NCBI RefSeq assembly: GCF_900095825.1
Contig: NZ_LT608315.1
Location: 2,409,567-2,473,566 of the forward strand
Reading direction: 5' to 3'
DNA length: 64,000 bases
Source: Acidaminococcus massiliensis
Lineage (GTDB): Bacteria; Bacillota; Negativicutes; Acidaminococcales; Acidaminococcaceae
Shown: positions 1 through 64,000 of the stretch, piece after piece
Numbering within the stretch: position 1 is the first letter of the stretch
Layout of the letters: each line of letters begins with the position of its first letter
The notes under the pieces: generated by a model
The model's input: only the letters and a program-made list of their open reading frames with translations
Database searches by the model: none
What the model was told of the DNA's origin: nothing
Position numbers and translations under genes: made by a program

Positions 1-41
1 CCCCCCCGCCGGTACGGCCGCCGAAACAGTGAGTATAGAAG

Positions 42-80
42 AAAAAAATCCCTGCCGCAGTTGCGGCGGGGATTTTTTTG
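42..80. terminator. Hairpin terminator
   Basis: An inverted repeat AATCCCTGCCGC / GCGGCGGGGATT (one mismatch) around a short loop is flanked by an A-run on the left and a T-run on the right. It can therefore end transcription in either direction. It lies downstream of the toxin gene on the minus strand and could also end a gene entering from the left edge. Confidence 0.8.
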
Positions 81-160
81 TCAATGTTCAATGGCCGATG
101 GAAAGCAAATGCGAACCGCATTTGCCGTTAAATAGAGCGGCCCCCTCCGATCCCGACGTT
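81..160. repeat. Intergenic repeat, copy A (partial)
   Basis: The segment has the phrases TCAATGTTCAATGGCCG, a short GCAAATGCG..CGCATTTGC inverted repeat and GCGGCCCCCT. The same order recurs near 11490-11570 (TCAATTGTCAATGGCCG, an inverted repeat, then GGCCCCCTGGG). It appears to be one end of a dispersed non-coding repeat family. No gene is credible here. Confidence 0.5.
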
Positions 161-164
161 GCCT

Positions 165-461
165 TTACTTCCCCTTCATATATCGTTTCAATTCTTCATA
201 AAAATTTTCCCGAGTTCCAGCCATGATCACCACAATGATAGCATCGCCTTCCACAATCACTGTATAGGCCAATTCGTAATTGGTTTTATTGTAATAAACA
301 TCATAACTGCGGATACCTGCCAAATCCCCTGTTTTTTCCTGACCAAGGGTGGGATCCTGTGCCAAATTTTCCAAAGCCTTCCGAAACAATCCTTTCAGCT
401 TATTATCCTTTATTTTTTTCAGGAACCTGGCTGCCGGCTTCATAAAGCGGATTTCTGCCAT
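165..461 (-). CDS. RelE/ParE-family toxin
   Basis: A 98-residue protein with the layout of RelE/ParE toxins: a basic N-terminal helix region (MAEIRFMKPAARFLKKIKDN), a central LAGIRSYDVYY strand and a C-terminal hydrophobic strand followed by a Tyr/Lys-rich end. RelE members cleave mRNA on the ribosome and ParE members poison gyrase; the sequence alone does not settle which. It lies 3 bp downstream of an AbrB-like gene, the usual antitoxin-first order, so the two are probably co-translated. A hairpin terminator follows. Confidence 0.75.
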   Translation of the reverse strand: MAEIRFMKPAARFLKKIKDNKLKGLFRKALENLAQDPTLGQEKTGDLAGIRSYDVYYNKTNYELAYTVIVEGDAIIVVIMAGTRENFYEELKRYMKGK

Positions 462-464
462 CGG

Positions 465-836
465 TCAATCCTCCGCCGAAAACACGTCATCCATGGTCTC
501 ATATTCCTTTTGCCCTTTGGCCACTTTCCTGGCATCGGACAGCATGGCCATCACAGCAGGGCCCACCTGAGCCTGCTTTTCCCGGAAGGCTTCCAAGAGT
601 TCCTGGCCGGACAGACCCTGTGCGATCAGGTCCGCCAAAATGGATTCTGCCAGTTCTCCGCCCTGGTTGGCTGCAATAGGACGGATGATGATGGCATCTC
701 GGGTCAGGAGGCATTCTGCTTCTTTCCCAAAACCCACCTGGGTAAAATATTTTTGAGGAATGGTAAATTGTCTCTTGGAAGTTATGGTCACCCGTTTCTG
801 ATCCAGGACCGGTTCTTTCAGCACCGCATTTGTCAT
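465..836 (-). CDS. AbrB/SpoVT-type antitoxin
   Basis: A 123-residue protein. Residues about 14-50 (RVTITSKRQFTIPQKYF...EAECLLTRDAIIIRP) form a swapped-hairpin AbrB/MazE-like DNA-binding domain, with the typical S-K-R-Q-x-T-I-P strand. The rest is a helical, acidic tail that would wrap and neutralise the downstream RelE/ParE-like toxin. The ATG follows a good AAGGAGA site. A perfect 21-bp palindrome lies immediately upstream and is a natural candidate for an autoregulatory operator. Confidence 0.75.
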   Translation of the reverse strand: MTNAVLKEPVLDQKRVTITSKRQFTIPQKYFTQVGFGKEAECLLTRDAIIIRPIAANQGGELAESILADLIAQGLSGQELLEAFREKQAQVGPAVMAMLSDARKVAKGQKEYETMDDVFSAED

Positions 837-856
837 AGTGATTTTCTCCTTTATAA

Positions 857-901
857 AAAGATGGTAAGATTTCCTTGTTTCAAGGAAATCTTACCATCTT
901 T
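857..901. promoter_or_regulatory. Perfect 21-bp palindrome before the toxin-antitoxin pair
   Basis: AAAGATGGTAAGATTTCCTTG is followed after three bases by its exact reverse complement. It ends 20 bp before the antitoxin start, just upstream of the ribosome binding site. It could be an operator for the AbrB-like antitoxin or a leader hairpin. It has no T-run suited to ending leftward transcription into the genes. Confidence 0.6.
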
Positions 902-936
902 CGCATCGAAAAACAAGAGTATGCTAGAAATAGCAT

Positions 937-1090
937 GCCCCCTGGGCGGCCGGGAAGGTCTCCCCTGCGGCGATCCCCTACACCGTCTCTGGCGATCGTT
1001 CGAGAACAACGGGGTGCTCCGACAGTCCCTACAGATCCACATAGGGCTGAACTCCGTCATCGTCCTTACGCTGCACTCTGCACTGTTCTT
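937..1090. repeat. Intergenic repeat, copy D (partial)
   Basis: Begins with GCCCCCTGGGCGGCCGGG, the same phrase found at 11559 and 12533, and runs into a terminator whose flanks (CCCATAAAAAGAACCCG) match those at 11821. The open frames across it look like chance readings of G+C-rich non-coding DNA. Confidence 0.5.
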
Positions 1091-1100
1091 CTCCCATAAA

Positions 1101-1130
1101 AAGAACCCGTCCCAAAAGGGCGGGTCCTTT
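1101..1130. terminator. Hairpin terminator
   Basis: AAGAACCCGTCCC and GGGCGGGTCCTT pair around an AAAA loop, with A and T runs outside. It lies about 55 bp beyond the end of the carboxyltransferase gene and probably ends its transcript. The same hairpin type, with the same flanks, occurs near 11828 and 58011. Confidence 0.75.
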
Positions 1131-1185
1131 CCATCGGCCGCTGACTTCTGACAGCTGACCGGCTGCTGCCTCTGCAGCAGCCTTC

Positions 1186-2562
1186 TTACCGATTGTTCTT
1201 GAAGAAGGCCAGGGCCACTTCGGGGAACAGTGCGTAGGACAGCACGTCTTCCACGGAGGCGTTGGGATAGCCTTTGGCGGCCAGGTCGGCTTTCATCTTG
1301 TCCATTTGCGGCGGAATGTCGTCGGCCGGTCTGTGGGTGATGGGAGCGATCGTGGTCTTGCCGGTCTTCTTGACGATCCAGCGGCGCACCACTTTCTTCA
1401 GATCTTCGCTGATAGGCCCCGGAGTCTTGCCGTATTTGCCCAAAACAATGTCCTGGATTTCTTTGGGGATCATCTTGTACCGTCCCATCATTACGTTCAT
1501 GGTAGCCATGGTGCCAACAATCTGGCTGGAAGGAGTCACCAGGGGAGGATACCCCAGGTCGGCCCGGACTCTGGGCACTTCCTTCAGCACTTCTTCGTAC
1601 TTGTCGGCCATACCCATCTGGGTCAGCTGGTTCAGCATGTTGGACAGCATACCGCCGGGGATCTGGAAGCTCAGGACCTTGGGGTTGATGCTGATGTTGC
1701 TGGGCAGGTTGAAGGTCTTCACCAGGTCAGCACGGACTTTCTTGAAGTGGTCCGCAATGGGCCCCAGTTTGTCCATGTCGATGCCCGTATCTCTGGAAGT
1801 CCCTTTCAGGGTGTAAACCAGAGATTCGGTGCAGGGATGGCTGGTGGTTTCCGCAAAGGGAGACAGAGCCGTATCCACAATGTCCGCACCGGCTTCAATG
1901 CCCTTGAGCAGAGCCATGGAAGCCATACCGCTGGTGCAGTGGGAATGTACATCGATAGGAATATTGATTTCTTTCTTCAGGGCTTCCACCAGGGAAGAAC
2001 AGGCATAGGGAGCCAAGAGGCCGGACATGTCCTTGATGCAGATGGAGTCAGCTCCCATTTCCACCAGTTCCTTGGCCAGCTTCAGATAGTCGCTGTCCTT
2101 GTGGTACGGGCTGATGGTGTACACCAGGGTGCCCTGGGCATGAGCGCCGGCAGCCTTGGTGGCTTTCATGGCGGTTTCCAGGTTCCGGGTATCGTTGAAG
2201 GCATCGAAGATACGGATGATGTCGATACCGTTGTCCACGCTGCGTTTTACGAATTCGGTGACCACATCGTCTGCATAGTGGTTGTACCCCAGGATGTTCT
2301 GGCCACGGAGCAGCATCTGCAGCTTGGTCTTTTTCACATGTTTCCGGATGGTGCGCAGCCGTTCCCAGGGATCTTCATTCAGGAACCGCAGGCAGGAGTC
2401 AAAAGTGGCGCCGCCCCAGGCTTCCAGGGCATAAAAGCCGCAGTCATCCAGTGCTTCCAGTACGGGCAGCATGTCGCTGGTGCGCATACGGGTGGCACAG
2501 AGGGACTGATGGCCGTCTCTGAGAACCGTTTCCACGATTTTAACGGGGTTCGGATTGTTCAT
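1186..2562 (-). CDS. Biotin-dependent carboxyltransferase subunit (oxaloacetate decarboxylase alpha / pyruvate carboxylase B type)
   Basis: A 458-residue TIM-barrel carboxyltransferase of the DRE-TIM family. The start shows VETVLRDGHQS, the D-G-H-Q signature. Metal ligands are expected in the HSHCTSG motif near residue 207, and a probable carboxybiotin-accepting lysine lies in CIKDMSG. Relatives move CO2 between oxaloacetate or pyruvate and biotin. The protein ends at FFKNNR with no C-terminal biotinyl (MKM) domain, so a separate biotin carrier is needed. No partner subunit is nearby. It could equally be a methylmalonyl-CoA carboxytransferase 5S subunit. Confidence 0.85.
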   Translation of the reverse strand: MNNPNPVKIVETVLRDGHQSLCATRMRTSDMLPVLEALDDCGFYALEAWGGATFDSCLRFLNEDPWERLRTIRKHVKKTKLQMLLRGQNILGYNHYADDVVTEFVKRSVDNGIDIIRIFDAFNDTRNLETAMKATKAAGAHAQGTLVYTISPYHKDSDYLKLAKELVEMGADSICIKDMSGLLAPYACSSLVEALKKEINIPIDVHSHCTSGMASMALLKGIEAGADIVDTALSPFAETTSHPCTESLVYTLKGTSRDTGIDMDKLGPIADHFKKVRADLVKTFNLPSNISINPKVLSFQIPGGMLSNMLNQLTQMGMADKYEEVLKEVPRVRADLGYPPLVTPSSQIVGTMATMNVMMGRYKMIPKEIQDIVLGKYGKTPGPISEDLKKVVRRWIVKKTGKTTIAPITHRPADDIPPQMDKMKADLAAKGYPNASVEDVLSYALFPEVALAFFKNNR

Positions 2563-2612
2563 TGCTCAACCTCCTATAGTTAAGAACAGCCTAATGGTTT
2601 TATACAATATCC

Positions 2613-2642
2613 ATTATAACATACAACTGTTCCAGGTGGTAA
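2613..2642 (-). promoter_or_regulatory. Promoter of the carboxyltransferase gene
   Basis: Reading leftward, TTACCA and TATAAT are separated by 18 bp, in an A+T-rich gap about 50 bp before the start codon. The -10 box is perfect; the -35 box is weak. Confidence 0.55.
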
Positions 2643-2705
2643 TACAATGTATTTTATTTTAATTATTAGAATGTTCTTATTGCACCCTGGAAAAGGGCAT
2701 CGTTT

Positions 2706-3248
2706 TCAGCAGCTGTACCGCCGGTACCATGCCAGATATTCCTGTTCCACTTCTGCAAAAGGCCGCACCTGGTAATCCACCGGCAGCACCAGGGTCCCTT
2801 CCTGTTCTCGATTTTCTGGATGATCCATGAGATGATGCAGATCGCTGAACATGAGCGCCCGATCGATCTGCTTCAATTCCGCCGTCTCTTCCGGCGTCAG
2901 CGGTCCCCCCAGGAACCGAGCGAATACCGCCTGGAGGAGGCTTTCCTCCAATTCCCGATAACGGGGCATATTGACCTTGTAGGGATGGGGCACATCGGAC
3001 AAGTAGCATTCCGTGGCATCATGGAGCAGGGCGCCTAAGATCACCCGGCGGCTGTCCCCCCGGGCTTCCGCCTCTTGGGCCGCAGCCATACAGTGCTGCC
3101 CTACGGAATAAAAGGTCTTTACATGGCCATTGCCCCGGCACAGAAAGCTCAAGGCATGGGCAATGTCTTCGATCCGGATCTTCTCCGGATCCGGATGGAG
3201 GGGATCGAACTGGATCCCCGTATAAGTTGTGATTTCACCTGCAGTCAT
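2706..3248 (-). CDS. HD-domain phosphohydrolase
   Basis: An HD-superfamily metal-dependent phosphohydrolase of the YfdR/YfbR-like group. The reading TYTGIQFDPLHPDPEKI-RIEDIAHALS matches the family's opening, followed by VGQHC and the ALLHDATE H..HD motif. Such enzymes usually hydrolyse nucleotide monophosphates or related phosphoesters. I take the start at the ATG before TAGEITTYTG: it follows AAGGAGG (14-nt spacing) and matches where relatives begin. The frame stays open to 3395, so starts at 3347 (ATG) or 3395 (GTG) are possible. The true substrate is unknown. Confidence 0.7.
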   Translation of the reverse strand: MTAGEITTYTGIQFDPLHPDPEKIRIEDIAHALSFLCRGNGHVKTFYSVGQHCMAAAQEAEARGDSRRVILGALLHDATECYLSDVPHPYKVNMPRYRELEESLLQAVFARFLGGPLTPEETAELKQIDRALMFSDLHHLMDHPENREQEGTLVLPVDYQVRPFAEVEQEYLAWYRRYSC

Positions 3249-3381
3249 AACAGCGGGCAGGCCCTCCTTTCCGTCGTCCATCGTAGGTTTAAGGAGCCAG
3301 ACCGGCCCTTCGGGCCTTTCAGTTGGGATGATTCTGCCTCCTACCATTTTTCCATTAAACCATAAAATGAGAGAATAGAAA

Positions 3382-3414
3382 AGGGGGTGCTGCACGTAAC
3401 ATGCAACGCCCCCT
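3382..3414. terminator. Hairpin terminator after the DUF2828 gene
   Basis: AGGGGGTGCTGCA and TGCAACGCCCCCT pair with two mismatches, followed on the minus strand by a T-rich stretch. It lies directly past the stop codon of the vWA protein gene and separates it from the HD gene. Confidence 0.65.
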
Positions 3415-3419
3415 CCTCT

Positions 3420-4904
3420 TCACGCCCCCACCGGCCGATACCGTTCCTGCCCCAGCACTTCCAGCATGAAGGCCATGGGGTCCAGGTTCCCTTCCCGGAT
3501 CATCTGGAAGATCTGGGGGCTGCAGCCGGAGACCAGCACCGCTCCCTGCTGGTTCTGGGTCACTGGCTGCTGGCGGGTCCGGCTGTCCACATTCCAGAAA
3601 ATCACCTGGGGCAGTTCGTATCCCTGGGCCCGGAACTTTTCCCGGGCCCGCTGGAAGTTGGTCCCTTCTCCCCGGCAGCAGGCCGCGTCGAATTCCATGT
3701 CCGAGATCACATACAGCCGCTGAGGCAGCTCTTCCTGGGTCATCCGTTTCCGGACGGCTTCCCGGAGGAGCAGATCGAATACCCCTTGGAGATCCGTATT
3801 GGCCACTTCATTGAAAGACATGGTGTACTGGATCTTTTCGGCGATATCCCGTCCCTTGATCTCCACCAACCGGGGATGTTCGCTGAAAGTGATGAAACGG
3901 TTCCGGAAAGGCCCCCGGTTCCGTTCGGCAAAATACACCGCCAGGGACTGGGCCACCGCCGCCGGCAGAGGATGGGACCCGCCATACATGGAACCGGATC
4001 CATCCGCCACTACCAGGGCGTTCTCTCCCCGGGTGAAATCTTCTTGGGCATTCCAGGTCACATCCAGGGAACGCCGCTGTTCTTCCGTAAGAGGCTGGGC
4101 CGGCCGTTCCCAGAATCCGTTGTTTTCCACCAAAGGAGCCACGATATCGTAGGGAGCCAGGGTGCCGGTGTGGAGCTTCTTCTCTCCCTTTTCCACCTGG
4201 TCCAGGAAGGCCTGGTACCGTTCGCCATCATTCCGCCAGAAGGCCTGCCGGTATTTGAACAGGGCTTTGGAAGGCTGCCGGTCATAGGCAAAGGTGTAAT
4301 CCCGGTTCCGGAGATGGTTCTCCAGGAGATGGATTTCCCGCCGCAGCCCGGTGAGAAGCTGCCGATACTCCCGTTCCGTCAGATGGAACTGCCGGGCCAG
4401 GTGGCGGGCCTGGTTCACCGTCCGGGTGCAGGAAGCGTTCACCGAAGGCAGCCATTTGGCCAAAAGGGAAACAGGCTGGCCTTCTTTTGCGGACCGTTCG
4501 TCCGCTTCCAGCTTCTGCTGGAAGAAAGAAACTGCCTGTTTTTCACAAGGAGTGCCCAACAATTCCAACAAATCATCATACCGGCCATAGTCCGGCACCA
4601 GGGGCAGATTTTTCTCGGCTGCTTCCGGGGCAAAAAGGGCCAGCCAATGGAAGATGATCCGGAACACCCGCCGTTCTCCCAAGCCCCCCCGGATATCCCG
4701 GGCAAAGAACAGGGTCTTCAGGGCCAGGTCCCGGTTCTCCCCATAGGCCGCCTGGAAAAGCCGGAGGATTTCCCTTTTGGGACTGTGGCGCAGAGCACCG
4801 ATAGAAGCAAACAGATCCAGGCACGGAGAGCCTGTGCTGGTATAAGTCAGGGCCCCGTTCTCCGTCCGGGTCCAATTGATTTCTTCCTGCAGCAGTCCTG
4901 CCAT
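3420..4904 (-). CDS. DUF2828 protein (alpha-helical domain plus von Willebrand A domain)
   Basis: About 494 residues. The N-terminal half (LFASIGALRHSP..LALKTLFFARDIRGGLGERRVFR) is the helical segment typical of DUF2828, which resembles the TROVE/Ro60 ring. The C-terminal half is a vWA-like fold with a MIDAS metal site D-G-S-G-S near residue 300 and a later VISDMEFD. TROVE relatives bind small structured RNAs; no enzymatic function is established for this family. The start is the ATG preceded by AAAGGAGA with 7-nt spacing; an in-frame codon 27 bp upstream lacks a binding site. Two WYL regulators lie just upstream on the same strand. Confidence 0.75.
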   Translation of the reverse strand: MAGLLQEEINWTRTENGALTYTSTGSPCLDLFASIGALRHSPKREILRLFQAAYGENRDLALKTLFFARDIRGGLGERRVFRIIFHWLALFAPEAAEKNLPLVPDYGRYDDLLELLGTPCEKQAVSFFQQKLEADERSAKEGQPVSLLAKWLPSVNASCTRTVNQARHLARQFHLTEREYRQLLTGLRREIHLLENHLRNRDYTFAYDRQPSKALFKYRQAFWRNDGERYQAFLDQVEKGEKKLHTGTLAPYDIVAPLVENNGFWERPAQPLTEEQRRSLDVTWNAQEDFTRGENALVVADGSGSMYGGSHPLPAAVAQSLAVYFAERNRGPFRNRFITFSEHPRLVEIKGRDIAEKIQYTMSFNEVANTDLQGVFDLLLREAVRKRMTQEELPQRLYVISDMEFDAACCRGEGTNFQRAREKFRAQGYELPQVIFWNVDSRTRQQPVTQNQQGAVLVSGCSPQIFQMIREGNLDPMAFMLEVLGQERYRPVGA

Positions 4905-4992
4905 GATGATTCTCCTTTCCATCCCTGCCAAGGTCCCCTTCCACCCGGAGAAGGGCTGCCGGAGCAGCTCTCCTCGCCGGGCAGACTTTCGG

Positions 4993-5214
4993 CTATCGCA
5001 GTTTCTGAAATAGAAAAGCGCTGTAGGTACCTTTCAAGACACGTTTTCCATAATGATCTTGGAAATGTTGGCTGTCCGTGTCTTCCAAAGCATCAAAAGG
5101 TTCGGGATCCCCTCCCGCAGACACTTGAAAAGTGCCCAAACCCATTTTCATACTTGTTTTTGCTGTAGATGCTTTCGATGGTTCCATTCTACCGGAAAAA
5201 GCCTTTTCCATCAT
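4993..5214 (-). CDS. Possible small protein of unknown function
   Basis: A 73-codon frame sits between the WYL-gene terminator and the DUF2828 gene. It has no obvious ribosome binding site and no recognised motif. The internal Met at residue 11 or 24 could also start it. The composition (MKMGLGTFQVSAGGDPEPFD...) is protein-like but weak evidence. It may simply be leader DNA for the DUF2828 gene, which would otherwise have about 320 bp of untranslated sequence upstream. Confidence 0.25.
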   Translation of the reverse strand: MMEKAFSGRMEPSKASTAKTSMKMGLGTFQVSAGGDPEPFDALEDTDSQHFQDHYGKRVLKGTYSAFLFQKLR

Positions 5215-5220
5215 GGAAAA

Positions 5221-5257
5221 AAAGGTACGAACGATGTTCGCTACCGTTCGTACCTTT
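5221..5257. terminator. Hairpin terminator overlapping the end of a WYL gene
   Basis: AAAGGTACGAACG and its exact reverse complement flank an 11-base loop. On the minus strand it is followed by TTTTTTT. The hairpin includes the last codons of the WYL gene, so the stop codon lies in the loop. Confidence 0.8.
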
Positions 5258-6140
5258 GCTGTCTCTCCAGCCGCTCTTTGATTTTCTGCACCAGTCCCGG
5301 CGGATCCACCGCCTTCAGGAAAGGACCGAAGGCCAGGATCCGGATCAGCAGTTCTGTCTCATCCGGTTTGTAGTAAAAAAGGGTCAGCCGGTAATGGTCC
5401 TCATCCAGCTGCACCGTTTCCTTTTCCAGATCAGAAAAATGCAGGAGCGCCCGTTCCAGGGCTTTCCGCCGGTCCACCAGTTCCAGCACAGCCCGGGCCT
5501 TCCAGCGTTTCCGGTCCCGCTGGCGGGCTGATCCCGGCTCCTTCAAATGGATTGCCTGGAGGGAGGATACCCGGAGGGTATAAAGGGTTCCCCGGTCCGA
5601 ATGGGCCAGGAACCGGAACTTATCGTCCAATCCGGAATATTCCAGGCCGTCCGGATCCGCCTCCAGGGATTGGATCCCTTTCCGGCCCTGGAACTGGACC
5701 TGAAGCTTCCGTTTTTCCCGAAGCGCCGTCAGCAGCTGGCGGAAATGGGCTTGATAGACCGGGTCCCCATAAGGATCCCCATCCTGATACTGGTCATAAT
5801 AGACGAAGAATTCCCGGGAAAACAGCGGCTCCCCCAAAGAAAAAGGAAGTGCCGGTGGCTGGAACAACTGCATCCGGGGATCCTGGAGGACTGCTGCCAG
5901 CCAGCGTTTCTCCAAGACGGTCAGAGGGCAGTCCGGGACACTGGCCAGGGGCGTCTTCCCTTCCCGGGTGAGGAGATGGCTTTCTGCCAGGATCCGAGGC
6001 AGTTCTAAGGTGCTTTCCCCGAAGGACCCTTCCTGGATCAGCTGGTAGAGCTTTTCCCGGGTCAGCGTTCCCCGGCAGGCTTCCCGGAGTACTTTTGCCA
6101 GCACCTGGTAATACCGGCCGTAGATCTCATGGAACAGCAT
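5241..6140 (-). CDS. WYL-domain regulator, second of a pair
   Basis: About 299 residues. The N-terminal part is helical and could carry a winged helix. The centre (LREKRKLQVQF, then KFRFLAHSDRGTLYTLRVSSLQAI) reads as a WYL ligand-binding domain, and the end (HYRLTLFYYKPDETELLIRIL..FGPFLKAVDPPGLVQKIKERL) as the WCX C-terminal extension. WYL proteins usually sense nucleic acid or nucleotide signals and control transcription. The ATG chosen follows GAGGAGGGG; an upstream GTG at 6146 is less likely. The gene begins right at the end of the previous WYL gene, so the two are co-translated. Confidence 0.75.
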   Translation of the reverse strand: MLFHEIYGRYYQVLAKVLREACRGTLTREKLYQLIQEGSFGESTLELPRILAESHLLTREGKTPLASVPDCPLTVLEKRWLAAVLQDPRMQLFQPPALPFSLGEPLFSREFFVYYDQYQDGDPYGDPVYQAHFRQLLTALREKRKLQVQFQGRKGIQSLEADPDGLEYSGLDDKFRFLAHSDRGTLYTLRVSSLQAIHLKEPGSARQRDRKRWKARAVLELVDRRKALERALLHFSDLEKETVQLDEDHYRLTLFYYKPDETELLIRILAFGPFLKAVDPPGLVQKIKERLERQQRYER

Positions 6141-6142
6141 GG

Positions 6143-7378
6143 TCACCCCTCCTCATACAGGGCCCGGAGCCGGTCCAGATCCTTCCAGAAACGCCGAGTC
6201 ACCCGCGGATCGGAACATTCCAGCCGAAGGATCCGGCCGAGGAAAGTCCGGAGCCAGGGCAGCATTTCCCGGGCATCGTACACATCGATGGAAAAACGCC
6301 ATACCGTTGGGCTCACCTGGACCACTTTCCCCTGCCGCTTTTCCCGCAGGAGCCGTTCCGGGATATAGGACTCTTCCGGACCTGCATAAAGATCCAGTTC
6401 CACATGATCCAGCCGGGATTTTTTCCCGGAGCCGGCTCCGATGCCCCACAGATACCGGATAAACTGCTTTCCCTCTTTTTCCCGTTCCGCCCACTCTGGG
6501 TCCGTTTCCCCTGGTGCTGCTTTTTCCATCCGGTCCAGGCGGAACAGCTGGGGCCTTTTTCCCTTTCCCCGGCCGGCCAGCAGATAATTCCGCCCCGTAG
6601 CCGTGCTGCAGTAGACTTTCAGCGGATAGACCTCCAAGGTCTCTCCAGCTTTTCCTTCCTTTTTCTGGAATTCCAGCCGGACCTTCCGTTTTTCTTCATG
6701 AGCAGCTGCCAGCTGGCAGAGGATTTCTTGATCCAACGCCCCGGAAAGGTAATGGTGTTTGAAGGAAAGGAAGGCCTCCTGCTCCGGGCACCGGTCCAAG
6801 AGATAGGCTCCCACGATCCCCAGGGGCAGCGCCTCTGAGGCAAAGCACAGGGCAGCGGACCAGCCGGCTGGATTCCAAGCTGCATCTGCCAGACGGTAAT
6901 ACAGGCTCTTCCCCACTTTCCGGCTGCAGAAGATGCCCAATTCCACCCCTTCCTTCATTTTGTTCCGGATGGTGGACGCATCGGGCAGCGGACAGTCCGG
7001 ATTGGCCTGGAGAAGGGCCCCGCAGACCTGGTCCGCCACGGCTGCAAAGGAAAGTTCTCCCTGCCGATGAAAAAGATCCAGCAGCAGGAAGTGGAGGGCC
7101 GCATCCCAGGGGGTGAAGCTTTTGGCCCGGAAAGCCTCGTACAAGGGATTATGCCGGACGGTCCGGCAGTCCACCGTCAGGAACACCACTTTCCCTTCCG
7201 GTTCTTGGCGGAAACCCATGGCATCCCGGAGCCAGCTTTCCACCCGGCGCCTTTCATTGTCATAGCTCCGGAGGCTCTTGAGCCGGAAATCCTGCCGGGT
7301 ATGGAAGCCCTGCACATAGAAATCCCGCAGGACGGAACGGGTGGTGTTGAAATCTTTGATCAATTCCTGATAAGCCAT
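6143..7378 (-). CDS. WYL-domain regulator, first of a pair
   Basis: A 411-residue protein that opens with MAYQELIKDFNTTRSVLRDFYVQGF, a helical segment, followed by a probable winged-helix region (FHRQGELSFAAVADQVC..DASTIRNKMKEGVELG). The WYL-type core (KRKVRLEFQKKEG...LEVYPLKVYCSTATGRNYLLAGRGKGKRPQLFRLDRMEKA) and a WCX-like C-terminus (DHVELDLYAG...WRFSIDVYDAREMLPWLRTFLGRI) follow. It overlaps or abuts the second WYL gene. Tandem WYL proteins of this kind may act as a hetero-oligomer; the target is unknown, with the DUF2828 gene downstream the obvious candidate. Confidence 0.7.
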   Translation of the reverse strand: MAYQELIKDFNTTRSVLRDFYVQGFHTRQDFRLKSLRSYDNERRRVESWLRDAMGFRQEPEGKVVFLTVDCRTVRHNPLYEAFRAKSFTPWDAALHFLLLDLFHRQGELSFAAVADQVCGALLQANPDCPLPDASTIRNKMKEGVELGIFCSRKVGKSLYYRLADAAWNPAGWSAALCFASEALPLGIVGAYLLDRCPEQEAFLSFKHHYLSGALDQEILCQLAAAHEEKRKVRLEFQKKEGKAGETLEVYPLKVYCSTATGRNYLLAGRGKGKRPQLFRLDRMEKAAPGETDPEWAEREKEGKQFIRYLWGIGAGSGKKSRLDHVELDLYAGPEESYIPERLLREKRQGKVVQVSPTVWRFSIDVYDAREMLPWLRTFLGRILRLECSDPRVTRRFWKDLDRLRALYEEG

Positions 7379-7412
7379 GGTACATCCTTACCTCCCACTC
7401 TCTCTACACTCT

Positions 7413-8774
7413 TCACTCTTGCCTCTCCACTCTGCCCTGTTTCCGCTCCAGATCCCGCATCACCCACTGCCAGGCCAACCAGGCAAAAAGGCCGGCCACC
7501 AGCCAGGCCATGGGGTCGCAGGCGGCAGAGATGGCGTAGCTGTGGGTCCGCATCCCCAGAAGAGCCGTAAGGCCCCGGGCCGCCAGTTCGAACACCCCGC
7601 ACAAGGTGGGTGCCAGGGCGTACCCCACCCCCTGCATGGCGTTCCGGTAGATGAAGATGCTGCTGAGCGGCAGGTAGAACCACATGGCGATATCCCCGTA
7701 AGTCTGGGCCCAGGGCAAAAGGGCCGTCGGGTCCGCCTCTCCGGAAAAGAAGAATCCCACCAGGAAGGGCAGCAAAAAGTGGAGCACCACCGCCGCCAAG
7801 ACCGAATAAAGGACCATCACCCGGAGGGCCTTCTTCACCCCTTTCCGGATCCGTCCCAGGTCCGCCTTTCCGAAGTTCTGCCCTGCATAGGTGGCCATGG
7901 TCTGACCCATGGAAAGGCACCCCTGGGTCAGCAGCATGGAGACCTTGGAGGCCGCCGTATAAGCCGCTACCGCCGTGGATCCGAACAGGTTGATGGCAGC
8001 CTGGGCGATCATGACCCCGGAGGCAGTGATGGAAAACTGCAGGGCCATAGGGACGCCCATCCGGAGCTGTTCCTTGGTTTCATACCGGTACAGGCCCCAA
8101 TCCTGGGCTTTGGGCACCAATACCGGCACTTTCTTGAAGATGTAGACTACGCACAGGAGCACGGAGATTCCCTGGCTCAGCACCGTAGCCAAGGCCGCCC
8201 CGGCCACCCCCATGCCGAACTGGATGATGCACAATAGGTCCAGCCCCACATTGAGACAGGCGGAAAACACCAGGAAAAACAGCGGTGCCTTGCTGTTCCC
8301 CACGGACCGGAGGAACACAGAGGCCATGTTGTAGAACACGTTGGTGAAGAGCCCTTGGAAAATGATGGTGATGTAGGTCCGGGCATCGGTCCAGATGTCC
8401 GCCGGGGTGTTCATCAGGTCCAGGAGCCAGGGCACGGCGGCAGTGCTGAGAAGAGTCATGGCAAGGGACAGGAGCACCGCCAAAAGGGTGCCGTTGGCCA
8501 CGCTCCGCCGGACCCCGGCCTCATCTTTGGCCCCGAACCGCTGGGAGGTGAGGATGCCGAACCCGGCGGTGATTCCCAGGGCAAAGCCCAGGACCAGGAA
8601 CATCAAGGTGCCCGTGGACCCCACCGCCGCCAGGGCTCCGGCCCCCACATACCGGCCCACGATGATCATATCCGCCATGTTGTACAGCTGCTGGAACACG
8701 TTGCCGATGAACATGGGGAAAAGGAATTGAAGGATCAGGGGAAGGATCGGTCCCCGGGTCATGTCTTTTTGCAT
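7413..8774 (-). CDS. MATE-family multidrug efflux transporter
   Basis: About 453 residues with some twelve hydrophobic segments and the MATE layout: a helix-1 region FLFPMFIGNVFQQLYNMADMIIVGRYVG, the internally duplicated second half (AINLFGSTAVAAYTAASKVSML), and a charged C-terminal tail. Such carriers export cationic drugs or toxic metabolites using Na+ or H+ gradients in the inner membrane. The ATG at 8774 has a GAGGT site 9 nt upstream; a GTG at 8783 is too close to it. The gene is separated from lysS by a strong terminator. Substrate cannot be read from sequence. Confidence 0.9.
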   Translation of the reverse strand: MQKDMTRGPILPLILQFLFPMFIGNVFQQLYNMADMIIVGRYVGAGALAAVGSTGTLMFLVLGFALGITAGFGILTSQRFGAKDEAGVRRSVANGTLLAVLLSLAMTLLSTAAVPWLLDLMNTPADIWTDARTYITIIFQGLFTNVFYNMASVFLRSVGNSKAPLFFLVFSACLNVGLDLLCIIQFGMGVAGAALATVLSQGISVLLCVVYIFKKVPVLVPKAQDWGLYRYETKEQLRMGVPMALQFSITASGVMIAQAAINLFGSTAVAAYTAASKVSMLLTQGCLSMGQTMATYAGQNFGKADLGRIRKGVKKALRVMVLYSVLAAVVLHFLLPFLVGFFFSGEADPTALLPWAQTYGDIAMWFYLPLSSIFIYRNAMQGVGYALAPTLCGVFELAARGLTALLGMRTHSYAISAACDPMAWLVAGLFAWLAWQWVMRDLERKQGRVERQE

Positions 8775-8793
8775 GGTTGTCACACCTCATAGA

Positions 8794-8829
8794 AAAAAGG
8801 GGCTGTTGCTCACGCAACAGCCCCTTTTT
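8794..8829. terminator. Hairpin terminator between lysS and the MATE gene
   Basis: AAAAAGGGGCTGTTGC and its exact reverse complement flank a four-base loop. Symmetric A and T runs make it work in both directions. It ends the greA-lysS transcript one base past the lysS stop codon. Confidence 0.92.
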
Positions 8830-8830
8830 A

Positions 8831-10834
8831 TCAGCACAATTTCGCGCCGGCGGGGATGTGGGGATCCAGCATCAGGAGATGGAGTTTCCGTTCTTCCCCT
8901 TCCATATGTTCCGCGCTGAGCAGCATCCCGCAGGATTCGATGCCCATCATCTTCCGAGGCGGCAGATTCACGATGGCCACGCAGGTCTTGCCGATCAGGT
9001 CTTCCGGATCGTAGTAGGCCTTGATCCCGCTGAGGATGGTCCGGTCGGTGCCGGTGCCGTCATCCAAAGTGAATTGGAGCAGCTTCTTGCTCTTGGGCAC
9101 GGCGAAGCAGTCCTTCACCTTCACCACCCGGAAATCGCAGTCCGCAAACTTGTCGAAGTCCACATAGTCGGTGAAGAGCGGTTCAATGGTCACATTGGAG
9201 AAGTCGATCTTCTCCGGTGCCGCCGTTTCAAAAGCCGGTGCGGCAGCAGCCGTTTCTGCAGCCGCAGGAGCAGCAGCGGCGGCAGGAGCGGCGGCCTTGG
9301 CGGCTTCGTTCTTGCCCCCGTCCAAAGGTTTCATGGTAGGGAACAGCAGCACGTCGCGGATGGATACAGCGCCCGTCAGGAACATCACCAAACGGTCGAT
9401 GCCGATGCCCAAGCCCCCTGTGGGAGGCAGTCCGTGCATCAGGGCATTGATGAAGTCTTCGTCCATCATGCCAGCTTCGTCATCCCCGGCAGCCCGTTCT
9501 TCCACCTGCTTTTCGAACCGTTCCTTCTGGTCCAGGGGATCGTTCAGTTCGGTGAAGCCGTTGCACAGTTCCCGGCCGAAGATATACCCTTCGAAACGGT
9601 CGGTGATCTCCGGATCCGCCACGCTGCTCTTGGCCAGCGGGGAGATTTCCTTAGGATGGCCGGTGATGAAGATGGGCTGGATCAGGTTCTTTTCCACGAA
9701 TTCATCGAAGAAGGCGTTGATGATCTTGCCCACGCCCCAGGCGGGTTCCACAGCAACCCCGGCTTCTTTGGCCATCTGCCGGGCCGTTTCCACGTCCTTG
9801 ACACCGGTGAAGTCCTTGCCGCTGTATTTCTTCACAGCGTCGATCATGGTCATCCGGGGCCAGGGACCAGTTAGATCGATTTCCGTGCCTTCATACTGGA
9901 TCTTCAGGGTCCCCAGGACCTTTTCCGCACAGGTGGTGACGATTTTTTCCGTCAGGTCCATCATGGTGTTGAAGTCCCCGAAGGCTTCATAGCATTCCAG
10001 GGTAGTGAATTCCGGGTTGTGTTTGATGTCCATCCCTTCGTTCCGGAATACCCGGCCCAATTCGTACACCCGTTCCAGACCGCCCACCACCAGACGCTTC
10101 AAATTCAGTTCCGTAGCGATCCGGAGATACAGGTCGATGTCCAGGGCATTGTGATGGGTGATGAAGGGCCGTGCAGTGGCACCCCCGGAGATGGTGTTCA
10201 GCACAGGGGTCTCCACTTCCAGGTAGCCCTGGTCGTCCAGCACCTGCCGGATGCATTTGATGATCTGGGTCCGTTTCACGAACACGTCCCGGACTTCCGG
10301 GTTCACGATCAGATCCACATACCGCTGGCGGTAGCGGATTTCCTTATCTTTCAATCCATGCCATTTTTCCGGCAGGGGTTTCAGGGCCTTGGAGAGGAAT
10401 TCCAGTTTCTGGACACGGATGGAGGGTTCCCCCATATGGGTCTTGAACACAGTGCCTTCCACTCCCACGATATCCCCGATATCCAGCAGCTTCACCACGC
10501 TGTAGGCCTCTTCGCCCATTTCGTCCTTCCGGACGTACAGCTGGATCTTGCCGGTCTTGTCCTGGAGATCCATGAAACAGGTCTTGCCGTGGCCCCGGAT
10601 AGCCAGGAGACGGCCGGCCACTTTCACCACGGTGCCTGCTGCTTCCATGGCTTCCACCTGGTCGTGGACTTCCTTGGTGTGGTGGGTCCACTGGTAGGCA
10701 TGGCCAAAGGGCAGGATACCCTTTTCTTCTAATTTATGCATTTTGTCCAGACGGACCTGCATCTGTTCACTGACGTCTTCGTCCGCCAGTGCTTCTTTTT
10801 CTACGTCCGGTTGGTTCTTCTTTGCGTCGGACAT
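8831..10834 (-). CDS. lysS: Lysyl-tRNA synthetase, class II, with C-terminal tRNA-binding (Trbp111/EMAPII-like) domain
   Basis: A 667-residue enzyme that charges tRNA-Lys. It has the N-terminal OB anticodon-binding domain (VKVAGRLLAIRGHGK), motif 2 (YELGRVFRNEGMDIKHNPEFT), and motif 3 (GGLGIGIDRLVM) ending near residue 500, which is where ordinary bacterial LysRS stops. An Ala/Pro-rich linker follows, then about 110 residues (DFRVVKVKDCF...IVNLPPRKMMGIESCGMLL) of the OB fold normally found at the end of MetG. The linker and extra domain are the unusual feature. It is transcribed with greA 36 bp upstream. Confidence 0.95.
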   Translation of the reverse strand: MSDAKKNQPDVEKEALADEDVSEQMQVRLDKMHKLEEKGILPFGHAYQWTHHTKEVHDQVEAMEAAGTVVKVAGRLLAIRGHGKTCFMDLQDKTGKIQLYVRKDEMGEEAYSVVKLLDIGDIVGVEGTVFKTHMGEPSIRVQKLEFLSKALKPLPEKWHGLKDKEIRYRQRYVDLIVNPEVRDVFVKRTQIIKCIRQVLDDQGYLEVETPVLNTISGGATARPFITHHNALDIDLYLRIATELNLKRLVVGGLERVYELGRVFRNEGMDIKHNPEFTTLECYEAFGDFNTMMDLTEKIVTTCAEKVLGTLKIQYEGTEIDLTGPWPRMTMIDAVKKYSGKDFTGVKDVETARQMAKEAGVAVEPAWGVGKIINAFFDEFVEKNLIQPIFITGHPKEISPLAKSSVADPEITDRFEGYIFGRELCNGFTELNDPLDQKERFEKQVEERAAGDDEAGMMDEDFINALMHGLPPTGGLGIGIDRLVMFLTGAVSIRDVLLFPTMKPLDGGKNEAAKAAAPAAAAAPAAAETAAAAPAFETAAPEKIDFSNVTIEPLFTDYVDFDKFADCDFRVVKVKDCFAVPKSKKLLQFTLDDGTGTDRTILSGIKAYYDPEDLIGKTCVAIVNLPPRKMMGIESCGMLLSAEHMEGEERKLHLLMLDPHIPAGAKLC

Positions 10835-10870
10835 GAAACCCCTCCTGCTTCTTTCTTTTTCTTCCCGTCT

Positions 10871-11389
10871 TTATTTTACAGCCTTGTCCGCAGCCTTCTT
10901 CTTGGTGCCGGGCCGGCTCACAGATACGATCTTATAATCCAGTTCCCCGATGGGAGTGGTGACCTTCACCACAGCGCCCACCTTTTGCCCCAGGATGGCT
11001 TTGCCCACCGGAGATTCATTGGAGATCCGGGGCGGTTCCGCCATGGGGTCCGCTTCCGTGGTCCCTACGACCGTATATTCTTCCTGATCATGGGTCTCCA
11101 TGTCTTCGATTTTAACTTTGCAGCCCAAGGAAACCGCATTCTTTGTGATTTCAGAATCCTTGATGACCTTGGCATTGCGGATCATGTTCTCCAGAGTCAG
11201 GATCCGGCCTTCCACAAAGGCCTGTTCATTCTTGGCATCATCATATTCGGAGTTTTCGCTGATATCACCATAGGAAATGGCGACCTTCAGCCGTTCGGCA
11301 ACCTGCTGCCGTTTTTCAGAACGGAGATAATCCAGTTCATCTTCTAATTTTTTGAGACCTTCTTCGGTCAGGATTGTTTGCTCAGCCAT
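10871..11389 (-). CDS. greA: Transcription elongation factor GreA
   Basis: A 172-residue protein that rescues backtracked RNA polymerase by stimulating transcript cleavage. It has the N-terminal coiled coil with the GDISENSEYDDAKNEQ tip motif, whose acidic residues act in the polymerase secondary channel, and the C-terminal FKBP-like domain (ISNESPVGKAILGQKVGAVV). A Lys/Ala-rich tail follows. It is the first gene of the greA-lysS operon and is preceded by a near-consensus promoter. Confidence 0.96.
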   Translation of the reverse strand: MAEQTILTEEGLKKLEDELDYLRSEKRQQVAERLKVAISYGDISENSEYDDAKNEQAFVEGRILTLENMIRNAKVIKDSEITKNAVSLGCKVKIEDMETHDQEEYTVVGTTEADPMAEPPRISNESPVGKAILGQKVGAVVKVTTPIGELDYKIVSVSRPGTKKKAADKAVK

Positions 11390-11437
11390 GTTTCACGACT
11401 CCTTTATAGGCTTATTGGCTTCTGCCATATCTTGTAA

Positions 11438-11466
11438 ATTATAGATTTTTACGGGGGTTTTGTCAA
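11438..11466 (-). promoter_or_regulatory. Consensus sigma-70 promoter of greA-lysS
   Basis: Reading leftward, TTGACA and TATAAT are separated by exactly 17 bp. Both boxes are perfect. The distance to the greA start codon is about 50 bp. Confidence 0.85.
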
Positions 11467-11489
11467 TGGGAAAGGCCTGCCGGGGCGGG

Positions 11490-11813
11490 GCCGTCAATGG
11501 TCAATTGTCAATGGCCGGAGGAGGCCAAACGCGGACGGCGTTTGGCTTTTGAACATTGTGGCCCCCTGGGTGGCCGGGTTGGGCTCGCCTTCGGCGAGCC
11601 CTTACGGCGTTAGGGTCTGGGGATCTCCATGGAAATGTGGGAACGGGATTATCGGGGAATCCGTTTCTTGGGCCGTTGTGATCGAAATCCGATCCCAGCC
11701 AGGCGACCCTTCGATGAAACCCGTTGTTTCCCCACCCTCCGACCCTTACGTGGCCTCCGATTTTCCCATTCAAAACCCTTTGCCCCCGGCAAAGGGTCTC
11801 CTTTGGCGTGAGC
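11490..11813. repeat. Intergenic repeat, copy B (longest)
   Basis: This 320-bp gap holds no credible gene. It contains TCAATGGTCAATTGTCAATGG, a GCCAAACGC..GCGTTTGGC inverted repeat, GGCCCCCTGGGTGGCCGGGTTGGGC and a CTCGCCTTCGGCGAG hairpin. From 11743 to 11813 it is about 90% identical to 12571-12643 on the other side of tpx. Confidence 0.7.
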
Positions 11814-11827
11814 CGTTTTTCCCATAA

Positions 11828-11858
11828 AAAGAACCCGCCCCCAAAAGGCGGGTTCTTT
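11828..11858. terminator. Hairpin terminator downstream of tpx
   Basis: AAAGAACCCGCC pairs exactly with GGCGGGTTCTTT around a seven-base loop. It is followed by TTTGGC and then the tandem CTAGTGACTAGTGAC. It lies 40 bp past tpx. Confidence 0.8.
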
Positions 11859-11899
11859 CCTTTGGCTGCCGGCTAGTGACTAGTGACTATTGGCTGTTC

Positions 11900-12409
11900 T
11901 TACAGCATCCCCTTTACTGCTGCCAGCACGCCGTCGAAGTCGATAGCGTGGGTCACTTCGGGGACGTATTCCACGTAGGTCACCTGGTCGTTTTTATCGA
12001 TGACCACCACACCCCGGGCTTCCAGGCGCAGGCCGTCCATCAGGAAACCATAGTTTTTCCCGAAGGAGGCGTCCCGGTGATCGGACAGGGTCACTACGTT
12101 TTCCACCCCGGCGGCGCCACACCAGCGGGCCTGGGCAAAAGGCAGGTCCATGGATACCGTCAGCACCACCACATCTGGAGAGAGTCCGGTCACATCCTGG
12201 TTGAACCACCGGGTCTGGGCATCGCAGACTCCGGTATCCAAGGAGGGCACTACAGAGATGACTTTGATCTTCCCTGCATAATCCTTCAGGGTCTTTTCGG
12301 CCAGTTGGTTATCGATGAGTTTGAAATCGGGAGCCTGCTGGCCCACTTTCACTTCCGGCCCCACCAGGGCCACAGGGTTGCCGGCAAAAGTAACGGTACG
12401 TTTTTCCAT
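11900..12409 (-). CDS. tpx: Thiol peroxidase (atypical 2-Cys peroxiredoxin)
   Basis: About 169 residues. The peroxidatic cysteine is in VPSLDTGVCDAQT and the resolving cysteine in ARWCGAAGV, the spacing typical of Tpx. DHRDASFGKNYGFL is the family motif after the second cysteine. It reduces peroxides using thioredoxin in the cytoplasm and would protect an anaerobe from oxygen stress. I chose the ATG with an AGAGGAGG site at 7-nt spacing; the frame is open 60 bp further but without a binding site. Before the phage inserted, it lay just downstream of groEL. Confidence 0.95.
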   Translation of the reverse strand: MEKRTVTFAGNPVALVGPEVKVGQQAPDFKLIDNQLAEKTLKDYAGKIKVISVVPSLDTGVCDAQTRWFNQDVTGLSPDVVVLTVSMDLPFAQARWCGAAGVENVVTLSDHRDASFGKNYGFLMDGLRLEARGVVVIDKNDQVTYVEYVPEVTHAIDFDGVLAAVKGML

Positions 12410-12459
12410 TGTATATTCCTCCTCTATCTGAACAAATGAAATTTTCTTGGTATGTTTAT

Positions 12460-12488
12460 AGTATATCATTTTAATAATAATTCGTAAA
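12460..12488 (-). promoter_or_regulatory. Probable tpx promoter
   Basis: Reading leftward, TTTACG and TATACT are separated by 17 bp in A+T-rich DNA, about 50 bp before the tpx start. Confidence 0.55.
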
Positions 12489-12530
12489 TAGGTTTTTTTG
12501 TAAAGACATCAGAGATGGAAGAAACCAGAA

Positions 12531-12645
12531 CAGCCCCCTGGGCGGCCGGGTTGGGCGTGCCGCAGGCCCGCCCTTCCGTGGCCTCCGGTTTTCACGTTCA
12601 AAACCATTTGCCCCCGGCAAAGGGTCTCCTTTGGCGTGAGACGTG
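12531..12645. repeat. Intergenic repeat, copy C
   Basis: Carries GCCCCCTGGGCGGCCGGGTTGGGC (also at 11559) and a 73-bp segment, 12571-12643, that closely matches 11743-11813. No gene is seen between the tpx promoter and the phage end. Confidence 0.7.
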
Positions 12646-12665
12646 AGGCGCCCGGCGTGAGGCGC

Positions 12666-12700
12666 AAAAAAATCCCCCTGGTTTCCCAGGGGGATTTTTA
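12666..12700. terminator. Probable original groEL terminator, now cut off by the prophage
   Basis: ATCCCCCTGG pairs exactly with CCAGGGGGAT around TTTC, with A and T runs on either side. It lies 19 bp beyond the left copy of the groEL 3'-end sequence. In a phage-free chromosome it would follow the groEL stop codon directly. Confidence 0.85.
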
Positions 12701-12718
12701 AACCCTTACGGTCTGATC

Positions 12719-12736
12719 TTACATCATCCCGGGCAT
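12719..12736. repeat. attL core
   Basis: TTACATCATCCCGGGCAT, identical to 49770-49787. On the minus strand it spells codons for M-P-G-M-M and a stop, the end of groEL, but no groEL body is attached here. The match breaks on both sides after 18 bp. Confidence 0.9.
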
Positions 12737-12853
12737 TACGGAACGTTCTATCGGGATAACACGAAAAATGCTGAAGCACTAGGAAATACGCGTTTTTTCG
12801 GCGTTTAGCCTGTCGAAAACGTCTGACATGTGTGGACTTTTTGCGGGATTTTT

Positions 12854-12875
12854 GCCCAATCCCAGCCCAATTTGC
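12854..12875. repeat. Left arm-type integrase site candidates (two 11-bp repeats)
   Basis: GCCCAATCCCA and GCCCAATTTGC lie head to tail. They share GCCCAAT with the three tandem 11-bp units at 49685-49717 near the other end, in the same orientation. Confidence 0.6.
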
Positions 12876-12898
12876 CAAAATGTATAACGATGTATAAA

Positions 12899-12919
12899 GC
12901 CGCCGGGGTGTCCGGCGGC
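12899..12919. terminator. Hairpin terminator of the accessory operon
   Basis: GCCGCCGG and CCGGCGGC pair around five bases. On the minus strand it is followed by TTTATAC. It lies just past the last accessory gene and insulates the attachment site. Confidence 0.7.
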
Positions 12920-12924
12920 TGGTT

Positions 12925-13260
12925 TTATTTGAGAAACGTTTCGATCATTTTTACTTTTTCTGCTGCCGTCATGGCATCGATTTTTTTTGCAAGGGCTTCC
13001 CGGATTTCCGGCGTTTCCAGAACACTATCCTGGATTTCAAACCCCATGGAATAGATAAATCCCGCGGAAATCTTTGCCCCGGCCAGGACCTCGCCCAGAA
13101 TGTGCATTTCCTCCTGGGAAAACTTCGGCGGTTCCGGCGTCAGCTTCATTATAATATCGTACCTTTCCACGATTTCGCCCAGGCGGCGGGAAAATCCGCC
13201 GCCGTCTGTCTGCTCATTCAGCCTATAAAGAGGGTCGTTCATATAGATGGTTTTTTTCAT
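12925..13260 (-). CDS. Accessory-operon protein, possibly ribbon-helix-helix-like
   Basis: 111 residues, last gene of the left-end accessory operon. The start has two pairs of short elements, KKTIYMNDPLYRLNE then GGGFSRRLGEIVERYDIIMK, a strand-helix-helix pattern reminiscent of Arc/MetJ DNA-binding proteins. The rest is helical and acidic (EMHILGEVLAG..ALAKKIDAMTAAEKVKMIETFLK). If it binds DNA, it is a candidate autoregulator of the operon promoter, which has three TATACGTATA palindromes. This reading is inference; no family was firmly recognised. Confidence 0.55.
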   Translation of the reverse strand: MKKTIYMNDPLYRLNEQTDGGGFSRRLGEIVERYDIIMKLTPEPPKFSQEEMHILGEVLAGAKISAGFIYSMGFEIQDSVLETPEIREALAKKIDAMTAAEKVKMIETFLK

Positions 13261-13274
13261 GGTTATCAGCTCCT

Positions 13275-13640
13275 TTATTTAAATCTAATCAGCATACCAA
13301 GCTCGCCCGCCCGGTAAATCTGAAATCCTGCCGGGTTTTCCAGGTCCAGGGTCTTGCCGTCGTCGTCATAAATCCATAACCAGGACGCTTTCGTGTCCAA
13401 AATTAAGCGGCTCTGATAATGCTCAGGCACCGGGGTGTCACTGGCAATCAACCAAGGATAATACGTAGCGTCTTCACCAAACGGGATTTCGCCGATTTCT
13501 CCCGGCTTGCTGGTACGATAGGCCAAGGAGGCAATATCGCTGCACCCTGCAAAGGCAGAACAATATTTATAATCATCCGCACGGAGATGGTCATACATTG
13601 CTTTGTGGTTTAATACCCATTCTTTCGTGATTTCTTTCAT
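13275..13640 (-). CDS. Accessory-operon protein of unknown function
   Basis: 121 residues, soluble, rich in Tyr, Trp and acidic residues (KYCSAFAGCSDIASLAYR; PFGEDATYYPWLIASDTPVPEHYQSRLIL; TKASWLWIYDDDGKTLDLENPAGFQIYRAG). No signal peptide, membrane segment or known motif was seen. A Shine-Dalgarno site precedes the ATG, and the next gene starts 15 bp past its stop. The short acidic character and prophage-end location are common in host-modulating phage proteins, but nothing specific can be claimed. Confidence 0.65.
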   Translation of the reverse strand: MKEITKEWVLNHKAMYDHLRADDYKYCSAFAGCSDIASLAYRTSKPGEIGEIPFGEDATYYPWLIASDTPVPEHYQSRLILDTKASWLWIYDDDGKTLDLENPAGFQIYRAGELGMLIRFK

Positions 13641-13655
13641 GATTACTCGCCCCCC

Positions 13656-13886
13656 TTAATCCACAAATTCATAGCCGATGGTTTTCCCATTCTTGCTAAT
13701 GGGTTTGAGCTTGTAGACGTCGGTTCCGATGAACTGGCTAAGAATCTCTCCGCTTGCCACCTCTGAACAACGTTGGTACAAGTTCCCGTCCCATCCATCC
13801 AGGCTGTACCACTTGCCGTCCAGCTTAACATACGGCATGGGGCCGTGCCCAACCCTGTATACGTGCATTGCTTCCAGCTTTTTCAT
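13656..13886 (-). CDS. Accessory-operon protein of unknown function
   Basis: 76 residues (MKKLEAMHVYRVGHGPMPYVKLDGKWYSLDGWDGNLYQRCSEV...KPISKNGKTIGYEFVD). It looks like a small beta-rich soluble domain with a repeated aromatic-Gly pattern. An AAAGGAGCT ribosome site precedes the start. It is the second gene of the operon and lacks any recognisable family motif. Confidence 0.6.
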   Translation of the reverse strand: MKKLEAMHVYRVGHGPMPYVKLDGKWYSLDGWDGNLYQRCSEVASGEILSQFIGTDVYKLKPISKNGKTIGYEFVD

Positions 13887-13933
13887 TGCTTTCAGCTCCT
13901 TTCAAATGGTGGTGGGGCTTTCGCCCCACCGGT

Positions 13934-14167
13934 TTACCGTGCTTCTTCAACCAGTTGTTTCAGTTCCTTCATCGTTACCGGCTTTTCAAATTCGCCGATT
14001 TTTACGATTTGGGGGTTTTTAAATTCCGTCCAGGAATTGCGCCCCAGGCTTACCTGGAAGCAAGTGAACAGTTCATCGGTTGCCCGATTGTAAAACACTT
14101 CGTAATAGGCGCCCATGCCTTGCGGGCAGGTCTTGATTTCGCTAACGGTCTTTTTCAGGTTCTTCAT
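13934..14167 (-). CDS. Accessory-operon protein of unknown function, first gene
   Basis: 77 residues (MKNLKKTVSEIKTCPQGMGAYYEVFYNRATDELFTCFQVSLGRNSW...KPVTMKELKQLVEEAR): a probable beta-sheet core with a C-terminal helix. A strong AGGAGG site precedes the ATG. It is the first gene after the palindrome-controlled promoter at 14249-14277. The C-terminal segment MKELKQLVEEA is amphipathic. No function is recognised. Confidence 0.6.
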   Translation of the reverse strand: MKNLKKTVSEIKTCPQGMGAYYEVFYNRATDELFTCFQVSLGRNSWTEFKNPQIVKIGEFEKPVTMKELKQLVEEAR

Positions 14168-14248
14168 GATTTTTTCCTCCTTTGACGGCTTCCGTTTTCC
14201 GGTGCCGTTCTCAAGTTCTCCAGGGCGTTCCTTCTTCCCTGTGACTAT

Positions 14249-14277
14249 ATAGTATCACATATACGTATAAATTGCAA
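14249..14277 (-). promoter_or_regulatory. Promoter of the left-end accessory operon
   Basis: Reading leftward, TTGCAA and TACTAT are separated by 17 bp. One of the TATACGTATA palindromes fills the spacer, so a bound protein would block RNA polymerase. Confidence 0.65.
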
Positions 14278-14315
14278 GAGTTTATACGTATATTTTTTAA
14301 AATTTTATACGTATA
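14260..14315. promoter_or_regulatory. Three TATACGTATA operator-like palindromes at 23-bp intervals
   Basis: The 10-bp palindrome occurs at 14260-14269, 14283-14292 and 14306-14315, each exactly 23 bp from the next. The first two form a perfect 13-bp inverted repeat about TTGCAAGAG. The even spacing suggests cooperative binding of a dimeric regulator to the accessory-operon promoter. Confidence 0.7.
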
Positions 14316-14465
14316 TTTTCTGAAACAATTCTGAAAATATACATTTGCCTCTATTGTGCTTTTAAACGCTTTTTGGCGCGTTTCCCGTTTCCTGCGATAA
14401 ATCATAAGCGGACAAAAATAAAAATGCTGTAAAACGATTTAAACGCACGATTTTTTCGTGGCAAA

Positions 14466-14493
14466 CAAAAAAACGCCCGCATAAAGCGGGCGT
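14466..14493 (-). terminator. Terminator of the late (structural-lysis) operon
   Basis: ACGCCCGC and GCGGGCGT pair around five bases. On the minus strand they are followed by TTTTTTTGTTTG. It lies 17 bp past the last lysis gene and separates the late operon from the accessory operon. Confidence 0.85.
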
Positions 14494-14509
14494 AATACTT
14501 TGCAACGAT

Positions 14510-14962
14510 TTATTTTTTAATTGCAACGCAAGCAAGCAGGGCGGCGGCGGCTTCCCAGGCGTTCCGTTGTCGTTTCAGCCGGAGCCTAGTTCGCTTTTCC
14601 TCTTGCGCGAATTTCCGCAATGATTCGTTGGTTCTCTTGATTAAGCTCTGTTGCTCTGCCGATTGCGCTGTTAATCTGTCTATTTGACTTTTCAATTTCT
14701 GTGACAGTTCCTGTGCTTGCGTTAACTGTTCCTGCAAGGTCGTTAACTGTACTCCCTGCCCGTTGCAGGTCCTCTGTAATTCCTCGTTGATTCTCGCTAA
14801 TTCTCTGGAGTTCCTTTCCAGCGTCGTTAACTCCTGCTCGCTCAATGTATACATCTTCTCTGGCCCGGTACTGGTATCCAATGATTGCGCCGCATAACAG
14901 GGCAACGCAAACAGCAGCAATGACAGGCAACAGGCCGCGAATACGGTTTTTAATTTCTGCAA
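14510..14962 (-). CDS. Exported coiled-coil protein, candidate outer spanin-like partner, nested in the gene above it
   Basis: About 150 residues in a frame overlapping the 14586-14981 gene. The start (QKLKTVFAACCLSLLLFALPCYAAQS) is a signal peptide; the cysteines do not fit a standard lipobox well. A long heptad-rich helix follows (LSEQELTTLERNSRELARINEELQ...QIDRLTAQSAEQQSLIKRTNESLRKF), then a basic stretch and a short hydrophobic end (RQRNAWEAAAALLACVAIKK). I prefer the TTG at 14962, 9 nt after AAAGGGG; the TTG at 14971 is too close to that site. It reaches 76 bp beyond its overlapping partner. Late-operon position and architecture suggest a role in envelope disruption. Confidence 0.6.
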   Translation of the reverse strand: MQKLKTVFAACCLSLLLFALPCYAAQSLDTSTGPEKMYTLSEQELTTLERNSRELARINEELQRTCNGQGVQLTTLQEQLTQAQELSQKLKSQIDRLTAQSAEQQSLIKRTNESLRKFAQEEKRTRLRLKRQRNAWEAAAALLACVAIKK

Positions 14963-14981
14963 TTCTATCAACCCCTTTCAT
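14586..14981 (-). CDS. Membrane-anchored coiled-coil protein, candidate inner spanin (Rz-like)
   Basis: 131 residues. A short cytoplasmic start (MKGVDRIAEIKNRIRG) precedes one transmembrane helix (LLPVIAAVCVALLCGAIIGYQY). A long Gln/Glu-rich helical periplasmic part follows (KELQRISENQRGITEDLQ...EIEKSNRQINSAIGRATELNQENQRIIAEIRA). This is the layout of an Rz-type inner spanin, which fuses inner and outer membranes at lysis. The ATG has GAGGG 8 nt upstream, overlapping the end of the previous gene. A second coiled-coil gene is embedded in another frame of the same DNA. Confidence 0.65.
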   Translation of the reverse strand: MKGVDRIAEIKNRIRGLLPVIAAVCVALLCGAIIGYQYRAREDVYIERAGVNDAGKELQRISENQRGITEDLQRAGSTVNDLAGTVNASTGTVTEIEKSNRQINSAIGRATELNQENQRIIAEIRARGKAN

Positions 14982-15389
14982 TTATTCATCCCTCACTGTC
15001 AACATGACGTCGTTCCCGGCGTCGATAATCATACGGGACAGCTCCACCCCGTCGGCGTTCTGCATCCGCAAACAACCGTAGGTCGGCTCCCATCCTTGAT
15101 AATCCGCGTACGGGTCCTCCAGGTCGCTGCCGCCCCCGTGAATGTCCCGCCCCCGCGGGTCACCGGACGTGATATAAAAATTCCCGTAGGCGGGGCCGTA
15201 GCACCCGTCCGTGATTTCCGCGCTTGCGTGGGTATAGTCGCCGTTGGGCAAGCTGCCCCGCGGGTCGCCCTCTTCGTTGTATCCCGGGAAAAAGTCAGAA
15301 CGGCACTCCCATTGCCCGATTACGTTATAATTTTCGTCCATTGCAAAAATTTCCTGCTTGTTCCTCTGGAACTGGATTTCTTTCAGCAT
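14982..15389 (-). CDS. L,D-transpeptidase-fold (YkuD-like) cell-wall protein, candidate phage lysin
   Basis: About 135 residues. The motif DIHGGG (His about 84) followed by TYGCLRMQNADG (Cys about 106) matches the YkuD His...(S/Y)-x-G-C-(I/L)-R active site. YkuD enzymes form or cut 3-3 peptide bonds in peptidoglycan. No other amidase, muramidase or endopeptidase lysin is visible in the phage apart from the tail NlpC/P60 protein. This protein sits between holin-like and spanin-like genes, so it may be the endolysin. No signal peptide is seen, so a holin would be needed for export. The ATG follows AAGGAGA; the frame is open further upstream. Confidence 0.65.
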   Translation of the reverse strand: MLKEIQFQRNKQEIFAMDENYNVIGQWECRSDFFPGYNEEGDPRGSLPNGDYTHASAEITDGCYGPAYGNFYITSGDPRGRDIHGGGSDLEDPYADYQGWEPTYGCLRMQNADGVELSRMIIDAGNDVMLTVRDE

Positions 15390-15690
15390 TGTTTTCTCCT
15401 TCCAGTTTGTCCGGGATTTTATCGTGGTTGCGATTGACAAGATACCCGGCAATTAAAATTGCCCCGGAAATCACCGCCGGGGCAAAACTGGTATTGACGT
15501 TTTTTCGCAATTCGTCCAGCATACGGAAATACCAATCTGAATTTAAGCGGTACACCCACCCCGTTGTCCATGCCATAGGCATAAGACAAAGTTCGAAAAG
15601 CAGGGCGGCCGCTATAATCATGATAAAGCCCATGGGGGACAATACCGCGGATTTCCAGCGGTTAAGTTGGCGCAACAGGCGTTTAATCAT
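15325..15690 (-). CDS. Membrane protein of the lysis cassette, candidate holin
   Basis: 121 residues with two hydrophobic segments, SPMGFIMIIAAALLFELCLM and SFAPAVISGAILIAGYLV, and a charged hydrophilic tail (NHDKIPDKLEGENNAERNPVPEE). Its 3' end overlaps the start of the lysin-like gene by 65 bp. Size, topology and position suit a class II holin or its regulator. The next gene upstream also encodes a small membrane protein, so which of the two forms the lesion is not clear. Confidence 0.55.
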   Translation of the reverse strand: MIKRLLRQLNRWKSAVLSPMGFIMIIAAALLFELCLMPMAWTTGWVYRLNSDWYFRMLDELRKNVNTSFAPAVISGAILIAGYLVNRNHDKIPDKLEGENNAERNPVPEEQAGNFCNGRKL

Positions 15691-15980
15691 TTTATCGCTT
15701 CTTTCATCCGCAATACCGCATCGTGTTTTGCGTCCATCACCCCGTTATCCGCCAATTTTTCGTAGACGGAAAACATTTCTTCAAAATTCTGTTTTTCGTC
15801 CGCTGTGGGCGGCTGTTTTTGAAATTGGACGTACATATCGTTAAGGCAACCACGAAGGATTAACTGCATACCCTTACGCATGGCTTTCAGCCCGGAAAAA
15901 TACGCATAAGCGTAGCCGGACACGGCCCCGATGAAAAGGCCGATGATTACGTTAAAAACGTTGATAAGAATGTCGGTCAT
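15687..15980 (-). CDS. Small membrane protein of the lysis cassette
   Basis: 97 residues with one N-terminal hydrophobic segment (LINVFNVIIGLFIGAVSGYAYAYFSG) and an amphipathic, charged remainder (KMQLILRG..NFEEMFSVYEKLADNGVMDAKHDAVLRMKEAI). It overlaps the downstream two-helix gene by 4 bp (ATGA), so the two are translationally coupled. It may be a holin, antiholin or lysis accessory protein. Confidence 0.5.
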   Translation of the reverse strand: MTDILINVFNVIIGLFIGAVSGYAYAYFSGLKAMRKGMQLILRGCLNDMYVQFQKQPPTADEKQNFEEMFSVYEKLADNGVMDAKHDAVLRMKEAIK

Positions 15981-16051
15981 TAATGCACCTCACGCAAATT
16001 TTATGGTAAATTTAGCCGCAACGCCGCAACTGGCGTTGTTCGTTTGATTGC

Positions 16052-16327
16052 TCAAATTTGCCGGACGGTAAAAGTCGTGAAAGCTGTCGTTATGGTCGAA
16101 ACGTCATTCCCTACAGGTTTAGATAATGGGATGAGAAAATTTACATAAGCCCCACCACCGGTAATAAACCCTACCGTTCTGATTTCACGGGAAATCACAT
16201 CCCCGGCGTGATATTCCATGTTTGTTTTTAAAGCGGATAAATTCGTGGTTAAATCCTCAATCAGTTTATACGCTTCGGGTAAGGACAGTACCTTGCCCGT
16301 CATGCTTCCATCCGTCAATGTTGCCAT
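16052..16327 (-). CDS. Small phage protein between tail fibre and lysis genes
   Basis: About 91 residues (MATLTDGSMTGKVLSLPEAYKLIEDLTTNLSALKTNMEYHAGDVISREIRTV...). A helical start precedes a Gly-rich, Thr-rich beta end (GFITGGGAYVNFLIPLSK). Relatives at this position are often tail-fibre accessory proteins, but the family is not recognised. AAAGGAGCTGATTTT precedes the ATG chosen. A longer reading from 16363 lacks a binding site. Confidence 0.6.
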   Translation of the reverse strand: MATLTDGSMTGKVLSLPEAYKLIEDLTTNLSALKTNMEYHAGDVISREIRTVGFITGGGAYVNFLIPLSKPVGNDVSTITTAFTTFTVRQI

Positions 16328-16340
16328 AAAATCAGCTCCT

Positions 16341-17750
16341 TTATGCATAAGCAATATAAGCACGGACAGTGTAGGTTAACGGGGTAACGGTATCGCTGTT
16401 GCCGTAGATGGCATTGGACGCACTGGCATTAATTTTAATTTCCGCCAGTTTTCCACCAAACGAATCAGTACGAATGTCAACACTGTCTGGGTCGCCGTAT
16501 TCATTATTCCCGGCGTTGTTTGTACCACCATATTGAAAAGCCCCTGTGAAGGTTTTCTCACCCCTATCAATAAGGAATCCGCCGTCAAACTTCCCTGTAA
16601 TATTCGGCAACCCGGCCGCCACCATGGTTCCCGGTGTCGTGTCCGCTCTCAGATACCTGCCGTTTAAATCGGGTAGCGTAGTCGTCCCCAGATAATCCAC
16701 CAACCGTTTGTACGTTGTTCCGTCAATCGTCTGCCCGTCCAACGGCAACAGATACTCATGTTCCCCCGTCTTTGTCAGCGGCTTGTAGACAATATCCCCC
16801 ACACTGTGCTTGCTCAGTGTATCGTTAATATAAAATGTTACAGTTCCGTCAGTTATTACCCCCCCCAGGCTGGATTTTATGCTACTCCAATCGGGTTCAG
16901 CTGTACCCGTTGTACCTGCCGTTGTTACAACGATTACGCATCCCGGGGGAAGGTTCGGGGATTCCAGAACGTCCCCCACGCTGTACGCCGTGGAACGCTT
17001 GATGTAGCTGTGGGCGGTGCTGATAGAATTGTCAACGTAGTTTTTATTGACCAGTTCCGTACCGTCACTGGGCGTTTTTTCGTACAGAATCGGCCCCGTG
17101 ATGGTGTCGCCGGCTTTAGCAACCTTCGCCGCAATCTCGTTTGTTACCGTGGTGGAAAAATTCGCATCGTTCCCCAACGCCGTGGCCAGTTCTTTCAGCG
17201 TGTTCAAAGCATCCGGGGCGGAATCCACCAAATTAGCTACCGCGGTCTTGACAAACGCCGTGGTGGCAATCGTGGCGCTGTTGTTGTCGGCGTTCGCCGT
17301 GGGGGCCGTGGCTGTTCCGCTGACGGACAGGGAAGCCGTGGTGACAGATTGAGCAAGGGCCGTCTTTGTAACATACGTATCTATAATTTTGTTCCCTGCC
17401 CCGTCTGCCGTGGCTTTCGCCGCCGTACCTGCAAGGTCGCCCGTTACATTCCCGGTGACGTTGCCCGTTAAATTCCCGGTCAGCGCCCCTGTGATGGTGT
17501 CGGCATTTACCGTGGTGGCGGTGATGTCCGTAATCGTTGCCGTTTTACCCGTGATGGTGTCGGCGTTTACCGTGCTGCCGTCGCCGCCTGTAATATTGTC
17601 GTGCAGGTACAGCAGGTTATTATTGATGTAGTCCAACACCCCGTCATTCGTGGCGTTAACCAGGGCCGTTTCCTTACCGTACGTCCCGGCGCTGATGATG
17701 TTGTTGTTTTCGTCCCGGATTTCCGGGGCCTGAAATGTTTGACGCTTCAT
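16341..17750 (-). CDS. Tail fibre protein with collar domain
   Basis: 469 residues. The N-terminal part attaches to the tail. The centre has repeated beta motifs (TVNADTITG; ALTGNLTGNVTGNVTGDL) typical of fibre shafts, and ADNNSATIATTAFVKTAV matches the phage tail-fibre repeat. ELVNKNYVDN begins a spacer, and LLPLDGQTIDGTTYKRLVDYLG..LPDLNGRYLR is a phage collar domain. The C-terminal end (AIYGNSDTVTPLTYTVRAYIAYA) is likely the receptor-binding tip. It would determine attachment to the outer surface of the host. Confidence 0.85.
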   Translation of the reverse strand: MKRQTFQAPEIRDENNNIISAGTYGKETALVNATNDGVLDYINNNLLYLHDNITGGDGSTVNADTITGKTATITDITATTVNADTITGALTGNLTGNVTGNVTGDLAGTAAKATADGAGNKIIDTYVTKTALAQSVTTASLSVSGTATAPTANADNNSATIATTAFVKTAVANLVDSAPDALNTLKELATALGNDANFSTTVTNEIAAKVAKAGDTITGPILYEKTPSDGTELVNKNYVDNSISTAHSYIKRSTAYSVGDVLESPNLPPGCVIVVTTAGTTGTAEPDWSSIKSSLGGVITDGTVTFYINDTLSKHSVGDIVYKPLTKTGEHEYLLPLDGQTIDGTTYKRLVDYLGTTTLPDLNGRYLRADTTPGTMVAAGLPNITGKFDGGFLIDRGEKTFTGAFQYGGTNNAGNNEYGDPDSVDIRTDSFGGKLAEIKINASASNAIYGNSDTVTPLTYTVRAYIAYA

Positions 17751-17762
17751 TTACTCACTCCT

Positions 17763-18425
17763 TTAATATCCCGTAACGTCTATAACCATACAGGCGGCCG
17801 GACGCGGTAACCCGTCCCAATAGCTCCCACCAATAGGCGCACCCCTGTAAACGTAATTTTTCAACTTCGTGTATCCGTTTTCTGGCACAACAGCGGAAAT
17901 ACCGTAAATAATCCAACCGCCTTGCGTATTGTTCCCCGGTATAATGCCAGTTTCCCAGTTCACCGAACACGTTACAATGGCAAGTTCCCGGTCTGTCGGC
18001 AACTTATAGCCGCCGCTTCCAAAATTTAAAATCCTTAAACGTTTCCACGTGGAATCGTATATGCATTTTCCAGCGGAATTAAAAACCTGTAACCCTGTTC
18101 CGTGGGCCGCCGCTGTCTGTGGCTCATTCTTGAACGTGTACGTTTTGTACAGGTTTGAAGAACTGCACCCCACGGCCACGATCTTTTCATTGTTTGACAG
18201 CATAATTTCATAAGGCAAACGGCGTTGCTCGCTCGTTTCCGTTCCGTCAATTCTCAATGGGTTTCTGGCAATGGTTCCTTCGTATTTTGTCGCCCTGTAG
18301 CCTGTCGTACTGTCAAGATATGCAGGCTCCGCCGTTCCCGTTTCTGTAAGGTAAAAATTTTGGTAATTTTCGTCCAGCACTAAAGCCTTATTAGTATTGT
18401 ATACGGTTATTCCGCTGGTACTCAT
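17763..18425 (-). CDS. Tail-tip-associated protein (DUF6453-like)
   Basis: 220 residues, beta-rich. It shares the phrase GTGLQVFNSAGKCIYDS with GLQVFDSSGNVDLDI of the next gene upstream, so the two are related or share a domain. Such proteins sit beside gpJ-like tip proteins in lambda-type tails. The stop codon of the upstream gene abuts its start. Exact role in the tail is unknown. Confidence 0.6.
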   Translation of the reverse strand: MSTSGITVYNTNKALVLDENYQNFYLTETGTAEPAYLDSTTGYRATKYEGTIARNPLRIDGTETSEQRRLPYEIMLSNNEKIVAVGCSSSNLYKTYTFKNEPQTAAAHGTGLQVFNSAGKCIYDSTWKRLRILNFGSGGYKLPTDRELAIVTCSVNWETGIIPGNNTQGGWIIYGISAVVPENGYTKLKNYVYRGAPIGGSYWDGLPRPAACMVIDVTGY

Positions 18426-18944
18426 TTAGTACACCCCCACTACCAACTTTACCCCGCTGTCAATGGCGTGGCTCTGTGTGTTTCCACTGGAATCAACATA
18501 GGATGACGCGCTCCACGTAACTTTTCCGCTTGACGTCGTAATACTGCTAGGTAAATAAATGTTTTGGCTACTGGTGGGCAACAGCAAGGCCCACCAGATA
18601 CTCGCATTTTTTAACATATCACTGCTATAACTGCCGCCATTCCCGGAAATGTCCAATGTTGCAACGACTTTTGCCAGATTGTCCGTAATATCCAGGTCAA
18701 CGTTTCCGCTGGAATCGAATACCTGCAACCCCTGCGCCACTTTTAACGTCCCCTCCTTCTTCTGCCCGTCAACGTAATACGTTACGGCAACGGGTTCCGG
18801 CGTTTTCCCGGTGATTTTCACGGGTTCTGTCGTCGTTACTGTCGTCGTTTCCGTGGTCGTCGTGCTTTTCTTCTTCTTCTTCTTCGTTGCCGCCAACACC
18901 ACGGCAACGATTACAGCCGCGATTAAAGCCCAGTACATTACCAC
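18426..18944 (-). CDS. Tail-region protein with N-terminal membrane segment and DUF6453-like domain
   Basis: 172 residues. It starts with a transmembrane helix (MYWALIAAVIVAVVLAA), then KKKKKK and a Thr/Glu-rich linker (STTTTETTTVTTTEP). The C-terminal domain holds GLQVFDSSGNVDLDITDNLAKV, matching the adjacent downstream gene. A membrane anchor on a tail-tip-like domain is unusual for a virion protein. It might act during assembly at the membrane or after injection. It overlaps the gpJ-like gene by 7 bp. Confidence 0.55.
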   Translation of the reverse strand: MVMYWALIAAVIVAVVLAATKKKKKKSTTTTETTTVTTTEPVKITGKTPEPVAVTYYVDGQKKEGTLKVAQGLQVFDSSGNVDLDITDNLAKVVATLDISGNGGSYSSDMLKNASIWWALLLPTSSQNIYLPSSITTSSGKVTWSASSYVDSSGNTQSHAIDSGVKLVVGVY

Positions 18945-21900
18945 ACCCCCATGCGCACTCTAAGCACGTTGTTACCGTCGTACACTAAAATCAAGTTATC
19001 TTTGATTTCTGTCCGCGCCCCCGTGGTCGCCGTCCGTAACGTGCCGATGGTCGCCGTTATTGCACTCAAGCTGTCAACCGCCATTTTGTCTGCCGTCACG
19101 GCCCCGGCCTGAATCATGTCTTTAACTACAACGTTTTTGTCGAACAGGGTATCCCCGGTTACGTGCAGGAGTTTCCCGTCAATCTGCACCCCTTCCTTGC
19201 TCAGATTAATCTGGGAAATAATTTCCCCAGATTTAACCCGGAGTGCTATGTCGTCGTTTAACTGCGCGATGGCGCTATAGTTTTCTTTCGCTTTCGCGCT
19301 GTCGCCCAGGTTCGTAACAATCGACGTGATACTATCCGCGTTCTGCGTTATCTGGCTGGCAAGCTGTTTTTTATCGTCGGCAACGGTTGCCTGTAGGCTG
19401 TCCGTGGTTTTCTTGATTTCTGCAACTTTGCCGGATACCCCTTGCGCTTCTTTTACGGCGTCTTTTATAGTGCTGTCGACTTTGGCCAGGCTGATGGCTT
19501 CATCTTTAATATTATCAGCGTCAATGATAATTTTGACTGTCGTCCGGGTTTCGGCGGATTTTTCGCCCTCCCCGAACATATCATAGAACGCCACCCGTAC
19601 GTCATATACGCCTGGTTCACAGTTATAGCTCAGTACGGAGTTTTCCGTCTTGATGGCGTCCCCGTCGTTGACGTATACCACCATACCGATGGCGTCGGAC
19701 GGGATACCCTCAGCCGCGGAAACAGCGAACCCGGTCATTGTGTTTTTTACCGTGGGGGCGTCGGGCGTCGCCGGTGCGGCCTTGCTGTAGCTCAGCACCG
19801 CCGGGGCGCTGTATTTTCCCAGGGCGTTCCGGGCGAACAGGTACAGTTTCCCCGTCCGTCCCGTCAGCGCTACCGTTGCCTTCGTCCCGGTCGTCCGGGC
19901 AAGCAGGCCCGCCGTTTCGGCGCCCGGCACATTGTCCCGGCGGATTTCGTAATACATGACGTCCGTATTGGTGACTTCCGCCCATTCCGCCGTTGCCGTC
20001 TTGCCGAACGCAACGGTAAACCCGTCCGGCGTGTTGGGCAACACGGTTTTGATGGCAACAGTGATTTTTACCACGGGCGCCAAGTCGGGGTCGGTGCTGG
20101 CCGCCCATTTATCGACGGTGGTAACGGCAATTTCGTAGGTATCGCCGACAACGGCCTGGGGGATGACAACTTCATCCTTGCCCTGTCCGCCGAAAATCCA
20201 CTTGCCATAAAAGCCCAGTTCACTGACTGGCACACCTTCCACCGCGGCCAGGTCTTGTGCTTGCCCGGCGTTTGTTTTATACCAAACCTGCCCGGCGGCG
20301 TACGTGTCCAGGTCGGGGGCGTCCCACTGCACAACAATGTCGTAGCGGCTCACCCCGTCCGCCAGGTGGCGGTAACGGTTATAGGCCCTTACGTTCTTAA
20401 CCGGCGGAATGTAGTATTTTTTTATGGTGTATTCGTAGGCTTTAACGGCTGACAGGTCTTGCACCCCGGCGCCAAAAACGTTAAAAGACACAAATTTTAA
20501 ATATACCTTTTTGCCCACGTCCTCACTTAAAAACGGGATACGGAGCAGGCTTGCGTCTAAACGCGCAAATTGCGCTCCGGCGTCATGGGCCGCGGCTGTC
20601 GTTGTATGCTGCCCACGGATACAGCCGTCAAGCTGCCAGTGCCCGTTGTCTAGCAACGTGGCGCCCTGATAGCTCAGGCACTCGCCGTCAATCCAGCACA
20701 ACGTGTTTCCGCGTTCGGCGTCCTGCTGGCTGCCGCTTAAAAACGTTCCATTACAGGCAACCTCTATGCTGGTATCCGTGGCTTTGATAGTTTTGGCCAG
20801 TGTCCCTACCCGGGCGCTGCTGGCAATGGTCCCGGCCGCCCGGTAGTTGGTCCCGTCGTCGGCAACGTAGACCTCGCACCCGCCCCACAGGTCGCCCTTG
20901 CCTTTGGCGCCTATCCATACTTCCAGGCCGCTTGTGGTCAGTTCCGCGGGCGGCTGCATGATAAGAGGCGTGTCCGTGTCCGGTGCGTCCGCGTTGTAAT
21001 CAATGTATGGTCTATCGTTTTCGTGTACGTCATAAGCCGGTTTCGTCGCTTTCATCGGCGGGCGGCTGATGGCAGTAAACGTCAGGGTTCCCTCCGTGTT
21101 TTCCGTCACGCTGTCAATCATAACGGGCGTCTTATCCAGTCCCAGGGCGCTGTCCGTCAATGTTACCAGGTCGCCCACTTCCAGGCGACAAAACGCCCAG
21201 CCCAATTTAAACGTAAATTTGTTACGCCCGTACAGGGCGTCTCTTGCCAGCTGCTCAGCTACTTTAACGGCCCGCTCCTTTGTGTAAAACCAGTGTGCTG
21301 TTGTGCTGCTGGCCTGCCGGAGGCCGTATTCGGCTATATCGTCTTTCAGTTCGTAGGCAACGGTTTCCGTCTCGTAGCTGTTTTTTCGACTAATAAATTC
21401 TACTGGAAAACGGTTATAGATTTCTGAACTGTCCTTGCGCTGGCACGTCACCAGGGCGCCGTCGGACTCTAAAAAATCATCCGCGGTTAAATCGTATTGG
21501 ATGGCGGTGTCCGGCGTCCAGCTGCCCACCGGCCGGTCAGCTTTGCATACAATTTTAAATTTATTGTTAGACCAAAACATGTACGCGTTGGTCAACGTCA
21601 TTAGCTCGTTAATAATGTCGTGGGCCGCCTTTGCCTCGGTGGTGTCCGTGGGGCTGGAAATGAGCAAATCAGCTTCCCGGCAATACTTGCGGTAGTTATC
21701 CAGGCCAATGATTTCAACGCCAGACAGCCCTACTTTGTCCAGGATGTCCCGGATTACATCCGCGGGGTTTGCGTCCGTCCCGTCGCCGGTGTTGGTCAGC
21801 ATCCCGCGGACCTCAAAGTTATAATCAGGCATGGAGCCACTATCGCCCAGGTCGATAACCCCGGCCATATATGCCAAGTTGTTATACGTCAGGGCCTTGT

Positions 21901-22288
21901 CCGGGTGCTTGCCCTGCACGTACGCCCACGGCGCGGTCTGACTCCCGTCGTACAATGTCATACCGATTTGGTCGGAGGGATACTGATATACGTCTTTTCC
22001 TAGCCACACCTTGCCGATACTATGGATAGGCCCCTCACACAACCCCAGGATGACGGCAACGGTGTACGTATACGTAATGGATACAGATTTACTTTTGCCG
22101 CCCTTGCCGGTCCGCTGCGTCTCTTTATGCTCATGGGCGGTAAAATCATCATAATAAATTACGTTGCCAGCCAGGCGGCTGGTGCCGTATACTACGGGGA
22201 CAGCGCCACCGTAGCTAGCTGTGGCAACGGTAAAATCACTGATTTTATTGGCCCGCGTCGTTACGGTCCGGCCTCTAAATAGCCCCAT
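18938..22288 (-). CDS. Tail tip attachment protein J-like
   Basis: 1116 residues, the size of lambda gpJ. The start (ATASYGGAVPVVYGTSRLAGNVIYYDDF) and following phage-tail_3 type region form the tip hub. Between about residues 620 and 900 are fibronectin III-like repeats (PVKNVRAYNR...; PNTPDGFTVAFG...; PATPDAPTVKNTM). A coiled coil (EAQGVSGKVAEIKKTTDSLQATVADDKKQL) and a DUF1983-like end (LAIRVKSGEII..INLSKEGVQIDGKLLHVTGDT) finish it. It would contact the host receptor and close the tail tube. Confidence 0.88.
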   Translation of the reverse strand: MGLFRGRTVTTRANKISDFTVATASYGGAVPVVYGTSRLAGNVIYYDDFTAHEHKETQRTGKGGKSKSVSITYTYTVAVILGLCEGPIHSIGKVWLGKDVYQYPSDQIGMTLYDGSQTAPWAYVQGKHPDKALTYNNLAYMAGVIDLGDSGSMPDYNFEVRGMLTNTGDGTDANPADVIRDILDKVGLSGVEIIGLDNYRKYCREADLLISSPTDTTEAKAAHDIINELMTLTNAYMFWSNNKFKIVCKADRPVGSWTPDTAIQYDLTADDFLESDGALVTCQRKDSSEIYNRFPVEFISRKNSYETETVAYELKDDIAEYGLRQASSTTAHWFYTKERAVKVAEQLARDALYGRNKFTFKLGWAFCRLEVGDLVTLTDSALGLDKTPVMIDSVTENTEGTLTFTAISRPPMKATKPAYDVHENDRPYIDYNADAPDTDTPLIMQPPAELTTSGLEVWIGAKGKGDLWGGCEVYVADDGTNYRAAGTIASSARVGTLAKTIKATDTSIEVACNGTFLSGSQQDAERGNTLCWIDGECLSYQGATLLDNGHWQLDGCIRGQHTTTAAAHDAGAQFARLDASLLRIPFLSEDVGKKVYLKFVSFNVFGAGVQDLSAVKAYEYTIKKYYIPPVKNVRAYNRYRHLADGVSRYDIVVQWDAPDLDTYAAGQVWYKTNAGQAQDLAAVEGVPVSELGFYGKWIFGGQGKDEVVIPQAVVGDTYEIAVTTVDKWAASTDPDLAPVVKITVAIKTVLPNTPDGFTVAFGKTATAEWAEVTNTDVMYYEIRRDNVPGAETAGLLARTTGTKATVALTGRTGKLYLFARNALGKYSAPAVLSYSKAAPATPDAPTVKNTMTGFAVSAAEGIPSDAIGMVVYVNDGDAIKTENSVLSYNCEPGVYDVRVAFYDMFGEGEKSAETRTTVKIIIDADNIKDEAISLAKVDSTIKDAVKEAQGVSGKVAEIKKTTDSLQATVADDKKQLASQITQNADSITSIVTNLGDSAKAKENYSAIAQLNDDIALRVKSGEIISQINLSKEGVQIDGKLLHVTGDTLFDKNVVVKDMIQAGAVTADKMAVDSLSAITATIGTLRTATTGARTEIKDNLILVYDGNNVLRVRMGVW

Positions 22289-22751
22289 GCGCTCTCACCT
22301 CGTCTCGCTTTTTGGTACTAAACCGATAAATCCCCCGGAGGCGGCTGTTGCCGTGGGCGTCTAAAAAATCAACGTCATTTACGGAGGACAGGATAACGCC
22401 TTGCTCCACCCGGGCATGGCAGACAACGCCATTGCCCATATAAACGCCGCCGTGACTGACGCAACGTCCGTACTGATACAGTAAAAAGTCGCCCCGCTCC
22501 ATATCATCCACCTTGTCGCAATATCGCTCCACGATGGATTTAAACCACTCATCCCCATGAGACAGGTGCCACATGTTTGAGTAATGTTTTACTTTGATTT
22601 CACCGCGCTTAACCAGTCCGGCGTCCTCCAGGCTACAAATTAACAGCATCCCGCAATCCACGCCGTGACCTTTAGCCTTTCCCTCGTTTACGTGTGGGGT
22701 GCCCAACCAGGTTAAAGCAGCGGCGGCGATCTGGTCGCCTTGATTGCTCAT
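22275..22751 (-). CDS. NlpC/P60 tail-tip peptidase (gpK-like)
   Basis: 158 residues. The catalytic Cys is in GHGVDCGMLL and the His in SHGGVYMGNGVVCHARV, the NlpC/P60 order. These tail-associated enzymes cut cell-wall peptides or process the tip during assembly. It overlaps the J-like gene by 14 bp, as gpK does with gpI/J in lambda-type tails. Confidence 0.88.
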   Translation of the reverse strand: MSNQGDQIAAAALTWLGTPHVNEGKAKGHGVDCGMLLICSLEDAGLVKRGEIKVKHYSNMWHLSHGDEWFKSIVERYCDKVDDMERGDFLLYQYGRCVSHGGVYMGNGVVCHARVEQGVILSSVNDVDFLDAHGNSRLRGIYRFSTKKRDEVRAHGAI

Positions 22752-23329
22752 AACAGCACCTCCTTGCGTGGGATATACGGCGCAATCACCGCGCTGCTAT
22801 CTGTTTTGGACGCCGTGATCACGCCGCCGGACCCGGTGGAAAAACTCCCCTGGGGATAATATTTCCGTATGGGGAAATTCATGTTCAGCCCGCTTGTTTC
22901 CGCCTTGATGGATAGCTGCAGCTGCAACCCGCCCGCGTTCTTGATTTCGATTTTTCCCGCGAACAGGTCTACGGTTCCCACCACGGAACCGTCCCGGAAA
23001 AAGCAGCGTTTTAAATGCAGCCTTGCCCGGTCCATGGTCCCGTCCAGCGCTGCCTTCATGATGGGCTTGCTTTCGATCATATCGTTTTTTCCGGCGTAAA
23101 TGGTCACGCTCAACGTGTCAACGGTCAGTGTAGAGTTCAGTTTAATTTGCTGCCGTTTAAAAAGCAGCTTGCCGTGTTGGTAAACCGTTCCGCCGTTGTT
23201 GATATCAATGTCGGCATCCGTATAGTAATAATGGTTGCCGTTTGCCAGGATAATATCGTATAAATCGCAACTTTGTATTTGTTTTTGTGTGTTCAGATAC
23301 GCCGTCAGGCTTGCATCTACCTGTTTCAT
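22748..23329 (-). CDS. Tail protein, DUF2163 family
   Basis: 193 residues (MKQVDASLTAYLNTQKQIQSCDLYDIILANGNHYYYTDADIDI...). The YxTDADIDI region and the later VDLFAGKIEIKN match the DUF2163/BR0599 family found in GTA-type and siphovirus tail tips, where it forms part of the hub. ATGA overlaps join it to both neighbours (22748-22751 and 23326-23329). Together with DUF2460 and NlpC/P60 it marks a GTA-like tail-tip block. Confidence 0.8.
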   Translation of the reverse strand: MKQVDASLTAYLNTQKQIQSCDLYDIILANGNHYYYTDADIDINNGGTVYQHGKLLFKRQQIKLNSTLTVDTLSVTIYAGKNDMIESKPIMKAALDGTMDRARLHLKRCFFRDGSVVGTVDLFAGKIEIKNAGGLQLQLSIKAETSGLNMNFPIRKYYPQGSFSTGSGGVITASKTDSSAVIAPYIPRKEVLL

Positions 23330-23901
23330 CTCACCACGTCCATCTTAAAGCTAGAGGAATTGTTAACGTTCTCAAAAACTCTGGTTAACTCTCCCCCATC
23401 GTCGGAAAACCGGACTTTGAACCAATACGTATAATCAGCCGTGACCACAGCCCCTGTTGCTGGTGCCGTGGAAAAGCTGATGACGCCGCCGGAAACACTG
23501 TAGCCGCTTGCCTGCTTTTTACCGTCCACGTAGACGGTCACGTCCTCGATGTATTCCGCCGGTTCCACGTATCCGTCCAGGCTCCAAACCGCCTGATATT
23601 TTCCCGGCACGATGACTGGCAACGCCCGGCCGGTCTCCCGGTTGAGTGTGTGGTCAAGCCATAAAAACGGCTCATATCCTCCCTTGACACTGGCAACAAA
23701 TGCCATTAGCTTGTCGGCGGTATCATCGTCAAGTAATCCAAACGTTTCCGTAATGGTCCATTGCGGGTAAAGCTGGTTCGTCAACGTCCGGACCATACCG
23801 GATCCGGACGTCTGTACCTGTGTATTCCATTTTTGCTTAAATTTACTGTTCCAGGTCAGGTGTTTGATTTCCTGGGGGAATTTTTTTAAAGCCATTACCA
23901 T
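23326..23901 (-). CDS. Distal tail protein, DUF2460 family
   Basis: 191 residues. It reads KKFPQEIKHLTWNSKFKQKWNTQVQTSGSG near the start and FLWLDHTLN, WFKVRFSDDGGELTRVFEN near the end, matching DUF2460 distal tail proteins. These form the ring between tail tube and tip. The ATG of MALKKF, two codons in, may be the true start. It overlaps the tape-measure gene by 7 bp. Confidence 0.8.
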   Translation of the reverse strand: MVMALKKFPQEIKHLTWNSKFKQKWNTQVQTSGSGMVRTLTNQLYPQWTITETFGLLDDDTADKLMAFVASVKGGYEPFLWLDHTLNRETGRALPVIVPGKYQAVWSLDGYVEPAEYIEDVTVYVDGKKQASGYSVSGGVISFSTAPATGAVVTADYTYWFKVRFSDDGGELTRVFENVNNSSSFKMDVVR

Positions 23902-26621
23902 ACCCCGCTTTCGGCGGCAAAATTACGATTGTTATCAAACAACGCCTGCTTGATGGCATCCAGGCCGCCGCGCTGTAAAAATGCGTTGAATCCGGACGCG
24001 TCAACCGCTGACACGTTTAACGTGACGTTTCCGCCGGAAATCGCGGTAACGCCCCCGTTGCTCCCCAGGTCAGGCACGCGTCCGGCGTTGATGGCGTCCA
24101 GGTTGTCCCGCCCAATTCGGTTGACTGCTTGAGACGTAATAACGTACTCCCCGTTGCTCAGCATGGCGGGGATGGAATCGCTTGTCCCGGTGCCAGGACC
24201 GGCAACGTACCCGCCGGTTGCAAAACCAAACTTGCCCTTTGTGACGCTCCCAAAATCCATACCAAACAGGGTGTGCCCTGCCCACCGGGCGGCCAGCTTC
24301 GGGTCGCCTACGATAGAGTAGATAGCGAACAGGCCTAACCATTCCGTCGCGATTTTTAAAGCGTTTTGAAAAATCGTCTTTACGAAATCACCCAGAGCCG
24401 CGCCCGCGGATTTTGTCCCGGTCAAAATGCTACTGAAAGCCTCGCCCATGCTCTTGCCAGCTTCTTGCCAATAGCTGACCATGGCGTCTTTCCAGTTTTT
24501 CGTGTTCTTGACCTGGTTCGTTTCGGCCTCTCCAGCGTCAACCAATTTTTGCTTGTAATTATCTACAAATTCCTGCAACGTCTCGTTTTTGGCGGCCATT
24601 TCGTCCTTGATGGCTTCCGGACTCATGCCCAGGACCTTTGCCAGGCCGTTAATGCCTGCTTCTTGATCTTCTCCCGCCGTTGCCATAGCCTGGTCGATTT
24701 CGGCCATTGCGTCTGTCACGGTCGTTTTGATGGCGTCCACATAGGCTTTAATGCTGTTCGGGTCGGCGCCAAACGTGGCCATTAGCTCCTTGCTGTTTGC
24801 CTGCTGCTGTTTATAGCGTTCGGCGTATTGCAGTGCTTCGATTTGTGCCATGTAAAGCTCTTTGGCGTTTCGTTCTTGCTCACTAATACGGTCAGCAACA
24901 GCCTGTCTGGTTTCGTCATCTTCGATTCCTTCGGCCAGCTTGATTTCCTTTTCGTAACTATCAATAAGATCATCATACTGTTTTTTATATTCGGCCAGTT
25001 TGACCTTCCGGTCGGCGTCTGCTTTAGCCTCGCCGGTCAGCATCGTTGCCCGGACCTTCATTTCTTCTATGGCTGCTTTTTCGTTTGCCTGTCTGATAGC
25101 GATCCAGTCGGAGTATTTCTTAATAAGCGCTTCAATCTGACGTTGTTCTTCGGTTAGCTTTTCCTTCTTTTCCTTCGGCTCTTTTGTACCTTTCTCTTCT
25201 TTAGGTGCACGGATAGCGGTGTGGAAGTGGTTATCGTCCTCGTTATATTCCTTGGGCACGCCCTTTCGCGGCCCAACTAGTTCGTCCCACGCGGTCCCGA
25301 CGTATTCCTGGACAGCGCCGCCCAGAGTGGACACGATAGATTTTACTTTGTCCCAAATAGCTTGCAGGGGTCGGAGGATGGGTGCCAGATAACCGGCAAT
25401 TGTGCTCCCGATATTCCGGGCGGCGTCATTTAGCTTGTAAAAAATAATGATTACAGCTTTCACCGCTGTCCTGACGACTTCCAGTCCAGCGTCGATGGCA
25501 TCCAGCGCCCATTGGGCAATGCTGCCAAACTCACTAAATGCGCTGGTTCCGTCGCTCCACACCAGGTCCAGTAAATCCTGGGTAAAATCTACCAGGGTTT
25601 GCACAATCCCGGATTTGTCGAAAGCCTCAAAAATGGCGCCGCCAATGCCCGCACAGATAGTCACCATGTTGCCCTCGACGTCTCCCCATTCGTCAATGAT
25701 GTTTTGCTTGCTTTCAGCCATGGAACCGTCAAACGTGTGCATGTAGTCCGTTAGGCTTTTTACGGCGTCCTGGGCGTTCAGGGTGCCGTCGTCCATGGCC
25801 TGCATGGCTTCCTCGGCGGTCATCCCTACGGATTCAAACGCCTTGTCCATATCCAGCCCGGACTGCTGCAATTCTTTCATCTGCCGGGAGGATACTTCGC
25901 CCGTTGCCTGGATTCTGGCCAGAGTCCGGATAAGCGTTTCCGCCCCCGCCTGTCCCTTCCCCAACCCGGCAGCGGTATCGGCGCACAATTTAATCATGTG
26001 GGCAGCGTTGTTTGCACTATACCCCAGATTAACCAGGTCCATGCCCCACTGCTTGACAGCGGTTAAATCATAGTTAGTGTCACGCCCCACGCTGTTAAAC
26101 AGCTTCCCGGCTTCCGCCGCGTCTTCTGCCGCCGGTTTCCAGGCCGCGAACATAGCCGCGGATTTTTCGGCTGCCGCCCCCATGGCGGCTACGTCCTGGA
26201 CAAATTGTGCGATGGCAGAGGCAACCTTGACGGCCAGGGTTCCGGCAAATGCCCCGGCGGCTACGTCCAAGGACGTAAAAGCCGCGGTATTGACGCCCAG
26301 TTTCCCGGCCACGTTGTCCATCAGCTGGCCCAGGGCGCTGTGTTTTTCTTCCACCTTTTTCAGATTGTTTACTGTGTCTTTGATGGCCTTGTTATACTCT
26401 GCGTTGACCTGCTTCTGGGCGGTTAACTTTTCTCGCAAGTCCTGCATCGCTTTGGCCTGTTCGGAGGTCGCGTTGGTGCCAGATTGCGTGGCTTTTTCCA
26501 GGTCGCGCAGTTCCTTTTGCATGGCGGATGCGGCTTGTGTCCCTTCGGCCAGGGCGCTGTTCAGCCGTCTTAGCCCTTCATCATTGGTAAAGGTTTCAAG
26601 ATTGATTTTTGCGTCAGCCAT
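23895..26621 (-). CDS. Tape measure protein
   Basis: 908 residues, which sets the tail length. An N-terminal coiled coil (LREKLTAQKQVNAEYNKAIKDTVNNLKKVEEKHS) leads to a tape-measure domain (KLFNSVGRDTNYDLTAVKQWGMDLVNLGYSANNAAHMIK...LARIQATGEVSSRQMKELQQSGLDMDKAFE). Hydrophobic helices (VVRTAVKAVIIIFYKLNDAARNIGSTIAGYLAPIL) follow, then a long charged coiled coil. The Gly-rich tail FATGGYVAGPGTGTSDSIPAMLSNGEYVI is typical of siphovirus tape measures. Confidence 0.92.
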   Translation of the reverse strand: MADAKINLETFTNDEGLRRLNSALAEGTQAASAMQKELRDLEKATQSGTNATSEQAKAMQDLREKLTAQKQVNAEYNKAIKDTVNNLKKVEEKHSALGQLMDNVAGKLGVNTAAFTSLDVAAGAFAGTLAVKVASAIAQFVQDVAAMGAAAEKSAAMFAAWKPAAEDAAEAGKLFNSVGRDTNYDLTAVKQWGMDLVNLGYSANNAAHMIKLCADTAAGLGKGQAGAETLIRTLARIQATGEVSSRQMKELQQSGLDMDKAFESVGMTAEEAMQAMDDGTLNAQDAVKSLTDYMHTFDGSMAESKQNIIDEWGDVEGNMVTICAGIGGAIFEAFDKSGIVQTLVDFTQDLLDLVWSDGTSAFSEFGSIAQWALDAIDAGLEVVRTAVKAVIIIFYKLNDAARNIGSTIAGYLAPILRPLQAIWDKVKSIVSTLGGAVQEYVGTAWDELVGPRKGVPKEYNEDDNHFHTAIRAPKEEKGTKEPKEKKEKLTEEQRQIEALIKKYSDWIAIRQANEKAAIEEMKVRATMLTGEAKADADRKVKLAEYKKQYDDLIDSYEKEIKLAEGIEDDETRQAVADRISEQERNAKELYMAQIEALQYAERYKQQQANSKELMATFGADPNSIKAYVDAIKTTVTDAMAEIDQAMATAGEDQEAGINGLAKVLGMSPEAIKDEMAAKNETLQEFVDNYKQKLVDAGEAETNQVKNTKNWKDAMVSYWQEAGKSMGEAFSSILTGTKSAGAALGDFVKTIFQNALKIATEWLGLFAIYSIVGDPKLAARWAGHTLFGMDFGSVTKGKFGFATGGYVAGPGTGTSDSIPAMLSNGEYVITSQAVNRIGRDNLDAINAGRVPDLGSNGGVTAISGGNVTLNVSAVDASGFNAFLQRGGLDAIKQALFDNNRNFAAESGVW

Positions 26622-26632
26622 TTTCTCACCTC

Positions 26633-27046
26633 CTACAGGTCAATGTGTTCCTTTAAGTAATTTAAAAGGTAATCCGTAAAATATTGTTCAATCGCTTGCG
26701 CGTTCTTTTCAAAATAAGTTCCGTGTGGTGCATATTCAGGGCCTTTCATACCTTGCCGCGGTCCTCGTTTTCTGATGGCCCGGCCGTATGCCCCCGTGTT
26801 GTACCAACGGGCAAAATAGTTTGCGTAAACTGTGGCGTTAACCACGCCTACGTTTTCAATCGTAAATTTTCCTTTTTGTATGTATTTTGCGATTTCCATC
26901 CCGCCGAACCCGGTCTGTGGATGGGTACGCCGGATATAGTCGCAGGTCGCATTTTGCGCTTCCCGGGCGGCTTTAACGACGTCCGCGGTAAACCCTGCAT
27001 CGGTATATTTTTGTATCCTTGCCTGCAGCTCTGCAATGGTTTCCAC
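26633..27046 (-). CDS. HK97 gp10-like or tail-completion protein (tentative)
   Basis: 137 residues. The N-terminus is helical, the middle basic, and it ends NYFARWYNTGAYGRAIRKRGPRQGMKGPEYAPHGTYFEKNAQAIEQYF. This YxNxGAYG..P..P.. pattern resembles gp10-like neck or tail-completion proteins. That group normally lies between head-closure and tail-terminator genes. Here it lies between tail tube and tape measure, where tail-assembly chaperones are expected. Confidence 0.5.
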   Translation of the reverse strand: METIAELQARIQKYTDAGFTADVVKAAREAQNATCDYIRRTHPQTGFGGMEIAKYIQKGKFTIENVGVVNATVYANYFARWYNTGAYGRAIRKRGPRQGMKGPEYAPHGTYFEKNAQAIEQYFTDYLLNYLKEHIDL

Positions 27047-27098
27047 GTTATCACCTCAAATAATAATAAAGAAGGGCCGCGGTGGCGGCCCTGTTCAG

Positions 27099-27599
27099 TT
27101 ATGCCCCGATGGTAAACCCGGTTTTCGTCTCCGGCTTTCCGGTCCCGGTCGCCTTCATGCTATATTCCACCAGGTCCTCCGCCGCACTGGTTTCTTCAAA
27201 GCTCGTAACGACGGCGGTAAACTGCATGTAATCCTTGCTATCTACGTCCACGTAGGCAAACTGCAACGCGTTTTTGTCGGTGCATTTGTCGTCGTAAACA
27301 AAGGATTTCAGCACGTTTTGCCCCACATCGCCCGCGATTGCCACCAACTTAGAAGAGATTTCAAAACTTTTTCCAGTCGGAGCAGCAATGGACCAGCCTC
27401 CGCTGTCTTTCGTTGTCTTACTCTGGGTGTTTACCGTCGGGCTCATAGTAAAATCCTCAGCCCCGCCGATAAGAGTCCATTTCGGGGCCTCAGCCGTGGC
27501 CCCGGTACCATAGTTTACGTATAACAGGCGCTTTTTTCCGGAAATTCCGGTCGCGCCGTCAAATTGCGGCAAATTTTCCGCGGTAATGGTTACGCTCAT
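27099..27599 (-). CDS. Major tail protein (TP901-1-like)
   Basis: 166 residues, beta-rich, matching tail-tube subunits of the TP901-1 type: KRLLYVNYGTGATAEAPKWTLIGGAEDFTMSPTVNTQSKTTKDSGGWS and the later FEISSKLVAIAGD. Many copies stack into the tail tube. It is followed by the gp10-like gene and the tape measure gene. Confidence 0.85.
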   Translation of the reverse strand: MSVTITAENLPQFDGATGISGKKRLLYVNYGTGATAEAPKWTLIGGAEDFTMSPTVNTQSKTTKDSGGWSIAAPTGKSFEISSKLVAIAGDVGQNVLKSFVYDDKCTDKNALQFAYVDVDSKDYMQFTAVVTSFEETSAAEDLVEYSMKATGTGKPETKTGFTIGA

Positions 27600-27603
27600 T
27601 AAA

Positions 27604-28065
27604 TTACTCCTCCTTAAATTGTCCTACACGAATTTTTAAATTAATGCTTCCGTTCTGCCACTCTCCGGCGTCGCCTACAATCGGCAAACTGATAGATACG
27701 GCGCCGATGGTCAGGTCTACCAGGGTAAAACCGTCAGCATTTAAGCTGGTATTTAACGCCGCTCGTCCGTCCGGGCTTGCCAGGCGGCAAAACACAGCCT
27801 CCAACTTTTGGGCAACGTCTTTGCGGCCGCGGTAGTTGCTGTAAATTTGTAGGTTTATGGTCATGGTCCACACGGGGCCTGTTTTGGTGTCCCGCGCGTC
27901 CATGTCAGCCGCGCCTAAAATCCCATAAGCAAATTCTGCCTGACTCCGAAAATAGTCCTCGATTTCGGTAATTGGCACCGCGCTGTCGAACCATTCCAGC
28001 CCTTGCCCGTTTAACGTGGCATATAGGGCTTTACTGATGGCGGTAAAAGGCAATTTGTACGTCAT
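27604..28065 (-). CDS. Tail terminator-like protein
   Basis: 153 residues (FTAISKALYATLNGQGLEWFDSAVPITEIEDYFRSQAEFAYGILGAADMDARDTKTGPVWTMTINLQIYSNYRGRKDVAQKLEAVF). The pattern of a helix, strand WTMTINLQIYSNY with KDVAQKLEAV helix, then VDLTIGAVSISL, suits DUF3168/gpU-type terminators that cap the tail tube. It overlaps the head-closure gene by 4 bp. Confidence 0.7.
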   Translation of the reverse strand: MTYKLPFTAISKALYATLNGQGLEWFDSAVPITEIEDYFRSQAEFAYGILGAADMDARDTKTGPVWTMTINLQIYSNYRGRKDVAQKLEAVFCRLASPDGRAALNTSLNADGFTLVDLTIGAVSISLPIVGDAGEWQNGSINLKIRVGQFKEE

Positions 28066-28424
28066 AATTTGCCGCCTCCCGTAATGGCCGTTGCTGTAAT
28101 CTGCACATAAGCCGGGCGGCTTTCATCAATCAGTAATACGTCGTTGATTTTATACGCTTTTCCGCCCCATTCCAGGCGCCAGGTGCTGTCCAGGTCAGGG
28201 CACGTCTTGCGGGTGTCCCTCACCAGGAAATAACGGGTATCAACGGTCGCATAGTCTCCGATAATCTGCTGTTTGCTTTGGCTTTTGACGGTCACAAGCG
28301 CCCGCACTTTTAAAAATTCCGTGTAGGTCGTTGCACTGACGCCGCCCAGGGCGTCCCGTTTAGGGGCGCTGGGCTTCATCAGTTTTATAGTCTCTGTAAA
28401 TCGTCCCGGATTCCGCCGGAACAT
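28062..28424 (-). CDS. Head-tail joining (head closure) protein
   Basis: 120 residues with RFTETIKLMKPSAPKRDALGGVSATTYTEFLKVRALVTVKS, the SPP1 gp16/head-tail-joining beta-barrel pattern, and WGGKAYKINDVLLIDESRPAYVQITATAI at the end. It would plug the portal-connector channel and dock the tail. It starts 1 bp past the end of the capsid gene. Confidence 0.8.
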   Translation of the reverse strand: MFRRNPGRFTETIKLMKPSAPKRDALGGVSATTYTEFLKVRALVTVKSQSKQQIIGDYATVDTRYFLVRDTRKTCPDLDSTWRLEWGGKAYKINDVLLIDESRPAYVQITATAITGGGKL

Positions 28425-28425
28425 A

Positions 28426-29556
28426 TCATGCTCCGGCCTTGCTCAGGACGGTAAAGCACTTGCCGTAGGTGTTCAGGTCGGTAAATCTGGCCACGGCCCG
28501 CACAATAGTGCTGTTGGTCCGGAACCCGGCTTCCGTGCTAGACTGTACTTCCAGGGCGGGGAACGCGATGTGATAAAGTGCTCTGTAATCGCCCACAACG
28601 GCGGTATTGTCAGCCAGGGCGGCGCCTTCTACTACGTGGATGGGGCGGCTTTCAATCTGCCGGACGGTTTCGTTGTTGGCGTCTCTTGCCAGCAGGTAGC
28701 GGCCCTGGGTATCTTTGGCGAGGGCCATTGCGGCGAAAGTGTTCTGGTTGACCACCACGGACGCATTGGCCCCGGCGTCCAGCGGGCAGGTAATGATGGC
28801 CTTTTTAATGGCGTCGATGGCGGCGACGGTGCCAAAATCGGCAACGGTGTTTTTCTTGACGTCAGTCGGCGCCACCGCTTTAGCCAAAATGTCCTTGTTA
28901 ACATCGTTGATGTAAATCCGGTTAAACAGGGTAGCAATCAGTGCCACAACATCGGTGGCGCTGTCCCGAATCAGCTCATTAGACACGGGAATAAGCGCGC
29001 CCTTGCTAGCCAGGGTAAATGCCAGCTGGGTAAATGCGGCTTTGCCTTCTTTAATGCTGTTGTTTTCGTCAAACGCTTCCAGGGTCACGCCTGCCTGGTT
29101 AGCATAATCGATAACGGGGATTTTGCCGGAACGGGTTCCAACGGTCACGCCGGTTACGATGCTTCTCAGGTCTACGCCCTGCCGGTCATTTTCCACGATA
29201 GGAAGCAGGATTTCAGGAATCAGGAACCCGCCGTCAGCAGATACGGCGCCGTTCTGCCCGGTGGCCGTTGCCTGAAACGCTGCTTTCATGGTTGCGTCCA
29301 GCTGGTTCATTTTTTCGCGATCACCGCGCAGGAAATCCTTCAGGGCGGCGTTAATCATACCTCTAGTTACTTTTTCCATGTTCGTCTTCTTTCCTTTCTC
29401 CGCGGCTTCCGCGGTAACGGCGTTTTTATATTCGTCCAGGGCGGCCTGCAGGCGCTGCTGTTCCTCAGCGCTCACCGGTTCCTGGTTTTCAATCTGCTTT
29501 TTCAGGCTGGCCTGGATGGCGGCCAGCTCCCTTTTTAATTCCAGGGAGTGCAACAT
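28426..29556 (-). CDS. HK97-fold major capsid protein
   Basis: 376 residues. The first 100 or so (KRELAAIQASLKKQIENQEPVSAEEQQRLQAALDEYKN...) form a delta/scaffold coiled coil expected to be removed by the phage protease. The mature part starts near QATATGQNGAVSADGGFLIP and has the HK97 core (VTVGTRSGKIPVIDYANQAGVTLEAFDENNSI..FTLASKGALIPVSNELIRDS; NASVVVNQNTFAAMALAKDTQGRYLL). The start follows GGAGG with 10-nt spacing and overlaps the end of the frameshifted chaperone frame. Confidence 0.93.
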   Translation of the reverse strand: MLHSLELKRELAAIQASLKKQIENQEPVSAEEQQRLQAALDEYKNAVTAEAAEKGKKTNMEKVTRGMINAALKDFLRGDREKMNQLDATMKAAFQATATGQNGAVSADGGFLIPEILLPIVENDRQGVDLRSIVTGVTVGTRSGKIPVIDYANQAGVTLEAFDENNSIKEGKAAFTQLAFTLASKGALIPVSNELIRDSATDVVALIATLFNRIYINDVNKDILAKAVAPTDVKKNTVADFGTVAAIDAIKKAIITCPLDAGANASVVVNQNTFAAMALAKDTQGRYLLARDANNETVRQIESRPIHVVEGAALADNTAVVGDYRALYHIAFPALEVQSSTEAGFRTNSTIVRAVARFTDLNTYGKCFTVLSKAGA

Positions 29557-30213
29557 TCAAGATTTTCCTCCATTTCTCGGCCAGGGCGGGGTCCATCTTC
29601 CCCGGCGCTTTATTTTTCCGCCGGTAGGCGGTCAGTTGCTCATAGGTGGGGGCGTGTTTGCCCAGCATTGACTGATACACAGGCAGGGATACGCGCCTGA
29701 TAAGTATATCTTCTTCCCGATCTACCCTCCGCATGTATCCTTCAAAAAGGGCATCCAGCTCTCCAACTGTCAGCCGCTCGAATTCCCACGGCTTTAGGTT
29801 CAGTTCCCCATAAGCAATTTTTTCTAGTTCCGTTGCTAAATCGGCAACGGATTCATAGGATTTTATTTTTTGGTCCCCGGCACCACGTTTTTTGGCACTT
29901 TTCCAAACGTCCCGGATTTCATCAGGGCGGGAACCAAAACCTTCATGTACAGGTCTTGGGCGCTCATTTCGGCCAGGGCGGCGCCCCAGATTTCGTCAAA
30001 CGTTTCCGCCGGTGTGTTTTCTGGCATACCGCCGCCGATAAGGCCCCATTTCAGCATTACATAAAAATTCGTCAGGCTGGCCGTAGCCACGGCCTTAAAA
30101 AGGCTGTTGCCCGGCAGTTCCTGTTCTGCCCCCATGACGGCTTTCAGCGGATAGGATACGCTGTATTCTTTACCTCCCGCTTTAAATTTTACGGTCTTAT
30201 CAATCGTTGCCAT
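29489..30213 (-). CDS. Tail assembly chaperone, -1 frameshift fusion (gpGT-like)
   Basis: Not an uninterrupted frame: translation starts with the 29863-30213 gene and shifts -1 at A AAA AAC (29887-29893). It then continues through RGAGDQKIKSYESVADLA...LNLKPWEFERLTVGELDALFEGYMRRVDREED and ends PGQPEKAD. The second frame has no start codon of its own for its first 50 residues yet is protein-like throughout, with the PWEFERLTVGELDALFEGY motif seen in T-type extensions. The shifted product would coat the tape measure. The position, between portal and capsid, is unusual. Confidence 0.75.
29863..30213 (-). CDS. Tail assembly chaperone, short form (gpG-like)
   Basis: 116 residues (TIDKTVKFKAGGKEYSVSYPLKAVMGAEQELPGNSLFKAVATASLTNFYVMLKWGLI...). 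The N-terminal strand pair followed by helices matches tail assembly chaperones of the G type. It ends FGKVPKNVVPGTKK. A slippery heptamer lies 22 bp before the stop codon. The ATG chosen follows GGAGG; the frame is open 27 bp more. It overlaps the portal gene by 14 bp. Confidence 0.75.
   Translation of the reverse strand: MATIDKTVKFKAGGKEYSVSYPLKAVMGAEQELPGNSLFKAVATASLTNFYVMLKWGLIGGGMPENTPAETFDEIWGAALAEMSAQDLYMKVLVPALMKSGTFGKVPKNVVPGTKK
29887..29893 (-). other. -1 programmed frameshift slippery site, A AAA AAC
   Basis: In the chaperone frame the codons read GTG CCA AAA AAC GTG, giving the canonical heptamer A AAA AAC. A one-base backward slip joins the two long protein-like frames. The downstream CGTGGTGCCGGGGACC could fold weakly; I did not find a strong stimulatory stem. 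Confidence 0.75.
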
Positions 30214-31432
30214 TTTCTCCTCCTTCATTTCCTTGTTCATTCCCCGGGCTGTCTCCCAGGGCGCCGGTCCCGCCCCGTTGTGTCAACATATCAGCCTCGG
30301 GGCTGTCCAATCGCGGATATTTCAGGCTGGCCCGGGCTTCGTTAGGTGTTAAAATCCCGGCACCGGTATAGCTGCACAGGACGGACGCCTTGCTTTGGGC
30401 ATCCAGTGTGTCAAACACATCATTTACAGTGCCAAAACGCAACCCGGCGTTTCGCTGCCTCTCAGACAGCAGCTTGACGGATAATTCAGCGGCGTATTGC
30501 TCCAAAATCGGGGCAATGGTCTGGGAAAAGAACTGCATCATCTGGGACGCGGAAAACGTCGCCGCGCCGGTTCCGCCCATACGGTTTAACATGGCCAGCG
30601 GAATCCCGAATAGCGCAGAAATGTCTTCCGCTTTGGACTCTTTAACGATCTGGTAATAATTTCCGACGTCGTTTGTGATGTTGCTTGCTTCCATCCCGGC
30701 GGGTAACGGCAAAATGGTTGCGTTACTGTTAGACAGCAGCTCTTTTATTTGTGCTTGCAGCTCTTTCTGTTTAGTCTTACTCAAGTCGGACGTATACGTC
30801 AAAACGATGGTTCCGGAAAAGCCGTTGGAAATGGTGCTCCGGATGGCGCCTTCCACTTCCGCGTTTGCCGCTAAGGTATCGCGCAATACAGCCCCAGCCG
30901 GGCGGCCTAAAATTCCGTTGGTGGAAAATGCCCGGAAATGTAAAATTTCTTCCGGCAAAATCGTAAACGTTTGGCCGTTCCGGGGGTCCGTATAGCGGTA
31001 TACCAGCTTTCGTTGCCCATCCAGGATATTGGCATCATCCCACACTACCTGCATACTTCCGGCGTCCAGGGGCACCAGGGCAGTCAGGGCCGTTGTACGG
31101 TCGCAGTTGATATACGCAAAAGCGTTGCCGTATAAAAGCCGCTGTTTCTCCATGTATTCCCAAAACGCATACGCGTTAATTCCCGGGTACGGCTGGTAAT
31201 TCAGCACGTTTGCGCTGCCGGGAACGGCAGCTGGTTCCGCCGTAGAATCCGGGCGGTAAACGGTCCATCGGAACTGTGCCAGGTTTTGAGCCAGAATTTT
31301 AACGCATGTTGCAAAAATCACATCTGCGTTTGGGCTGATGTTAAACGTGCGGCCATATCCTACCGGCGCCAGGTTCTGGTACTGTTTCGCCGGGGGATAC
31401 CCGCGGATATAGGCTTTGATTTTTTCAAACAT
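30200..31432 (-). CDS. HK97-family portal protein
   Basis: 410 residues. ILAQNLAQFRWTVYR, the hydrophobic YGNAFAYI segment and the stretch VKESKAEDISALFGIPLAMLNRMGGTGAATFSASQMMQFFSQTIAPIL are characteristic of the portal family. The dodecamer forms the DNA entry pore and binds terminase. The C-terminus is Gly/Asn/Glu-rich. The order here is terminase, connector, protease, portal; usually portal comes before protease. Confidence 0.92.
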   Translation of the reverse strand: MFEKIKAYIRGYPPAKQYQNLAPVGYGRTFNISPNADVIFATCVKILAQNLAQFRWTVYRPDSTAEPAAVPGSANVLNYQPYPGINAYAFWEYMEKQRLLYGNAFAYINCDRTTALTALVPLDAGSMQVVWDDANILDGQRKLVYRYTDPRNGQTFTILPEEILHFRAFSTNGILGRPAGAVLRDTLAANAEVEGAIRSTISNGFSGTIVLTYTSDLSKTKQKELQAQIKELLSNSNATILPLPAGMEASNITNDVGNYYQIVKESKAEDISALFGIPLAMLNRMGGTGAATFSASQMMQFFSQTIAPILEQYAAELSVKLLSERQRNAGLRFGTVNDVFDTLDAQSKASVLCSYTGAGILTPNEARASLKYPRLDSPEADMLTQRGGTGALGDSPGNEQGNEGGENGND

Positions 31433-32203
31433 TTATGCCTCCAGTTCTTTGTCGACGCTGGCAAATAAAGCAGCTAGGGCGGGTGGGACAACGTACGCCT
31501 GCGGCTTTTTATCATCCTCTCCGGAATCTGGATCCGGCTTCTTTTCGCCGTCTTCGTTATCATCCTGTTCAGGGTTTTTCGGCTGGCCTTCGTCAAGTTC
31601 CGCGGGTTCATCGTCGCCACCCTCTTCCGGTTCGTCGTCCTTGTTTTCTTCCGCATTTGCCCGGGATTTAATTACCAGGTCGTATAAACTCCCGACGGCG
31701 GCCAGAGAACCTTCAGGGCGTTCCACCTTTTTCACCACCACGTTATCAAAGTATTCCGCGGCTTCGTCGGCGGTCATCCAAAAATCCCCCGCGTCCATGG
31801 CCGCACTTACTTTGTCGATGTCCCGGCAATGGGCAGACAGGATATTTCGCTGGATGGCGTCAATCCGTTTCATGGCTTCCACGGCGTTCTGCAGTTCCTC
31901 TTTATTTCCGTCTGCAACGGTCCAGCAGTTATGCAACATCACGACGCTGTTTTCATCCACCACCACTTCGTCGCAAGCCAGGGCGATGATGGCGGCAATG
32001 CTGGCAGCCATAACATGGACGTTAGCCGTTGCCTTGTGCTCGTTGTTCTGGATGGCGTTTACAATGGTCAACCCAGAGAATACGTCGCCGCCCGGGCTGT
32101 TGATATCCAGGCTGTAATCTTCCGCAGCGCCCTGGATACCGGCCACAAGTTCATCGGTCGCCTCGCAATCATAAACGGCTCCGGTTAAATTAAAATTTTC
32201 CAT
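31433..32203 (-). CDS. ClpP-type head maturation protease with acidic tail
   Basis: 256 residues. The first 180 are a ClpP-like serine protease: INSPGGDVFSGL, nucleophile Ser in HVMAASIAAIIALACDE, and His in VVMLHNCWT. The last 75 or so (NAEENKDDEPEEGGDDEPAELDEGQPKNPEQDDNEDGEKKPDPDSGEDDK, then a short hydrophobic helix) are extremely acidic and may serve as a scaffold or interior spacer. It processes the capsid N-terminal segment. It abuts the portal gene. Confidence 0.9.
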   Translation of the reverse strand: MENFNLTGAVYDCEATDELVAGIQGAAEDYSLDINSPGGDVFSGLTIVNAIQNNEHKATANVHVMAASIAAIIALACDEVVVDENSVVMLHNCWTVADGNKEELQNAVEAMKRIDAIQRNILSAHCRDIDKVSAAMDAGDFWMTADEAAEYFDNVVVKKVERPEGSLAAVGSLYDLVIKSRANAEENKDDEPEEGGDDEPAELDEGQPKNPEQDDNEDGEKKPDPDSGEDDKKPQAYVVPPALAALFASVDKELEA

Positions 32204-32207
32204 TCCA

Positions 32208-32504
32208 TCATTCCTTTCTGTACAGCTGTAACTGTGTGATCATGGCGCGGGCGCGTGGGTCCATCCCGGCGCTGCCCTCAGCCCATCCGCCTTCCCGGTT
32301 GTCGTAGGCGTCGGGGAGCCAAAAATCAAGCACCCAGGCGTCGGCTTTGGCCTTGAAACTTTCGTTGCTATCATAGATTTCCTGAAAATCATCCACGGCG
32401 TCCATCAAGTAGCCGTACCCGGTGGAAATTTCACGGTTCAAAATTTTGTCGTCGTCGTCCCCGACAATGTTTAGGTATTCCTTTACTTCTTCCAGCGTGA
32501 CCAT
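32208..32504 (-). CDS. Head-tail connector (gp6-like)
   Basis: 98 residues. MVTLEEVKEYLNIVGDDDDKILNREISTGYGYLMDAVDDFQEIY is the typical gp6 opening, followed by KADAWVLDFWLPDAYDNREG. It would form the ring beneath the portal. It lies between terminase and protease rather than after the capsid. Confidence 0.8.
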   Translation of the reverse strand: MVTLEEVKEYLNIVGDDDDKILNREISTGYGYLMDAVDDFQEIYDSNESFKAKADAWVLDFWLPDAYDNREGGWAEGSAGMDPRARAMITQLQLYRKE

Positions 32505-34358
32505 TTATTCACCTCTCACCATTTCCAGCCAATCGTCCACGGCTTCGTTGCCATCAACGTCGCCCCGGTTCCAATCAATGTACGGGGCAATAAACCCCGT
32601 CAGCATGGCGTCCACCGGGTCAATCCGCACGTTGCTGTCAGCTCTCAAACTGATTTTTTCCAGACTATAATAACCCGTCGGATTCTTGACCATTACCGCG
32701 TTCATCATGGCTTTTTCTAAAATATCTTCGTTTCCGGCACTGTAGATGATTGCTTTATCCTTCCAGAGACCGGACAGGATTTCGATGTACTGGCTCAACG
32801 CCTTGGGGCTTTGGTTCTGCAAAATAAACGTGTCGCACATTTCCGCCAGGTGCTCCTGTATACCCGCGATCCCGTAGGGGTCGGCGGCAATGGTCACATA
32901 ATGCAGGCTATATTTTTCCATGGCCGCCTGGATGTATTCCAGGACCTGCCCGGCGTCGATGTTTTCCCCGCCCCCGCCGGTACATAAAAATAGCTCTTTA
33001 TCCACATAATCGCGATACGGAAATTTATCCGCGTCCACGTGCATCTGCAATTTGTTTTTTGGCATCCAGGACACAACGTGGCAAAACATCCGCGGGGTTC
33101 CTTTAAGGCTCCCGGCTTTTAAAATTTTTCCGTCCTGCTCCTTAACGATAGCCCCAAACCAAACGGAGGTTAAATCCAGAGTGTGGGACAGGTCAATGCC
33201 CAGATACCAATCTTTATAGCCCTTGCCCACAACATCAGCAAAACCGACGGGCGCGCCGCAGGCTTTCATCTGCTCAAACGTACACAGCCCGCGATCTTCC
33301 GCGGAATACCAAATATTGCATTGCTTTGTTGCAAATGATTGCAGCTCAAACCCTTTAACCTCGTTTGCCGCCCTGGCTTTAGCCGTGTAGGATTTTTTTA
33401 TATAATCCTTGACGGTGTATCCGTCCTGCTGAAAAAGCAGGACCGGGTTCGCTTTGCCCCATACCTTGATAGATGAAAAATCTTTTTTCGCTATATCCTC
33501 TTTATCCGGTTCGCATAAAAACAAGAAATTTTCGTCCGGCAGTGTTCCCTCAAATAAATTTTTCTCTAAGCTCAGCCATTTTTTGTGGTTCGTCCCGCCG
33601 ATCTCAAACTGCGCGGTGCTCATAGTCACCAGCAATTTATCCTTATAATGCCCTTGCCCGTCCTGGATGGTTTTGGTAATGATTTCATCGCACAACATTT
33701 CTTCATCAATGACGGCAACTCGGTTTGTAAATCCATCCAGGGATTTTTTCGCCCCGCTTCCGGTCCGGAACATATCCAGCTTGTTGTTGGTAATCCGACT
33801 TTTCGCCCAGCAAGCGGTCCGGTTTACGTTGGTATACGTTTCCGCCAGATACGGGTCGTTGTCGATAAATTTCACAAATTCATCAAAACAGATTTCCGCG
33901 TTCTGCCCTTTGCAGCTGGCAAGGATAATATTCTCGTTTCGGTATTTACTCATTGTCATGAGATAATGCAGGACGCCGGATAATAAAAATGATTTCCCGT
34001 TACGCCTGGCAACGTAGATATTTGCGGTATTTACTAGATACCCGCCGTCCGGGCGACGTAAACCGAAAATCCCGCACATGATAAATTTCTGCGCTGGATA
34101 TAGTTCCAGGTGCTTTGCCTTGCCGTCCTGGTCCACATAAATCAGCAGGTTTAAAAATTTAAACATCGTTGCCATTTCATCAGCGGCAAAACGGTATTTT
34201 TTGGCAAGGTTTAAAAAGCGGGTAAAGCACAGCAGCTCCGCTCGCCCCAGCAATCCTTTTTTATCGCGCTCAACCAGCGCCCGGTAGTAGTCGCCTACAT
34301 AGTTTTTGAGTTCCGCGGGGACCTTGGCGGCCCGCAGTTCCTTTTCGTACATTTTCAA
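32505..34358 (-). CDS. Terminase large subunit
   Basis: 617 residues, the packaging motor. Walker A-like VARRNGKSFLLSGV lies near residue 115, Walker B-like RVAVIDEEM near 220, and a C-terminal nuclease domain with Asp residues in LGIDLSHTLD, TIAADPYGIAG and RIDPVDAM. The family resembles terminase_1/YmfN-type large subunits. It overlaps the HNH gene by 4 bp. Confidence 0.93.
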   Translation of the reverse strand: MKMYEKELRAAKVPAELKNYVGDYYRALVERDKKGLLGRAELLCFTRFLNLAKKYRFAADEMATMFKFLNLLIYVDQDGKAKHLELYPAQKFIMCGIFGLRRPDGGYLVNTANIYVARRNGKSFLLSGVLHYLMTMSKYRNENIILASCKGQNAEICFDEFVKFIDNDPYLAETYTNVNRTACWAKSRITNNKLDMFRTGSGAKKSLDGFTNRVAVIDEEMLCDEIITKTIQDGQGHYKDKLLVTMSTAQFEIGGTNHKKWLSLEKNLFEGTLPDENFLFLCEPDKEDIAKKDFSSIKVWGKANPVLLFQQDGYTVKDYIKKSYTAKARAANEVKGFELQSFATKQCNIWYSAEDRGLCTFEQMKACGAPVGFADVVGKGYKDWYLGIDLSHTLDLTSVWFGAIVKEQDGKILKAGSLKGTPRMFCHVVSWMPKNKLQMHVDADKFPYRDYVDKELFLCTGGGGENIDAGQVLEYIQAAMEKYSLHYVTIAADPYGIAGIQEHLAEMCDTFILQNQSPKALSQYIEILSGLWKDKAIIYSAGNEDILEKAMMNAVMVKNPTGYYSLEKISLRADSNVRIDPVDAMLTGFIAPYIDWNRGDVDGNEAVDDWLEMVRGE

Positions 34359-34768
34359 CCACCACCAAAACGTTTCCTGAATTCCATAATACCTGCCTGG
34401 ATTCTTTCCAGAGCTGCTTCTTTATCCTTCTTATACATTGCATGGATTTCCGCGTGGCTCTCAATGCTTACCGTAATCAGATTGTCCAGCCGGTAAGCCA
34501 GCTCCGGCGCTTCGTCCCGTTCTATGATGTGGTGGACCACCGGCCGCGCGGGGCGGGAATAAACTCCAATCCCCATCATCCATATATCGTAGCCCATGTA
34601 TTTAATGAGCACATTTTTACGGCACTTTTCCCATTTCCGGCTTCCATACATCTTCCGTGCTTCGTTGTCCTGCATCCGCTTGTTTTGATATTTCCGGGTG
34701 CAGGCGGGGCAACGTTTCCCTGCATACAGCTGGTGGCACGTTGGGCAGCGTTTTTTAATCGCTCCCAT
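34355..34768 (-). CDS. HNH endonuclease
   Basis: About 137 residues. Two zinc-binding Cys pairs (RCPTCHQLYAGKRCPACTRKY) precede SRKWEKCRKNVLIKYM and the HNH motif VVHHIIERDEAPELAYRLDNLITVSIESHAEIH. An HNH gene beside terminase is typical of cos-type siphoviruses, where it assists terminase at the cos site. The start chosen follows GGAGG; a TTG start 27 bp upstream is less likely. Confidence 0.88.
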   Translation of the reverse strand: MGAIKKRCPTCHQLYAGKRCPACTRKYQNKRMQDNEARKMYGSRKWEKCRKNVLIKYMGYDIWMMGIGVYSRPARPVVHHIIERDEAPELAYRLDNLITVSIESHAEIHAMYKKDKEAALERIQAGIMEFRKRFGGG

Positions 34769-35099
34769 TTTTTCGGGCGTCCTCCAATAATTCAAAGTAT
34801 GGGTTTTTGTCGGCTTTTAATTCCTCTTTAATGGAATCAAATTTCAGGGTTTTATATAGTGCAATGGCAATTTTGTTAAATTCTTTATACAGTCCAATCA
34901 GCGTTGCCAGCTCTTCCGGCTTCTTGACGCCCAGTCCGTCCTGGATTTCTTTTGATACCTCGTTGCTCATGATCGTAAACCGGCAATACTGCAGTATCAG
35001 GTCTTTGTTGACGTCGTTAATGCTGTCACATTTATTTTTTAGACTGTATATAAATTGATAAAGATTATTGATTTCTCTCGTCCTGCTTGCTTTAGCCAT
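34755..35099 (-). CDS. Terminase small subunit-like protein
   Basis: 114 residues, helical (MAKASRTREINNLYQFIYSLKNKCDSINDVNKDLILQYCRFTIMSNEVSKEIQD..KKPEELATLIGLYKEFNKIAIALYKTLKFD). Size, basic N-terminus and location before HNH and the large subunit support a P27-like small terminase. An AAGGTGG site precedes the start, and a sigma-54-like sequence lies about 45-60 bp upstream of it. Confidence 0.7.
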   Translation of the reverse strand: MAKASRTREINNLYQFIYSLKNKCDSINDVNKDLILQYCRFTIMSNEVSKEIQDGLGVKKPEELATLIGLYKEFNKIAIALYKTLKFDSIKEELKADKNPYFELLEDARKNGSD

Positions 35100-35143
35100 T
35101 TGCGTTAACCACCTTAAGAAAAAATGGAAACCTACCGCCGAAT

Positions 35144-35159
35144 TGCAAATTCCGTGCCA
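35144..35159 (-). promoter_or_regulatory. Sigma-54-like promoter ahead of the late operon
   Basis: Read leftward, the sequence is TGGCACG-GAAT-TTGCA, matching the -24/-12 consensus TGGCACG-N4-TTGC. It is correctly placed for the terminase/structural operon. AAGTTGGCACGG recurs at 35223-35234 without the -12 half, so a repeated regulator or packaging site is an alternative. Confidence 0.45.
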
Positions 35160-35215
35160 ACTTTTTCAAACCATACCCCCTATTGTGTGAAATCTTTGTG
35201 AACAAATTGTGTAAT

Positions 35216-35251
35216 AAAAATACCGTGCCAACTTAATGACACGGTATTTTT
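35216..35251. terminator. Terminator between early and late operons
   Basis: AAAAATACCGTG and its exact reverse complement flank a 12-base loop. It can act in either direction. It ends the early operon after the late-regulator gene. The rest of the gap 35252-35370 has nothing recognisable; with 35100-35215 it is a likely place for the cos site. Confidence 0.8.
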
Positions 35252-35370
35252 ACGCTGTCCGTTGCTATCAGAATGGAGAATGCTATGGAAGTCAAAAGCT
35301 CTCACCGATATGCAATAGGGGCTGAAAACCATATGAAAGGGATAAACCTACATAATATATTTTACCTCTT

Positions 35371-35784
35371 TTATGGTCGCCAGTCTACCAACGCTTTGCA
35401 CAATGCCTCTTTAGCTGCTGCATAATCGCGGCGCAATGTTGTGTATGGTATTTTGATGGTATTGGATATAGTAAGCAGAGGTACGCCATACATACCACGG
35501 GTGTATAGCAGATACCTGTAATGCTCGTTGTCAATCCGTTTAACATATCCTTGCATGACCATCAAGTCACGCTTTAACGCTTTAATGCGCTGTGTGTTAT
35601 CCTCCAGCCTTGCCACATCGTCAGCCATATCATGAGCGGCCCCGCCCTGCACATAGTCGCGGCTGGGGTCAACAGCCGACGGGGAAGAGATAGCGAGGAT
35701 AAATTCCTTTCGCTCTCCCTCCAGCTCAATCAGGCGGCGCACGATATGGTAAGCCTTATCCAGAAATTGGTCAGCTACGTTCAT
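35371..35784 (-). CDS. Late-gene transcription regulator (DUF1492/ArpU/RinA-like)
   Basis: 137 residues. A helical start and centre precede a C-terminal sigma-like helix-turn-helix (NEHYRYLLYTRGMYGVPLLTISNTIKIPYTTLRRDYAAAKEALCKAL). Such proteins activate late operons of Firmicute phages. It is the last early gene before the terminase operon. It overlaps the DUF3310 gene by 14 bp. Confidence 0.75.
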   Translation of the reverse strand: MNVADQFLDKAYHIVRRLIELEGERKEFILAISSPSAVDPSRDYVQGGAAHDMADDVARLEDNTQRIKALKRDLMVMQGYVKRIDNEHYRYLLYTRGMYGVPLLTISNTIKIPYTTLRRDYAAAKEALCKALVDWRP

Positions 35785-36220
35785 GGGCTTCTACCACTTC
35801 GGCTAATTCTTCCAGACATTTGATGGCCTTACGAATATCTTTACTCCCACCTTTCCTGGGATAACGGTAAAGATATTTAACATTGTCATATATGTACGGT
35901 GCTTCTTCCGCGCTGGCGCCCCAGGCCATAATCCGCTGGATTTCCCGGCACTCGATACCGTCCCTCCACGTGTACCGGTCTGCTGCATCGTTGTCGGTGC
36001 TCCCAGCCTTGCCAGCTGGCACCCGGCTAGCTGCCGTAATGACGGGGCACTCGTCAAGTATGGACAGCGGCGTGCCGCAGGTGCTCATGTAATGGCAGCG
36101 CGGGTCTAAATATTTTTTGTCAGTACTTAATCTAAAAGTACAATAGCTGCACAGTTTGCAAACATCAATATTCGCAACGTGTGCAGGTGGTGCAGGCGGG
36201 TTTTGCAATTTATTTTTCAT
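35771..36220 (-). CDS. DUF3310 (nucleotide kinase-like) phage protein with Cys-rich start
   Basis: 149 residues. The C-terminal half (RDGIECREIQRIMAWGASAEEAPYIYDNVKYLYRYPRKGGSKDIRKAIKCLEELAEVVEA) matches DUF3310, found in many phage nucleotide-metabolism regions. The N-terminal half holds Cys pairs (DVCKLCSYCTF, PRCHYMSTCG) that could bind a metal. It is an early gene; its role is not established. Confidence 0.75.
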   Translation of the reverse strand: MKNKLQNPPAPPAHVANIDVCKLCSYCTFRLSTDKKYLDPRCHYMSTCGTPLSILDECPVITAASRVPAGKAGSTDNDAADRYTWRDGIECREIQRIMAWGASAEEAPYIYDNVKYLYRYPRKGGSKDIRKAIKCLEELAEVVEAHERS

Positions 36221-36380
36221 GGTGTATCCTCCTCGTTAAAAAGTCCTCGTAACATTCGCGACCGCAGAAATAAATCTTTTTCCCGCGCCGGTTTTTCGTC
36301 CACCATTTCCAGGTCGGAGTGCAGCGGAAAACACCGCCGCACTCGCTGCACGCCCGGAAAACATCAGGTTTTACACACAT
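36210..36380 (-). CDS. Small zinc-finger protein (56 aa)
   Basis: The translation reads MCVKPDVFRACSECGGVFRC...IYFCGRECYEDFLTRR and ends HHEK. Two Cys pairs (CSECG and FCGREC) flank an aromatic/basic middle (WKWWTKNRRGKK), a likely zinc ribbon. GGAGG lies 4 nt before the ATG. It overlaps the next gene by 11 bp and the previous one by 17 bp, as expected in this packed early operon. Confidence 0.75.
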   Translation of the reverse strand: MCVKPDVFRACSECGGVFRCTPTWKWWTKNRRGKKIYFCGRECYEDFLTRRIHHEK

Positions 36381-36564
36381 AATGCCTCCGTCCTAGGTTG
36401 TCCTCTGCCAGCCTCTTGCAATGGTCGCCACAAAACCAATAGCGCTTATGTTTGTAATAAAACGTATACGGATATTTGCCCACCAGCGGGACAATAAACT
36501 CCTTGCCGCATTTGTCGCAAACATGGCGCCTAGCCTCAATGCTCCCGGCTCTCGTTGTCCCCAT
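36364..36564 (-). CDS. Small zinc-finger protein (66 aa)
   Basis: It starts MGTTRAGSIEARRHVCDKCGKEFIVP and has a second pair in WFCGDHCKRLAED. The Cys-x2-Cys/aromatic/Cys-x3-Cys order repeats that of the downstream zinc-finger gene, suggesting paralogues. The ATG overlaps the TGA of the small membrane-protein gene (TGATG), which fixes the start; a longer reading from 36672 runs through that gene in another frame. Confidence 0.75.
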   Translation of the reverse strand: MGTTRAGSIEARRHVCDKCGKEFIVPLVGKYPYTFYYKHKRYWFCGDHCKRLAEDNLGRRHYVCKT

Positions 36565-36680
36565 CAGATGGCGCGCCCCCAATCCGTGTAACCAGATAAC
36601 CCGACTACAGCAATAATTGCGGCAACCAGAATATATAAAACGATACCAGCCAGGGCGATTTTTGCCCTCCATTCGTTCAT
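36564..36680 (-). CDS. Small membrane protein (38 aa)
   Basis: MNEWRAKIALAGIVLYILVA then AIIAVVGLSGYTDWGRAI, a single transmembrane helix with a basic start. AAAGGTGGGTGG precedes the ATG, and its stop codon is fused with the start of the zinc-finger gene. Function unknown. Confidence 0.65.
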   Translation of the reverse strand: MNEWRAKIALAGIVLYILVAAIIAVVGLSGYTDWGRAI

Positions 36681-36681
36681 T

Positions 36682-37344
36682 TTAACCACCCACCTTTGCT
36701 AAATAAAATAATTCGTCAGTCAACGGCTTTGCGTATTTTTTAAACATTTTTAGGCTCTCCTGGTAAACGTCCGCGCGCTCGCAGGGAACGATCCGGAGGC
36801 CGAATTTAGTATCCTTTTCCAGCCTTGCTCCGCAATCCCGGACGGTAAACAGCGCCTCGAACAGCTCCCGGCAATCGCTGGCATACGTCAATAGCTTTAA
36901 CCAGAGTTCGGAATCATCCGGCAGCCGTTCCGCGGCTGGGTCCATGACTACCAGCCCCATACCGTCAAAAATAGCATCGTTGACCATCTTTAACGCGTCG
37001 TCAACGCTGTAGGCAACGCAGGCCAGGGCGCCTGACGATTTGGCCATATGGATAAACCGAAGCTGCTCTTCCGTCGGTTTGTTTGGTTTTACCTTGACCT
37101 CGATAAAAAACATCCGGCCCGTTGTCGGGATGAATCCGGACAGGTCCGGGCGGCCTTTAGGCGCGCCGGTGGAAAACCACCGGCCGTCCTTTGTCTGCAC
37201 CTTGCCAACATTGATGCGCTCAACGTAGCACCCGCGTTCGGATAAAGCAATTTCAATTTCGTGCATCAGGTCTGTTTCTGTCATGTTTTCCTCCTCCCGG
37301 CGCAGGTTGATACAGCCGTTGTCCAAAAGGTCGTGTAAGGTCAT
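36682..37344 (-). CDS. VRR-NUC domain nuclease
   Basis: About 200-220 residues. The nuclease core is visible: ETDLMHEIEIALSERGCYVERINVG, then GAPKGRPDLSGFIPTTGRMFFIEVKV with the catalytic P-D...E-x-K, then KPTEEQLRFIHMAKSSGALACVAYSVDDAL. VRR-NUC enzymes act on branched or unusual DNA; phages use them in recombination and replication. Two starts fit: an ATG overlapping the previous gene (37344) and one with AGGAGG (37284, MTETDLM). The C-terminal 80 residues are not recognised. Confidence 0.82.
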   Translation of the reverse strand: MTLHDLLDNGCINLRREEENMTETDLMHEIEIALSERGCYVERINVGKVQTKDGRWFSTGAPKGRPDLSGFIPTTGRMFFIEVKVKPNKPTEEQLRFIHMAKSSGALACVAYSVDDALKMVNDAIFDGMGLVVMDPAAERLPDDSELWLKLLTYASDCRELFEALFTVRDCGARLEKDTKFGLRIVPCERADVYQESLKMFKKYAKPLTDELFYLAKVGG

Positions 37345-37592
37345 GGCTCCACCCCCTCTGGATTAAATATCTGAATAGATAAAACCGATCTTTTTAATTG
37401 CTTGTCGTAATAAGTCACCAGTTCCTTTACTGGTTTATCAAGAACATCCTGGACACATCCATACGGCAGGTATGATATGTCATCTTCAAAAATAATCATT
37501 CTTTTAGGCTCTAGTGAAAAATTATCAACGTAGTAAATCCGTATCCTTTGATAATTTTTGAGCATTTTTAAAACTTTATTCAGTCTTATCAT
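37341..37592 (-). CDS. Early phage protein of unknown function
   Basis: 83 residues (MIRLNKVLKMLKNYQRIRIYYVDNFSLEPKRMIIFEDDISYLPYGCVQDVLDKPVKELVTYYDK...). It reads as a strand-rich small domain with a basic start. Both ends overlap neighbours by 4 bp (ATGA), so it is coupled to the helicase and nuclease. Similar small proteins are common beside phage helicases. Confidence 0.6.
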   Translation of the reverse strand: MIRLNKVLKMLKNYQRIRIYYVDNFSLEPKRMIIFEDDISYLPYGCVQDVLDKPVKELVTYYDKQLKRSVLSIQIFNPEGVEP

Positions 37593-38986
37593 GCTTTCCG
37601 CCTCCTAAACCATCCCTCGTTAAATTTTCGTGCCACGCCCCTATATTTCGGGGGCAGCTCCAAACCCATTTCCGCAGCCTTGTGTAGGCTCCACCCAAAT
37701 TTATAACCTTTAGCCTTGCGAAAAATTTCCAGTTCCGCAAACGTCTTACAACGTTTATAGTCTCCATACGGGGATTCTTTGATTTCTTCCAGTGTCAGCC
37801 CGTCCACCGTTTCCTGCTCCCTGTCCTTATCTCCGCCGCTATTATCCTTTGCGGCCTTAAATTCATATCCGCAATACGGGCAAACAGGCGCCGGTTTAAA
37901 AACGTGGAAGCATACCGGGCACTGGGTCACCGTTGTTTCCGCCTGCTTTTTACGCTTTTTAGGCTTGAGGCTCCATTCTCTGTCGTCGTCCGGGAACCCG
38001 TGCCTGGTATAGTTGCCCACATGGTCAAGGATTATAGCCTCTTTTTCAGGGTTGCCAGGGTCCGTCCTCATGGGCCGCATGGCCTGCTGGATATACAGCG
38101 TCAGGGATTTTGTAGGTCGCAGCAAACATACGGCCTCGCAATCCGGAACGTCAAAACCCTCTCCGAACAAGTCCACGTTGCACAGCACTAGGACACGCCC
38201 GGCACGGAAATCGTCAACGATTTTTTGCCGCAATGCTGTTGGCGTCTGTCCGTCCAGGTGTTCCGCGGGTATCCCGGCGGCCTGAAACGCGGCCGCCGTC
38301 CCCTTGCTGGATTTAATGCTTGCGCAGTAAACGATAGTCTTTTTACCGTCCGCATAATGCTTCCAGTTTTTTACCGTGTCGCCGAAAATCGCGCCTTTTT
38401 CCATCAGCTCCGCCACCTCTTCTGGGGCATAATCTCCGTTGCGGGTGTGCAGTCCCTTTGGGTCGGCCAGGGGCGCGGAATACAGGTGATACGGTGCCAG
38501 ATAATGGTTATTAATTAACCATTTCGTGCTTACCGACGTTATGAGTTGCTGGAAAACCTTGCCCAGGCCGCCCTCTCCCATCCGCTGCGGTGTCGCCGTA
38601 AATCCTACCACCAGGGCTTTTGGAAAATACTCAATGATTTTCTGGTACGTCCTGGATAAAACGTGGTGGGCTTCATCCACGATAATAAGCACGGGCGGGG
38701 CCAGGATGCGCAATCGGCGGCTGGCCGTCTGCACCATCATGACACTGCACAGGTCAGGGTCCACGCCTTGCCGGTGCATGGTCCGTTTGATTTGCTCCAC
38801 CAGCTCCCGCCTGTGGACTAAAAACAGCACCCGCGCCCCGTTGTCCGTAGACGCCCTGGCAATGGTGGCAATGATAACGGATTTACCACCGCCACATCCC
38901 AGGACGGCGCACACGCGTTGGTTCCCGCGGTTAATGGCCGTCCTGATATTGTTTACCAGGTCCCTTTGATATGGTCGTAGCTCCAT
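37589..38986 (-). CDS. DEAD/DEAH-box helicase
   Basis: 465 residues. MELRPYQRDLVNNIRTAI is the Q-motif-like start; motif I is GCGGGKS, motif II DEAH, motif III GFTATPQRMGEGG, and motif VI IQQAMRPMRTD. A zinc-ribbon-like CPVCFHVFKPAPVCPYCGYEF follows the helicase core, then a charged linker and a conserved C-terminal segment. It is an SF2 duplex unwinding or remodelling enzyme of the phage replication region. Confidence 0.9.
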   Translation of the reverse strand: MELRPYQRDLVNNIRTAINRGNQRVCAVLGCGGGKSVIIATIARASTDNGARVLFLVHRRELVEQIKRTMHRQGVDPDLCSVMMVQTASRRLRILAPPVLIIVDEAHHVLSRTYQKIIEYFPKALVVGFTATPQRMGEGGLGKVFQQLITSVSTKWLINNHYLAPYHLYSAPLADPKGLHTRNGDYAPEEVAELMEKGAIFGDTVKNWKHYADGKKTIVYCASIKSSKGTAAAFQAAGIPAEHLDGQTPTALRQKIVDDFRAGRVLVLCNVDLFGEGFDVPDCEAVCLLRPTKSLTLYIQQAMRPMRTDPGNPEKEAIILDHVGNYTRHGFPDDDREWSLKPKKRKKQAETTVTQCPVCFHVFKPAPVCPYCGYEFKAAKDNSGGDKDREQETVDGLTLEEIKESPYGDYKRCKTFAELEIFRKAKGYKFGWSLHKAAEMGLELPPKYRGVARKFNEGWFRRRKA

Positions 38987-38989
38987 CCG

Positions 38990-39181
38990 TTAGCCTTCTT
39001 CCTTCTTGTTCTCATGCTGCTTTTTGGCGTGCTCTTTCAACCGATTATTTGCCCATCTCAAAAACGCTTCCGCGTCTTTTTTTGCCTCATATCGTTTATA
39101 GATTTTTCGGCCTTGTTCATAAATTAAAATGGCCAGTTCAATCGTTGCAAAAATCATCAAAACGTTAAAAACTGTTTGCAT
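38990..39181 (-). CDS. Small membrane protein
   Basis: 63 residues: MQTVFNVLMIFATIELAILIYEQ is a membrane helix and the remainder is a basic helix (GRKIYKRYEAKKDAEAFLRWANNRLKEHAKKQ). A Shine-Dalgarno site (GGAGGAG) precedes it, and it follows dut within 4 bp. Function unknown. Confidence 0.6.
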   Translation of the reverse strand: MQTVFNVLMIFATIELAILIYEQGRKIYKRYEAKKDAEAFLRWANNRLKEHAKKQHENKKEEG

Positions 39182-39184
39182 GGT

Positions 39185-39745
39185 TTACTCCTCCCATTCC
39201 GGCACGGGATCCGGCTTTGTTTCCGGGAAATCCGTTCGGCCCGTGCTGCCGAAGCCACCGTTGCCCCGCTCTGTTGGTGTCAGTTCGTCTACCTGCACCA
39301 GCTCAACCGGCATGTTAAACAGCAGCTGCGCGATACGCTCGCCGTCATAGATTGCGTCCTCCTGCTTCCAGCTAGGGACGTCATAGTCGGGGTCTATCTC
39401 ACGATACAGCATACAGACCTCTCCGCGGTAATCGCTGTCAATGAGTCCCACACCGATGGGACAAACCAGCATTGTTTTTACTCCCATGCTGGACCTTGCA
39501 AGGATAAACGCATGGATACCCTCGGGCATCTCTAGTGCAAACCCTAACGGGGTTTTTGTGGTACATCCGTTAATTCCAGGGATATAATGCAACTTGCGGC
39601 CGGAGTCGTAATACTGGTCCTCCCCCGTCCCATCAATCCGTGCGTAACAGTCATAGGCTGCCGCGCCTTTGGTTTTCTTGACGGGCATGTGCCCGCCGGG
39701 GAAAACCTTGATTTTTACCACCGGCAATTTAGTCGTTTTTCTCAT
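39185..39745 (-). CDS. dut: dUTP diphosphatase
   Basis: 186 residues with the five trimeric dUTPase motifs: GAAAYDCYA, ARSSMGVK, VGLIDSDYRGEVCML, ERIAQLLF and RGNGGFGSTG. It hydrolyses dUTP to dUMP and so lowers uracil in phage DNA. It is somewhat longer than usual because of an insertion after motif 1 and one between motifs 3 and 4. It overlaps the next gene by 17 bp. Confidence 0.93.
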   Translation of the reverse strand: MRKTTKLPVVKIKVFPGGHMPVKKTKGAAAYDCYARIDGTGEDQYYDSGRKLHYIPGINGCTTKTPLGFALEMPEGIHAFILARSSMGVKTMLVCPIGVGLIDSDYRGEVCMLYREIDPDYDVPSWKQEDAIYDGERIAQLLFNMPVELVQVDELTPTERGNGGFGSTGRTDFPETKPDPVPEWEE

Positions 39746-39983
39746 TTTCCTGCTCCTTTCTCAGCTCATACCGCGCCCGAATCAGTTTCCGGCGCTGCTT
39801 GCGGATTTCCGCTATAATCGCGTCGTAATTTCTAATGCAACTATCCGCAACTGATTCTCCTCGTTCCGGAAATGCATCTAAAATATTTAGGTTCAGTTTC
39901 ATGGCGTCCGCAAAACAATTTATAAATTTCCGTGTATCTACCCACGCGCCGTGTATATTAATCCTTGCCGTTTCCTTGCTCAT
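39729..39983 (-). CDS. Early phage protein of unknown function
   Basis: 84 residues, basic and helical (MSKETARINIHGAWVDTRKFINCFADAMKLNLNILDAF...NYDAIIAEIRKQRRKLIRARYELRKEQENEKND). It overlaps both neighbours (17 and 26 bp). The C-terminal helix could bind nucleic acid or a partner. No family recognised. Confidence 0.6.
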   Translation of the reverse strand: MSKETARINIHGAWVDTRKFINCFADAMKLNLNILDAFPERGESVADSCIRNYDAIIAEIRKQRRKLIRARYELRKEQENEKND

Positions 39984-40209
39984 TTTTTACCTCCTGCGCT
40001 ATAGCATCCCGCAAACGATACCGCGCCAATCGTAAACGATCAATCGCATCGGCAACTTCATCCTCTGCGTCAAAAAGCCGCTGCACAGAGTCGTTTAATC
40101 TTAGATTGTACCCGTGTCGGTATCTCAGGTTCCAATTCAGATCACGGGCAATTTTTTGTGCGTCGTGCATGGCTACCTTGGCGTGGCAAAAAGCCCTTTG
40201 GTCAATCAT
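39958..40209 (-). CDS. Early phage protein of unknown function
   Basis: 83 residues, helical (MIDQRAFCHAKVAMHDAQKIARDLNWNLRYRHGYNLRLNDSVQRLFDAEDEVADAIDRLRLARYRLRDAI...). It overlaps the upstream gene by 4 bp and the downstream one by 26 bp. Its C-terminal RLARYRLRDA resembles RARYELR of the next protein, so the pair may be distant duplicates. Confidence 0.6.
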   Translation of the reverse strand: MIDQRAFCHAKVAMHDAQKIARDLNWNLRYRHGYNLRLNDSVQRLFDAEDEVADAIDRLRLARYRLRDAIAQEVKNEQGNGKD

Positions 40210-40412
40210 CCCCGTTCCGTCCTTTCTTTGTGCAGCGCCCGGGTCAACGCCAGGATAATCTTATTGTCGCTGTCAATCGTTGCCCCCAGCTTGTGATTTT
40301 CAAGCTCTAATTCCTTGATACGTTCCTGCAAGGCTTCGTTTTGACGTTCCAGGTCGTCGATTCTCTCTTCGTCTGCGTCCAGCATTTCGCGCATTTCATC
40401 AAATTCGTCCAC
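40206..40412 (-). CDS. Small coiled-coil protein
   Basis: 68 residues that are almost entirely heptad-like (MDEFDEMREMLDADEERIDDLERQNEALQERIKELELENHKLGATID). It would form a parallel coiled coil. First gene after the putative origin. Function unknown. Confidence 0.6.
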   Translation of the reverse strand: MDEFDEMREMLDADEERIDDLERQNEALQERIKELELENHKLGATIDSDNKIILALTRALHKERTERG

Positions 40413-40444
40413 TTTTTACACCCACTTCCTTGTTTTCCCCAAAA

Positions 40445-40719
40445 TTCCTACATTTTGAATACCAAAATGTAGGAACCGAAAACCCGCATGGATACTAGCT
40501 CCACGGTACTTTTCCTACATTCCTACATTTTTTGCAGGAGGGGGTGCCTATATATTTAAATATATCCGGGAAACAGTACTCCACCGGAATTTATTGATAT
40601 ATACGTACCCTTTATATATGTAGGAAATGTAGTAAATGTAGGAAATATAGTATATATATAGGCACCATGCGGGTTTGCGGGTTTCACAAGTTCCTACATC
40701 GTTCCTACATTTCCTACAT
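40445..40719. repeat. TTCCTACAT iteron cluster, candidate phage replication origin
   Basis: TTCCTACAT occurs on the plus strand at 40445, 40512, 40520, 40691, 40702 and 40711. Its complement ATGTAGGAA occurs at 40467, 40618 and 40636, and a variant ATGTAGTAA at 40627. The first two form a 13-bp inverted repeat. TATATATTTAAATATATCC and similar A+T-rich runs lie between. The 320-bp gap has no gene and lies at the 3' end of the primase-helicase gene, a common location for a phage origin. Confidence 0.65.
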
Positions 40720-40731
40720 TTCATAATTTCG

Positions 40732-43323
40732 TCACATTTTACCGGTAACCAAAACTACATAATATGCCTTTGCTCCGCAAATTGATTTGTGCCATAAATA
40801 CCTCCCATCTTTGGTAAGCAAAATTTTCCCCGTTGCAGCCCACTTTTTCTTAACCGCGGTAAAATTAAATCCTTCGTCGGCCATAAAACGCATTAGCACG
40901 GATCTGTTAATACTCACCTCGTTTCCAGTCCGTCCACCCCAGATACGCCCGTCACAGTCCCTGTGCTCCGCATCGTCCTCGTGGGCAACGTAAAATTTAT
41001 CGGTGTTTTCAGCGATCCAGTCAATGACGGCGGAATATGCACGTTCCGAAACATCAACCTGCTTTTTACTCAGCAAAAACGGGGCAACGTCTTTAACCAT
41101 TAGGCCAGGGATTTCCGAATTTAAAAAGTAAATCCGGAAAATATCATCCGCAACCATCAGCAGTGCCATGGTCATTGCCTGTTTATCGGTCGTCCCGGTC
41201 TTCATCAGCTCCTGGAACGTCAGGTCGTAGGCAGCGCGGACGTCAACCTGCAATGCTTTCTTGATGTATTCCGGGCCCAACGTCCCGTAATGCTCGTTAA
41301 TCGCCCGGACCACCTGGTTGCCGTGCTCCACCACCGGCCCGTCGCACTCAATCTCAATCACGCGGTTCTTGACGCCGCCGCCGGAATTTTCTCCGGTAAC
41401 GGGTTCTTCACCGGTAAATATAAATCCAGTGTTCCAGGTTTCCGGCTTTTCCACCCGCCGGTCTGCTGTCATGCGTGCCCGCCCGGTTTTTTCCGTAATA
41501 CGATATAACAGGCGGTCGTAGCCGTTAAAACGGTCTTTGATGGTTTGCAGTTCGTCGCCGAAAAACGGGATGTTTCGCAATGTGGACGCAATGCCCACCA
41601 GGGCGTTGTCCGTCATGTTCATGGTCCGGACCATTGCGCCAAACTGGGGATTTCCCCACACGCTGGCTGCTACCATAATACCCACTGTCTTGCCGCTGCC
41701 TGTGCCGCCCCAAAGATGGAACACGTAGGGAAGCCCCTTGATGATTTCCAGCAGCGGGGCAGCCAGGCTTGCGGCAACGGTCAGACGCAGATAGATGTTA
41801 TCCATCAGCGGCCGCACGATTTTGAGCCATTCTTCTAGGGTGCCTTTTTGCTTGATCGCATTAACCAGAGCATCTCCGGTCGGGCCGGCGTCGATAGTCA
41901 GACCGTCCACATACGGGGCAAAACCTCCGTCCTCAGTCCAGCCAAAATGGTCTATAAACGTTTCCCGTGGCATATCCGCCGGGTTCTCCGTTACGCACTC
42001 GCTGATATATTTAACCAGATACTGCGCGTTATCCGTCGTAACTTCTAGGCCGTTGTTTGCCAGGTTAACGATACGGTTTTTACTGGCAACGTCGGACCTG
42101 TCGGCCGTTACGCTGGACCACTTGCCAGCCTTGTAAAAATCTAGCCGGATACGTTCCTCGCCGGTTTCGGCGTTTACCAAAATACCTGTAGGCAAGGTGG
42201 GAATCCTGGAGGCCCATTGATAGGTAAAATCTCCATTGTTTCCCTTTGCGGTCATGCGACGGATCCCTTCATCATCGGCGATCCAGTCACCACACCGTAA
42301 TGCCAACGGCTGCCCGGTAAAATTGGTAACGTTTTCATTACCCTTTCGCTCCTGTGCCAGCTTGATTCTAGCCGCCTTCAGGTTTTTGTCAAATTCGCGC
42401 TTGATTGACAAATCAGACGCCCGGAACATGGCCAGGCTTTCCGCCCGCTGCTGCTGCACCGGGTCGTCAATCTGAATCAGTTTTAACAGAAAATCCTCAG
42501 AAATAAGGTCCGCGCGGTCCAGATTTTGGAAATAATCCTCAGAAAATTCCGTTGTTGGAAATTTGTACTCCCGGATTTTTTCCGGGTCGCCTCCGCGCTC
42601 CAGGTAATCGGCAACGTCGCCTTTTACAGGGCACTCAGGCCAGATTTCCGGCAGCGGCAGGACCTTTGCCCCGCGTGCCTCCCATGCCTTGCCGTACTCA
42701 GCCCCTGGCCCGTCGTTGTCCGGGATAATAACCTTCCGGGTAAACTTTTCTACGGTTTTACGGTCCGTCTCAGACAGGTTCGGACTTTCCGCCCCCGTGT
42801 TGGTTGACGTGGCAAGGAATCCCGCGCTGGTCATGGCGTCGGCGCATTTTTCCCCCTCCACGATGTACAGCGTTTCCGTCTTCTTTGCTGCCGTCAACCG
42901 GTCAAGGTTGTACAGATTGTTGCAGGGTTTCGGCTTTTTGTAAACCACGGCCCCATCGGGTTTGGTATATAAAAAGCTGAATTTCTTGTGCCCGTCTGCA
43001 AATTTTTCCCGGATTTTGCAATAAGCCTCTTTTCCGTCTGGGTTCCGGTAGGTGTAGACAATCCGCTCTATCCGCTTCCCATGGTCTTTTGGCTTTGCTT
43101 GGGCAACGGGTGCAGGCGGTTCCCCACCCACGTCCAGGGCCTTTAGCACAGCCGGAAGGGACGCGTGGCATTTATGGCAAAATGCCAGCGTTTTGTCCCC
43201 ATCCCGATTTATGTACAGATGGTCTTCATCCCCGCACACCGGACACTGCGCCACCAGGGCGCCTCCGCGCTTATGGACGTTATTCAGTTTTCCAAGGATT
43301 TCTTCATACGTCAGAACGGACAT
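40732..43323 (-). CDS. Primase-helicase (zinc finger, TOPRIM, DUF927-type ATPase)
   Basis: 863 residues. The N-terminus has a zinc finger (CPVCGDEDHLYINRDGDKTLAFCHKCH). A TOPRIM-like primase part follows (ETLYIVEGEKCADAMTSAGFLATS and VIIPDNDGPGA). From about residue 330 is a DUF927-type ring ATPase with Walker A GGTGSGKTVG and the later FGDELQTIKDRFNG. It would prime and unwind DNA at the phage origin, which probably lies just past its 3' end. Confidence 0.9.
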   Translation of the reverse strand: MSVLTYEEILGKLNNVHKRGGALVAQCPVCGDEDHLYINRDGDKTLAFCHKCHASLPAVLKALDVGGEPPAPVAQAKPKDHGKRIERIVYTYRNPDGKEAYCKIREKFADGHKKFSFLYTKPDGAVVYKKPKPCNNLYNLDRLTAAKKTETLYIVEGEKCADAMTSAGFLATSTNTGAESPNLSETDRKTVEKFTRKVIIPDNDGPGAEYGKAWEARGAKVLPLPEIWPECPVKGDVADYLERGGDPEKIREYKFPTTEFSEDYFQNLDRADLISEDFLLKLIQIDDPVQQQRAESLAMFRASDLSIKREFDKNLKAARIKLAQERKGNENVTNFTGQPLALRCGDWIADDEGIRRMTAKGNNGDFTYQWASRIPTLPTGILVNAETGEERIRLDFYKAGKWSSVTADRSDVASKNRIVNLANNGLEVTTDNAQYLVKYISECVTENPADMPRETFIDHFGWTEDGGFAPYVDGLTIDAGPTGDALVNAIKQKGTLEEWLKIVRPLMDNIYLRLTVAASLAAPLLEIIKGLPYVFHLWGGTGSGKTVGIMVAASVWGNPQFGAMVRTMNMTDNALVGIASTLRNIPFFGDELQTIKDRFNGYDRLLYRITEKTGRARMTADRRVEKPETWNTGFIFTGEEPVTGENSGGGVKNRVIEIECDGPVVEHGNQVVRAINEHYGTLGPEYIKKALQVDVRAAYDLTFQELMKTGTTDKQAMTMALLMVADDIFRIYFLNSEIPGLMVKDVAPFLLSKKQVDVSERAYSAVIDWIAENTDKFYVAHEDDAEHRDCDGRIWGGRTGNEVSINRSVLMRFMADEGFNFTAVKKKWAATGKILLTKDGRYLWHKSICGAKAYYVVLVTGKM

Positions 43324-43886
43324 TCTTCAACGCCCGTCTCGACGGGGGCGGTTGTTGCCGGATTTTCAGCGGCGGGGGAGGGGGCGCCGCTGTCGCTTCC
43401 TTTCAGTTTTTTCAGGGACGGGACTTCGAATTTTCCGGCGCGAATATCAGCTGCGGGCAACGTATCTGCGATGTATTGCCGCACCTTGAGCTTGCCGTCT
43501 TTATTGATGTATTCTTCCTCGCCGATCACCGCACCGAACGCAAGGCCGTTCAGCGCCGGAGCCTGCTGTTGGTCGGGCAGCGCGTTCCATTGCTCCATAG
43601 TCCAGCCGCGGTTCGATTTTTCCAGGGCAATAAGGAAGTGTTTCAGCATCCCCAGGGCCGCGGGTTTATAAGAACGGAACAGCCGGGGGAACGCCCAGTT
43701 ATTTTCCACGAAATTTTTCTGGTTGTGTCCAGAATACTGGCCCTCTTTGTAGTCCCATTCGATGATGAAATACTGCTTGTCCGGGCGTTCCTCTGCCTTG
43801 ACAATTTGTAGCACATAGCCGCCGACGGGTGGACGGTTGCCGTTGCCCGTGCTTTCTTCAATGGTCGTCCAGTTAATTTTTTGCAT
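43311..43886 (-). CDS. DUF669 protein, likely single-strand DNA-binding partner
   Basis: 191 residues. It starts MQKINWTTIEESTGNGNRPPVGGYVLQIVKAEERPDKQYFIIEWDYKEG and ends with an acidic tip (VETGVEECPF) after a Pro/Ala/Ser linker. The acidic end is like that of SSB proteins. DUF669 genes normally sit beside an AAA ATPase of the Sak4 kind, as here, and take part in single-strand annealing recombination. It overlaps both neighbours by 13-14 bp. Confidence 0.8.
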   Translation of the reverse strand: MQKINWTTIEESTGNGNRPPVGGYVLQIVKAEERPDKQYFIIEWDYKEGQYSGHNQKNFVENNWAFPRLFRSYKPAALGMLKHFLIALEKSNRGWTMEQWNALPDQQQAPALNGLAFGAVIGEEEYINKDGKLKVRQYIADTLPAADIRAGKFEVPSLKKLKGSDSGAPSPAAENPATTAPVETGVEECPF

Positions 43887-44538
43887 CTTCAGTAACCCCT
43901 TTCGTTTCTTTAGCCGGTTCCGCTTTTACGGGTGCCAGGCCGTAAAATTCTCTAATGGCGGTATCAACTGCCTTTAAATCGTTGTCGATTTTATCCGGGA
44001 ACAGCCCCATGGGTGCTTTGGCCGGGGTGAACCCGTCGGAAACGGTGGTAAACCAGTGTTCCTTCCCGTCCGTTTCGGCCAGTAGCACGATACTGAACAG
44101 GCCCTCCACGGTCAGCTGGTTGTCCAGCATTTTCCCGCTTGTCTTTGCCTTGATATATCCGTTTTCGTCCCGGTCGATATGGTGCAGCAGGTAAACGATC
44201 ACGTCCGGCCCTGTCTGCCGCACAATGAAGTCAATCAGGTTTCGAAAATCCACCGCGCATTGGGTGAATTTACTGTATCCCACGTCTTTAACGTGGTCGA
44301 ACAGGTAGAACGCCATTAAATATTGACTGTCGTCGATAACGTACGTTTTTAATTTCGGATTTTTTAAAGCGTTTTCGATACCTTCATAACGCACGTTGTT
44401 GTACAGCGGTAATTTCTTTCGGAACGGCAGCGGTTTACCGGCAACGTTAAAAACGCCGATTTCGTCTGGGTCGAAATTTCGCAAGCTAGCAGATTTTCCG
44501 CTACCGCTGGCACCTAGGATTAAAACAGGCATACCCAT
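43873..44538 (-). CDS. Sak4-like AAA ATPase (phage recombination)
   Basis: About 221 residues. Walker A GASGSGKSASLRNF is near the start and Walker B-like TYVIDDSQYLM lies near residue 90. TGPDVIVYLLHHIDRDENGYIKAKTSGKMLDNQLTVEGLFSIVLLAE completes the RecA-like core. The family (phage nucleotide-binding protein, Sak4) promotes single-strand annealing with an SSB. The start is the ATG of MGMPVLI with GAGGTGA upstream; a GTG 18 bp earlier is unlikely. Confidence 0.82.
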   Translation of the reverse strand: MGMPVLILGASGSGKSASLRNFDPDEIGVFNVAGKPLPFRKKLPLYNNVRYEGIENALKNPKLKTYVIDDSQYLMAFYLFDHVKDVGYSKFTQCAVDFRNLIDFIVRQTGPDVIVYLLHHIDRDENGYIKAKTSGKMLDNQLTVEGLFSIVLLAETDGKEHWFTTVSDGFTPAKAPMGLFPDKIDNDLKAVDTAIREFYGLAPVKAEPAKETKGVTEDAKN

Positions 44539-44540
44539 TT

Positions 44541-45074
44541 TTAAATCACCTCGCACACAAATTTGTCCGGCTGTTCGGTCACTGTCACGCCGGGAACGAT
44601 TTCCCCGTCCGCTGTTACCATGTGGTCACCGTCGGTCTTGCAGGTCTTTTTCAGCTCTGCCCAATCTACGGATTTTTTCACCTTGACAAATTCCGGTGCG
44701 CTGGTTTCCGCATATTCCAGCAGGGCCGCGTCGTCCCGGTCAATTTTCGCCGGAACCTTCCGGAATCCGAATTTTCCACCAGGCAGGGAAATGGTCCGTT
44801 TCTTTTTCCCGTTCAGGACTTCCTCTGCATATCCGGCGAGCAATGCTTCAAAATGTTCACAATCCCGGTTGTACGGGGCGATGGTGTTTTCCAGCCATTG
44901 GTCAAGTTTCCGCTTCTTTGCCTCATAAAACGCCCGGGCGTCCATGATTTCCATCTTTGCCTCGGAAATTTTCTCCAGGCACCAATTCGCCTGGTCGTCG
45001 TTTTGCGGCTTCCAGTGTTCCCAGTTCTCAGCCGGTACGGGAGCTGTAAAATCCAGGTAATTAGATTCAAGCAT
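44541..45074 (-). CDS. Gam-like host-nuclease inhibitor
   Basis: 177 residues. The helical region (NWCLEKISEAKMEIMDARAFYEAKKRKLDQWLENTIAPYNRDCEHFEALLAGYAEEVLNGKKKRTISLPGGKFGFRKVPAKID) is the Gam family pattern, ending in KSVDWAELKKTCK. Gam proteins bind DNA ends and protect them from host exonucleases. It opens the recombination block that continues with the AAA ATPase and DUF669 genes. Confidence 0.82.
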   Translation of the reverse strand: MLESNYLDFTAPVPAENWEHWKPQNDDQANWCLEKISEAKMEIMDARAFYEAKKRKLDQWLENTIAPYNRDCEHFEALLAGYAEEVLNGKKKRTISLPGGKFGFRKVPAKIDRDDAALLEYAETSAPEFVKVKKSVDWAELKKTCKTDGDHMVTADGEIVPGVTVTEQPDKFVCEVI

Positions 45075-45228
45075 CCTTGTTCACCCCTTCCGTTTTCGCG
45101 TCGTCGACTTCCTCAGCAAGGGCTTTTCTCAGGTTCTCAACGTAGGCCGTTGGGACCTCTTTCATGTCCTCAAACCGCGTTTCGTGTGTGTGTAACAGCA
45201 GCTCAACGGCTGCACTCTTCAGGTTCAT
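45067..45228 (-). CDS. Small early protein (53 aa)
   Basis: The frame reads MNLKSAAVELLLHTHETRFEDM then KEVPTAYVENLRKALAEEVD and ends VNKDA. GGAGG lies 8 nt before the ATG. It overlaps the upstream gene by 26 bp and the Gam gene by 8 bp. It is helical and acidic, and no family is recognised. Confidence 0.6.
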   Translation of the reverse strand: MNLKSAAVELLLHTHETRFEDMKEVPTAYVENLRKALAEEVDDAKTEGVNKDA

Positions 45229-45691
45229 CGACTCCAACCTCCTTTAATAGTGTTTTATAGTCCAGGCCCAAAACCTTGCAGGCTAGATAAATGGTAGATT
45301 CAGCAGGGGCGCCGCCGATACTAATCAGATACGCCCATGAGCTTGCGCTCAGCCCTATTTTTGTAGACAGGGTAAAATTTGCGACACATTTAGCAACCCG
45401 GGCACGTTCCAGGATTTCTGCGGCTTTTTTGCGCTGTTCCCGGTCCAGGAACGGAAGCTGCATTGGTGCTGTTTTAACCAGGCTGCGCATGGGCACACCG
45501 GGCGCGATATAATCACGGATTTTTAAATATTGCCACGGTTCCAGGATGGTGGCCTGGGGCAGCTTTTCCCACCGTGCCAGCCAGCTTGCGTCGTGATCTG
45601 CTTGCCTTGCAACCTCCGTAGCTGTAAACCGACGGGAAATTCTGATGTACCGTTCCCAGTCCCGGAAATTGTTTGCCATCTCATTGTCCAC
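45203..45691 (-). CDS. Helix-turn-helix-like early protein
   Basis: About 162 residues. The segment YIRISRRFTATEVARQADHDASWLARWEKL resembles a helix-turn-helix and the C-terminal part FTLSTKIGLSASSWAYLISIGGAPAESTIYLACKVLGLDYKTLL another. I prefer the GTG at 45691 (AGGAGG 8 nt upstream); the ATG at 45697 is too close to that site, and the frame is open to 45757. A regulatory or replication-initiation role is possible but not shown. Confidence 0.55.
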   Translation of the reverse strand: MDNEMANNFRDWERYIRISRRFTATEVARQADHDASWLARWEKLPQATILEPWQYLKIRDYIAPGVPMRSLVKTAPMQLPFLDREQRKKAAEILERARVAKCVANFTLSTKIGLSASSWAYLISIGGAPAESTIYLACKVLGLDYKTLLKEVGVDEPEECSR

Positions 45692-45950
45692 CAGCATCAC
45701 CTCCTTGCTCCAGCCATTCCAGGAAATGCTCCCTGGTGGCCAGGTATTTTTTCCCAATCCGAAAAACCTTCAGCCTCCCGGATTTCATGATTTCCCGCGC
45801 TCTGTATTCGCTACAATCCAGGGCGTTCATGACGGCTTCAATATCCAGGACGGACGGCAGCGCCGCCCCGAACGCTGGCCCGCGGAGTTGTGTTTCCAGG
45901 TCTTTCACCCGCTGCTCCAGAATGGCAACGCGGGTATCAATGGTTTCCAT
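45681..45950 (-). CDS. Excisionase-type DNA-binding protein
   Basis: 89 residues. A short coiled coil (RVAILEQRVKDLETQL) precedes a MerR/Xis-like winged helix: LDIEAVMNALDCSEYRAREIMKSGRLKVFRIGKKYLATREHFLEWLE. This is the HTH_17 pattern seen in excisionases and small phage regulators. Its distance from the integrase and location in the early operon leave both roles open. Confidence 0.65.
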   Translation of the reverse strand: METIDTRVAILEQRVKDLETQLRGPAFGAALPSVLDIEAVMNALDCSEYRAREIMKSGRLKVFRIGKKYLATREHFLEWLEQGGDAGGQ

Positions 45951-45967
45951 GGCTTCACCCCTCCCCT

Positions 45968-46294
45968 TTAATTCATGGTTTCTGTATCATCGCCCAGGAC
46001 GGCCTCGGCCAGTTTTAAAACACAATGTGCCACCTTGTCCTTATCTTCCGGGTGTTCCTTTATTAATCGTTCAATGTGGGAACCTACGGACGCCAACATG
46101 GTTACGGTATCCATGGCCCGGACGACACGGAGACCGTATTTCTCGACTTCCTTTCGGTCGCTTTTGTTGATTTTTCCCGTGTCTTCGGCGCTGCCTAGAC
46201 GCGTTGCAAAAATCAACGCTTGCTTGAATCCAGCGCCTTGCAATGCACTGGCTGCCAAATCAAAGGCTTGTTTTTCAGTGGTTTCATTTTCCAT
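45968..46294 (-). CDS. Early phage protein of unknown function
   Basis: 108 residues, helical and charged (FDLAASALQGAGFKQALIFATRLGSAEDTGKINKSDRKEVEKYGLRVVRAMDTVTMLASVGSHIERLIKEHPEDKDKVAHCVLKLAEAVL). Preceded by GGGAGAAA. It overlaps the upstream gene by 11 bp. No family recognised. Confidence 0.6.
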   Translation of the reverse strand: MENETTEKQAFDLAASALQGAGFKQALIFATRLGSAEDTGKINKSDRKEVEKYGLRVVRAMDTVTMLASVGSHIERLIKEHPEDKDKVAHCVLKLAEAVLGDDTETMN

Positions 46295-46490
46295 GGTTTT
46301 TCTCCCTTTCGTTCAGTTCGTCGCAGATTTCCCGCGCCTTTGCCCAGTCGTCTTGACGGTATTCGAAAATTGCCAATTTAGGATTGGTTGTTAGGGTTGC
46401 CCAAACCGGAAACCCGTCAATATACAATTTTTTCTGGATTGCATATTGACCAAACAGCCTCCTGACAACCCGCCACCTTGCCCGGCTCAT
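46284..46490 (-). CDS. Small early protein (68 aa)
   Basis: Starts MSRARWRVVRRLFGQYAIQKKLYIDGF and ends NEREKNHGK, basic then acidic. Its ATG overlaps the stop codon of the upstream membrane-protein gene (ATGA), which marks the real start. A longer 129-codon reading in the same frame begins with TTG inside another gene's ribosome site and is not used. Confidence 0.6.
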   Translation of the reverse strand: MSRARWRVVRRLFGQYAIQKKLYIDGFPVWATLTTNPKLAIFEYRQDDWAKAREICDELNEREKNHGK

Positions 46491-46651
46491 GGTTTTGCAC
46501 ACAGCGCACCGGCGATCATAATCAGTACCGCGATGGTCGTTGCTGCCCCGGCAGCCATACCTTTGGCAAATGCTGGCCAGTCCATAAAGTCGACAATAGG
46601 GGCCAGTATCGGCGTTAACAGGATTTCTCCAATTCGGTAATCTCGTTTCAT
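46487..46651 (-). CDS. Small membrane protein (54 aa)
   Basis: MKRDYRIGEILLTPILAPIV then DFMDWPAFAKGMAAGAATTI and AVLIMIAGALCAKP, with one or two hydrophobic helices. GGAGGAAACCGC precedes the ATG. It lies directly after the Cro-like gene, so it is made early. A superinfection or host-membrane role is conceivable but only by location. Confidence 0.65.
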   Translation of the reverse strand: MKRDYRIGEILLTPILAPIVDFMDWPAFAKGMAAGAATTIAVLIMIAGALCAKP

Positions 46652-46667
46652 GCGGTTTCCTCCTTTT

Positions 46668-46684
46668 ACTCAATTAAATTTAGC
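46668..46684. promoter_or_regulatory. Third repressor-type operator (variant)
   Basis: ACTCAA-TTAAA-TTTAGC differs at one end base from the form GCTCAA-N5-TTTAGC found twice in the immunity region. It overlaps the stop codon of the Cro-like gene. Confidence 0.5.
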
Positions 46685-46894
46685 AAATATGGTAAAAAAA
46701 TAATCTGGGATTGCTCTATACGGAATTTTGAGCAATTCACAAGCAAGGATAATCTCTCGTTGTGTCCAATCCACAGCGTTATTTAATTTTAATGAGACCG
46801 TCCGTGCGCTAATGCCCATCGCGGTTGCAAACCGTTCCTGTGTATCAAAAACCATTTTGATACGCCCTTTAAGTCGACTATAGTCGAATCGCAT
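46670..46894 (-). CDS. Cro-like regulator (DUF739 type)
   Basis: 74 residues: MRFDYSRLKGRIKMVFDTQERFATAMGISARTVSLKLNNAVDWTQREIILACELLKIPYRAIPDYFF. This is a helix-turn-helix of the DUF739/Cro kind; ERFATAMGISARTVSLKLN are the DNA-contact helices. It is divergent to the CI-like repressor. AAGGGGGG precedes the ATG. It would favour lytic growth by shutting off repressor synthesis. Confidence 0.8.
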   Translation of the reverse strand: MRFDYSRLKGRIKMVFDTQERFATAMGISARTVSLKLNNAVDWTQREIILACELLKIPYRAIPDYFFTIFAKFN

Positions 46895-46914
46895 TGTTGC
46901 CGCCCCCCTTCTTT

Positions 46915-46931
46915 GCTCAATTTCTTTTAGC
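46915..46931. promoter_or_regulatory. Repressor operator 1
   Basis: GCTCAA-TTTCT-TTTAGC, a 17-bp imperfect palindrome. It lies between the -10 box of the leftward early promoter and the Cro-like start codon. Confidence 0.65.
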
Positions 46932-46937
46932 AAAGAT

Positions 46938-46966
46938 ATAGTAACATTGTTTTTTAAAAAAATCAA
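46938..46966 (-). promoter_or_regulatory. Early leftward promoter (PR-like)
   Basis: Reading leftward, TTGATT and TACTAT are separated by 17 bp. It would drive the Cro-like gene and the early operon. Operators lie on both sides of it. Confidence 0.65.
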
Positions 46967-46973
46967 TAGAAAA

Positions 46974-46990
46974 GCTCAAAAAAATTTAGC
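46974..46990. promoter_or_regulatory. Repressor operator 2
   Basis: GCTCAA-AAAAA-TTTAGC, matching operator 1 in both half-sites and length. It overlaps the -35 region of the rightward repressor promoter. Confidence 0.65.
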
Positions 46991-47014
46991 ATTTTTTTAT
47001 TTTCATGGTATAAT
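46985..47014 (+). promoter_or_regulatory. Repressor maintenance promoter (PRM-like)
   Basis: TATAAT at 47009-47014 is preceded by TGG (extended -10) and, 18 bp upstream, a weak -35 TTTAGC that lies within operator 2. AGGAGG follows before the repressor ATG at 47042. Confidence 0.65.
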
Positions 47015-47041
47015 ATTTCTAACGAAAGGAGGAGCCGTATT

Positions 47042-47665
47042 ATGGATGCCTTGGAAACAACCGCTGCCAGGTTAAAGAAAGCATTGAAAATTCGCGAATT
47101 AACACAAGCGGATCTTGCTAGAATGACAGGCTTTGGAACTGGAGCAATTTCTCAGTATTGCACTGGGAAAGTAATCCCCCGTCAAAGGGCTTTGTTTACT
47201 TTGTCTCAGGCTTTAAATGTTAGCCCCGCGTGGTTAATGGGGGCAAATGTACCAATCGTGCAGGGAGTTGAAAAGCCCCTACTTAAACGCGTACCCATGT
47301 TGGGGTATGCGGCAGCGGGCGCGCCCCTAGAGGATATAAACCAGGACACGCCGTATTACGACGTGGATAACCGTTACAAGGTAGATTTTTGCATTACGGT
47401 ATCCGGCGACTCTATGGTCAACGCGGGCATCAATGACGGGGATATTGTTTTTATCAAGCAGCAGCCAGAGGTAGAGGTCGGCCAGATTGGCTGTTTTGAG
47501 ATCGACGGAGAGCGGGTATGTCTCAAACGATTTTATAAAACGGATACCGGCGTTATGTTGGTGTCGGAAAATCCGAAATACGCACCCATGGTTTTTAATG
47601 TTGATAATTGCCAGGATTTCCGTTGTCTGGGACTGGCCGTACTAAAACAATCCGTTATTAAGTAA
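47042..47665 (+). CDS. CI-like phage repressor (XRE HTH plus S24 peptidase)
   Basis: 207 residues. An N-terminal helix-turn-helix (LTQADLARMTGFGTGAISQYCTGK) binds the operators. The C-terminal LexA/CI-type domain has a likely self-cleavage site at Ala92-Gly93 (YAAAGAP), catalytic Ser124 in SGDSMVNAG and Lys162 in VCLKRFY. RecA-stimulated cleavage would induce the prophage after DNA damage. All key residues are present, so it looks functional. Divergent from the Cro-like gene. Confidence 0.92.
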   Translation: MDALETTAARLKKALKIRELTQADLARMTGFGTGAISQYCTGKVIPRQRALFTLSQALNVSPAWLMGANVPIVQGVEKPLLKRVPMLGYAAAGAPLEDINQDTPYYDVDNRYKVDFCITVSGDSMVNAGINDGDIVFIKQQPEVEVGQIGCFEIDGERVCLKRFYKTDTGVMLVSENPKYAPMVFNVDNCQDFRCLGLAVLKQSVIK

Positions 47666-47679
47666 AGGAGGCTACTGCC

Positions 47680-48321
47680 ATGAATAAGAAAAAAATCGCT
47701 ATTACGAGTATCTGTGCCTTAATTGTTTTGGGTGTTTACGCAGCGTCACCTTCCGGAGAAAAATATGTTTTTGAAAATAATAAAATCGTTAAAACGATAC
47801 AGCTACAAAATAAAAAACAATTAGATGACATAACAGCTGCCTTGAAATCAACAGAAATAGATCCAGAGAAAATAAAATCTTGGAAGACTACAAATCAGTC
47901 AGATACAAGTGGCAGGAAATATTATAGTTTTTCGATGGACGGAAAAAGTTACAACTACGGTGTATGGATAAATCCTAACCTTTCAGTCCATTCTGTTATG
48001 TTTTCTGGTATAACATTATTCAAAGATGGAAAATTAATAGAAAAAATCTCTGACAATATTCCATCCGAAAAAGAAATGCAACATATGCAAAAGCAGGTCG
48101 AAAAAGTAGTGAAAGCAAACCTAAAAACGCCATCTACCGCAAAATTTAGTGATTTTAGGTTTAGGAAGATTCACGGTGTCGGGATCGTAACCGGCTTTGT
48201 TGACGCCCAGAATTCTTTTGGTGCTATGATCCGCACCCCTTTTAGTGCGTCGTTTGACTTTAAACAAAACGGAACAATGACCAAAGCGGAAATTGATGGG
48301 AACGAGTTAGTAAAGGATTAA
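47680..48321 (+). CDS. Exported or membrane-anchored lysogeny-region protein
   Basis: 213 residues, 14 bp after the repressor and just before the integrase, so likely made in the lysogen. MNKKKIAITSICALIVLGVYAA is a signal peptide or anchor. The rest is a periplasmic or extracellular domain; QVEKVVKANLKTPSTAKFSDFRFRK..GVGIVTGFVDAQNSFGAMIRTPFSASFDF resembles a domain found in many small exported phage and bacterial proteins. The gene is visibly more A+T-rich than its neighbours. A superinfection-exclusion or lysogenic-conversion role fits the place, but is inference. Confidence 0.7.
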   Translation: MNKKKIAITSICALIVLGVYAASPSGEKYVFENNKIVKTIQLQNKKQLDDITAALKSTEIDPEKIKSWKTTNQSDTSGRKYYSFSMDGKSYNYGVWINPNLSVHSVMFSGITLFKDGKLIEKISDNIPSEKEMQHMQKQVEKVVKANLKTPSTAKFSDFRFRKIHGVGIVTGFVDAQNSFGAMIRTPFSASFDFKQNGTMTKAEIDGNELVKD

Positions 48322-48323
48322 TC

Positions 48324-49502
48324 ATGGAAATCATCCACTCGCCCAATGGCACCTGGGGCTTCCGCACTGTCGTTGGGCTTGACCCGGCAACGGGCAAACG
48401 CAAGCGCGTGTCCCGGTTTGGCTTCCCGCGTCGCAAAGACGCGGAGGCCGCGCTACGGGAAATCCAGGAATCAGTCAAGAAACAACAATATGTACCCGGA
48501 TCCGCAATCACTTTTGAAGCTTTTGCCGCCGACTGGCTAAAAATCTATAGCCAGCAGGTAAAGGTATCAACGGTCAGGATACGGGAACATAATCTTGCCT
48601 GGTTAAATCGTTATTTTGCTAAAATTCCCCTGCAGCAGATAACCAAACGCGATTACCAGATGTTTTTGCTTGACCTCAAAGATAAATTGCAGCCCAACAC
48701 GATTTGCGGCGTACACGCTACCGCCAAAATGATCTTTAAAAAAGCCAGGGAATTTGAGCTTATTTACAACGATCCGACGGAGTTTGCATCGCCGCCTCGC
48801 CCGTCCCGGAAAATTATTGACCCGGAGGCGGACGTACCCCAGTACCTTGAAAAAGCGGACTTGCAACGTTTCCTGGACGAATCCCGAAAACACACCCAGT
48901 ACGGCGATTACACAGCACTGTTTATGCTGCTGGCCTATACGGGCCTCCGTATAGGGGAAGCCCTTGCCCTGACGTGGGAAGATATTGATCTGGACGCCGC
49001 AACGCTCAAAGTAACCAAAACGCTGTATAATCCCGGCAACCGCTATAATGCTTACCAGCTCTTGCCGCCCAAAACGCGGACGTCAGCGCGGATTTTATCG
49101 CTGCCCACTCAGTTAGTCGCGGAACTCAAAAAATACCGCCTGGAGGCAACGTCGCGCCGGTTTACGTTTGGGGAATTATGGCATTATCCCCCAGGCTCCC
49201 GGGGCGGCTTCGTGTTTACGGCCTTAATGCACCCGGGGTACCCGCTGACCCAGCGCGTAGTCCAGAACCACATAGACCACATACAGGCGGCCATGGTGCC
49301 GCCCTTGCCCTGCCGGGTGCATCCTCATATTTTCCGGCACACTCACGCATCATTATTGGCCGAGGCAGGCGTTGACCTGGTGGATATAATGGACCGGTTA
49401 GGCCATTCCGATGATACCACAACACGTAAGATTTACTTGCATGTTACAAAACACATGAAACGCCGGGCGGCGGAAAAATTTGCGGAACTCATGGAACGGT
49501 AG
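48324..49502 (+). CDS. int: Tyrosine-family phage integrase
   Basis: 392 residues. An AP2-like arm-binding start (NGTWGFRTVVGLDPATGKRKRVSRFGF) and a core-binding SAM-like domain precede the catalytic part. The catalytic residues are Arg in TGLRIGEAL, His335-x2-Arg338 in HPHIFRHTHASLL, His361 in RLGHSD and Tyr371 in KIYLHVT. It recombines attP with attB at the groEL 3' end. The attachment site lies 270 bp downstream. Translation begins 3 bp after the previous gene. Confidence 0.95.
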   Translation: MEIIHSPNGTWGFRTVVGLDPATGKRKRVSRFGFPRRKDAEAALREIQESVKKQQYVPGSAITFEAFAADWLKIYSQQVKVSTVRIREHNLAWLNRYFAKIPLQQITKRDYQMFLLDLKDKLQPNTICGVHATAKMIFKKAREFELIYNDPTEFASPPRPSRKIIDPEADVPQYLEKADLQRFLDESRKHTQYGDYTALFMLLAYTGLRIGEALALTWEDIDLDAATLKVTKTLYNPGNRYNAYQLLPPKTRTSARILSLPTQLVAELKKYRLEATSRRFTFGELWHYPPGSRGGFVFTALMHPGYPLTQRVVQNHIDHIQAAMVPPLPCRVHPHIFRHTHASLLAEAGVDLVDIMDRLGHSDDTTTRKIYLHVTKHMKRRAAEKFAELMER

Positions 49503-49546
49503 TCAATCCCCACGTTTTGCCGTCATTTTTCCCATGTTTTTCCCGC

Positions 49547-49590
49547 CCAGATTTTCACCAGATTTTTACCAGACTTTCACCAGGTTTTTC
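49547..49590. repeat. Four tandem 11-bp repeats, candidate integrase arm sites
   Basis: CCAGATTTTCA, CCAGATTTTTA, CCAGACTTTCA and CCAGGTTTTTC run head to tail with no gap. The 11-bp period is about one helical turn, so every copy faces the same side of the DNA. Confidence 0.75.
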
Positions 49591-49629
49591 CTATTTTTCC
49601 TACGGTTTCCTATGGTTTCCTATTTTGTA
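49591..49629. repeat. Tandem CTA-TTTC repeats (period about 10 bp)
   Basis: CTATTTTTC, CTACGGTTTC, CTATGGTTTC and CTATTTTGTA follow directly on from the 11-bp units. They could be further protein-binding or bending sites in the attachment region. Confidence 0.55.
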
Positions 49630-49632
49630 TAA

Positions 49633-49673
49633 AAATAAAACCACCGTGCATAATATACGCGGTGGTTTTATTT
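49633..49673. terminator. Phage-supplied terminator between int and groEL
   Basis: AAATAAAACCACCG and its exact reverse complement flank a 13-base loop. It can end both the rightward integrase transcript and the leftward groEL transcript, whose own terminator is 37 kb away. Confidence 0.8.
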
Positions 49674-49684
49674 GAAATTTTTCT

Positions 49685-49717
49685 GCCCAATTTCAGCCCA
49701 ATTTCGGCCCAATTTTA
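49685..49717. repeat. Right arm-type repeats (three 11-bp units)
   Basis: GCCCAATTTCA, GCCCAATTTCG and GCCCAATTTTA are contiguous, 53 bp from the core. Two related units lie at 12854-12875. In circular phage DNA they would flank the core on both sides. Confidence 0.7.
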
Positions 49718-49769
49718 TAGGCTTTCGAATACATAAACCTAGGCGTGGTGCAGTTTTTCTGGTTTCTGT

Positions 49770-51446
<1,677 letters not shown>

Positions 51447-51474
51447 CTACCAGATACGGGACTTCGGAAAGCTT

Positions 51475-51765
51475 TCAGTCTTCCACGACAGCCAGGATAT
51501 CGCTGTCTCTGAGGATGATGTAATCTTTCCCATCCAGGGTCACTTCACTGCCGGAGTATTTGGCGAATACCACAACATCTCCCGCCTTCACTTCGGAAGG
51601 GACCCGGGTGCCGTTGTCCAACAGACGGCCGGTGCCTACAGCAATGACTTTCCCAGTCTGGGGTTTATCCTTATGAGCCGTATCCGGCAGATAAATCCCG
51701 CTGCTGGTCTTTTCTTCTTGTACAATCGGTTCAACTACAACATGGTCATCCAAAGGTTTTAACAT
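51475..51765 (-). CDS. groES: Co-chaperonin GroES
   Basis: 96 residues: [43 protein letters not shown], with the mobile loop (TSSGIYLPD), and ending [16 protein letters not shown]. It caps GroEL. It is the first gene of the operon controlled by the CIRCE element upstream. Confidence 0.98.
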
Positions 51766-51814
51766 TTTACGTATCCCCTTTCATTCTATGAGCAATGGGT
51801 TATTTTTGTTTTTA

Positions 51815-51841
51815 TTAGCACTCATTTCACTGGAGTGCTAA
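51815..51841. promoter_or_regulatory. CIRCE operator (HrcA binding site)
   Basis: TTAGCACTC-N9-GAGTGCTAA, a perfect match to the CIRCE inverted repeat. It lies 50 bp before groES, just downstream of a likely -10 box (TATTAT near 51855). HrcA would repress groESL until heat shock. Confidence 0.96.
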
Positions 51842-51889
51842 CTACAGTATCTATAATACCATGTTTCAAAAAAAAATCAAGCCTTTTGA

Positions 51890-52150
51890 CTATTTTTTGT
51901 CAAAAGGCCTGAAAACTTTTTTCTGTAAGGTCTGGATCACCCAATCGTAGTTGTCCGGATCATGGGGCAAAAGGCAGCGGCTGCAGTCCTTGTTCCCATC
52001 TGCCAGCCGGGTAAACTCTCCTCCGCAGTCTGGGATCAGGTACAAGGGACAGAAGCAGAAAAGACAGCTGAACCGGTCCGAATCCGCTCCTTGGTGGCAG
52101 GGAAAGAATTCACACTGCCGATGGGCAAAGGATTTATACCGGCAGCTCAT
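51890..52150 (-). CDS. Cysteine-rich small metal-binding protein
   Basis: 86 residues. The arrangement CEFFPCHQGADSDRFSCLFCFCPLYLIPDCGG...KDCSRCLLPHDPDNYDWVIQTL matches the cysteine-rich small domain family (PF04071-like), thought to bind a metal or cluster. The frame overlaps the start of rsmA, so it is the last gene of the rnmV-rsmA group. The function is not established. Confidence 0.75.
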   Translation of the reverse strand: MSCRYKSFAHRQCEFFPCHQGADSDRFSCLFCFCPLYLIPDCGGEFTRLADGNKDCSRCLLPHDPDNYDWVIQTLQKKVFRPFDKK

Positions 52151-53001
52151 GGTTCCAGGAGCTGCCCATAGGCCACGGCCAGATTTCCAAATTCTTCCAT
52201 GGAAAGAGATTCCCCTCTCCGTTTGCCGTCGATCCCCCCAGCAGCCAGCAGCTGTTCCACCTGTTCCCCATTGAGGCCCAGGGTCTTCAGGCAGTTGCTG
52301 AGCATTTTCCGCCGCTGGGAAAAGGCCGCCTTCACCACTCGGAAGAACAGTTTCGCCGGTACGTCCACTGCCGGATGCTCCCGTTTGTCACAGACCACCA
52401 CCATGGAATCCACCTTGGGGGCGGGCATAAAATCCCGGGCCGGCACCGGGATGGCCAGCCTCGGCTGGGAATAATACTGCAGGGCCAAGGACAGCGGGCC
52501 GTAGTCCTTCCCTCCCGGAGGGGCGATCATCCGCTCCGCCACTTCCTTCTGGACCATCACCACCAGCCTTTGGAGGGGCAGATCCTCTTCCAAAAGGGCA
52601 AAGATGATGGGAGTGGTGATGTAATAGGGCAGGTTGGCAGCCACCGTAAAGGGCCGGTGTTCCGTCACTTCCCCCAGATCCACCTTCAGCACGTCCCCAG
52701 AGACGATTTCCACATTGTCATACCCTTCCAGGGTCTTGGCCAGCACCGGCAGCAGGTTCCGATCGATTTCCACGCTCTTGACCTGGGCGCCGGTTTCTGC
52801 CAGGGCCTGGGTCAGGGTCCCGATCCCCGGTCCGATTTCCAGTACCAAATCTCCGGGACCCACCTGGGCTTCCCGGGCAATCCCCCGGACCACCTGTTCA
52901 TTGATAAGGAAATTCTGGCCGAATTTCTTTTTAGCCCGGAGCCCAAAGGTATCGAGGATGTACCGGGTCACTTCCCGGCTGGCGATCACTGGATGCAGCA
53001 T
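52147..53001 (-). CDS. rsmA: 16S rRNA (adenine1518/1519-N6) dimethyltransferase
   Basis: About 284 residues. SAM-binding motif VLEIGPGIGTLTQAL, acidic EIDRNLLPVL, SGDVLKVDL and catalytic NLPYYITTP are all present. It dimethylates two adenines in helix 45 of 16S rRNA. FGQNFL near the start is typical. The ATG of MLHPVIAS has AAGGGA 8 nt upstream; another two codons earlier is too close. It overlaps or abuts rnmV. Confidence 0.95.
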   Translation of the reverse strand: MLHPVIASREVTRYILDTFGLRAKKKFGQNFLINEQVVRGIAREAQVGPGDLVLEIGPGIGTLTQALAETGAQVKSVEIDRNLLPVLAKTLEGYDNVEIVSGDVLKVDLGEVTEHRPFTVAANLPYYITTPIIFALLEEDLPLQRLVVMVQKEVAERMIAPPGGKDYGPLSLALQYYSQPRLAIPVPARDFMPAPKVDSMVVVCDKREHPAVDVPAKLFFRVVKAAFSQRRKMLSNCLKTLGLNGEQVEQLLAAGGIDGKRRGESLSMEEFGNLAVAYGQLLEP

Positions 53002-53003
53002 AG

Positions 53004-53549
53004 TCATTTCCCTTCCCTTGCGATTTCCTCCAGAGCAGCCTGGAATTCCTCCCGGGTCACTCCATAATTGTTCAGCCGATGGACCATCTGTTTGGCATTC
53101 CCATAGCCGATGCCCAGAATGGCGCCCAGCCGGTCCCTTCTGGCTACCGCTTCTGACGACCCTGACAGCCCGGAAACAAATAAGTCCCGAGAGGAAAATT
53201 CCTTTCGGGGCTCCATTTCCTGGAAACGCACTTTGGACAGGGCTTTCCGGATGGCCTCCGGCCGGGCCTGTTCGATGCCCACATCATGATGGGCCAGAGC
53301 CTCTGCCTTGGGCACAAATGCCTGTCCGGCTTTGGGGAAGCGCTCCGTCAGGAATTTCCGGATCCGCTCTCCCGCGCCGTCGGGGTCCGTCAAAATGATG
53401 ATTCCCCGTTTCCTATAGGCTGCTTCGATCAGGGCCAGGGTATGGGGTGCCAGGGTGAACCCGCCGGTCTCGATGGTTTCAGCATCCACTGCCTTCTTCA
53501 CCGCCACGGTATCCATCTTGCCTTCTACTACCAGCACTTCTTTCAGCAC
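53004..53549 (-). CDS. rnmV: Ribonuclease M5
   Basis: 181 residues. TOPRIM motifs are LVVEGKMDTVAVKKAVDAETIETGG (Glu) and GIIILTDPDGAGERIRKFL (DPD). It matures 5S rRNA in Firmicutes. The C-terminal half (DRLGAILGIGYGNAKQMVHRLNNYGVTREEF) is the DUF4093 substrate-binding part. rnmV followed by rsmA is the usual order. Confidence 0.93.
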   Translation of the reverse strand: MLKEVLVVEGKMDTVAVKKAVDAETIETGGFTLAPHTLALIEAAYRKRGIIILTDPDGAGERIRKFLTERFPKAGQAFVPKAEALAHHDVGIEQARPEAIRKALSKVRFQEMEPRKEFSSRDLFVSGLSGSSEAVARRDRLGAILGIGYGNAKQMVHRLNNYGVTREEFQAALEEIAREGK

Positions 53550-53565
53550 GATTTTCTCCTGTCTG

Positions 53566-54552
53566 TCATTCCAAGAAATAAATGGTTACGTCCCGCCGGC
53601 CCCAGGAGATGGCATCGCCATAATCTTCCATATAAAGATCGATGGTGTTGCCGTTGATGGCGCCGCCGCAGTCCGCTGCCACTGCAAAACCGTAGCCGGG
53701 GATATACATCCGGGTCCCGTAAGGGATCACATCCGGATCCACGGCCACCACCCCATGATAGGGGACTACACCCGTAGAAGTAAGCCCTGTACCGCTGCCT
53801 TCTGCCAGAGTGTAGGCAGATGCTTCCACCGTCCGGGCAGAGCGGTAACGGACGAAACCACGGGAGGTTTCGATCATATTCAGGTTGTTTCCCGTACCCA
53901 CTTCCACAATTTCCGAAACAGGCTCCGTTACGACCTCCGCATGGAGTTCCTGTCTCACAGTCTCACTGCCCACTTTGATTTCCCGATAGGTGACCTTTTC
54001 CACCCCGTTCTTGCCGGCAGAGATCACATTCTGTCTGCCCCGGGGCAGGTTGTCATTGTTCCGCATCTCCACTTCATAGGGGATTTCCCGGGTTTCCGTG
54101 GCCAGTTTGTTGGTGGGAGAAATGATATGGATGGTCATATCGGGGGTCACTTCCGTATCCAGCCCCGGATAGACCTGGAATCCGCTGTAATCCACTCCCA
54201 CAGCATTCAGTACATCTCGCACAGTTTTGCGTCCGATGGTATATTCGGTGGTCCTTCCAGCCTTCCACACCTTCACAGGCATTGCGCGCACAACTTCAAT
54301 AGTGGCTCCGTCGCTGAATTTTTCATCGCCGACTACATCGTAACCGTCGGCCTTCTGAAGAACTACACCGGCTTCTTCCAGGGCACCCTGAACCGTCAGG
54401 GCTCTGGTTTTCAGGTTAATCGTCTGTCCGTCCACCTGGATGCTGACGTTTTTCGGCTGGGATGCAAATCCCAGGAAGTTCACGCTGGCAGCCAGCAGCA
54501 GAGAAACGACGACCCACTTATAGGGACGCTTAAAAGGTTGTGATTTTCGCAA
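53566..54552 (-). CDS. 3D-domain/G5-domain cell-wall protein (YabE-like)
   Basis: 328 residues. An N-terminal anchor (WVVVSLLLAASVNFLGFA) is followed by two DUF348 repeats (VSIQVDGQTINLKTRALTVQGALEEAGV and KTVRDVLNAVGV), a G5 domain (REIPYEVEMRNNDNLPRGRQNVISAGKNGVEKVTYREIKVGSET) and a 3D domain (TSTGVVPYHGVVAVDPDVIPYGTRMYIPGYGFAVAADCGG..NTIDLYMED). The 3D aspartates lie in a lytic-transglycosylase-like barrel. It probably remodels peptidoglycan in the envelope. Confidence 0.88.
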   Translation of the reverse strand: MRKSQPFKRPYKWVVVSLLLAASVNFLGFASQPKNVSIQVDGQTINLKTRALTVQGALEEAGVVLQKADGYDVVGDEKFSDGATIEVVRAMPVKVWKAGRTTEYTIGRKTVRDVLNAVGVDYSGFQVYPGLDTEVTPDMTIHIISPTNKLATETREIPYEVEMRNNDNLPRGRQNVISAGKNGVEKVTYREIKVGSETVRQELHAEVVTEPVSEIVEVGTGNNLNMIETSRGFVRYRSARTVEASAYTLAEGSGTGLTSTGVVPYHGVVAVDPDVIPYGTRMYIPGYGFAVAADCGGAINGNTIDLYMEDYGDAISWGRRDVTIYFLE

Positions 54553-54687
54553 AATTTCGCCTCCTTAAAGTGCTTGCATCATACCATAAGGAGGCGGATC
54601 CTGTCAAAAACGAATTAGTACCAAGTACTAATTTTGAACATTTTCATTTGGGAAATTTGTGACGTTTTTGTAGACTATACACCTGTT

Positions 54688-55473
54688 TTATAGGGTTTTT
54701 ACCCTGAAAAACAGCTTTTTCACATTATTTGATGAACTTTCCATGATTTTTTCCGGCGTGGTCCCCCGAAGTGCTGCAGCCCGCTCTGCCACAATGGCGG
54801 TATAGAGAGGATTGTTCCGCTTTCCCCGGTAGGGCACGGGAGCCATGTAAGGGGAATCGGTCTCGAAAAGGATCCGATTTTCGGGCACCCGGGCCAGGAT
54901 GGATCTTACCCCCCGGTCGTTCTTAAAGGTACTGGTGCCTCCAAAGCCCAGGTACCAACCCAAAGACAGTGCCTCTTCCGCCATGGCCCAGTCGCCGGAA
55001 AAGCAGTGGAGCACCCCCCGGACGCCTTTTCCTTCTTCCCGGATGATCCGGAGCACGTCTTCATGGGAATCCCGGTCGTGGATGATCACCGGCAGACCGG
55101 TTTTCCGGGCCAGGTCCAGCTGGCGGATCAAAAATTCCTGCTGCTGGTCATGGGGAGAGTGTTCATCGTTGTAGTAATCCAGGCCGATTTCCCCGATGGC
55201 CACCACCCGAGGATCGGCGCACCAGGCTTCGATCTGTTCCAAGTCTTCCAAGGAGCTGTGGCTGATTTCTTCCGGATGGATCCCTACTGCCGCCCACACG
55301 AAGGGATACTGATGGGCCAGATCCAAAGCCATTTGGGAGCTGGGAATATCACAGCCGGGATCGATGATCCCGGCCATGTTTTCTCCAATTGAACGGAGCA
55401 GCTCTTCCCTGTCTGTATCGAAATCCTCCACGTCCAGATGGGCATGGGAGTCGAACAAAGGAAGTTTCTTCAT
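54688..55473 (-). CDS. TatD-family metal-dependent deoxyribonuclease
   Basis: 261 residues. Metal ligands are FDSHAHLD (HxH), Glu in IGEIGLDYY, His in VIIHDRDSHEDV and LHCFSGDW, and Asp in LFETDSPYM. Relatives show 3'-5' DNase activity. It is downstream of metG and separated from it by one base; this pairing is common in Firmicutes. Confidence 0.93.
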   Translation of the reverse strand: MKKLPLFDSHAHLDVEDFDTDREELLRSIGENMAGIIDPGCDIPSSQMALDLAHQYPFVWAAVGIHPEEISHSSLEDLEQIEAWCADPRVVAIGEIGLDYYNDEHSPHDQQQEFLIRQLDLARKTGLPVIIHDRDSHEDVLRIIREEGKGVRGVLHCFSGDWAMAEEALSLGWYLGFGGTSTFKNDRGVRSILARVPENRILFETDSPYMAPVPYRGKRNNPLYTAIVAERAAALRGTTPEKIMESSSNNVKKLFFRVKTL

Positions 55474-55474
55474 T

Positions 55475-57427
55475 TTATTTCACCTTGCTGCCAGAAGCGA
55501 TCCCCGGCACTTCCGCCAGCTTCAGGTTCCCCTTTCCGTCAGAGGCGGCCAGCAGCATCCCCCGAGATTCTACGCCCCGGAGTTTGGCCGGCTTCAGGTT
55601 GGCGATGACGATTACGTTCTTGCCCGTCAGTTCTTCTTCCTTGTAATAGGGAGCGATGCCGGAAACGATGGTCCGGACTTCGTCCCCCACCTTCACCTCA
55701 ATCTTCAGCAGCTTGTCCGCGTTGGGCATTTTTTCCGCCTTCTGGATGGTGCCCACCCGCAGGTCCAACTTGCCGAAATCCTCGATGGTGCACTGGTCCG
55801 GAGTCACCACACCGGCAGCTTTTTTGTCGGCTTTCTTTTCCTTTTTGGCCGGTTGGGCTTCCTTTTTGGCTTCTGCCGCCTTGTCTTCCTCTTCTTCCTC
55901 GATCCGGGGGAAGATGGGCTGGCCCTTGGCCACTTTGGTACCGTCAGGGAAGTTGCCCCAAGCCACGTCATCCAGGTCGAACTGTTCCGGCGTTTCCAGG
56001 CCCAGCTGAGCGAAGATCTTGGGCGCGGTGAAGGGCATCATGGAAGAAATCAGGATGGCGATGTTCCGGACCGCGTCCGCCAGGTTGTACATCACCGCTT
56101 CCAGCCGTTTGGCCTGAGCAGGATCTTTGGCCAGGATCCAGGGGGTGGTTTCGTCGATGTACTTGTTGGCGGCCCCTACATAGGCCCAGATGGCCTTGAT
56201 TCCGTCGTTCAGGGCGTACTTATCCATGGCAGCCCGGTAGTTTTTCAGGGTTTCCGCGGCCAGGCTGCGGAACTTCTCATCGGTTTCGTTATCCACCACC
56301 GTCTTGTGGACGATGCCTCCGTGGTATTTGTCAATCATGGAAACGGTCCGGTATTGGAGGTTCCCCAGGTCGTTGGCCAAATCGGAGTTGAACCGCTTGA
56401 TCAGGCCCTTCCGGGAATAGTTCCCGTCACTGCCCAAGTTGATTTCCCGGAGCAGGAAATACCGGACGGCGTCGGCACCGAATTCCTTGATGGGTTCCAC
56501 CGGATCCACCACATTGCCCTTGGACTTGGACATTTTGTCCCCGTCCACCACCAGCCAGCCGTGGCCGTACACTTCTTTGGGCAGGTCGAAGCCCATGGCC
56601 ATCAGCATGGCCGGCCAGATAATGGTATGGAACCGGACGATTTCCTTCCCCACCAGGTGAAGATCCGCCGGCCAGAACCGGTTGAACTTCTCCATGTCCT
56701 GACCGAAGCCGATGCCAGTGAAGTAGGCCAAGAGGGCATCGAACCACACGTACACCACGTGTTTGGGGTCGAAGGGCACCTGGATGCCCCAGTCGAAGCT
56801 GCTCCGGCTGATGCATAGGTCCTCCAGTCCCTGTTTGATGAAGTTGATCATTTCGTTCCGACGGGATACGGGCTGGATGAAATCCGGATGGGCCTCGATG
56901 TATTCCAGGATCCGATCCGCATATTTGGACATGCGGAAGAAATAGCTGCTTTCCTTCATCTTTTCTACAGGACGGCCGCAGTCCGGGCAAACGCCTCCGG
57001 CTTCTTCCACCTGGTGTTCGGTCCAGAAGGATTCGCAGGGTACACAGTACAGCCCTTCATAATCCTTCTTGTAGATGTCCCCCTGCTCCCAGACTTTTTG
57101 GAGCAGTGTCTGGACGGTCTTTTCGTGTTCCGGGCTGGAAGTACGGACGAAGGAGGTGTAGCTGACCCCCAGCATCTCCCACAATTTCTTGAAATCAGCT
57201 ACAATCTTATCGGTGTATTCGATGGGCTTCACCCCGAAGGATTCCGCTTTCCGCTGGATCTTCAGGCCGTGTTCGTCACTGCCGGTGATGAACTGGACAT
57301 CAAAGCCGTTGGCCCGTTTGTACCGGGCGATGGTGTCGGCAATGGTGGTGCAGTAGGCATGTCCAATGTGCAGGTCGGCGCTGGGATAGTAAATGGGCGT
57401 CGTAATATAAAAAGCAGGTTTCGTCAT
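55475..57427 (-). CDS. metG: Methionyl-tRNA synthetase with C-terminal tRNA-binding domain
   Basis: 650 residues. HIGH (DLHIGHAYC), zinc knuckle (CVPCESFW..CPDCG) and KMSKS (GDKMSKSKGN) motifs are present. A Lys/Glu-rich linker leads to the Trbp111 OB domain (KLDLRVGTIQKAEKMPNADKLLKIEVKVGDEVRTIVSGIAP). It charges initiator and elongator tRNA-Met. The start is the second ATG, with AAAGGGG 7 nt upstream; the first is 6 bp earlier. Confidence 0.97.
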   Translation of the reverse strand: MTKPAFYITTPIYYPSADLHIGHAYCTTIADTIARYKRANGFDVQFITGSDEHGLKIQRKAESFGVKPIEYTDKIVADFKKLWEMLGVSYTSFVRTSSPEHEKTVQTLLQKVWEQGDIYKKDYEGLYCVPCESFWTEHQVEEAGGVCPDCGRPVEKMKESSYFFRMSKYADRILEYIEAHPDFIQPVSRRNEMINFIKQGLEDLCISRSSFDWGIQVPFDPKHVVYVWFDALLAYFTGIGFGQDMEKFNRFWPADLHLVGKEIVRFHTIIWPAMLMAMGFDLPKEVYGHGWLVVDGDKMSKSKGNVVDPVEPIKEFGADAVRYFLLREINLGSDGNYSRKGLIKRFNSDLANDLGNLQYRTVSMIDKYHGGIVHKTVVDNETDEKFRSLAAETLKNYRAAMDKYALNDGIKAIWAYVGAANKYIDETTPWILAKDPAQAKRLEAVMYNLADAVRNIAILISSMMPFTAPKIFAQLGLETPEQFDLDDVAWGNFPDGTKVAKGQPIFPRIEEEEEDKAAEAKKEAQPAKKEKKADKKAAGVVTPDQCTIEDFGKLDLRVGTIQKAEKMPNADKLLKIEVKVGDEVRTIVSGIAPYYKEEELTGKNVIVIANLKPAKLRGVESRGMLLAASDGKGNLKLAEVPGIASGSKVK

Positions 57428-57676
57428 GGTCATTCCCCTTTAACAAAAAAATAATTCACTGACTATCTATGATATCACAAAAAAGCCAGAGATGCACGGA
57501 AAAGGGTCTGTTGGGTATATGTCATGATAAGCAGATCGGACCTGCTGCTTAACCGAACAAAAGCTGACGTCTGACGTCTCAAGGCCCATCAGGGCCGTAT
57601 CTGACTTCTTGCCAGTCCCCGCCCCCTTACAACTCTCTGACCTGAATCATTTTGTAAACAAAGGAGGAATGCTCAC

Positions 57677-57835
57677 ATGGCAGCAACGAAAGACCTGACT
57701 GCAGTGACCCTGCAGCTGGAAGTGAAGAATGGGGTAGACAAGAATGACCCGCCCAAATTCAAGGACATCAGCTACGACAACCTGGACACCAAGGCCACAG
57801 CGAACCAGCTGACGAAAACGCCGAGGGCTGACCAT
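57677..57835 (+). pseudogene. Truncated DUF1659 gene
   Basis: After AAAGGAGG, MAATKDLTAVTLQLEVKNGVDKNDPPKFKDISYDNLDTKATANQL matches DUF1659. Then the frame turns into an Arg/Pro/Gly-rich reading of unrelated sequence and runs into the next gene. The C-terminal half of the family is missing, as if a deletion or frameshift had fused it to the YvrJ gene. A one-base shift near 57820 would give ENAEG and a stop just before YvrJ. Confidence 0.6.
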
Positions 57836-57983
57836 GGACGACCTGACCCTGCTGGCCGGCTAGGCTGCTCAGTACGGCTTCCCCATGGTCATCGCCTGGT
57901 ACCTGTTGGTACGGATGGAAGAGAAACTGGAGAACCTGACCCAGAGCATCGAACGGCTGCGCATGGCAGTGAAGATGGAATAG
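57834..57983 (+). pseudogene. YvrJ-family gene with in-frame TAG
   Basis: The frame reads MDDLTLLAG, TAG, then AAQYGFPMVIAWYLLVRMEEKLENLTQSIERLRMAVKME. YvrJ proteins are short single-helix membrane proteins normally paired with DUF1659. The TAG is at 57861-57863. The ATG within FPMVIAW could restart translation, but the binding site is poor. Readthrough or a dead gene are both possible. Confidence 0.55.
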
Positions 57984-58010
57984 ATATAAGCACAGTCCTG
58001 TATTTTATTC

Positions 58011-58039
58011 GAAAGAACCCGTCAGCCACGGGTTCTTTC
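58011..58039. terminator. Hairpin terminator after the DUF1659-YvrJ remnant
   Basis: GAAAGAACCCGT pairs exactly with ACGGGTTCTTTC around CAGCC. Followed by CATCGGCCAGTGACCAGTGACC, much as at 1130 and 11860. Confidence 0.8.
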
Positions 58040-58061
58040 CATCGGCCAGTGACCAGTGACC

Positions 58062-58111
58062 AAAAAGGTGCTGTGAAAAAATGATTCATCGTTTTTTCAC
58101 AGCACCTTTTT
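58062..58111. terminator. Long terminator after rsmI
   Basis: A perfect 20-bp inverted repeat, AAAAAGGTGCTGTGAAAAAA and its complement, around a 10-base loop. It closes the large leftward operon and begins at the rsmI stop codon. Confidence 0.9.
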
Positions 58112-58941
58112 CATTCCCTCACCAAGCGATTGTATAATTCTCGTTTGGGCACTTTATACGCCTTGGCCACCTGGGCCAAGGCCTCTTTTTTATCCATGCC
58201 CTGTTCCAGCAGGGCTTTCACCGCATCCAGGGGATCCCCCTGGGGCTCCTGTTTCTCCTCTTTTCCCTGTTCCACCACCAGGACGAATTCCCCCCGGGGC
58301 GGATTTTCCAGCAGATGCTGCCGGCAGGTGGAAATGGTCCCCCGGAAGAACTCTTCATGGAGCTTAGTCAGTTCCCGGCCCAGGGTCATTTTCCGGTCCC
58401 CCCACACTTCTTCCATATCCTGGAGCACATCCAGGATCCGGTGGGGAGCTTCGTAGAGGACCAGGGTGGCCGGGATGTTTTTCCATTCTTCCAGCTTCTC
58501 CTTCCGGTTCTTCCGGCTCTTGGGCAAGAAAGCCCCGAAGAAGAAGGGCGTACTGGGCAGGCCGGAAGCCACTAAGGCCGTGAGGCAGGCATTGGCCCCC
58601 GGCACAGGGACAACCTGGAACCCAGCGGCAATGGCTTGTTGGGCGATCATTTCCCCCGGGTCCGAGATCCCCGGAAAGCCTGCATCCGTCACCAGGGCAA
58701 TGTCTTTCCCGGCGGCCAGGGCTTCCAGCAGCACCGGCCCCTGTTTTTCTTTATTGTGTTCATGGTAGCTGAGCAGCTGTCCGTGGATCCCGAAATGAGT
58801 CAGCAGCTGTCGGGTATGCCGGGTATCTTCGGCCGCAATCAGGTCTGCTTCCTGGAGCACCCGTACCGCCCGGGGCGTCATATCTTCCAGGTTCCCGATG
58901 GGCGTAGCGCACAGATACAGGGTCCCTTTTTCATTTTCCAT
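58111..58941 (-). CDS. rsmI: 16S rRNA (cytidine1402-2'-O)-methyltransferase
   Basis: 276 residues. GTLYLCATPIGNLEDMTPRAVRVLQEADLIAAEDTRHTRQLL is the RsmI opening, with VTDAGFPGISDPGE the SAM-binding tetrapyrrole-methylase motif. It methylates C1402 in the decoding centre. Last gene of the operon; it overlaps the trmN6-like gene by 11 bp. Confidence 0.95.
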   Translation of the reverse strand: MENEKGTLYLCATPIGNLEDMTPRAVRVLQEADLIAAEDTRHTRQLLTHFGIHGQLLSYHEHNKEKQGPVLLEALAAGKDIALVTDAGFPGISDPGEMIAQQAIAAGFQVVPVPGANACLTALVASGLPSTPFFFGAFLPKSRKNRKEKLEEWKNIPATLVLYEAPHRILDVLQDMEEVWGDRKMTLGRELTKLHEEFFRGTISTCRQHLLENPPRGEFVLVVEQGKEEKQEPQGDPLDAVKALLEQGMDKKEALAQVAKAYKVPKRELYNRLVRE

Positions 58942-59668
58942 GGGCTGTATCCCCTTTCAACGCATAATATTCCAATGTCTGCCGGCTGAAGGAACCGTCT
59001 TTTTCATACATGCACAGAGGCGGCAGTACCTCCAGTCCCGGCTTCCCTCCCTTGACGAATTCCGCCAGGAAGATCCAGGCCGGCCGGTCCACATAGGCGT
59101 GGACCCATTGGAGCCGCTTCAGTTCCAGCTGGTACTGGAGCCCCAATTTCACCGCATCGGTGAACCGCTCCGGCAGCTGGACCAGGGCGAACCGGCCCCG
59201 GGTCTTCAGGGCAAAGGAGGCGGCGGCAAAGAAATCTTCCAGAGAGGTCCCCACTTCATGGCAGGCTGCCTGTCCGATCTGCCGTTTCCTTCCCCCGATC
59301 CGATAGGGCGGATTGGCAGCCACCAGGTCCATGGCATCGCAGGGCAGTGCCTGCCGATAGTCCCGCAGGTCTGCCACACGGGCTGCTACCCGTCCTTCCA
59401 TTCCATTGTCCCGGATGCTCCGCTGGAACAGGTCCACCACATGGGGATTGATATCCACTCCCAGGACCTGTTCCGCTCCCCGGTTGGCCAGGAGGAGGCT
59501 CACTGCCCCGGTCCCGCAGCCCAGTTCCAGTACGCAGGCCTTCCGTACCAAATGGGGAAAAGCAGCCAGGAACACCGCATCCGTGGTGAAACAGAATTCC
59601 CGGGAATCCTGCCAGATCTTGGTGATCCCGTCAGGCAGGCAGTCCAGCCGTTCCGTCCCTCCCGTCAT
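58931..59668 (-). CDS. tRNA1(Val) (adenine37-N6)-methyltransferase-like (YfiC/TrmN6)
   Basis: 245 residues. FCFTTDAVFLAAF..CVLELGCGTGAVSLLLANRG is the SAM site and LVAANPPYRIGG the NPPY adenine-N6 catalytic motif. Family members methylate A37 in tRNA-Val or related substrates. It overlaps ricT by 4 bp and rsmI by 11 bp. Confidence 0.85.
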   Translation of the reverse strand: MTGGTERLDCLPDGITKIWQDSREFCFTTDAVFLAAFPHLVRKACVLELGCGTGAVSLLLANRGAEQVLGVDINPHVVDLFQRSIRDNGMEGRVAARVADLRDYRQALPCDAMDLVAANPPYRIGGRKRQIGQAACHEVGTSLEDFFAAASFALKTRGRFALVQLPERFTDAVKLGLQYQLELKRLQWVHAYVDRPAWIFLAEFVKGGKPGLEVLPPLCMYEKDGSFSRQTLEYYALKGDTAHGK

Positions 59669-60513
59669 TTCTCGGCTCGGGAAGATTCCACGATTTCATC
59701 CCAGGAAACCACGATCCGGTTCCCAGGAGACAGTTCCACCGTCACCGTCTGTTCTCGCCGGCTGATGTTCATGACCATCCCTTCGCCTCCCGGCGTCACC
59801 ACTTTCATGCCGGGGCGGGGAACCATACCATGTTCCTTTTTCTTTTCCCGCTTTTTGCAGCAGCTGCCGCAGTACAAGTCGCTTTCATATTTCAAGCAGC
59901 ACAGGAGCCGCCCGCAGATTCCCGAAATCTTTGTGGGATTCAGGGAAAGATTCTGTTCCTTGGCCATTTTGATGGAAACTGGCTCGAAATCCCCCAAAAA
60001 GGTGGCACAGCACAGGGGACGTCCGCAGCATCCGATGCCTCCCAGCATCTTGGCTTCATCCCGTACCCCGATCTGCCGCAGTTCGATTCTGGTACGGAAC
60101 ACCGCTGCCAGATCCTTCACCAGTTCCCGGAAGTCGATCCGTCCGTCCGCCGTGAAATAGAAGATGATTTTTCCTACATCAAAGGTATATTCTACATTGA
60201 CCAGGTGCATGTCCAGCTTCCGAGCTGCGATTTTCTTTTCACAGATAACAAAGGCTTCTTTTTCTTTTCGGTGGTTTTCTTCCACCTTCCGGGTATCCGC
60301 TTCCGTAGCTTTGCGGATCACCGTCTTCAGAGGAGAGACGATTTTCCCCTCCTCCACTTCCTGCCGGGGAATCACCACTTCCCCGTATTCAATGCCCCGG
60401 GCCGTTTCCACAATGGCATGGTCGCCTTTTGCCAGATCGTATTCTCCCGGAGAGAAATAATAGATTTTGCCGGCCCGTTTGAACCGGATTCCTACAATGG
60501 TAACCAATTTCAT
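59665..60513 (-). CDS. ricT: RicT (PSP1/YaaT) regulatory complex subunit
   Basis: 282 residues. The PSP1 C-terminal domain is clear, with the cysteine cluster GCCGRPLCCATFL...ISGICGRLLCCLKYESDLYCGSCCKK, which binds an iron-sulphur cluster in the Bacillus Ric complex. That complex aids RNase Y-dependent RNA processing. It sits between holB and the methyltransferases, the usual Firmicute order. Confidence 0.92.
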   Translation of the reverse strand: MKLVTIVGIRFKRAGKIYYFSPGEYDLAKGDHAIVETARGIEYGEVVIPRQEVEEGKIVSPLKTVIRKATEADTRKVEENHRKEKEAFVICEKKIAARKLDMHLVNVEYTFDVGKIIFYFTADGRIDFRELVKDLAAVFRTRIELRQIGVRDEAKMLGGIGCCGRPLCCATFLGDFEPVSIKMAKEQNLSLNPTKISGICGRLLCCLKYESDLYCGSCCKKREKKKEHGMVPRPGMKVVTPGGEGMVMNISRREQTVTVELSPGNRIVVSWDEIVESSRAEK

Positions 60514-61556
60514 ATCTCCTTATCCAATTGATGGATTTCCATAAATAATGCTTCTATGGCCATCCGGCGGACCACAAAGGAATTGAGGCCCCGCCGGCAA
60601 TTTTCGGTCAGTTCCATGGCCTGCCGGATCTTCTTTTCCGACCAGTCGGCGAAGCACAGGCCCAGCCGGTCCCGCAGGTCTTCATTATACAGAGGCTGAG
60701 GCAGCCGGCTCTGGAGGATCAGCCCGTCCCGCAGTAGCAAAAGGAGCAGTTCCATCATCACCAGGCTTTCCTCCCGGTCATTCCGGAGCAGCCAGGGCAG
60801 CCCGGCCGTATAGACCAGCAGATCTTCCCGGCCCGATTGTTCCAAAAGGTCCAGGATCTCTTCCCGGAGCTCCAGTGCATCCATCCGGAACCATTCCAGG
60901 GCTTTTCCCGCCGACCCTCCTGCCAGATGAGCCAGGATGGGCAGTTCCCGCTGCCATTTGGCCTCCGCCTGGGAAAGATCCGCTTCAGCCAAACTTTCCG
61001 GCCGGTCGTTTTCTCCCAGCCGGATGGACGCCAAGACCTGTTCCGTTTCTCCTTCTGTGAGAGGATCGAACCGCAGGCCGATGACCCGGGAACGGATGGT
61101 GGGCAGCAGCTGTTCCACCTGATCGGCCACCAGGAGGAACAGCCAATACTCGGGCGGTTCCTCCAACAGCTTCAGCAGGCTGTTCTGGGCTTCTTCCCGG
61201 AGGGTATGGGCCTTGTCGATGAGACAGACTTTGTAGGGGGACAGCACCGGTCCGAAAGCGGCTTTGGCGATCAGTTCGTGGATGGCATCCACCCCGATGG
61301 TCCGGCTCTTTCCCCCCGGCTCCACTTCGATGAAGTCCGGGTGGCTGTCGTTTTCCATGGCCTGGCAGCTCCGGCAGGTACAGGGGACCAGGGGATTTTC
61401 CAGACACAGGAAACTCTGGGCAAAGGCCCGTGCCATTTTCCGCTTTCCGATGCCTTCCGGTCCGTAAAAAAGCAGAGAAGGGGTCTTCCGTTGGCCTGTC
61501 AGCATATTCCGCAAAAATACTTTCTCGGCCTCATGGCCGATGATGGTATCCCACAT
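60510..61556 (-). CDS. holB: DNA polymerase III delta-prime subunit
   Basis: 348 residues. GHEAEKVFLRNMLTGQRKTPSLLFYGPEGIGKRKMARAFAQ is the clamp-loader AAA start, with zinc-binding CTCRSCQAMENDSHPDF and YKVCLIDKAHTLREEAQNSLLKLLEEPPEYWLFLLVA. It belongs to the clamp loader. Overlaps ricT by 4 bp; 18 bp from tmk. Confidence 0.93.
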   Translation of the reverse strand: MWDTIIGHEAEKVFLRNMLTGQRKTPSLLFYGPEGIGKRKMARAFAQSFLCLENPLVPCTCRSCQAMENDSHPDFIEVEPGGKSRTIGVDAIHELIAKAAFGPVLSPYKVCLIDKAHTLREEAQNSLLKLLEEPPEYWLFLLVADQVEQLLPTIRSRVIGLRFDPLTEGETEQVLASIRLGENDRPESLAEADLSQAEAKWQRELPILAHLAGGSAGKALEWFRMDALELREEILDLLEQSGREDLLVYTAGLPWLLRNDREESLVMMELLLLLLRDGLILQSRLPQPLYNEDLRDRLGLCFADWSEKKIRQAMELTENCRRGLNSFVVRRMAIEALFMEIHQLDKEI

Positions 61557-61574
61557 GTCCCTTCCTCCTGCTGC

Positions 61575-62198
61575 TCAGATCCATTTCTCCAGTTTCTTGA
61601 TGATCTCTTCCGTGACCACTTCCGGCCCCGCCAGGGCATCCACTACCAAGATCCGCTCCGGCTCCCCTTGGGCCAGCTGCAGATAGCCGGCCCGTACCCG
61701 ATCCTGGAAGGCCAGTCCCTGGAGCTCGAACTTGTCCACGATGCCTCGGTCATTCCGCCGCTTCAGCAGTTCCCGAGGATCTCCGTCCAGGAGCAGGGTC
61801 ACATCGGGACGCAGGCCCCGGGTGGCGAAATCGTTGAGTTTCCGCAGCTGGTCCAGGTCCATATCCCGAAGGATGCCCTGATAGACCAAGGTGGAATCGC
61901 TGAACCGGTCGCAGAGGACCACTTTTCCCTCTTCCAAAGCTGGACGGATCACTTGGCTCACGTGGTCGGCCCTGGCTGCCAGCTGCAGCAGGCTTTCCGT
62001 TTCCGGAGACAGCTGCAGGGCAGGGTCCAGGACCAGTTCCCGGATGCTTTCCGCCGTTTCCGTCCCTCCCGGTTCCCGGGTAATCAGCACTTCCCGGCCA
62101 TAGAGCCGGAACCAGCTGGCCAGCTTCTGGGCTTGGGTGGTCTTGCCTCCCCCATCCGGACCTTCTAAGGTAATGAACAACCCTTTTCTTTTTTTCAT
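61575..62198 (-). CDS. tmk: Thymidylate kinase
   Basis: 207 residues. P-loop TLEGPDGGGKTTQAQKL, DRx motif VLCDRFSDSTLVYQG and TREPGGTE are characteristic. It phosphorylates dTMP to dTDP. Overlaps the decarboxylase gene by 4 bp. Confidence 0.96.
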   Translation of the reverse strand: MKKRKGLFITLEGPDGGGKTTQAQKLASWFRLYGREVLITREPGGTETAESIRELVLDPALQLSPETESLLQLAARADHVSQVIRPALEEGKVVLCDRFSDSTLVYQGILRDMDLDQLRKLNDFATRGLRPDVTLLLDGDPRELLKRRNDRGIVDKFELQGLAFQDRVRAGYLQLAQGEPERILVVDALAGPEVVTEEIIKKLEKWI

Positions 62199-63640
62199 CG
62201 CAATACCTCGATTTGCTGGAGAGAGCTGTCCCGAGGACCGCTGACCAGCAATTTCTTTTTCTGCATTTCCCGGCAGTACCGGATCAGTTCTTCCGTGATC
62301 CGCTCTCCCGGCATCACAAGGGGAATCCCCGGCGGGTAAAAGCTGATGGTCTCTCCGGCAATTTTTCCGGCCGCTTCTTCAAAAGCCACCGGCCCATGGC
62401 TGGCAAAAAACGCCTCCCGGGGAGTGACCACCATTTCCGGCAGATCAGCCGCCGGAGGCACCGGCCCAAGTTTCTGTTCCGGTTTACGGATCTCTTCCAG
62501 CACCCGGCAGAGGGTTTCTCCCACTTTTTCCAGTTCCGGTCCTTCGTCAGCGTAAGTCACCAGCAGCAGCACATGGTCTTCATCCACCAGTTCCACGGCA
62601 ATCCCCGCCTGGCGGAAGGCCTCCGCCGCTTCTGGACCGGTGACCCCCAGGGCACTCACCTGAAGGGTGATTTTCCCCGGGTCCAGGGCCGTGACGCCCC
62701 CTTTGCCCACCAGTTCCTGTTCCAGGACAGGAAGGCCCGGCACCTGATGGAGCCGGCGCCGCAGGGTTTCCGCAGCCCGCACAGAAGCTTCGGCCATGGC
62801 TTTTCCCCGCTCTGCCAGCTGGGCCTGGGCCGCATCCAGGGCCCCCATTAGGAGATAATTGGGGCTGGTGGTGGTCACCAGGCTCATGGCTGCTTCCATG
62901 GTTTCCGGACGGATCCTGCCATAGCGGACTTGGAGCAGGCTGCACTGGGTCATGGCTCCCAGGATCTTGTGGGTGCTCTGGGCCGCTGCATCGGCGCCGG
63001 AAGCCATGGCACTGGGAGGCAGCTGGCTGGAAAAGCCCAGATGGGGCCCGTGGGCTTCATCCACCAGCAGCACAGCCCCGTGCCGATGGGCGATTTCCGC
63101 GATTTTCCGAGTATCCGCTGCCAATCCGAAATAATTGGGGGTGGTCAGGAACACGGCCCGGATCTCCGGATCCTGTTCCAAAGCCGCCTCCACCTGTTCC
63201 GGGCTCACTTGGAGAGTCAGACGCCACTGAGGATCATAAGCCGGCTGTACATACACCGGCCGCAGCCCACCCAGGATCAGTCCTCCCAGCACGCTCCGGT
63301 GGCTGTTCCGGGGCACCAGGATCTTCTCTCCCGGCCCCATGGCTCCCAGCAGCATACTATGGATCACCCCTGTGGTCCCGTTGACTCCCAAGAAGCAACG
63401 ATCTGCCCCATAAAGCCGGGCAGCCAGTTCTTCCGTTTCCCGGATGCAGCCCTCGGGAGCGTGGATGTCATCCAGTTCGGCCATCAGGGATACATCGCTG
63501 GCAAGGGCCACGTCCCCCACCAGATGGCGCAGAGACGGATCCGCTCCCCGGCCTCCCTTGTGGCCGGGGGTATGGAGAGGATATACATGCTGAAGACGGT
63601 AGTTTTCCACTGCCGTCAATAAAGGTCGTTTTGCATTCAT
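62195..63640 (-). CDS. Orn/Lys/Arg decarboxylase family PLP enzyme (YaaO-like)
   Basis: 481 residues, shorter than the 700-residue inducible decarboxylases and like Bacillus SpeA/YaaO. PLP-site motifs are FLGVNGTTGVIHSMLLGAMGPGEKILVPRNSHRS, VLLVDEAHGPHLGF and the Schiff-base lysine in AQSTHKILGAMTQ. The C-terminal domain ends GIPLVMPGERITEELIRYC. Likely makes a polyamine precursor from lysine, ornithine or arginine. First gene of the tmk-holB operon. Confidence 0.9.
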   Translation of the reverse strand: MNAKRPLLTAVENYRLQHVYPLHTPGHKGGRGADPSLRHLVGDVALASDVSLMAELDDIHAPEGCIRETEELAARLYGADRCFLGVNGTTGVIHSMLLGAMGPGEKILVPRNSHRSVLGGLILGGLRPVYVQPAYDPQWRLTLQVSPEQVEAALEQDPEIRAVFLTTPNYFGLAADTRKIAEIAHRHGAVLLVDEAHGPHLGFSSQLPPSAMASGADAAAQSTHKILGAMTQCSLLQVRYGRIRPETMEAAMSLVTTTSPNYLLMGALDAAQAQLAERGKAMAEASVRAAETLRRRLHQVPGLPVLEQELVGKGGVTALDPGKITLQVSALGVTGPEAAEAFRQAGIAVELVDEDHVLLLVTYADEGPELEKVGETLCRVLEEIRKPEQKLGPVPPAADLPEMVVTPREAFFASHGPVAFEEAAGKIAGETISFYPPGIPLVMPGERITEELIRYCREMQKKKLLVSGPRDSSLQQIEVLR

Positions 63641-63663
63641 GGTTTCACTCCTTGTAACGTCTT

Positions 63664-63693
63664 ATTGTACCATATGGATGAATTTGCCTGCAA
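63664..63693 (-). promoter_or_regulatory. Promoter of the decarboxylase-tmk operon
   Basis: Reading leftward, TTGCAG and TACAAT are 18 bp apart, with TG two bases before the -10. It lies about 25 bp before the start. Confidence 0.6.
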
Positions 63694-63731
63694 ATTTTAC
63701 CAAAATTTAACAGGTCCTTTGCACAATTCCC

Positions 63732-63760
63732 TTGTAAATTTTTCAGGATAAGGGCATAAT
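63732..63760 (+). promoter_or_regulatory. Promoter of the HAD gene
   Basis: TTGTAA and CATAAT are separated by 17 bp. It is divergent to the decarboxylase promoter. Confidence 0.6.
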
Positions 63761-63800
63761 GTAACACAGAGATTGATTTTTTGGCAACAAGGAGGATCTT

Positions 63801-64000
63801 ATGCGGGATTTGAATATCATCCGAGAGAAAAAAGGCTTCATCAGCGATATGGATGGAGTCATCTACCATGGCAGCACTCTGCTGCCGGGCGTCAAGGAAT
63901 TCGTGGCCTGGCTCCAGAAAGAAAAGAAACAGTTTCTGTTCCTGACCAACTCCAGTGAACGTTCTCCCCTGGAACTGCGGAAGAAGCTCCAGGCTATGGG
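63801..64000 (+). CDS. HAD-family (NagD-like) phosphatase, start only
   Basis: 66 codons before the window ends. MRDLNIIREKKGFISDMDGVIYHGSTLLPGVKEF has the HAD motif I DMDGVIY, and FLFLTNSSERSP motif II. The family dephosphorylates nucleotides or sugar phosphates. AAGGAGG lies 5 nt before the ATG. The gene is divergent from the decarboxylase operon. Confidence 0.9.
   Translation, partial: MRDLNIIREKKGFISDMDGVIYHGSTLLPGVKEFVAWLQKEKKQFLFLTNSSERSPLELRKKLQAM

Follow-up and report, generated by a model that had tools for sequence, protein, structure and literature searches.

Two overlapping frames in Negativicutes prophages as candidate partners of a lipid-free, spanin-like system

Two overlapping minus-strand frames, both open, sit just 5′ of a terminator in an Acidaminococcus (Negativicutes) prophage, and they raise the question of whether the same bases encode two envelope proteins and what such a pair would do for the phage. 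The window, i.e., the whole stretch of DNA analysed here, comprises 64,000 nucleotides of Acidaminococcus massiliensis (contig NZ_LT608315.1). When ten of its proteins were scanned against PHROGs, the matches included terminase, portal, head protease, major head, tape measure, tail proteins, helicase and primase, and an integrase was located by PHROGs at 48324-49502. Since these matches cover the main phage gene sets, the region was taken to be a prophage. The two frames (referred to as F1 and F2) and the elements that define them are as follows:

14586..14981, minus strand: F1, i-spanin-like protein of 131 aa, with an N-terminal membrane helix followed by a coiled coil (sequence and structure model)
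14510..14962, minus strand: F2, partner protein of 150 aa, read from TTG 14962 in frame +1 of F1 (sequence and structure model)
14972..14977, minus strand: AAGGGG, likely Shine-Dalgarno sequence of F2, within F1 (sequence reading)
14586..14962, minus strand: stretch read in both frames (frame comparison and dual-coding tests)
14871..14936, minus strand: membrane helix of F1 (residues 16-37), in the same bases as the F2 signal peptide (sequence; N-terminal hydropathy of F1 proteins)
14891..14962, minus strand: signal peptide of F2, probably cut by signal peptidase I behind residue 24 (C-Y-A) (sequence; [ASC]-x-A counts)
14473..14493, minus strand: terminator-like hairpin behind the F1/F2 pair (sequence)

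F1 starts with an ATG and begins directly after the stop codon of the preceding gene. The listed F2 ORF, with its stop at 14510, opens at TTG 14971 and contains a second TTG at 14962, the latter being the likelier start judging from the AAGGGG located 9 nt before it. The first-pass annotation had described two overlapping envelope-type frames, and this description was confirmed, both frames being open as stated, F1 with a helix and coil and F2 with a signal peptide and coil. It had also singled out the embedded frame for running past the end of its partner. This overhang is indeed present (F2 extends 76 nt beyond the F1 stop and ends just before the terminator-like hairpin), but it is not unusual, as 228 of 528 two-component spanin gene pairs are classed as overlapped in the compilation of Kongari et al. 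(PMC6139136). The uncommon feature is the near-coincidence of the F1 and F2 start positions; for embedded o-spanins, the same compilation places the start at 0.4-0.5 of the i-spanin length in ca. 70% of cases.

Among 59 genomes of the family, single-sequence searches detected F1 in 11 and F2 in 22. A profile built from 25 F2 proteins matched 156 of 380 Negativicutes genomes at E ≤ 1e-3 and 93 of them, in 19 families, at E ≤ 1e-10 (with at most 10 candidates scored per genome, and loci taken from among the matches listed). At E ≤ 1e-10, 384 genomes drawn from other classes of the phylum gave no match (the phylum draw held 398 genomes, 14 of which belonged to the class by listing order). Because out-of-class genomes match down to 3.3e-9 (the best such match, in a 385-aa frame), class matches with E above 1e-10 were not counted. 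In four weak out-of-class matches taken as controls, the F1 frame was open over only 0.13-0.36, and none of the four matched the F1 profile. Further relatives were retrieved by scanning IMG/VR (29 relatives) and by a strict-pattern scan of GTDB genomes (six, all Acidaminococcus, Acidaminococcaceae or Selenomonadales), and tblastn of the F2 proteins of the window, L150, L141 and L127 against 50,697 phage records returned no match. The window pair has no Pfam family above cut-off, its relatives giving coiled-coil-type matches, and the 29 listed matches to solved structures were mostly generic coiled coils, with no lysis protein by name. A few members weakly match PHROG "Rz-like spanin" families, which may reflect coiled-coil similarity.

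Some genomes carry more than one copy. The host genome of the window contains the pair a second time in diverged form, preceded by a gene resembling an amidase by eye, and the genomes G080, G226 and G317 yielded six, seven and four F2 matches, respectively, among the matches listed, which suggests several prophages or fragments. Six tail-only ORFs of 54-65 aa (L159, L160 and L161 from Acidaminococcus genomes, and L162-L164) keep only the basic and hydrophobic tail of F2 and are probably prophage remnants; L163 also matches the F1 profile. The tail-only ORFs L048 and L077 likewise look like remnants. The viral contig of L077, with only the F2 tail ORF, also encodes, near 1026-2278, a protein of 224 aa that contains a hydrophobic segment, looks coiled and is perhaps another envelope protein.

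To what extent both frames code was examined in 119 distinct loci, of which 109 carry an F2 of at least 120 codons, the other 10 being tail-only ORFs or broken copies. These 109 test loci were found via F2 alone, with entry restricted to full-length F2 (at least 120 codons), and in all 109 an F1 frame in the same relation stayed open along a 0.68-1.00 fraction of the open F2 frame; the longest open stretch in the third frame measured 51-237 nt, mostly near 100. Random synonymous rewriting that preserved the F2 protein and local codon usage gave an expectation of ca. 0.19 of 109 loci with F1 this open, versus the 109 observed, and the reverse rewriting, with F1 fixed, gave 0.7 of 109 for F2. 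In HMM scoring of 89 loci, from which the HMM training loci were excluded, the real F1 beat all 20 synonymous shuffles in each locus (mean +58 bits), and the real F2 did the same (mean +69 bits). Moreover, in 21 disjoint close pairs hand-picked out of 49, differences at F2 codon positions 1/2/3 numbered 341/362/507 in the overlap vs. 77/63/160 in the F2-only tail, i.e., codon positions vary more evenly inside the overlap (chi-square p-value of 4.6e-4).

A further 36 loci of the class, chosen to include ones with stops (not deduplicated, and kept outside the shuffle tests), had both frames open in 28 cases, bringing the overall count to 137 of 155 loci from Negativicutes and viral contigs; F2 lies in frame +1 of F1, in the overlapped arrangement, in all 137. 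Sixty regions were hand-chosen among the matches listed, mostly stop-free and full-length, six of them tail-only. Of the 36 added loci, L168, L169, L170, L173 and L175 show truncation or decay, a contig end interrupts L174, and L171 misses the start of the signal region. The decayed copy L173 has an F2 frame that continues into an F1-like C-terminus (QSILARIRE), as from one frameshift inside the overlap. The first-pass annotation had held that homologues with one frame broken by stops and the other conserved would speak against the pair. Such homologues exist in one direction: in 3 of 155 loci (L022/L097, L033/L104 and L172), F2 contains an in-frame stop and F1 is open; the reverse, an intact F2 with a broken F1, was seen in none of the 155. 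Set against the 137 doubly open loci, the three look like the decay of single prophages. These three loci would suit a reading with a single coding frame and a second that is a by-product of it, as would the observation that codon usage neither separates the frames nor tells which is older (F1 –0.054, F2 –0.041, third frame –0.069; 102 loci). Given that each frame is conserved beyond what the other implies, in openness, shuffles and codon positions alike, that reading is hardly credible, and we conclude, as judged from sequence, that F1 and F2 both code.

The anatomy of the pair was compared over 108 F2 proteins (L101, for which no start was found, having been dropped) and 107 F1 proteins (L129 lacking an F1 start); set A5 omits the near-copies L053, L070 and L073, and set A6 omits these as well as L064 and L066, which had odd start picks. 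With starts picked automatically, the start of F2 is offset by 4 nt from that of F1 in 52 of 107 loci, often as ATGTATG, and F2 starts with ATG in 77 of 108. The overhang of F2 past the F1 stop, which holds its tail, most commonly measures 64 nt (34/108 loci). In L130, L131, L134 and L144 (4/109), the ends of the two genes lie no more than 8 nt apart, so that there the tail too is read in both frames.

The F1 N-terminal helix has a dG-like value below 0 in 91% of 107 proteins. AlphaFold models F1 poorly (mean pLDDT 68.6), with helices at 3-46, 54-87 and 93-130. By prediction, F1 thereby combines the N-terminal transmembrane domain and the periplasmic domain of an i-spanin. For F2, a helix at 2-24, a linker and a single helix at 42-149 were modelled (mean pLDDT 88.6). 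Its signal region ends in ALPCYA-AQS in the window, and an [ASC]-x-A site follows the hydrophobic core in 85/108 F2 vs. 32/107 F1; a looser A-x-A pattern occurs in 97/108 F2 vs. 67/107 F1, so that F1 often scores too. At least one periplasmic cysteine was present in 66 of 108 pairs, the window pair having one, in the F2 coil; among known two-component spanins, Kongari et al. (PMC6139136) give 507 of 528 with at least one in either partner.

The pair is accompanied by candidate lysis genes:

14982..15389, minus strand: YkuD-like protein of 135 aa in the endolysin slot (YkuD E=0.0031, 18.5 bits, below the Pfam cut-off of 23.4)
15325-15690 and 15687-15980, minus strand: two small proteins with hydrophobic segments, putative holin candidates (matching PHROGs of unknown function)

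The YkuD-like protein carries HGGG...YGCLRMQNADG, has relatives in 22 of 101 upstream neighbours and is possibly an endolysin type with an L,D-transpeptidase fold. An upstream neighbour in the right place was present in 101 of 109 loci, and in up to 85 of these 101 (fewer if any protein was counted twice) it is a wall hydrolase. The Pfam families found upstream were Amidase_3 (24), Amidase_2 (16), GH25 (13), M15_3 (4), VgrG3-like (3), M15_2 (2) and glucosaminidase (1), with single places taken by PemK, a holin and families of unknown function. The hydrolase family varies between loci while the F1/F2 pair stays. As small membrane proteins within a lysis cassette, F1 and F2 might instead serve the holin side of lysis, i.e., as holin, antiholin or in endolysin release, rather than outer-membrane disruption, and PHROG holin and hemolysin families were each matched by 1 of 25 members. 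This role is improbable, since long periplasmic coils and an F2 signal peptide are ill-suited to a holin, and since F2 is absent at E ≤ 1e-10 from all 384 out-of-class genomes of the phylum, whose phages also need holins.

If F1 and F2 act on the outer membrane, the anchor of F2 is the next question. No clear lipobox had been noted in the embedded frame at first, and this holds both for the window and widely: a lipobox-like string occurs in 3 of 108 F2, two lying within the hydrophobic core and that of L143 being ambiguous, so none is convincing. Scanning the prophage region for a lipobox gave none, and a looser scan of the whole window gave none either, so that the window offered no positive control. 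Outside the 108, L030 and L033 have FAGC at the core end, possibly an odd lipobox. LolA was found in 0 of 379 Negativicutes genomes vs. a match in 6 of 14 control genomes, and the host genome, with two Omp85 (BamA) and 15 SLH matches and no LolA, is as expected of a diderm Negativicute. In the parts of the literature drawn on here, Antunes et al. (PMC5007114) found neither LolA nor LolB in Negativicutes and reported LolA in Halanaerobiales, and a 2024 review (PMC11784454) describes diderm Terrabacteria as lacking outer-membrane lipoproteins and, Halanaerobiales excepted, the Lol pathway. Because no LolA or Lol system was found there, a lipoprotein o-spanin would have no known route to the Negativicutes outer membrane, and F2 may lack a lipid anchor because its hosts have no known Lol pathway, of which LolA was the component tested. 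The strings in the three F2 and the FAGC of L030 and L033 could still be taken to make F2 an outer-membrane lipoprotein with an unrecognised lipobox, and the pair a canonical two-component spanin. Against the lack of a cysteine at a shared place, the [ASC]-x-A sites in 85 of 108 F2 and the missing LolA, this is very improbable.

The C-terminus of F2 provides another candidate anchor:

14561..14599, minus strand: F2 basic motif EKRTRLRLKRQRN, before the tail (residue conservation in 31 F2)
14519..14560, minus strand: F2 hydrophobic C-terminal tail, inside the 76-nt overhang past the F1 stop (uncharged run in 108 F2)

In the window, the long coil of F2 is followed by EKRTRLRLKRQRN and then AWEAAAALLACVAIKK. 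The hydrophobic end claimed by the first-pass annotation is real but short (AWEAAAALLACVAI, with one E inside and KK after). Among 108 F2, the uncharged run of the tail has a median of 14 residues, usually with K or R next, and the 20 residues preceding it have a mean net charge of +3.2. Within the basic motif, R126, Q132, R133 and N134 are invariant and K123 and K130 are at least 90% conserved (31 F2). As a membrane span the tail is borderline (dG-like median of –0.12, 52% below 0), and its computed features do not indicate which membrane it enters.

Both could be inner-membrane proteins, F1 of type II (N-in) and F2 of type I with its C-terminal tail in that membrane, reaching the outer membrane only via their coils, OmpM or the wall. 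The family TIGR04211 SH3_and_anchor, which we take to be YgiM-like, bears on this arrangement. Like F2, it has a coil followed by a C-terminal anchor region, and 11 of 25 F2 match it weakly; unlike it, F2 belongs to a phage lysis cassette and has no SH3 part, its match beginning at profile position 61 or later. Of eight F2 scanned singly, three match, the best at 27.0 bits, below the cut-off of 65 bits. Since this is a C-terminal-anchor family, the matches favour an inner-membrane tail, and Kongari et al. (PMC6139136) named a type I protein with a C-terminal transmembrane domain as a possible unrecognised spanin. Nevertheless, the tail is short for such an anchor (median of 14 uncharged residues), most basic charges lie N-terminal, i.e., periplasmic, of it, contrary to what the positive-inside rule demands of a type I anchor, and the arrangement leaves no direct contact with the outer membrane. 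We therefore regard an inner-membrane F2 as possible but rather unlikely.

The reading we prefer, with a probability of about 0.62, is that F1 and F2 together form a spanin-like complex, each contributing one half, and that this complex opens the outer membrane in the final step of phage lysis in Negativicutes. A spanin-like pair in a Negativicute phage, as proposed at the outset, is supported by the dual coding, the place behind the endolysin, the restriction to a diderm class within the phylum and the absent lipobox; we infer the disruption itself, as well as the localisation and lysis function of both proteins. Ribosomes would start F1 and F2 from neighbouring start codons on one message, as the sequence implies. 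The N-terminal helix of F1 is predicted to keep the protein in the inner membrane and to leave its coil in the periplasm, and F2 is predicted to be exported by Sec and cut by signal peptidase I. Mature F2 would then be a rod of ca. 108 helical residues, ca. 16 nm long, with a basic patch and then a short hydrophobic helix at its end. Whether this tail inserts in the outer membrane, replacing the lipid of a normal o-spanin, we consider an even bet. After the endolysin has cut the wall, the coils might pair and pull or fuse both membranes, by analogy with the Rz/Rz1 model.

With lambda Rz/Rz1 and P2 LysB/LysC, the pair shares an N-terminal membrane helix with a periplasmic domain, an exported partner in the +1 frame and its place as a lysis-cassette pair, but F2 is no lipoprotein, its mature part is mostly helical (by prediction) with a hydrophobic tail, and it starts near the same base as F1. 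The T1 gp11 unimolecular spanin is likewise exported with a C-terminal hydrophobic segment, whereas F2 has no N-terminal lipid signal and is paired with a second, overlapping protein; an N-terminal lipobox and C-terminal transmembrane domain in one protein, as in unimolecular spanins, are not what is found here. The gene arrangement is one of those of two-component spanins (embedded, overlapped or separated, in frame +1 or –1). The pair as proposed works like a two-component spanin, yet is not a member as defined, because F2 is not the lipoprotein that an o-spanin is. Kongari et al. (PMC6139136) define o-spanins as lipoproteins and state that their own criteria would miss other anchors; the viewed tables of that paper include no Negativicutes phages. 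In open-licence literature on spanins, Negativicutes, Veillonella or Firmicutes, lysis and Lol, no report of the pair was found among titles and abstract beginnings.

Finally, lipobox filters can hide systems like F1/F2. Table 10 of Kongari et al. (PMC6139136) lists 91 phage genomes without a recognised spanin, 29 of which, by our own count from that table, have cyanobacterial or Thermus hosts. A 2025 survey in ISME J (PMC12596118), in the part drawn on here, reports Gram-positive and cyanobacterial phages without spanins and discarded o-spanin candidates that had no lipobox. The pair is a class-wide case of two envelope proteins encoded by the same bases. It may represent an independent, lipid-free means of outer-membrane disruption common to phages that infect an entire class of diderm Firmicutes lacking Lol. 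The place of the lipoprotein o-spanin would be taken by a rod that spans the periplasm and has a cationic-hydrophobic anchor at its C-terminus, with both partners encoded by the same few hundred bases over almost all of F1 and started from adjacent codons. We see the odds of this proposition as evenly balanced. F1/F2 offers a concrete, testable candidate for the way in which phages might breach an outer membrane to which no lipoproteins are delivered.
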